A stretch of 17,303 nucleotides of DNA, taken from contig JAAXJP010000541.1 in the NCBI GenBank assembly GCA_012269805.1, forward strand, positions 1 to 17,303, given 5' to 3'. Both the position numbers and the translations under genes were made by a program. Source of the DNA: Rubrivirga sp. (GTDB taxonomy: Bacteria; Bacteroidota; Rhodothermia; Rhodothermales; Rubricoccaceae). Below are positions 1 to 17,303 of the stretch, in pieces. Below the pieces are notes generated by a model. It did no database searches and was not told the origin of the DNA. It saw nothing but the letters and a program-made list of their open reading frames with translations. Numbering within the stretch: the first letter of the stretch is position 1; each line of letters starts with the position of its first letter.

Positions 1-441
1 CGCCGCGAGCGAGCGCGAGCCGACGCCGACGGAGCACAGGACGAGCGTGCTGACGACCGCGTCGGCCTCGCCGTCCGCCACTGGCAGCCGCTCCGAGGTG
101 CCCGGCCGGACGTCGGCGACGAGCCCGTGCGCCGCGGCCTCCGCACGGACGCGGTCGTGGAAGTAGACGTTCGGCTCGACCACGACCCACGTCGCGCCGG
201 CTGGGAGGTAGCGCGCGTTGAGCCCCGTCCCCGCGCCGATCTCGACGACGACCGGCGGACGCCCATCGCGTCCCTCGATCGCCACGAAGAGCGCTTGTTT
301 GCGGCGGCCGTAGAGATCGTGCTGCGCATCGTCGCCACGGGCGAGCATCCAGGCGAAGAGGCGAGGCCAGAGGCCGCAGCGGACCTCCCGCGGCGCTCGC
401 GGCGTAGGCTTCGCCTCCCCCTCACCACCCTTCCCTTCCAT
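1..441 (-). CDS. Class I SAM-dependent methyltransferase, C-terminus cut by the window edge
   Basis: The visible part is 147 codons with no stop before base 1, so the gene continues off the left side. Residues 65-75 read VVEIGAGTGLN, the glycine-rich motif I that binds S-adenosylmethionine. An acidic residue follows at the end of the next strand (VVVEP, E89), and a motif resembling DAVVSTLVLCSV lies at about 127-138. This pattern is typical of the small UbiE/Methyltransf_11-type enzymes; the substrate cannot be told. The N-terminal WPRLFAWMLARG segment resembles the start of such proteins, so the first ATG at 441 is preferred over a later one inside that segment. An in-frame ATG at 459 is also open. 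The start codon overlaps the dodecin start on the other strand by two bases. No ribosome binding site is seen. Confidence 0.85.
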   Translation of the reverse strand, partial: MEGKGGEGEAKPTPRAPREVRCGLWPRLFAWMLARGDDAQHDLYGRRKQALFVAIEGRDGRPPVVVEIGAGTGLNARYLPAGATWVVVEPNVYFHDRVRAEAAAHGLVADVRPGTSERLPVADGEADAVVSTLVLCSVGVGSRSLAA

Positions 442-658
442 GGCTATCGCGAAAATCATCGAGGTCTCGGCCGTCTCCGAAAAAAGCTTCGACGACGCCG
501 TCAAGCAGGCCTACACCGAGGTCTCGCAGACGGTCCGCGGCGTGCAGAGCGTCTACGTCCAGGACTTTATCTACGAGCCGGGCGACGACACGTCGGGCCG
601 CTTCCGCGTGCACTGCAAGGTGACGTTCGTCGTCCAGAACACGGGCGACATGCGCTAG
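440..658 (+). CDS. Dodecin family protein
   Basis: This 72-residue protein has the length and layout of dodecins: strand KIIEVSAVSEKSF, a helix (DDAVKQAYTEVSQTV), then two long strands (SVYVQDFIYEP and FRVHCKVTFVV). Dodecins form hollow dodecamers that bind flavins (FMN, riboflavin or lumichrome), or in some lineages other ligands, for storage or photoprotection in the cytosol. The tryptophan that stacks on the flavin in archaeal and many bacterial dodecins (NxxW before the second strand) is replaced by Ser in VQSVYVQ. I recall the same SVYVQ motif from Bacteroidota relatives. Flavin binding is therefore less certain than membership of the family. The gene starts at an ATG that overlaps the divergent methyltransferase start. 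A hairpin follows its stop. Confidence 0.88.
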   Translation: MAIAKIIEVSAVSEKSFDDAVKQAYTEVSQTVRGVQSVYVQDFIYEPGDDTSGRFRVHCKVTFVVQNTGDMR

Positions 659-680
659 CCGCTTCGTCCGCCTCGGCGTT

Positions 681-710
681 GCGCCCCGCGGGCTCCGGCC
701 GGCGGGGCGC
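681..710. terminator. Hairpin between convergent genes
   Basis: GCGCCCCGC (681-689) pairs perfectly with GCGGGGCGC (702-710) around a 12-base loop. It lies between the dodecin stop at 658 and the stop of the convergent lipoprotein gene at 713, where a bidirectional terminator is expected. There is no T-run, so termination may need Rho or rely on stem strength; this is an inference. Confidence 0.5.
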
Positions 711-712
711 CG

Positions 713-946
713 CTAGTCGGGGGCAGCGGACGAGTCGGGCTGGAGCGTCCCCTCGGGCGCGAGGTCGGGCGCCGGCGTCACGTTGGCCTCGGGGGCGAGG
801 CCCGCGTCGCCGGGCTGGAGCGTCGGGGCCGGGGCGAGGTCGGCGTCGGACTCGACGGGGTCGACGCCCTCGACGGTGACCGGAGCGTCGTCGCTGGGGC
901 CACAGGCGGCGAGCCCCAGCGCGGCGAGGAGGAGAGAGACACGCAT
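713..946 (-). CDS. Small Pro/Ala-rich lipoprotein, function unknown
   Basis: This 77-residue protein starts MRVSLLLAALGLAAC: a short hydrophobic signal followed by a lipobox with Cys15 as the likely lipidated residue. The mature part is acidic and low-complexity, with loosely repeated units of the type LAPAPTLQP, LAPEANVTPAP and LAPEGTLQP. That suggests an unstructured periplasmic or surface tail rather than an enzyme. It is the last gene of a minus-strand run, 32 bases after the TauE/SafE permease stop, and probably co-transcribed with it. A longer reading of the same frame starts far upstream inside the permease gene; the ATG at 946 is chosen because it gives a proper lipoprotein signal. 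I do not recognise a family. Confidence 0.65.
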   Translation of the reverse strand: MRVSLLLAALGLAACGPSDDAPVTVEGVDPVESDADLAPAPTLQPGDAGLAPEANVTPAPDLAPEGTLQPDSSAAPD

Positions 947-978
947 GGCCGTGTGGTGGGACCGCCGGTAGACCCCGC

Positions 979-1791
979 TCAGGCCAGCGCGTTCCACAAG
1001 AGCCGGGCGGCCACGACCGCCGCGAACGCGGCGAAGCTTAGGCGCACGGCGCGGACGTCGATCCGGTGGGCCGTCGCCACGCCGAGGCGGGCGGTGACGA
1101 CGGCTGGCAACGCGAGCACCGCCGCGCTCCGCCAGTCGACGTAGCCGAGCGCGCCGTACGGGGTCGGCTCGCCCCACCCCAGCGCGGCGTACGTCGCCAC
1201 GCCGACGGCCGTGATGATCGTGATGGCAGCCGTTGAGCTGCCGGCGGCCACCTTCATGGGAAGCCGGACGAACCCGCTGAACGCCGGCACCATCACCACG
1301 CCGCCGCCGACGCCGGCCAGCGACGCGATCGTCCCGGCGCCGAGGCCCGCGACCGCCAGCCGCCCGAGGCTCCGCTTCGAGCCAGCCGTCGAGAGCGTGT
1401 CCGCGCGGTCGGTCTTGAACACCATCCGGACCACGACGACGACGAGCAGAACGCCCAGGATGACCTGGAACACCTCCTTGTCGAACCACGGCTGCGTCGT
1501 CACGAACCGCCCGACGAGCACGACGGCGACGGCCGCGATGCCGCCCACGACGAGGGCCGTCCGTCCGTCGATGGCGCCGACCTTGCCCTGCGCCACGGCG
1601 CCCGACGCGCTCGCGGCGAACGTGCAGAGGAGGCTCGACCCGAGCGTGAGCGGCGTCAGGATCGGGTCCTCAATGCCGGCGGCCTGAAACGAGAAGAACA
1701 GGACGGGCCCGAAGATGACGCCGCCACCGACGCCGACGAGCCCGGCGATGAACCCGCCGACGGCGCCGGCGACGAGGAGGATCAGGAGCAT
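979..1791 (-). CDS. TauE/SafE (TSUP) family inner-membrane permease
   Basis: The 270-residue protein is almost entirely hydrophobic, with about seven to eight predicted membrane segments. It shows the internal duplication of the TSUP family: GGFIAGLVGVGGGVIFGPVL near residues 12-31 and a second copy, AGTIASLAGVGGGVVMVPAF, near 152-171. TSUP proteins export or import small sulfur-containing anions such as sulfite, sulfoacetate or thiosulfate. The actual substrate here cannot be inferred, because no sulfur-metabolism genes flank it. Length is normal for the family. The gene follows the EF-hand lipoprotein by 53 bases and precedes a small lipoprotein by 32 bases, consistent with one transcript starting at or before ctpA. 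Confidence 0.9.
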   Translation of the reverse strand: MLLILLVAGAVGGFIAGLVGVGGGVIFGPVLFFSFQAAGIEDPILTPLTLGSSLLCTFAASASGAVAQGKVGAIDGRTALVVGGIAAVAVVLVGRFVTTQPWFDKEVFQVILGVLLVVVVVRMVFKTDRADTLSTAGSKRSLGRLAVAGLGAGTIASLAGVGGGVVMVPAFSGFVRLPMKVAAGSSTAAITIITAVGVATYAALGWGEPTPYGALGYVDWRSAAVLALPAVVTARLGVATAHRIDVRAVRLSFAAFAAVVAARLLWNALA

Positions 1792-1844
1792 CGGCCGGGT
1801 AGGGGGGAGGACGGCGAGCCTACGCGGCCGGCCGTGGCGCGGCC

Positions 1845-2477
1845 CTACGGGGCCCCGGCCGGCGGCGCCGGCAGCGGCGTGCGCGCGCGGACGGCGAGCG
1901 CGTCGAGGCCGACCTCCACGGCCTGCACGCCGTCGGCGTCGTCGAACAGGACCAGCTCGGCGCCGTCGCCGAGGCGGACCGACTGGCGGAACCGCCGCGC
2001 GCGCTCGGTGAGCCGCACCAGCCGGCGCCCGCCGGGGTCCGAGAGCGCCACGGTCCGGTCGTCGTCCGCGTCGAGGTCGCCGTCGCCGTTCGTGTCGGCC
2101 TCGAGGAGGACGTAGAGGAACGCCCGGACGCGCGTGCTATCGCGGAGCTCGGCCGACTGGAGCACGACCTGGTCCGCCTCGGGGAAGAGCCAGCGCCCCT
2201 CCCGCGACCGGGTGTCGTAGAAGAGGACGTTCGTCGTCTCCGCGTACTCGCCGCGGCCCGAGACGCTGTAGCCTCCGCCGCGGCCGGTGCCGAGGTCCGC
2301 CCGGAGGAACGGCGTCCCGTCGACCTCCGAGAATCCGCCGATGGCCGCGGCGACGTCGACTCCGTTCGCCGTCGCGGCCTCCGACCCGCCGGCCGCCACG
2401 CCGGCGACGTCGGACCGGCCACCCGACTCCGTGCCGCAGCCGACGAGCGCGAGGAGGGAAAGGGCGAGACAGCGCAT
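1845..2477 (-). CDS. Lipoprotein with a single EF-hand-like calcium loop
   Basis: This 210-residue protein begins MRCLALSLLALVGC, a lipoprotein signal with Cys14 as the lipidation site, followed by a Gly/Ala/Ser-rich linker to about residue 45. The folded part contains DTNGDGDLDADD at 128-139, which fits the EF-hand loop pattern (D at 1, N at 3, D at 5, G at 6, D at 7, D at 12) and so probably binds calcium. The surrounding text (FLYVLLEADTNGDGDLDADDDRTVALSD) resembles secreted Bacteroidota proteins in which such a loop precedes a beta-rich repeat. I do not recognise a named family or an enzymatic motif. It starts 28 bases after the ctpA stop and is probably in the same operon, so a periplasmic role is likely. 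Confidence 0.75.
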   Translation of the reverse strand: MRCLALSLLALVGCGTESGGRSDVAGVAAGGSEAATANGVDVAAAIGGFSEVDGTPFLRADLGTGRGGGYSVSGRGEYAETTNVLFYDTRSREGRWLFPEADQVVLQSAELRDSTRVRAFLYVLLEADTNGDGDLDADDDRTVALSDPGGRRLVRLTERARRFRQSVRLGDGAELVLFDDADGVQAVEVGLDALAVRARTPLPAPPAGAP

Positions 2478-2505
2478 GGGGGGAGGGAGTCCCCGGAGAC
2501 TACGG

Positions 2506-4137
2506 CTACCGCCCTAGGATCCGCCCGTATTCGGCCGGGTCGAGGACGATCCGCCGAGCCTCGGCCACGACCGGGTCTTCAGAGAGCGCGTCGACGGTCT
2601 GCGCTTCCTGCCCGACATAGCGCGACAGGATCTCCTGACGGAGGTGCGCTCGGAGCCGGTCCGCGTGGCGCTCGAAGTCTCGGGCCTTCTCCCGCGCGAC
2701 GGCCTGCCGGAGCTCGGCGAGTGCCTCCTCGGCGCCTCCGTAGCCGGCCTCGTCGAGGGTCTCGCCGAGCGCGTCGGCGGTCCGCTCGGCGTCAGTCCGG
2801 TACTCGAGCCCCTCGGCCTCGACGAACTGGCGGAAGCGGTCGAGGAGCGCGCCGTCCACGCGGAAGCCGTCGGGGAGGTCGGGCGTCTCGGCGGCGAAGC
2901 GGTTGGCAAAGCGGAGGAACGCGGCCGACCGGACCAGCGCGGCCTCGAGTTCGCTCTCCTCACCGACCGTGACCACGACGTCCGGCTCGATTCCGACGCC
3001 ACTGCGGACCGTCCGCCCGCCCTCGGTCTGGAACGTCTGCGCACCGGCGCCGACCTCCGTGGCCTCGCGGCCTTGGGCGTAGGCGAGGCGCTGGATCTCA
3101 CGGCCCGACGGCGTCGTGTAGCGGCTGACGGTCAGCTTGAGGGCCGTCCCGTACGGCATCGGGCGAACGACCTGGACGAGACCCTTCCCGAACGTGGTCT
3201 CGCCGACGACCACGCCACGGTCGTGGTCTTGCAGCGCGCCCGACACGATCTCACTCGCCGACGCGCTCGTCCCATCGACCAGCACAGCGACGGGGAGGTC
3301 GGGCAGGGTCGGGGCCTCCTGCGTGCGGTAGGTCTGGTCGGTCCCGGCGGCCCGGCCCCGCGTTTCCGTCACGAGGCTCCCCTGCGGTAGAAAGTGGCCG
3401 CTGAGCGCGACGGCCTGATCGAGCAACCCACCCGGGTTGCCACGGAGGTCGAGCACGAGCGCTCGGAGCTCGCCCTCGCCCTGGAGCCCGCCGACGGCAC
3501 GCTGGACCTGCCCGGCGGCGTCCTGCAGAAACCGGTTCAGCCTCACGTAGCCGACCCCGTCCGCCGGGTCCCCGAGGTAGCCGGAGTAGGTCACCTCGCT
3601 CTCGGGGTCGCCGGCGCGGACGAGAACGAACCGAAGCGGGTCGGGCTCGCCTTCTCGCGCGACCTCGACGGGCACGCTCGACCCCGGCTCGCCGCGCAGC
3701 AGCGAGTTGGCGCGTTGGGCCGAAAGGTCGTCGGCCGGCTGCCCCGCCAGCGTCACGACGGCGTCGCCCGGCCGGAGGCCCTGGCGCTCGGCGTCGGAGC
3801 CGTCGAGGACGCTCACGACCACGAGCCGCCCGCCGCGCTCGGCCACGACCACGCCGACCCCGCCCACGTCGCCGCCCTGCTGGAGCCGGCTCGCCGCGGC
3901 CGTCGCCTCGTCGTAGTACACCGTGTACGGGTCGAGCGAGCCGGTCATCGCCCCGATCCCGCTCCGCATCAGCGCTTCCGAGTCGATGGCGTCGACGTAG
4001 TCGGCCGCGAGCGTCTCGTAGACGGCGCCGTAGAGTCCGAAGCTCTTTCGGATGGCGAAAAAGTCGACGCCGGTCTGAGCGACGGCGGGCGCCGCGACCG
4101 GCAGGGCGACGAGGGCGGCGAGAACGAGGCGACGCAT
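2506..4137 (-). CDS. ctpA: C-terminal processing peptidase, S41 family
   Basis: This 543-residue exported protease is of the Tsp/CtpA type, which trims or degrades periplasmic proteins from their C-termini. A cleavable signal peptide (MRRLVLAALVALPVAAPAVAQ, 1-21) is followed by an N-terminal helical region and a PDZ domain (about 90-175, with VVSVLDGSDAERQGLRPGDAV). The S41 core runs from about 190 to 390: LVLDLRGNPGGLL at 227-239, the catalytic serine in GTSASASEI (S293 by family alignment), and the general-base lysine in TFGKGLVQ (K318). The S-to-K spacing of 25 matches the family. The last 150 residues are a charged helical extension. The frame is open further upstream to 4383, but the ATG at 4137 is chosen because it begins the signal peptide. 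Two genes follow closely, suggesting an operon. Confidence 0.93.
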   Translation of the reverse strand: MRRLVLAALVALPVAAPAVAQTGVDFFAIRKSFGLYGAVYETLAADYVDAIDSEALMRSGIGAMTGSLDPYTVYYDEATAAASRLQQGGDVGGVGVVVAERGGRLVVVSVLDGSDAERQGLRPGDAVVTLAGQPADDLSAQRANSLLRGEPGSSVPVEVAREGEPDPLRFVLVRAGDPESEVTYSGYLGDPADGVGYVRLNRFLQDAAGQVQRAVGGLQGEGELRALVLDLRGNPGGLLDQAVALSGHFLPQGSLVTETRGRAAGTDQTYRTQEAPTLPDLPVAVLVDGTSASASEIVSGALQDHDRGVVVGETTFGKGLVQVVRPMPYGTALKLTVSRYTTPSGREIQRLAYAQGREATEVGAGAQTFQTEGGRTVRSGVGIEPDVVVTVGEESELEAALVRSAAFLRFANRFAAETPDLPDGFRVDGALLDRFRQFVEAEGLEYRTDAERTADALGETLDEAGYGGAEEALAELRQAVAREKARDFERHADRLRAHLRQEILSRYVGQEAQTVDALSEDPVVAEARRIVLDPAEYGRILGR

Positions 4138-4200
4138 GGGGCGAACGGAATGGAGCGACAGGCTAACGCCGCGCCCCGACCCTTCGCGCCCTCCCCCGAG

Positions 4201-4220
4201 CCGCCTCGGCGCCGAGGTGG
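4201..4220. terminator. CCGCCTCGG palindrome after the lipocalin-like gene
   Basis: The 20-base palindrome (CCGCCTCGGC then GCCGAGGTGG, one G-U pair) starts 11 bases beyond the stop of the minus-strand gene ending at 4232. It lies upstream of the ctpA start at 4137, so it probably terminates the upstream transcript. It belongs to the same hairpin family as the copies near 6710, 8150 and 14285. Confidence 0.5.
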
Positions 4221-4231
4221 GCAGAGCCGGG

Positions 4232-4681
4232 CTACCGCCGCGCGAACTCCAGAAGCGGTCCGTCGACGAAGCGATACTCGAAGTAGAGCCGGTCACCGTC
4301 GATCCCGAAGTCGTAGCCCTGCTCGCCGATGTAGAGGCGCGGAGCGTGGCTGAGCGTACCGTTCTCGTAGCGCCGGTACGCAACCCGATAGGCGCCCTCT
4401 GCCCGTGTGTGGTCGTCGGAGGTGTACGTCGCTGTGCCGTCCGTCCGAAATGTGACGCGAGCCGACTGACCGGCCTCTTCGGCCGACCGGGTCCGCGTGC
4501 AGTTCTCGCCCATGCATTCGCCAGACGGCGTGACCGACACGAGGTCCCACGTGCCGACGAGCGCGTCGGCGTCGTGGGTCAGCTCGTAGATGTTCACGTC
4601 GGTGCGATCGACCACGGGGCCAACCGTGTCGCACGCGACGAGGATCAGGGCGAGAAGCGGGAGGAGAGCGGCGGATCGCAT
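4232..4681 (-). CDS. Lipocalin-like lipoprotein, function unknown
   Basis: This 149-residue protein begins MRSAALLPLLALILVAC: a signal with a lipobox and Cys17 as the lipid anchor. The mature part contains ALVGTWDLVSVTPSGE, then VTFRTDGTATYTSDD, then YEN-type and YRFVDGPLLEF strands. A GTW opening followed by a 'F..dGtaty' strand is characteristic of small lipocalin-like and META/DUF-type beta-barrel lipoproteins of Bacteroidota. Two cysteines in GECMGENCT could form a disulfide in the periplasm. An in-frame ATG lies 12 codons earlier, but the chosen start gives the better signal peptide. It follows tatC by 66 bases and is separated from ctpA by a hairpin. The exact family is uncertain. Confidence 0.72.
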   Translation of the reverse strand: MRSAALLPLLALILVACDTVGPVVDRTDVNIYELTHDADALVGTWDLVSVTPSGECMGENCTRTRSAEEAGQSARVTFRTDGTATYTSDDHTRAEGAYRVAYRRYENGTLSHAPRLYIGEQGYDFGIDGDRLYFEYRFVDGPLLEFARR

Positions 4682-4747
4682 GGCGAGATGGAAGGGAGCC
4701 CAGAGTGTCGACCGCACGGCGGCGGCCGGCAGGTCACAACAGCCGCC

Positions 4748-5752
4748 CTACTCCGGGTTCGGCCCGGCCGGCGGCTCGCCCGAGGCCGCCTCGGTCGTCG
4801 CCTGGGCCTCGCGCGTTGCCCGTTCCTTCGCCTCGCGGCGCTCCTCAGCCGCCAGTTCGCGCGCGCGTTGCCGCTCGACGACGCCCGTCAGCCAGATCGA
4901 GAGCTCGAACAGGCCCATCAGCGGGATCGCCATGAGCACTTGGCTCCACGGGTCCGGCGGCGTGATGAACGCCGAGATGATGAGGACGACGACGACGGCG
5001 TAGCGCCGTCCGGCCTTCAGCATCGCCTGCGTGAGCACGCCCACCTTCGCGAGAATCGTCACCACGACCGGCAGCTCGAACAGGATGCCCGCCCCGAACG
5101 CCCACGTGATGAGCATCGAGAAGTACTTCGAGATGTCGAACTCGTTGACGATCGTCTCCGAGATCTGGAACTGGGCGAAGAACTGGAGCGCGATCGGCGC
5201 GATGATGAGGTAGCCGAACGAGATCCCGAGCGCGAAGAAGAACGCCGCGAACACGGCCGCGAACCGGAGCCCCTTCCGCTCGCTCGGGTACAGCCCCGGC
5301 TCGATAAACTTCCACGTCTGGTACACCACGATCGGCGACCCGATCACCACGCCGGCCGCGATCACGGTCCCGAAAAAGGCGAAGAACTGGCCCGTGACCG
5401 TCCGGTTCTGGAGGACGATGTCGACCGCGCTCAGCCGGAGCGCCTCGTACATGAAGAAGTCCGCCCGCGTCGGCCCGAGCAGGAGCGCGTCGATGATCCA
5501 GTCGGTAAAGAAGAGGCACGCGACGACGCACACGAGGATGCCGCCGAGGGCCTTCAGGATCCGCCAGCGGAGCTCTTCGAGGTGGTCGAGGAACGGCATC
5601 TCGCCGGCCGCCGCCTGCATGTGCGCGGGAACGGCCTCCGAGGGAGCCTGCCGCGGGGCCGGCGGCGGCGTCTGGTCGAGGCGGACCGGGTCGGCCGCCC
5701 CGTCGCCCGACGAGGCCGCCGCCTTCTGCGACCGCGAGCGCCAAACGTCCAT
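4748..5752 (-). CDS. tatC: Sec-independent protein translocase subunit TatC
   Basis: The protein has 334 residues and six membrane segments between about 63 and 292. Family hallmarks are MPFLDHLEELRWRI (52-65, including the conserved Glu of HLxELR), FIEPGLYPSERK (149-160, in the first periplasmic/cytoplasmic loop region) and the intramembrane FELP (225-228). TatC is the receptor for twin-arginine signal peptides and works with TatA/TatB to export folded proteins; no tatA or tatB gene is seen here. Unusual features are a polar, Pro/Ala-rich N-terminal extension of about 50 residues before the conserved start, and a charged coiled-coil-like C-terminal tail (293-334). Internal Met codons at residues 45 and 52 are alternative starts. 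The 130 bases upstream hold no gene, so it probably has its own promoter. Confidence 0.93.
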   Translation of the reverse strand: MDVWRSRSQKAAASSGDGAADPVRLDQTPPPAPRQAPSEAVPAHMQAAAGEMPFLDHLEELRWRILKALGGILVCVVACLFFTDWIIDALLLGPTRADFFMYEALRLSAVDIVLQNRTVTGQFFAFFGTVIAAGVVIGSPIVVYQTWKFIEPGLYPSERKGLRFAAVFAAFFFALGISFGYLIIAPIALQFFAQFQISETIVNEFDISKYFSMLITWAFGAGILFELPVVVTILAKVGVLTQAMLKAGRRYAVVVVLIISAFITPPDPWSQVLMAIPLMGLFELSIWLTGVVERQRARELAAEERREAKERATREAQATTEAASGEPPAGPNPE

Positions 5753-5882
5753 GCGTGTCAGGAGGGGTGCGTGAGAGGAGAGTGGGCGCCCTCGGGTCGG
5801 GCCTCAGCGGCGTCGAACGTCGCGCCTGCCGAAAAGGGTCTCGCCTAGGCGGCCCACCACCCGTTACGCCTCACTCTTCACC

Positions 5883-6491
5883 CTACGCTGTGTCGCCGGA
5901 GGGCGTCGCCGCGCGGGCGCTCTCGCGGAGGTTGAGTTCGAGGAGCGACTCGACCCAGAGCCCCTCGGCCTCGAGGCGGGCTCGGCCACCGCTCCACGTG
6001 AAGTTGAACAGCGTAACCACGCCGGCCACCTCGAACCCGTCGCTCCGGAGGAGCGCCGCGGCGCGCGCCGCCGACCGCCCGCTGTTGAGGATGTCGTCCA
6101 TGAGCGCCACCGGGCGGCTCCGGTCGAGGGGCCCCTCCACGAGCCGCCGCCGGCCGTAGGCCTTCCGCCGCTCCCGGATGAACCCGCCGCGGAACGGCCG
6201 CTCGTCGGTCCCGTGCGGGAGGACGGCCGTGACGAGGGGGAACGCGCCGTAGCCGAACCCGGCCACCTGGTCGATCCCGCGCCCGCGGAGCCGTTCGGCG
6301 AGGACCGCCCCGGCCTCTTGAAAGACGTCGCCGTCGAGCATCGGAGTCCGCGTGTCGAGGAGCCACCCGATCGGCTGGCCGCGCGGGTCGGTGATGGCCT
6401 CATCCTCACGCCGGACCAGCGCCCGCTGGTAGAGCGTGTGCCCCAGCTTGGCGAGGGCCGACTCGGGGACGGTGCTGTAGTCGTTCGGCAT
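5883..6491 (-). CDS. Orotate phosphoribosyltransferase-like protein
   Basis: This 202-residue protein has a type I phosphoribosyltransferase fold. Residues 128-140 read VALMDDILNSGRS, the acidic PRPP-binding loop. FIRERRKAYGRRRLVEG (104-120) matches the flexible RKE.K.YG...IEG loop of orotate phosphoribosyltransferases (PyrE). Such enzymes transfer a phosphoribosyl group from PRPP to a base; in PyrE this makes OMP in pyrimidine synthesis. The N-terminal half is unlike textbook PyrE, and no other pyr genes are nearby, so a PyrE-like paralogue or another PRTase is possible. I therefore give no symbol. The ATG at 6491 is chosen over upstream in-frame starts because those add low-complexity Arg/Pro sequence. 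The last 14 residues are a non-conserved tail. Confidence 0.8.
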   Translation of the reverse strand: MPNDYSTVPESALAKLGHTLYQRALVRREDEAITDPRGQPIGWLLDTRTPMLDGDVFQEAGAVLAERLRGRGIDQVAGFGYGAFPLVTAVLPHGTDERPFRGGFIRERRKAYGRRRLVEGPLDRSRPVALMDDILNSGRSAARAAALLRSDGFEVAGVVTLFNFTWSGGRARLEAEGLWVESLLELNLRESARAATPSGDTA

Positions 6492-6709
6492 GGGGGCGAC
6501 GGCGGGCCGCGTCGGGCGCGACGCGGAGAGCAACATACGGAGCGGCGGCCGGCAAGCGGCGTGCCGCAGAGGGGGACGGGGCGACAAACGCCGAGGTTGC
6601 GGGAACTCCCGAGCCTCAGGCCAGCGGAGAACGCGGCCGGCCGCGCAGTCGCGTGCGCCACGCATGATCGGCACGCGAACAATCGACCGCTGGCGAGCCG
6701 AGCTTTCTC

Positions 6710-6760
6710 CCGCCTCGGCGCCGAGGCGGACCGAGGCGGACCGAGGCGGACCGAGGCGGG
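6710..6760. terminator. glyA terminator hairpin with one arm repeated four times
   Basis: A perfect 20-base palindrome, CCGCCTCGGCGCCGAGGCGG, occupies 6710-6729. Its right arm is part of a tandem array of four 10-base units (CCGAGGCGGA three times, then CCGAGGCGGG) at 6721-6760. The block starts 7 bases after the glyA stop. In the RNA, any of four upstream arms could pair with the single downstream arm. It is read here as the glyA terminator with a tandemly expanded arm. Confidence 0.55.
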
Positions 6761-6766
6761 GGAGGG

Positions 6767-8086
6767 TCAGGCGGCGACCGGCTCGGCGCCGAGCGAGTCG
6801 ACGTCGTAGAGCGGGAACGCGTCGCAGAGCGCGCGGACCTCGGCGCGGACGGCCTCGGCGTCGGCCCCGCGGCTCTCGATCACGCGGTCGGTCAGCTCGA
6901 CCACGCGGCGGAACTCATCCGGGCCGAACCCACGGGTGGTCATCGCCGGCGCGCCGACCCGGATGCCGCTCGTCACGAACGGGCTCTCGGGGTCGCCCGG
7001 CACCATGTTCTTGTTGACCGTGATCGCGGCCTCGCCCAGCCAGGCCTCGGCCTCTTTGCCGGTGCAGCCCTTCGAGCGGAGGTCGACGAGCGCGAGGTGG
7101 TTGTCGGTCCCGCCGCTCACGACCGCGTAGCCCTTCTCGACGAACGCCCCGGCCATCGCCCGCGCGTTGGCGAGCGTCTGCTCCTGGTAGGTCGCGAACT
7201 CGGGCCTGAGCGCCTCGCCGAACGCGACGGCCTTCGCCGCGATCACGTGCATGAGCGGCCCGCCGATCGTGCCGGGGAACATGGCCGAGTCGAGGACCTG
7301 GCCGGTCGTCTTCGGGTTTCCGTTCCGGAGCGTCTCGCCGGTGGGGGAGGGGCCGTTCGGCCCGACAAGGATCATCCCGCCGCGCGGCCCGCGGAGCGTC
7401 TTGTGCGTCGTCGTCGTGACGACGTGGGCGTGCGGGAGCGGGTCGTTGAGGAGGTCCGCCGCGATGAGCCCGGCCGTGTGGGCCATGTCGACCCAGAGGA
7501 CGGCGCCGACCTCGTCGGCGATCTCGCGCATCGTGGCGTAGTCGAAGTCCCGGCTGTAGGCGCTCGCGCCGACCGACAGCATCCGCGGCCGGACCTCGCG
7601 GGCCTTCTCCCGGACCTTGTCGAGGTCGATCCGCCCGGCCATCTCGCCCTCCGTGTCGACGCCGTAGAAGTGCGGCTCGTAGAGCTTGCCCGAGAAGTTG
7701 ACCGGGCTCCCGTGCGTGAGGTGGCCGCCGTGGGCGAGGTCGAGGCCGAGGAGCCGATCGCCCGGGTCCATGAAGGCGAGGTAGACCGCGCTGTTCGCCG
7801 TCGCGCCCGAGTGCGGCTGGACGTTGACCCAGTCGGCGCCGAACAGCTCTTGCGCCCGCTCTTTGGCCAGCGTCTCGGCCTCGTCGACGACCTCGCAGCC
7901 GCCGTAGTAGCGCTTGCCGGGCAGGCCCTCGGCGTACTTGTTCGTGAGCGGGCTCCCCATCGCCTGGAGCACGGCCGGGCTGACGAAGTTCTCCGACGCG
8001 ATCAGCTCGAGGCCGTCGTTCTGCCGCTCGACCTCACGGCGGACGATGTCGAAGACGGCGGGGTCGGTGTCCTGGAGGGCAGTCAT
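6767..8086 (-). CDS. glyA: Serine hydroxymethyltransferase
   Basis: The protein has 439 residues, the usual length. It interconverts serine and glycine with transfer of a one-carbon unit to tetrahydrofolate, using PLP in the cytosol. Hallmarks are [20 protein letters not shown] (27-45), [16 protein letters not shown] (50-65), [10 protein letters not shown] (89-98) and [13 protein letters not shown] (171-183). VDMAHTAGL (199-207) and [15 protein letters not shown] (223-237) follow, with K229 as the PLP lysine. Between this lysine and [11 protein letters not shown] there is an insert (about 241-267) longer than in E. coli GlyA and similar to Bacteroidota forms. The ATG at 8086 is chosen over an upstream in-frame codon because MTALQDTDP aligns with the family start. 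A -7-like element TAGCTTTC lies 21 bases upstream. A distinctive hairpin follows the stop. Confidence 0.97.
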
Positions 8087-8107
8087 GGGGGCGTTCGGCG
8101 GGGCCCC

Positions 8108-8115
8108 GAAAGCTA
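8108..8115 (-). promoter_or_regulatory. Putative -7 promoter element for glyA (TAGCTTTC)
   Basis: TAGCTTTC matches the Bacteroidota -7 consensus TAnnTTTG at all but the last base and lies 21 bases before the glyA ATG. The universal stress gene has TACCTTTC at exactly the same 21-base distance, which supports both. No convincing TTG-type -33 element is visible. Confidence 0.45.
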
Positions 8116-8149
8116 GCCCACCCCGCCGGCAGGAACGGCCCCATTCGGC

Positions 8150-8172
8150 CCGCCTCGGGAGGTCGGAGGCGG
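8150..8172. terminator. CCGCCTC/GAGGCGG hairpin after the DUF4359-like gene
   Basis: CCGCCTC (8150-8156) and GAGGCGG (8166-8172) form a 7-bp stem with a 9-base loop. The stem starts 9 bases beyond the stop of the minus-strand gene ending at 8182 and precedes the glyA promoter element. It shares its stem sequence with the other hairpins of this window. Confidence 0.45.
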
Positions 8173-8181
8173 ACCCGCTGG

Positions 8182-8526
8182 CTACGGGTCGTCGGATGGT
8201 TGCTCGATGGGCGTAAACCAGCCGGCGATGCCGAGGTACTCCCACTCGCCGCCGGGGAACCGCCCGTTGAGGTCGACGCGGTAGACGCTCGCCACGTAGT
8301 AGTTCTCGCGCCCGACGTCCTCGATGTCGACCCGGCCCGCGCGGCGACCGAGGCGGTCGTCGAGAAAGTCGGTCACGTTGCTGCCCGACGCCCCGGCCTC
8401 CTCGCGCGCGCGGGCGGCGGCCTCGGCCTGCAAGAACTCCTGGAACGCTTCCGGGCCCGGGTTGAGCAGGTACAGCAGCCCCGCCACCAGGATCAGACCG
8501 ACGAAGAGGATACGTCCGGGAGTCAT
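8182..8526 (-). CDS. DUF4359-like membrane-anchored protein
   Basis: This 114-residue protein starts with one hydrophobic segment ([23 protein letters not shown], about 5-22), either a signal anchor or an uncleaved signal. A helical charged stretch follows ([17 protein letters not shown]), then a small C-terminal domain ending [16 protein letters not shown]...[10 protein letters not shown]. The 'NP' after the membrane segment and the 'R.NY...S.Y...L.....yiGi.g.FtP' ending resemble DUF4359 proteins, whose function is not known. No catalytic motif is apparent. It probably has its own promoter: a perfect TAnnTTTG element lies upstream at 8577-8584. The hairpin at 8547-8571 lies between that element and the start codon. 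A second hairpin follows the stop. Confidence 0.6.
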
Positions 8527-8546
8527 GAGACCGACGGGTTCGGAGA

Positions 8547-8571
8547 CGGCGGGTATCGGCCGATTCCGCCG
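8547..8571. terminator. Hairpin between the DUF4159 and DUF4359-like genes
   Basis: CGGCGG (8547-8552) pairs with CCGCCG (8566-8571), and the enclosed ATCGGCCGAT is itself self-complementary, giving a nearly continuous stem. It starts 19 bases past the DUF4159 stop on the minus strand and could end that transcript. It also lies downstream of a putative -7 element at 8577-8584, so it would form in the leader of the next gene's mRNA; both roles are possible. Confidence 0.4.
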
Positions 8572-8576
8572 AGATC

Positions 8577-8584
8577 CAAAGCTA
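8577..8584 (-). promoter_or_regulatory. Putative -7 promoter element (TAGCTTTG) for the DUF4359-like gene
   Basis: TAGCTTTG is an exact match to the Bacteroidota TAnnTTTG element. It sits just beyond the stop of the DUF4159 gene, 50 bases before the next ATG. A matching -33 TTG could not be found, so this rests on one motif plus position. Confidence 0.4.
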
Positions 8585-8590
8585 GCTCCC

Positions 8591-9271
8591 CTACTGCACG
8601 ACGCCCTGCGTCATGGCGTAGACGAGGAGGTTGACGCCCATCCGGAGCGCCGCCTCCCGCGCCGCGCGCGGGTTCGGGTGGACGCCCTCCGGCTCCCAGC
8701 CGTCGCCGAGGTCGCTCTCGTGGGCGTAGAACACGACGAGGCGCCCCTCGTGGAACAGCCCGTAGCCGACGGCCGGCGCGCCGTCATGCTCGTGGATCTT
8801 GGGCAGGCCGTCCGGGAAGTCGTAGTGCGCGCGGTAGACCGGGTGGCTCGCCGGGAGCGGCTGGAGCTCCTGCTCGGGGAACACCTTCCGGAGCTCGCGG
8901 CGCACGGCCTCGTCCAGCCCGTAGTCGTCGTTGACGATAAGGAAGCCGCCGCCCTCGAGGTAGCGCCGGAGCCGGCCCGCCTCGGCGTCGGTGAGGACCA
9001 CGTTGCCGTGCCCGTTGAGGTAGAGGATCGGGACCGTAAAGAGCCGGTCGCTCGTGAGCTCGACGGTGATCGGCTCGGGGGCGAGATCGAGGAGCGTGTG
9101 CTCGCGGGCGTACGCGATGAGGGTGGGGAGCGGGTCGCCGGAGTACCAGTCGCCGCCGCCGCCGTACTGGACGCGGGCGATCTGGGCCTCGCCCTGGGCC
9201 GCGGCGGGCGACGCCCCTATACATAAGGTGGCGGCGAGCGCGAGAAGACGGGCGGGGCGGGCGAGAGGCAT
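8591..9271 (-). CDS. Secreted DUF4159 family protein
   Basis: This 226-residue protein begins with a cleavable signal peptide (MPLARPARLLALAATLC...SPAAAQ, about 1-26). The mature protein has the DUF4159 pattern. It opens with IARVQYGGGGDWYSGDPLPTL, then has ILYLNGHGNVVLTDAEAGRLRRYLEGGGFLIVNDDYG written here in parts: a LYLNGHG turn, an ALRRYLEGGG helix-loop and a FLIVNDDYGLD strand. Later come HPVYRAHYDFPDGLPKI and FYAHESDLGDGWE. The fold is thought to resemble class I glutamine amidotransferases; its role is not established, though relatives often sit near aerotolerance (BatA-type) gene clusters, which are absent here. The ATG at 9271 is chosen because it starts the signal peptide; the frame is open further upstream into the divergent gene. 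It is divergent from the DUF1028 gene across 40 bases, which must hold both promoters. Confidence 0.85.
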   Translation of the reverse strand: MPLARPARLLALAATLCIGASPAAAQGEAQIARVQYGGGGDWYSGDPLPTLIAYAREHTLLDLAPEPITVELTSDRLFTVPILYLNGHGNVVLTDAEAGRLRRYLEGGGFLIVNDDYGLDEAVRRELRKVFPEQELQPLPASHPVYRAHYDFPDGLPKIHEHDGAPAVGYGLFHEGRLVVFYAHESDLGDGWEPEGVHPNPRAAREAALRMGVNLLVYAMTQGVVQ

Positions 9272-9311
9272 GGGCGCTAGACTACGGATCCCTGTTTCGG
9301 ACCAGACACCG

Positions 9312-10361
9312 ATGCCAACGCCCGCCCCCCGCCTCTTCGTTTCCCTCGTCGCCGCGCTGGCGGTCGCCGGCTGCGCACACCAGCCGCGGATCGTCACGAA
9401 CGAGGCCGGCGAACCGCTCGTCTCGACGTTCTCGATCGTCGCCGTCGACACGACGACGGGCGAGATCGGCGTCGCGGTCCAGTCCAAGTTCCCGAACGTC
9501 CGGTTCATGGTGCCGACGGTGAAAGCGGGCGTCGGGGCCGTGGCGACGCAGAGCTTCGCCCGCCTCGCGTACGGCCCGGAGGGGATCGCGCTGATGGCCG
9601 AGGGCGCGACGGCCGAGGAGGCCCTCCGCATCTCGATGCGCAACGACCCGAACCCGCCCGTCCGCCAGGTGGGCATGGTCGACGCGCGCGGCAATGCCGC
9701 GACGTTCACCGGCGCCGAGGCGTTCGACTGGCGCGGTGGCCGGGTCGGCGGCTCCGACGCGATCGCCGAGGCGGGCGTGGTCGCGGTCGGGCACGGCTAC
9801 GCGGCACAGGGCAACATCTTGGTCTCGCAGGAGACGGTCGACGCGATCGCGGAGACGTTCGAGGCGAGCACCGGCACGCTCGCGCAGCGGCTCACGGCGG
9901 CGCTCGTCGCCGGCGGGCGCGCCGGCGGCGACAAGCGGGGCGAGCAGTCGGCCGCGCTCGTCGTCCACCGCGGGGGCGCGGGCTATGATGGGTCCGACGT
10001 CGTTGTCGACATCTCGGTCTACGACCACCCGACGCCGCTCGCCGAGCTCGAGCGGCTGGTCGCGCTCAACGACCTCTACTTCACCGACTCCGACCCGGCC
10101 GACATGGTCGAGATCACGCCCGCGATCGCCCGCGAGCTCCAAGAGATCTGGCTCGCCCGCGACTTCTACGACGGCCCGGCCGACGGCGAGGTCGACCCCG
10201 AGTTCCAGTCGATCCTGACCGACTACATGGGCTGGGAGAACTACGACCTCCGCATCGACGAGGTCGCCGACGTGGACCTCGACGCCGGCGAGACCTTGCG
10301 GATCGACCGCGAGGTGCTGGACGACATCCGGGCCGTCTTCCGCGAGGGCCGCTACCGGTAG
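9312..10361 (+). CDS. DUF1028 family lipoprotein
   Basis: The protein has 349 residues. An N-terminal lipoprotein signal (MPTPAPRLFVSLVAALAVAGC, Cys21) is followed by the DUF1028 domain at about 38-265. Its signature includes STFSIVAVDTTTGEIGVAVQ, GVGAVATQSFA and GNILVSQETVDA. DUF1028 proteins have an Ntn-hydrolase-like fold; the substrate is not known. The segment LAELERLVALNDLYFTDSDP is the usual linker to a C-terminal putative peptidoglycan-binding-like region (about 275-349) found in long members. If the enzyme self-processed like true Ntn hydrolases, the lipid anchor would be lost, so the signal is worth noting. A GTG-started gene begins one base after the stop, indicating translational coupling. 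The ATG at 9312 is chosen for the signal peptide. Confidence 0.85.
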   Translation: MPTPAPRLFVSLVAALAVAGCAHQPRIVTNEAGEPLVSTFSIVAVDTTTGEIGVAVQSKFPNVRFMVPTVKAGVGAVATQSFARLAYGPEGIALMAEGATAEEALRISMRNDPNPPVRQVGMVDARGNAATFTGAEAFDWRGGRVGGSDAIAEAGVVAVGHGYAAQGNILVSQETVDAIAETFEASTGTLAQRLTAALVAGGRAGGDKRGEQSAALVVHRGGAGYDGSDVVVDISVYDHPTPLAELERLVALNDLYFTDSDPADMVEITPAIARELQEIWLARDFYDGPADGEVDPEFQSILTDYMGWENYDLRIDEVADVDLDAGETLRIDREVLDDIRAVFREGRYR

Positions 10362-10362
10362 C

Positions 10363-10899
10363 GTGCACCCGGTCCTCCTCCGCCTCGCCGACGGCGCCTC
10401 ATCCGGGACGTTGGGCCACGCGCCCGCCGTCTCGGAGGAGGTTGCCGACCAGCCCGGTCTCGTCGAGGTCTTGGTCGACGCGCTGTCGGACGACGACGAG
10501 GGGCTCCGCAACCGGGCCACGATCGCGCTCGACCGCGCCACCCGTCGCGACCCCGCCCCGTTAGCGCCCTTCGCCGACGCGCTCCTCGCCGCTGCCGAGG
10601 CCAGTCGCCGCGGCGGCGCGCTCCGGCGGCTTCTCCCGCTGCTGCTGTCGCGCGTCCCCCTCCGCCTCGACGAGGCCCACCGACTGGTGGACCATACCGA
10701 AACCTGGCTCCGGACCGAGCCGCCAGCCGTCCGCGCCAACGCCCTCGACGCAGCCGTTTCCGCGGTCCGTCGGCACCCGGCACTCCTCGGCCGCGTCCGC
10801 CCGCTCGCCGAGGCCGCGCTGGACCACCCGGCGCCGTCGGTCCGCGCCCGCGCGCGGCGCCAGTGCGCCCACCTCGACCGGCTCGCCGAGGCGGAGTAG
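10363..10899 (+). CDS. HEAT-repeat-like protein
   Basis: This 178-residue protein starts at a GTG that follows the previous stop with a single base between. It is built of amphipathic helices with the alternation of HEAT repeats, for example LVEVLVDALSDDDEGLRNRATIALDRA and, near the end, LAEAALDHPAPSVRARARRQC. Each has the typical Asp/Pro turn and the V.A.A second helix. HEAT arrays are protein-protein scaffolds; no enzymatic residue is evident and no signal peptide is seen, so it is probably cytoplasmic. It is tightly coupled to the DUF1028 gene before it and to the membrane protein after it (3 bases apart), implying one operon. The function is unknown. Confidence 0.7.
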   Translation: MHPVLLRLADGASSGTLGHAPAVSEEVADQPGLVEVLVDALSDDDEGLRNRATIALDRATRRDPAPLAPFADALLAAAEASRRGGALRRLLPLLLSRVPLRLDEAHRLVDHTETWLRTEPPAVRANALDAAVSAVRRHPALLGRVRPLAEAALDHPAPSVRARARRQCAHLDRLAEAE

Positions 10900-10902
10900 G
10901 CC

Positions 10903-11403
10903 GTGGAGCGCGACCCGCCGATCCTCGAGTTGACGTCGGAGCGCGACCTCCGCCGCTTGCGGGTCACGTACACCGTTCTCGCCGGGCTGCCGATGCTCCC
11001 GCTCGCGCTCGTCTTTCTGCTCGGCTCGCAGAGCGTCCTCGTGTGGACGGCGGCGTTCGTGTTCAGCGTCCCGTTCGTGGCCGTCCCGCTCGGCGGCGCC
11101 CGCACGCTCCGCCGGCTCGCGGCCGGGCTGGACGGCGTCCGCGTCGACGGACGGACGATCCCGTGGTCGGGCGTCGAGCACGTCGACCTCGACCGGACGC
11201 GCCCGTACTTCGAGGTCCGCGTCGTGGCGAGGGGACGGACGGTACGCACGCCGTGTCCGCTTCCGCCCGAGGCCGTCCAGGCCCGCCTCGGCGCGTGGTG
11301 GGAGGCGGCTGGCGGGCCGGTCGAGGCCGAGCCGCATGTCGCTGGCGCCGACGGGTCGTGGACGGGCGTCCGACTCCGGCGCGCGGCCGTCACGAAGGGA
11401 TAA
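10903..11403 (+). CDS. Two-TM membrane protein with a bacterial PH-like domain
   Basis: The 166-residue protein begins at GTG, 3 bases after the previous stop. A charged N-terminus (ELTSERDLRRLR) precedes two hydrophobic segments (about 21-41 and 45-65) forming a helical hairpin. The soluble part opens LDGVRVDGRTIPWSGVEHVDLD, which resembles the first strands of bacterial PH-like (bPH/YcxB-type) domains, where 'g....g..i.W..i..v' is common. Such proteins are inner-membrane and of mostly unknown function. No catalytic residues are seen. The family assignment comes from this pattern only. The gene ends 51 bases before pgi, so it may share a transcript with it. Confidence 0.65.
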   Translation: MERDPPILELTSERDLRRLRVTYTVLAGLPMLPLALVFLLGSQSVLVWTAAFVFSVPFVAVPLGGARTLRRLAAGLDGVRVDGRTIPWSGVEHVDLDRTRPYFEVRVVARGRTVRTPCPLPPEAVQARLGAWWEAAGGPVEAEPHVAGADGSWTGVRLRRAAVTKG

Positions 11404-11454
11404 CCGGCACCGCGTCGCGCGGAGGGCGTTCGCACGTCCCTCCCCTCTGACTCG

Positions 11455-12735
11455 ATGCCCATCCACTTCGACCGCCAGCACGCCGCCGACGCGCTCGCCG
11501 ATCTCGACGTCGATCGCGACGCCCTCGACGCCGACGTCCTCGACGCCCACCAGCGCGTCCTCGACGGCGAGACCGCCAGCCCCGGGATGCTCGGTTGGCG
11601 GCAGATGCTCCTCGATCCCGACGACGCGCTTCTCGAAAGCGTCGCCGAGACGGCCGCCGAGATCCGCGAGCGCGCCGACGTCCTCCTTTGCATCGGGATC
11701 GGCGGGTCCTACCTCGGTGCCGAGGCCGTCATGCAGGCCCTCGTCCCGCCGTTCTCCGACGACGGCCCGGAGATCCACTTTGCCGGCAACCATCTCGGGC
11801 CCGACTACCACGAGCGCCTGTTCGAGTACCTCGACGGGAAGAGCGTCTACGTCAACGTGATCTCGAAGTCGGGGACGACGCTGGAGCCGGCGCTCGCCTT
11901 CCGCCTCGCCCGTCGGTTTCTGGAGGAGCGGTTCGACGACGCCGACCGCCGGATCATCGCGACGACGGACGCCCACAAGGGGGCGCTCCACGACTTCGCC
12001 GTCGAGCGCGGCTACCGCCGCTACGTGGTGCCCGACGACGTCGGCGGGCGGTTCTCGGTCTTGACGCCGGTCGGCCTCCTGCCCATCGCCGCCGCCGGCA
12101 TCGACGTGCGGACCCTGTTCTACGGCGCCGTCGCCCAGGCCCGCGAGCTCACCGAGGCCGCCCCGACCCACCCGGCGCTCCAGTACGCGGCCGACCGCTA
12201 CGCCTTCCACGAGGCCGGCTACAAGACGGAGGTCCTTGCCTCGATGGACCCCCGGCTGACTGGCATCGGCGCGTGGTGGCAGCAGCTCTTCGGCGAGAGC
12301 GAGGGGAAAGAGGGGAAGGGCCTCTTCCCGGTCACGCTCCAGTACACGACGGACCTCCACTCGGTCGGGCAGTACGTCCAGCAGGGCCAGCGCGTCCTTG
12401 TCGAGACGTTCCTCCGCATCGACGACGCGGCCGACGGGCCGGCCGTCAAGGAGGAAGACGGGGACCCGGACGGATTGAACTACCTCGCCGGCAAGCCCTA
12501 CGGCTTCGTCAACGAGAAGGCTTACGAGGGGACGGCCGAGGCCCACGCCGAGGGCGGCGTCCCAAACTGGACGCTTACGCTGTCGCGCCTCGACGCCGAG
12601 ACGCTCGGCCGGCTCCTCTACTTCTACGAGCACGCGGTAGCCGTGAGCGGGACGATGCTGGGCGTCGACCCGTTCAACCAGCCCGGCGTCGAGACCTACA
12701 AGCAGAAGATGTTCTCGCTCCTCGGACGTCCGTAG
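11455..12735 (+). CDS. pgi: Glucose-6-phosphate isomerase
   Basis: This 426-residue enzyme interconverts glucose-6-phosphate and fructose-6-phosphate in glycolysis and gluconeogenesis in the cytosol. Its length places it with the shorter bacterial form (Bacillus-type, about 430-450 residues) rather than the 550-residue E. coli form. Hallmarks are the sugar-phosphate-binding LCIGIGGSYLGAE (78-90) and VISKSGTTLEP (135-145), and signature 1, GGRFSVLTPVGLLP (197-210). The catalytic Glu is in FGESEGK (279-285), the ring-opening His in TTDLHSVGQ (H302), and the C-terminal signature GVETYKQKMFSLL carries catalytic Lys416 or Lys418. A strong hairpin follows the stop. No Shine-Dalgarno sequence precedes the ATG, as for the other genes here. 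Confidence 0.97.
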   Translation: MPIHFDRQHAADALADLDVDRDALDADVLDAHQRVLDGETASPGMLGWRQMLLDPDDALLESVAETAAEIRERADVLLCIGIGGSYLGAEAVMQALVPPFSDDGPEIHFAGNHLGPDYHERLFEYLDGKSVYVNVISKSGTTLEPALAFRLARRFLEERFDDADRRIIATTDAHKGALHDFAVERGYRRYVVPDDVGGRFSVLTPVGLLPIAAAGIDVRTLFYGAVAQARELTEAAPTHPALQYAADRYAFHEAGYKTEVLASMDPRLTGIGAWWQQLFGESEGKEGKGLFPVTLQYTTDLHSVGQYVQQGQRVLVETFLRIDDAADGPAVKEEDGDPDGLNYLAGKPYGFVNEKAYEGTAEAHAEGGVPNWTLTLSRLDAETLGRLLYFYEHAVAVSGTMLGVDPFNQPGVETYKQKMFSLLGRP

Positions 12736-12761
12736 CTCCGAGAACCGACCTTCACGCCACC

Positions 12762-12791
12762 GGGGCCGTGCCGATCTGTCGGCGCGGCCCC
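12762..12791 (+). terminator. pgi terminator hairpin
   Basis: Bases 12762-12774 and 12779-12791 form a 13-bp stem (GGGGCCGTGCCGA with its complement, one G-U pair) around the loop TCTG, 27 bases after the pgi stop. It is followed by a C-rich run and then GCTCGTTCC, not by a true U-tract. It isolates the DnaA-box region from pgi transcription. Confidence 0.65.
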
Positions 12792-12867
12792 CCGCTCGTT
12801 CCGGGCCTGCCCGTCTCGATGTCCGCGAGCGGTCGTCCACCGACCGGCCCAGACGCTCGAAAAAAGG

Positions 12868-12929
12868 CTATCCACACTGTGGATGCCGGTGTGGAAAACC
12901 CCCGGCCAATCGGGGAGGCCTGTGGACGC
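12868..12929. repeat. DnaA-box cluster, left group
   Basis: Four boxes: CTATCCACA (12868-12876), TGTGGATGC (12878-12886, opposite strand), TGTGGAAAA (12890-12898, opposite strand) and TGTGGACGC (12921-12929, opposite strand). The first two face each other across one base as a perfect inverted repeat, ATCCACA-C-TGTGGAT. Confidence 0.7.
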
Positions 12930-12992
12930 ATCGACGGATGGGGGATTCGGACCCTGCGTCAACCCCAGACCGCCCACGGGCTGTGCGACCCC

Positions 12993-13072
12993 TTGTCCAC
13001 ATGCCCCCTAGCCCTCGGCCGGGTGGGCTAGACCCTCGGCCTCCCTGTGGACGAGTGTGGAGATGTGGACGA
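12993..13072. repeat. DnaA-box cluster, middle group
   Basis: TTGTCCACA (12993-13001) is an exact copy of the box preferred in GC-rich actinobacteria. It is followed by three opposite-strand boxes in close succession: TGTGGACGA (13046-13054), TGTGGAGAT (13056-13064) and TGTGGACGA (13064-13072). The starts of the last three are 10 and 8 bases apart, close to one helical turn. Confidence 0.7.
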
Positions 13073-13127
13073 CTCCCTGGAGATCAGTCCTAGCGCCTTC
13101 CTCAGCGACTGGACGGGGAGCTCTCGT

Positions 13128-13213
13128 CGTGGATGGACTCGTGGACAGACAGGGCAGTTGTCCACGGTTCTCCACGAGCGCTCCTGTCCCCCCAGTTGTC
13201 CACGGGATCCACA
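13128..13213. repeat. DnaA-box cluster, right group
   Basis: Weak CGTGGATGG (13128-13136) and CGTGGACAG (13140-13148) are followed by TTGTCCACG (13158-13166), TTCTCCACG (13168-13176), TTGTCCACG (13196-13204) and GGATCCACA (13205-13213). The last four point the same way, toward the AT-rich element, and the final two abut without a spacer. A further box, TGTGGACGG, lies beyond the AT-rich element at 13267-13275. Confidence 0.7.
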
Positions 13214-13264
13214 GCCCTACTACTTCTTCAGCATTCTATTCTTTCATACAGAGTAATACAGAGG
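13214..13264. other. DnaA-trio motif and AT-rich DNA-unwinding element
   Basis: Directly after the last forward DnaA box and a GCC spacer comes CTA-CTA-CTT-CTT (13217-13228). Read on the other strand 3' to 5' this is GAT-GAT-GAA-GAA, matching the DnaA-trio motif of basal origin elements on which DnaA assembles on single-stranded DNA. The stretch 13217-13263 is about 34 percent GC (16 of 47 bases) in an otherwise very GC-rich window, as expected of an unwinding element. Strand opening would start here. Confidence 0.68.
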
Positions 13265-13345
13265 GGTGTGGACGGAGCCCGAGGAGGGAAGCCAGGAGGC
13301 ATAGACCACTGATCGCCTCGGGTATACCACTCGCAGACCGGTCGG

Positions 13346-13358
13346 TGACAGGCTGTCA
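13346..13358. promoter_or_regulatory. Palindrome upstream of the stress-protein gene, possible operator
   Basis: TGACAG-G-CTGTCA is a perfect inverted repeat 57 bases before the ATG at 13416 and 28 bases before the putative -7 element. It could be a regulator site; no cognate regulator is known, so this rests on symmetry and position only. Confidence 0.25.
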
Positions 13359-13386
13359 GTCAGGCTGCTCTGCCGCGTTCTCCGCG

Positions 13387-13394
13387 TACCTTTC
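13387..13394 (+). promoter_or_regulatory. Putative -7 promoter element for the universal stress gene (TACCTTTC)
   Basis: TACCTTTC matches TAnnTTTG except for the last base and lies 21 bases before the ATG, the same distance as the TAGCTTTC in front of glyA. A -33 TTG is not evident. Confidence 0.4.
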
Positions 13395-13415
13395 GAGTCC
13401 CCTCTCCACCCGGCC

Positions 13416-14270
13416 ATGACCCAGCGCATCCTCGTCGTTCTCGATCCCGATTCTGATACGCCCGTCGCAACGGACACGGCCATCGACATCGCGAAGCGGC
13501 ACGGTGGGGAGCTCACCGGTCTCGCCTTCGTCGACAAGGACTCGATTGGGCAGGAGGCTGCGGGCGGTGGCATCGGGTCGATGTACTACGCCGAGCGGCT
13601 CCGAGAGCAACTCACCGAAGAGACGCGGCAGCGGGCCCGCGGGCTCATCGCCCAGTTCACCGAGCGCGTCGAGGCCGAGGGCGTCCGCCACACGGGCGAC
13701 CGCGTGGGCGAGGGCGAGCTGGTCAAGAGCCTGCTCGACGAGATGCGGACGCACGACCTGTTGGTGGCGGGGCGCGAGAGCCACTTCTACTACGCCGACC
13801 CCGACAAGCGGACACACACGCTCGGCAAAGTCCTCCAGGAAGCCGCCGCCGCGACGCTGATCGTCGGGACGGCGCGGCCGGCCGTCTCGCGCGTGGCCGT
13901 GGCCTACGACGGGAGCGCGCCGTCGGCGCGGGCCCTCCAGAAGTTTGCCCACCTCTCGCCGTTCGGGACGGACGTCGCCGTCGAGATCGTCCACGTCCAC
14001 GGTGACTCCGAGGCGGACCGGATGGCGAGCGAGCGGCTCCGCCTCGACGCGGCGGCTTACCTCGCCGCCCACGGCTTCGGGACGGTCACGACGACTGGCG
14101 TCGAGAGCAGCCACCCGGCCGACCGGATCTGCGACCTCGCCCAGGGCGACCGCGCCGATCTCGTCGTCTCGGGCGCCTACGCCAAGTCCGGCTTCCGCAA
14201 GATGATCTTCGGGTCGAGCGCGACGAAGCTGCTCGAGAAGGCCAAGGTCCCGCTGTTCCTGTACCACTGA
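13416..14270 (+). CDS. Tandem-domain universal stress protein (UspA family)
   Basis: The 284-residue protein has two UspA-like halves: residues 1 to about 152 (MTQRILVVLDPDSDTP... to LQEAAAATLIVG) and about 157-284 (SRVAVAYDGSAPSARALQKF... to KVPLFLYH). Tandem Usp proteins act in the cytosol in stress responses; many bind ATP. The C-terminal half ends SGAYAKSGFRKMIFGSSATKLL. This is close to the ATP-binding G-2x-G-9x-G(S/T) pattern, but the second glycine is replaced by Ala (GAYA where GTHG is usual), so nucleotide binding is uncertain. The first half has a longer helical insertion with the sequence YYAERLREQLTEETRQRARG. It is the gene immediately to the right of the probable origin. It is convergent with cardiolipin synthase, with a hairpin between them. 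Confidence 0.88.
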   Translation: MTQRILVVLDPDSDTPVATDTAIDIAKRHGGELTGLAFVDKDSIGQEAAGGGIGSMYYAERLREQLTEETRQRARGLIAQFTERVEAEGVRHTGDRVGEGELVKSLLDEMRTHDLLVAGRESHFYYADPDKRTHTLGKVLQEAAAATLIVGTARPAVSRVAVAYDGSAPSARALQKFAHLSPFGTDVAVEIVHVHGDSEADRMASERLRLDAAAYLAAHGFGTVTTTGVESSHPADRICDLAQGDRADLVVSGAYAKSGFRKMIFGSSATKLLEKAKVPLFLYH

Positions 14271-14284
14271 GCCCGCCGGTCCCT

Positions 14285-14304
14285 CCGCCTCGGCGTCGAG
14301 GCGG
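14285..14304. terminator. Bidirectional terminator between the Usp gene and cls
   Basis: CCGCCTCG-GCGT-CGAGGCGG is an 8-bp perfect stem with a four-base loop. It lies between two convergent stops (14270 and 14311), the clearest context in this window for the CCGCCTCG hairpin family acting as a terminator. GGAAAGCC follows on the plus strand, without a T-run. Confidence 0.6.
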
Positions 14305-14310
14305 AAAGCC

Positions 14311-15771
14311 TCAGAGGACCGGCGCCAGGAGCTGCGTGGCGTTGGCCGCGAACCGGAAGGCGAACGACTTGTCGGCGAGGTCTTCCCTCGTGATCCGCGT
14401 CGCCCGTTCGAAGTCGTGTTCGAGCATCCGGGCCACGTCGGCGCAGACGTCGGCGTTCTGGGTCACGACGGTCGTCTCGAAGTTGAGCCGGAACGAGCGG
14501 TTGTCGAAGTTGGCCGTGCCCACGATGGCGAAGTCGTCGTCGACGAGGGCCACCTTCTGGTGCATGAAGCCGGGCTCGTAGAGGAACACCTTCACGCCGG
14601 CGCGCTCAACCTCGGGGAGGTAGGCGTAGGGGACCCACTTGAAGAGCACGCTGTCGATCTTTCGCGGCATGAGCACGCGGACGTCGACGCCGCGGAGGGC
14701 CGCCAGCTGGAGCGCGCCGAGCACGCGGCCGTCGGGCACGAAGTACGGGCTCGCGATCCAGATCCGGTCCTCGGCGCTCTCGATCGCGTGCGTGTAGAGC
14801 AGGCCGCACGTCTCGATCTCGTCGGCCGGGCCGGAGGACATCACGAGGGCCGTCCGGTCGGCCTCGGCCGCTGTCGGCTCCCACACGAGCCCACCGAGTT
14901 CCTCGCGGGTGCCGTAGTACCAGTCGCGCGCGAACGACAGCTGGAGGCCCTGCACGATCGGGCCTTCGACGCGGAGGTGCGTGTCCCGCCAGTGGGGGAA
15001 GTCCTCGGTGTTGCCGAGGTACTCGTCGCCGACGTTGTGGCCGCCGACGAACCCGACGCGGCCGTCCACGACCGTGATCTTGCGGTGGTTGCGGAAGTTG
15101 AGACGGAGCTTTTTCAGCCAGTTCCGCGGCCCGGTGAACGGGCAGAGGTGGACGCCGGCGTCGGCCAGCTCGCGTTTGTAGCGGGTGGGCAGCTTCCAGC
15201 AGCCGACCGTGTCGTACAGGAACCGGACGGTCACGCCGCGGCGCGCGGCGTCGAGAAGGTGCTGCTTGTAGCGCTCCCCGATCTCGTCGTCGCGGACGAT
15301 GTAGAACTGGGTGAGGATGTAGCTCTGGGCCGCGTCGAGGGCCTCGAAGAGCGCCTCGAAGGTGGCCTCGCCATTGACGAGCAGGCCGACGTCGTTGCCC
15401 CGCGTAAACGGGAGCGTGGCCATCTCGTCGAACGCGCGCATCTCGCCGACCTCGCGCCCGTCGTCCTGCCGCTCGTTCGCGACGAGGAACGGTCGGAGCG
15501 GGCCTTCTTTCGCCTTTTCCAGCCCGTCGGCGATCTCGGAGTCGAAGTCGCGGAGCGTGTCGAGGTAGTCCTCGAACTTGAACCGGCCGAAGATCCAGTA
15601 GAGCGGGAGCGCCGCGAGCGGGAGCGTGGCGAGCGCGAAGACCCATGCCGTCGCCCCTTGTGGCGTCCGCGCGTTCATGACCGCGTCGACGGCCGTGAGC
15701 ACGCCGGCGGCGTAGACGACGAAGAGGCCCCAGCCGGCGAGGCCGAGGTCGAGGGTGACGCCAAAGTTCAT
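14311..15771 (-). CDS. cls: Cardiolipin synthase, two-HKD phospholipase D type
   Basis: The 486-residue inner-membrane enzyme condenses two phosphatidylglycerol molecules into cardiolipin and glycerol. Two N-terminal membrane segments (about 10-32 and 42-60) precede the cytosolic catalytic part. It carries two HKD motifs: NHRKITVVDGRVGFVGGHN (H229, K231, D236) and MHQKVALVDDDFAIVGTANF (H404, K406, D411), both intact. TQFYIV, WRDTHLRVEG and SPYFVPD are further family blocks. Length and layout match bacterial ClsA. It is the gene following the histidine kinase on the minus strand, with 76 bases and a small hairpin in between, so it may be partly independent. It is convergent with the Usp gene. 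Confidence 0.95.
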   Translation of the reverse strand: MNFGVTLDLGLAGWGLFVVYAAGVLTAVDAVMNARTPQGATAWVFALATLPLAALPLYWIFGRFKFEDYLDTLRDFDSEIADGLEKAKEGPLRPFLVANERQDDGREVGEMRAFDEMATLPFTRGNDVGLLVNGEATFEALFEALDAAQSYILTQFYIVRDDEIGERYKQHLLDAARRGVTVRFLYDTVGCWKLPTRYKRELADAGVHLCPFTGPRNWLKKLRLNFRNHRKITVVDGRVGFVGGHNVGDEYLGNTEDFPHWRDTHLRVEGPIVQGLQLSFARDWYYGTREELGGLVWEPTAAEADRTALVMSSGPADEIETCGLLYTHAIESAEDRIWIASPYFVPDGRVLGALQLAALRGVDVRVLMPRKIDSVLFKWVPYAYLPEVERAGVKVFLYEPGFMHQKVALVDDDFAIVGTANFDNRSFRLNFETTVVTQNADVCADVARMLEHDFERATRITREDLADKSFAFRFAANATQLLAPVL

Positions 15772-15809
15772 AGGCGCCGTATCGCCGTCGACCCCGAGAC
15801 GTTCCCTCA

Positions 15810-15823
15810 GGGCGCTGGCGCCC
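15810..15823. terminator. Small hairpin between the histidine kinase and cls
   Basis: GGGCG-CTGG-CGCCC (15810-15823) gives a 5-bp stem with a four-base loop, 25 bases after the kinase stop on the minus strand. It is short and lacks a T-run, so termination here is only a possibility. Confidence 0.3.
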
Positions 15824-15847
15824 GCGTGACGCCGTCGGGTCCGTCGG

Positions 15848-17281
15848 CTAGGCCTCGACCTCCTCCAGCGCGTCGAGCGGCGTCACGGACGCCTTGGGCG
15901 CGTCGATGGGAAGGCAGACCTCGAAGACGGTCCGGCCCGGCTCGCTCTCGACCGTGATCCGGCCCTCGTGCTGGGCCACGATCCGCCGGGCGATGTCGAG
16001 GCCGAGGCCGGTGCCCTTGCCCGGCTCCTTCGTCGTGTAGAACGGCTCGAAGATCCGCTCCTGCGCCTCGGCCGGGATGCCCGGCCCGTCGTCGGCGACC
16101 GTCACGCAGACGAGCGCGCCCTCGACGCGCGTCCCGAGGCGGACCTCCCCGCCCTCGGCGATCGCGTCGAAGGCGTTGTCGAGGAGGTTCGTCCAGACCT
16201 GGTTGATCTCGCCGGGGAAGACGCAGACCTCGGGCACGCCGTCGCCGTAGTCGCGGACGACGTGGGCGTTCTTGACCTTGATCGCGTGGCCGAGCATCGT
16301 CAGCGTCTGGTCGAGCCCCTCGCGGACGTCGATCCGCTGGCGGTCGGGGGCCTGGTCGCGGTGGGTGTAGCCCTTGACCGAGGCCACGAGGTCCGAGATG
16401 CGCGCCGAGGCCCGCTCGATCTCGGCGAGGAGCCGGTCGGCGGCCAGGCCCTTCTCGATCCACAGGATCACGTCGGCGAGCGCCTTCTCGTCGACGTGCT
16501 CGGCCATGTGCGTGAGCGCCTTCGTCGTGACGCCCTCGTCGGCCAGCACCTCGGCGACGACGTAGGCGTGGGGGACGCCGCGGTCTTCGAGCCAGTCGGC
16601 GAGCTCGTCCTCCTTCTCGCTTCGCTCGATGGTGGTGAGGGTGCCGGGCGTGGGGGCGGTACACGTCATGAGGGCGCCGCGGGCGGCCTCGACCTGATCG
16701 GGCGTAAGGCCATGGCCAGTGAGCCGGGTCACCATCTTGGGCATCATCTCGAGCCGCTGGCGAAGGTCGGCGACGGAGCGACGGATGGCGGCAGCCGGGT
16801 TGTTGAGCTCGTGCGCCAGCCCGGCCGAGAGCTTGCCCAGCGACATCATCTTCTCGCGCTGGACCTCCGTCCGCGACGACTCCCGCACGCGGTCGGTCAT
16901 CCGCGCGACGAGCCGCTTGCCGACCTCGGGCATCCGCGCGAGCATCTCGGTAAAGTGGTCCTTGTGGACCTGCGCGATCCGGCTGTCGGCGATGGCGATC
17001 CCCTCGCCGGCGAACGTCTCCATTCGCGAGTAGGGGAGGAGGCCGGAGATCTCCCCCTCGCGGATCGTGCCGAAGAGCGTCCGCTTTTCGCCCTGAATCG
17101 TGAAGATCTGGAAGCCGCCCTCGACCACCGCGTACAGATACTCGGCTGGGGCGCCCCGCTCGAACGGCCGCTCCCCCTCGGCGATCGTCTGCTCCTTGGC
17201 GACGGAAGCGAGCCAGTCGAGCGCGTCCTCGTCCTGATCTGAAAAGACGTCGATCGTGCGGAAGTCGGCGGCGGAGATCAT
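15848..17281 (-). CDS. Sensor histidine kinase with N-terminal cyclic-nucleotide-binding domain
   Basis: The protein has 477 residues and no membrane segment. Residues 1 to about 130 form a CRP-like cyclic-nucleotide-binding domain (PFERGAPAEYLYAVVEGGFQIF, then GTIREGEISGLLPY). The dimerisation helix carries the H-box SLGKLSAGLAHELNNPAAAI (147-166) with H157 as the phospho-acceptor. The ATPase domain has the N-box NQVWTNLLDNAFDAI (360-374), DDGPGIP (397-403), an F-box FEPFYTTK (411-418) and GKGTGLGL (421-428). Between the H-box and the ATPase domain lies about 180 residues, longer than usual, including a helical region at 190-300. Such soluble kinases sense a cytosolic ligand or redox state through the first domain. 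No response regulator is seen in the window; one may lie upstream beyond the right edge. The ATG at 17281 starts 22 bases from that edge. Confidence 0.93.
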   Translation of the reverse strand: MISAADFRTIDVFSDQDEDALDWLASVAKEQTIAEGERPFERGAPAEYLYAVVEGGFQIFTIQGEKRTLFGTIREGEISGLLPYSRMETFAGEGIAIADSRIAQVHKDHFTEMLARMPEVGKRLVARMTDRVRESSRTEVQREKMMSLGKLSAGLAHELNNPAAAIRRSVADLRQRLEMMPKMVTRLTGHGLTPDQVEAARGALMTCTAPTPGTLTTIERSEKEDELADWLEDRGVPHAYVVAEVLADEGVTTKALTHMAEHVDEKALADVILWIEKGLAADRLLAEIERASARISDLVASVKGYTHRDQAPDRQRIDVREGLDQTLTMLGHAIKVKNAHVVRDYGDGVPEVCVFPGEINQVWTNLLDNAFDAIAEGGEVRLGTRVEGALVCVTVADDGPGIPAEAQERIFEPFYTTKEPGKGTGLGLDIARRIVAQHEGRITVESEPGRTVFEVCLPIDAPKASVTPLDALEEVEA

Positions 17282-17303
17282 GGCGGCGCGGGCGGGGACG
17301 GGC

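Follow-up and report, generated by a model that had tools for sequence, protein, structure and literature searches.

A probable chromosomal replication origin between pgi and a universal stress protein gene, away from dnaA, in Rhodothermales

Introduction

The replication origin of Escherichia coli, oriC, is an intergenic cluster of DnaA boxes with an AT-rich side and does not lie at dnaA. Sites of the datA and DARS type likewise hold several DnaA boxes; to our knowledge, neither an unwinding element nor DnaA-trios are to be expected in them. Furthermore, DnaA can serve as a transcription factor. The excerpted text of PMC10225481 places E. coli oriC in the gidA–mioC region. Origins of the Bacillus subtilis type are organized around a basal unwinding system (BUS), in which tandem DnaA boxes are followed by a short GC-rich spacer, 3'-GAT-5' trios and an AT-rich stretch (excerpted text of Pelliciari et al. 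2021, PMC8287927). The same excerpts define a BUS by a box with at most two mismatches, a spacer of 0–16 bp and three or more 3'-NAN-5' trios, and report that the distance from the upstream box to the trios peaks at 10–13 bp. A word search of the main text of that paper returned neither Rhodothermus nor Salinibacter nor the stem Bacteroid-. Among the literature titles on Rhodothermus, Rhodothermales, Salinibacter and Bacteroidetes combined with origin terms, none was about the origin of this group.

Here, we analyse a locus that resembles E. coli oriC in that its boxes cluster between genes, away from dnaA and beside an AT-rich stretch, and differs from it in its neighbour genes, here pgi and usp. 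With the B. subtilis-type BUS as excerpted in PMC8287927 it shares the tandem boxes, the short GC-rich spacer, the 3'-GAT-5' trios, a box-to-trio distance of 12 bp (within the 10–13 bp peak) and the AT-rich stretch beyond; unlike that system, it is flanked by pgi and usp and not located beside dnaA, from which it is separated by ~409 kb in a relative of the same genus (G003). Several DnaA boxes outside dnaA are also what datA and DARS sites have, but the locus carries an unwinding layout rather than a cluster without an unwinding module. On the combined evidence of boxes, trios, low duplex stability, conservation, gene independence and strand composition in relatives, it is very probably the chromosomal replication origin.

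Results

The window, i.e., the whole stretch of DNA that was analysed (17.3 kb), constitutes an entire contig of its genome (G000; 751 contigs, 3.9 Mb). Open reading frames, Pfam matches and the box cluster delimit an intergenic region (12736–13415) as the carrier of the proposed oriC. Its left neighbour is pgi (11455–12735, plus strand; PF00342, E = 5.5e-26) and its right neighbour usp, the universal stress protein gene (13416–14270, plus strand; PF00582, E = 1.3e-24), and the first-pass annotation had thus named both flanking genes correctly. Within positions 12868–13275, we counted 15 TCCAC/GTGGA 5-mers, ten of which extend to TCCACA/TGTGGA 6-mers, and both orientations occur; outside this interval, the window has 30 such 5-mers and four such 6-mers. 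The earlier figure of about fifteen DnaA boxes is fair if weak boxes count: 14 nine-mers match TTATCCACA or TTGTCCACA with up to two mismatches, seven with up to one, and one exactly.

Consensus matching resolved the individual boxes from left to right as follows: CTATCCACA (12868–12876, plus strand, one mismatch), GCATCCACA (12878–12886, minus, two), TTTTCCACA (12890–12898, minus, one), GCGTCCACA (12921–12929, minus, two) and the exact match TTGTCCACA (12993–13001, plus). Three reverse boxes follow at 13046, 13056 and 13064 with spacings of 10 and 8 (13046–13072, minus), then CTGTCCACG (13140–13148, minus, two mismatches) and, on the plus strand at 13158–13176, TTGTCCACG (13158, one mismatch) with TTCTCCACG (13168, two mismatches). 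Beyond a tandem pair at 13196–13213 and the putative unwinding element, the reverse box CCGTCCACA (13267–13275, minus) terminates the cluster.

The many weak boxes, seven of the 14 nine-mers having two mismatches, could suggest that GTGGA words have clustered by chance in GC-rich DNA. This explanation is hardly credible, however: positions 12740–13415 contain 17 5-mers, ten 6-mers and seven nine-mers with at most one mismatch, and none of 500 dinucleotide shuffles of this segment reached these values (means 2.2, 0.37 and 0.11; maxima 6, 4 and 1, respectively). Chance is also at odds with the conservation of place and layout across families described below. The cluster at 12868–13275 is above chance, and the dense TGTGGA/TCCACA words in both orientations noted earlier are confirmed (ten versus a shuffle mean of 0.37 in the intergenic region). 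The cumulative GC skew of the window has its minimum at 13001–13500, a result that carries little weight over a length of 17 kb.

The first-pass annotation had overlooked the feature most in keeping with an origin. At 13196, the sequence reads TTGTCCACG GGATCCACA GCC CTA CTA CTT CTT. The consensus match and a tandem-pair scan identify an upstream box (TTGTCCACG, 13196–13204, plus strand, one mismatch) directly abutting a proximal box (GGATCCACA, 13205–13213, plus strand, two mismatches), and the spacer GCC (13214–13216, plus strand) completes a distance of 12 bp from the end of the upstream box to the first trio. Four DnaA-trios follow at 13217–13228, reading 3'-GAT GAT GAA GAA-5' on the minus strand. 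By the rule excerpted from PMC8287927, the boxes, spacer and trios of 13196–13228 together form a predicted BUS: the box TTGTCCACG, 12 bp and four trios satisfy it. The AT-rich segment that had been seen to adjoin the boxes also emerged from the duplex stability calculation, in which the least stable 30, 50 and 100 bp of the whole window begin at 13233, 13217 and 13215. We propose the least stable 50 bp (13217–13266), which begin exactly at the first trio, as the DNA unwinding element.

To assess conservation, 60 genomes (own and 59 relatives) were searched, and the 39 for which a pgi or usp locus was available were scored for four or more six-mers per 450 bp, no further than 1 kb downstream of pgi or upstream of usp. 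A cluster over this threshold was present on one or both of these sides in 26 of the 39, while the control sides reached it in 0 of 30 (5' of pgi) and 0 of 30 (3' of usp) cases. Absence of the box cluster from this position in near relatives had been named beforehand as a refutation; the cluster is present there, including in G001, G002 and G003 of the same genus. The triplet of reverse boxes, spaced by 10 and 8 as in the window, recurs in G001, G003, G004, G006, G010, G024, G017, G029 and G039, and was not seen in the same-genus G002. At nine of 43 loci, own included, the first trio is followed by a reverse box at a distance of 50 bp (six loci) or 51 bp (three loci). The named best matches of the window's pgi belong mostly to Rhodothermaceae and other Rhodothermales and, lower down, to Bacteroidales and Firmicutes; of 46 such distant loci, nine were scored (L097–L101, L103, L108, L111 and L132), and downstream of pgi these have 0–2 six-mers and lack CTACTA.

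Thirteen of the 39 scored genomes remained below four six-mers. Five of these nevertheless carry a CTACTA run 5' of usp (G005, G009, G016, G043 and G045). In G027, a box with CTACTAC adjoins a different usp match; G013 carries boxes and a CTACTAC run at a distance of over 1 kb from pgi, and in G037 CTACTAC occurs 3' of pgi. G026 (12 TCCAC cores and only three six-mers) and G034 (three six-mers) lack CTACTA, and in G036 the contig ends 39 bp past pgi. In family f4 (G011 and G025; L020 and L018), no cluster at pgi and no usp match were found, and the origin of this family must lie elsewhere than pgi. Judged from these sequence comparisons, the putative origin keeps both its place and its layout across families of the order.

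The boxes lie within the region upstream of usp and, as DnaA can regulate transcription, they could in principle control pgi or usp. Genomes in which the two genes are not together make this extremely unlikely. In G017, G029 and G039, pgi is elsewhere, and the cluster with trios is retained 5' of usp (10, 10 and 9 six-mers per 450 bp), while in G021, G032, G041, G047, G053 and G059, which have no usp match, a box followed by CTACTAC is found ~280–290 bp 3' of pgi. G015 has its cluster beside pgi, with the six listed usp matches all located elsewhere. Since the cluster is kept by usp without pgi in three genomes and the motif by pgi without usp in six, the cluster belongs to neither gene. The genome-wide pattern TCCACR-N2-5-YTACTAC is unspecific (67 matches in 60 genomes versus 171 for the reversed control), and only the 23 of the 67 matches that adjoin pgi or usp by their coordinates were used. 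By coordinates, the 21 unscored genomes of the 60 have the motif 3' of pgi in six cases and 5' of usp in G014.

Box-to-trio geometry was compared across 62 distinct loci or genomes. Of these, 39 are genomes, obtained by merging 30 pgi with 30 usp loci, and 23 are named loci; the other 11 of 34 named Rhodothermales-like loci were left out as being on the same contigs. The tandem-pair caller allowed 8–19 bp without favouring any distance and replaced a BUS caller that missed loci with only two trios and mis-called others. With all repeat seeds, including CAACAA, the distance from the upstream box to the first repeat was 12 bp at 38 of the 62 loci, 13 bp at five and 11 bp at one; 15 bp was called at four, 18 bp at two and 19 bp at one, some of these 15–19 bp calls looking doubtful, and 11 loci gave no pair. 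Restricting the seed to [CT]TACTA gave 35 loci at 12 bp, three at 13 bp, two at 15 bp and 22 without a pair. Among the 38 loci at 12 bp, box starts are 9 bp apart in the window's genus (four genomes) and 8 bp apart in the other 34, the former combined with a three-base spacer and the latter with four bases. The 13 bp group consists of G010, G024, G035, G044 and G056, with NTN runs of 1, 1, 2, 4 and 2, respectively; further on, these loci carry ACAACAAC or CGACGAC words.

At some loci, the repeat itself differs. CAA repeats replace CTA at the trio position 3' of pgi in Salinivenus (L087 and L088) and in L093, while in L085 ACA/CAA repeats come after CTA, as does CAA in Longimonas L091. A CAA repeat leaves the trio strand without any A and hence the trio without its central A. 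Because the pattern CAACAAC is barely above its control (18 matches versus 14 in six genomes), this observation rests on the loci themselves.

Several DnaA boxes away from dnaA could also represent a site of the datA or DARS kind, which titrates or reactivates DnaA, with the origin at dnaA. The region upstream of the genome's own dnaA is boxed as well (contig C278, L032:1173–1590; eight TCCAC cores, three of them six-mers), and four of 31 dnaA loci hold four or five six-mers per 450 bp (G044, G056, G035 and the same-genus G001). The own dnaA locus reaches three per 450 bp, and its boxes probably serve the control of dnaA itself. The clusters at pgi and usp, however, are mostly denser, with up to 12 six-mers per 450 bp, and the tandem boxes, spacer, trios and AT-rich element of the window constitute an unwinding layout. 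In 124 samples from G003, G015 and G019 (2.465 Mb), at least four six-mers per 450 bp occurred only in the three samples holding the locus (12, 8 and 9). G003 and G015 have a single dnaA match each. Elsewhere, two or three Bac_DnaA matches were recorded in 27 of 60 genomes (e.g., G012, G020 and G045), the second mostly scoring near the first and the extra matches being weak in G022 and G054; a putative second dnaA-like gene is accordingly common in the order.

The two placements of the origin were compared by strand composition. Since the own assembly is split into 751 contigs, genome-wide skew was taken from relatives, sampled to 1.6 Mb in the same-genus G003 and to 0.4 Mb in both G015 and G019. 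Raw cumulative GC skew over the first 40 samples of G003 was too noisy and gave no clear V at the locus; we therefore used the skew at fourfold sites per gene, separating coding strand from replication strand, in genes chosen by a simple GC3 rule. The resulting lnL differences are rough, because genes were treated as independent, the GC3 gene choice is simple and the terminus was allowed at 35–65% around the contig. In G015, the best origin was at 1.16 Mb, with the cluster (1.1545 Mb) 0.14 and dnaA 25.3 lnL below it. In G003, the best fit was at 0.82 Mb (R2 = 0.03), with the cluster (0.851 Mb) 1.7 and dnaA (0.442 Mb) 7.2 lnL below; the grid points within 3 lnL of the best (0.66, 0.72 and 0.78–0.86 Mb) hold the cluster and not dnaA. 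Fixing the origin of G003 at the cluster placed the best terminus at 3.22 Mb, about half the contig away. For G019, a first fit gave 2.34 Mb (cluster 3.7 and dnaA 4.9 lnL below), and the addition of 65 kb with a grid of 2.2–2.6 Mb gave 2.44 Mb (cluster 5.1 and dnaA 6.4 lnL below).

Run in part and on relatives, the GC-skew check suggested by the first-pass annotation gave a mixed outcome: an origin at the cluster is clear in G015 and weakly favoured over dnaA in G003, while G019 does not decide. With dnaA some 25 lnL below the best origin in G015 and 7 below in G003, a titrating or reactivating site combined with an origin at dnaA is very unlikely.

Discussion

The box cluster kept at the locus, the skew fits in two of three relatives (weakly in one of them) and the tandem boxes with trios support the probable oriC proposed by the first-pass annotation, and a chromosomal origin of ordinary type, away from dnaA, is the reading that we strongly favour on these sequence grounds. 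By analogy with model bacteria such as B. subtilis, DnaA would bind the box cluster (12868–13213), and the tandem pair (13196–13213) would guide it onto the minus-strand trios from 13217 rightwards. The growing DnaA filament would then stretch and open the AT-rich element (13217–13266), where helicase would be loaded and from which two forks would leave.

The comparison of loci tentatively points to the upstream rather than the proximal box as the element that determines DnaA filament register, as the 12 bp are kept while the proximal box slides. As part of the same idea, for which we would put the chances somewhat below even, a side branch has exchanged CTA for CAA at the same distance, and the single-strand code may have changed with it.

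If the origin lies away from dnaA, origin finding guided by dnaA may misplace it in these genomes. The locus would provide a precise and testable origin in a group whose origin none of the titles retrieved addresses, and the loci of its relatives would represent a natural mutation series of box-to-trio geometry.
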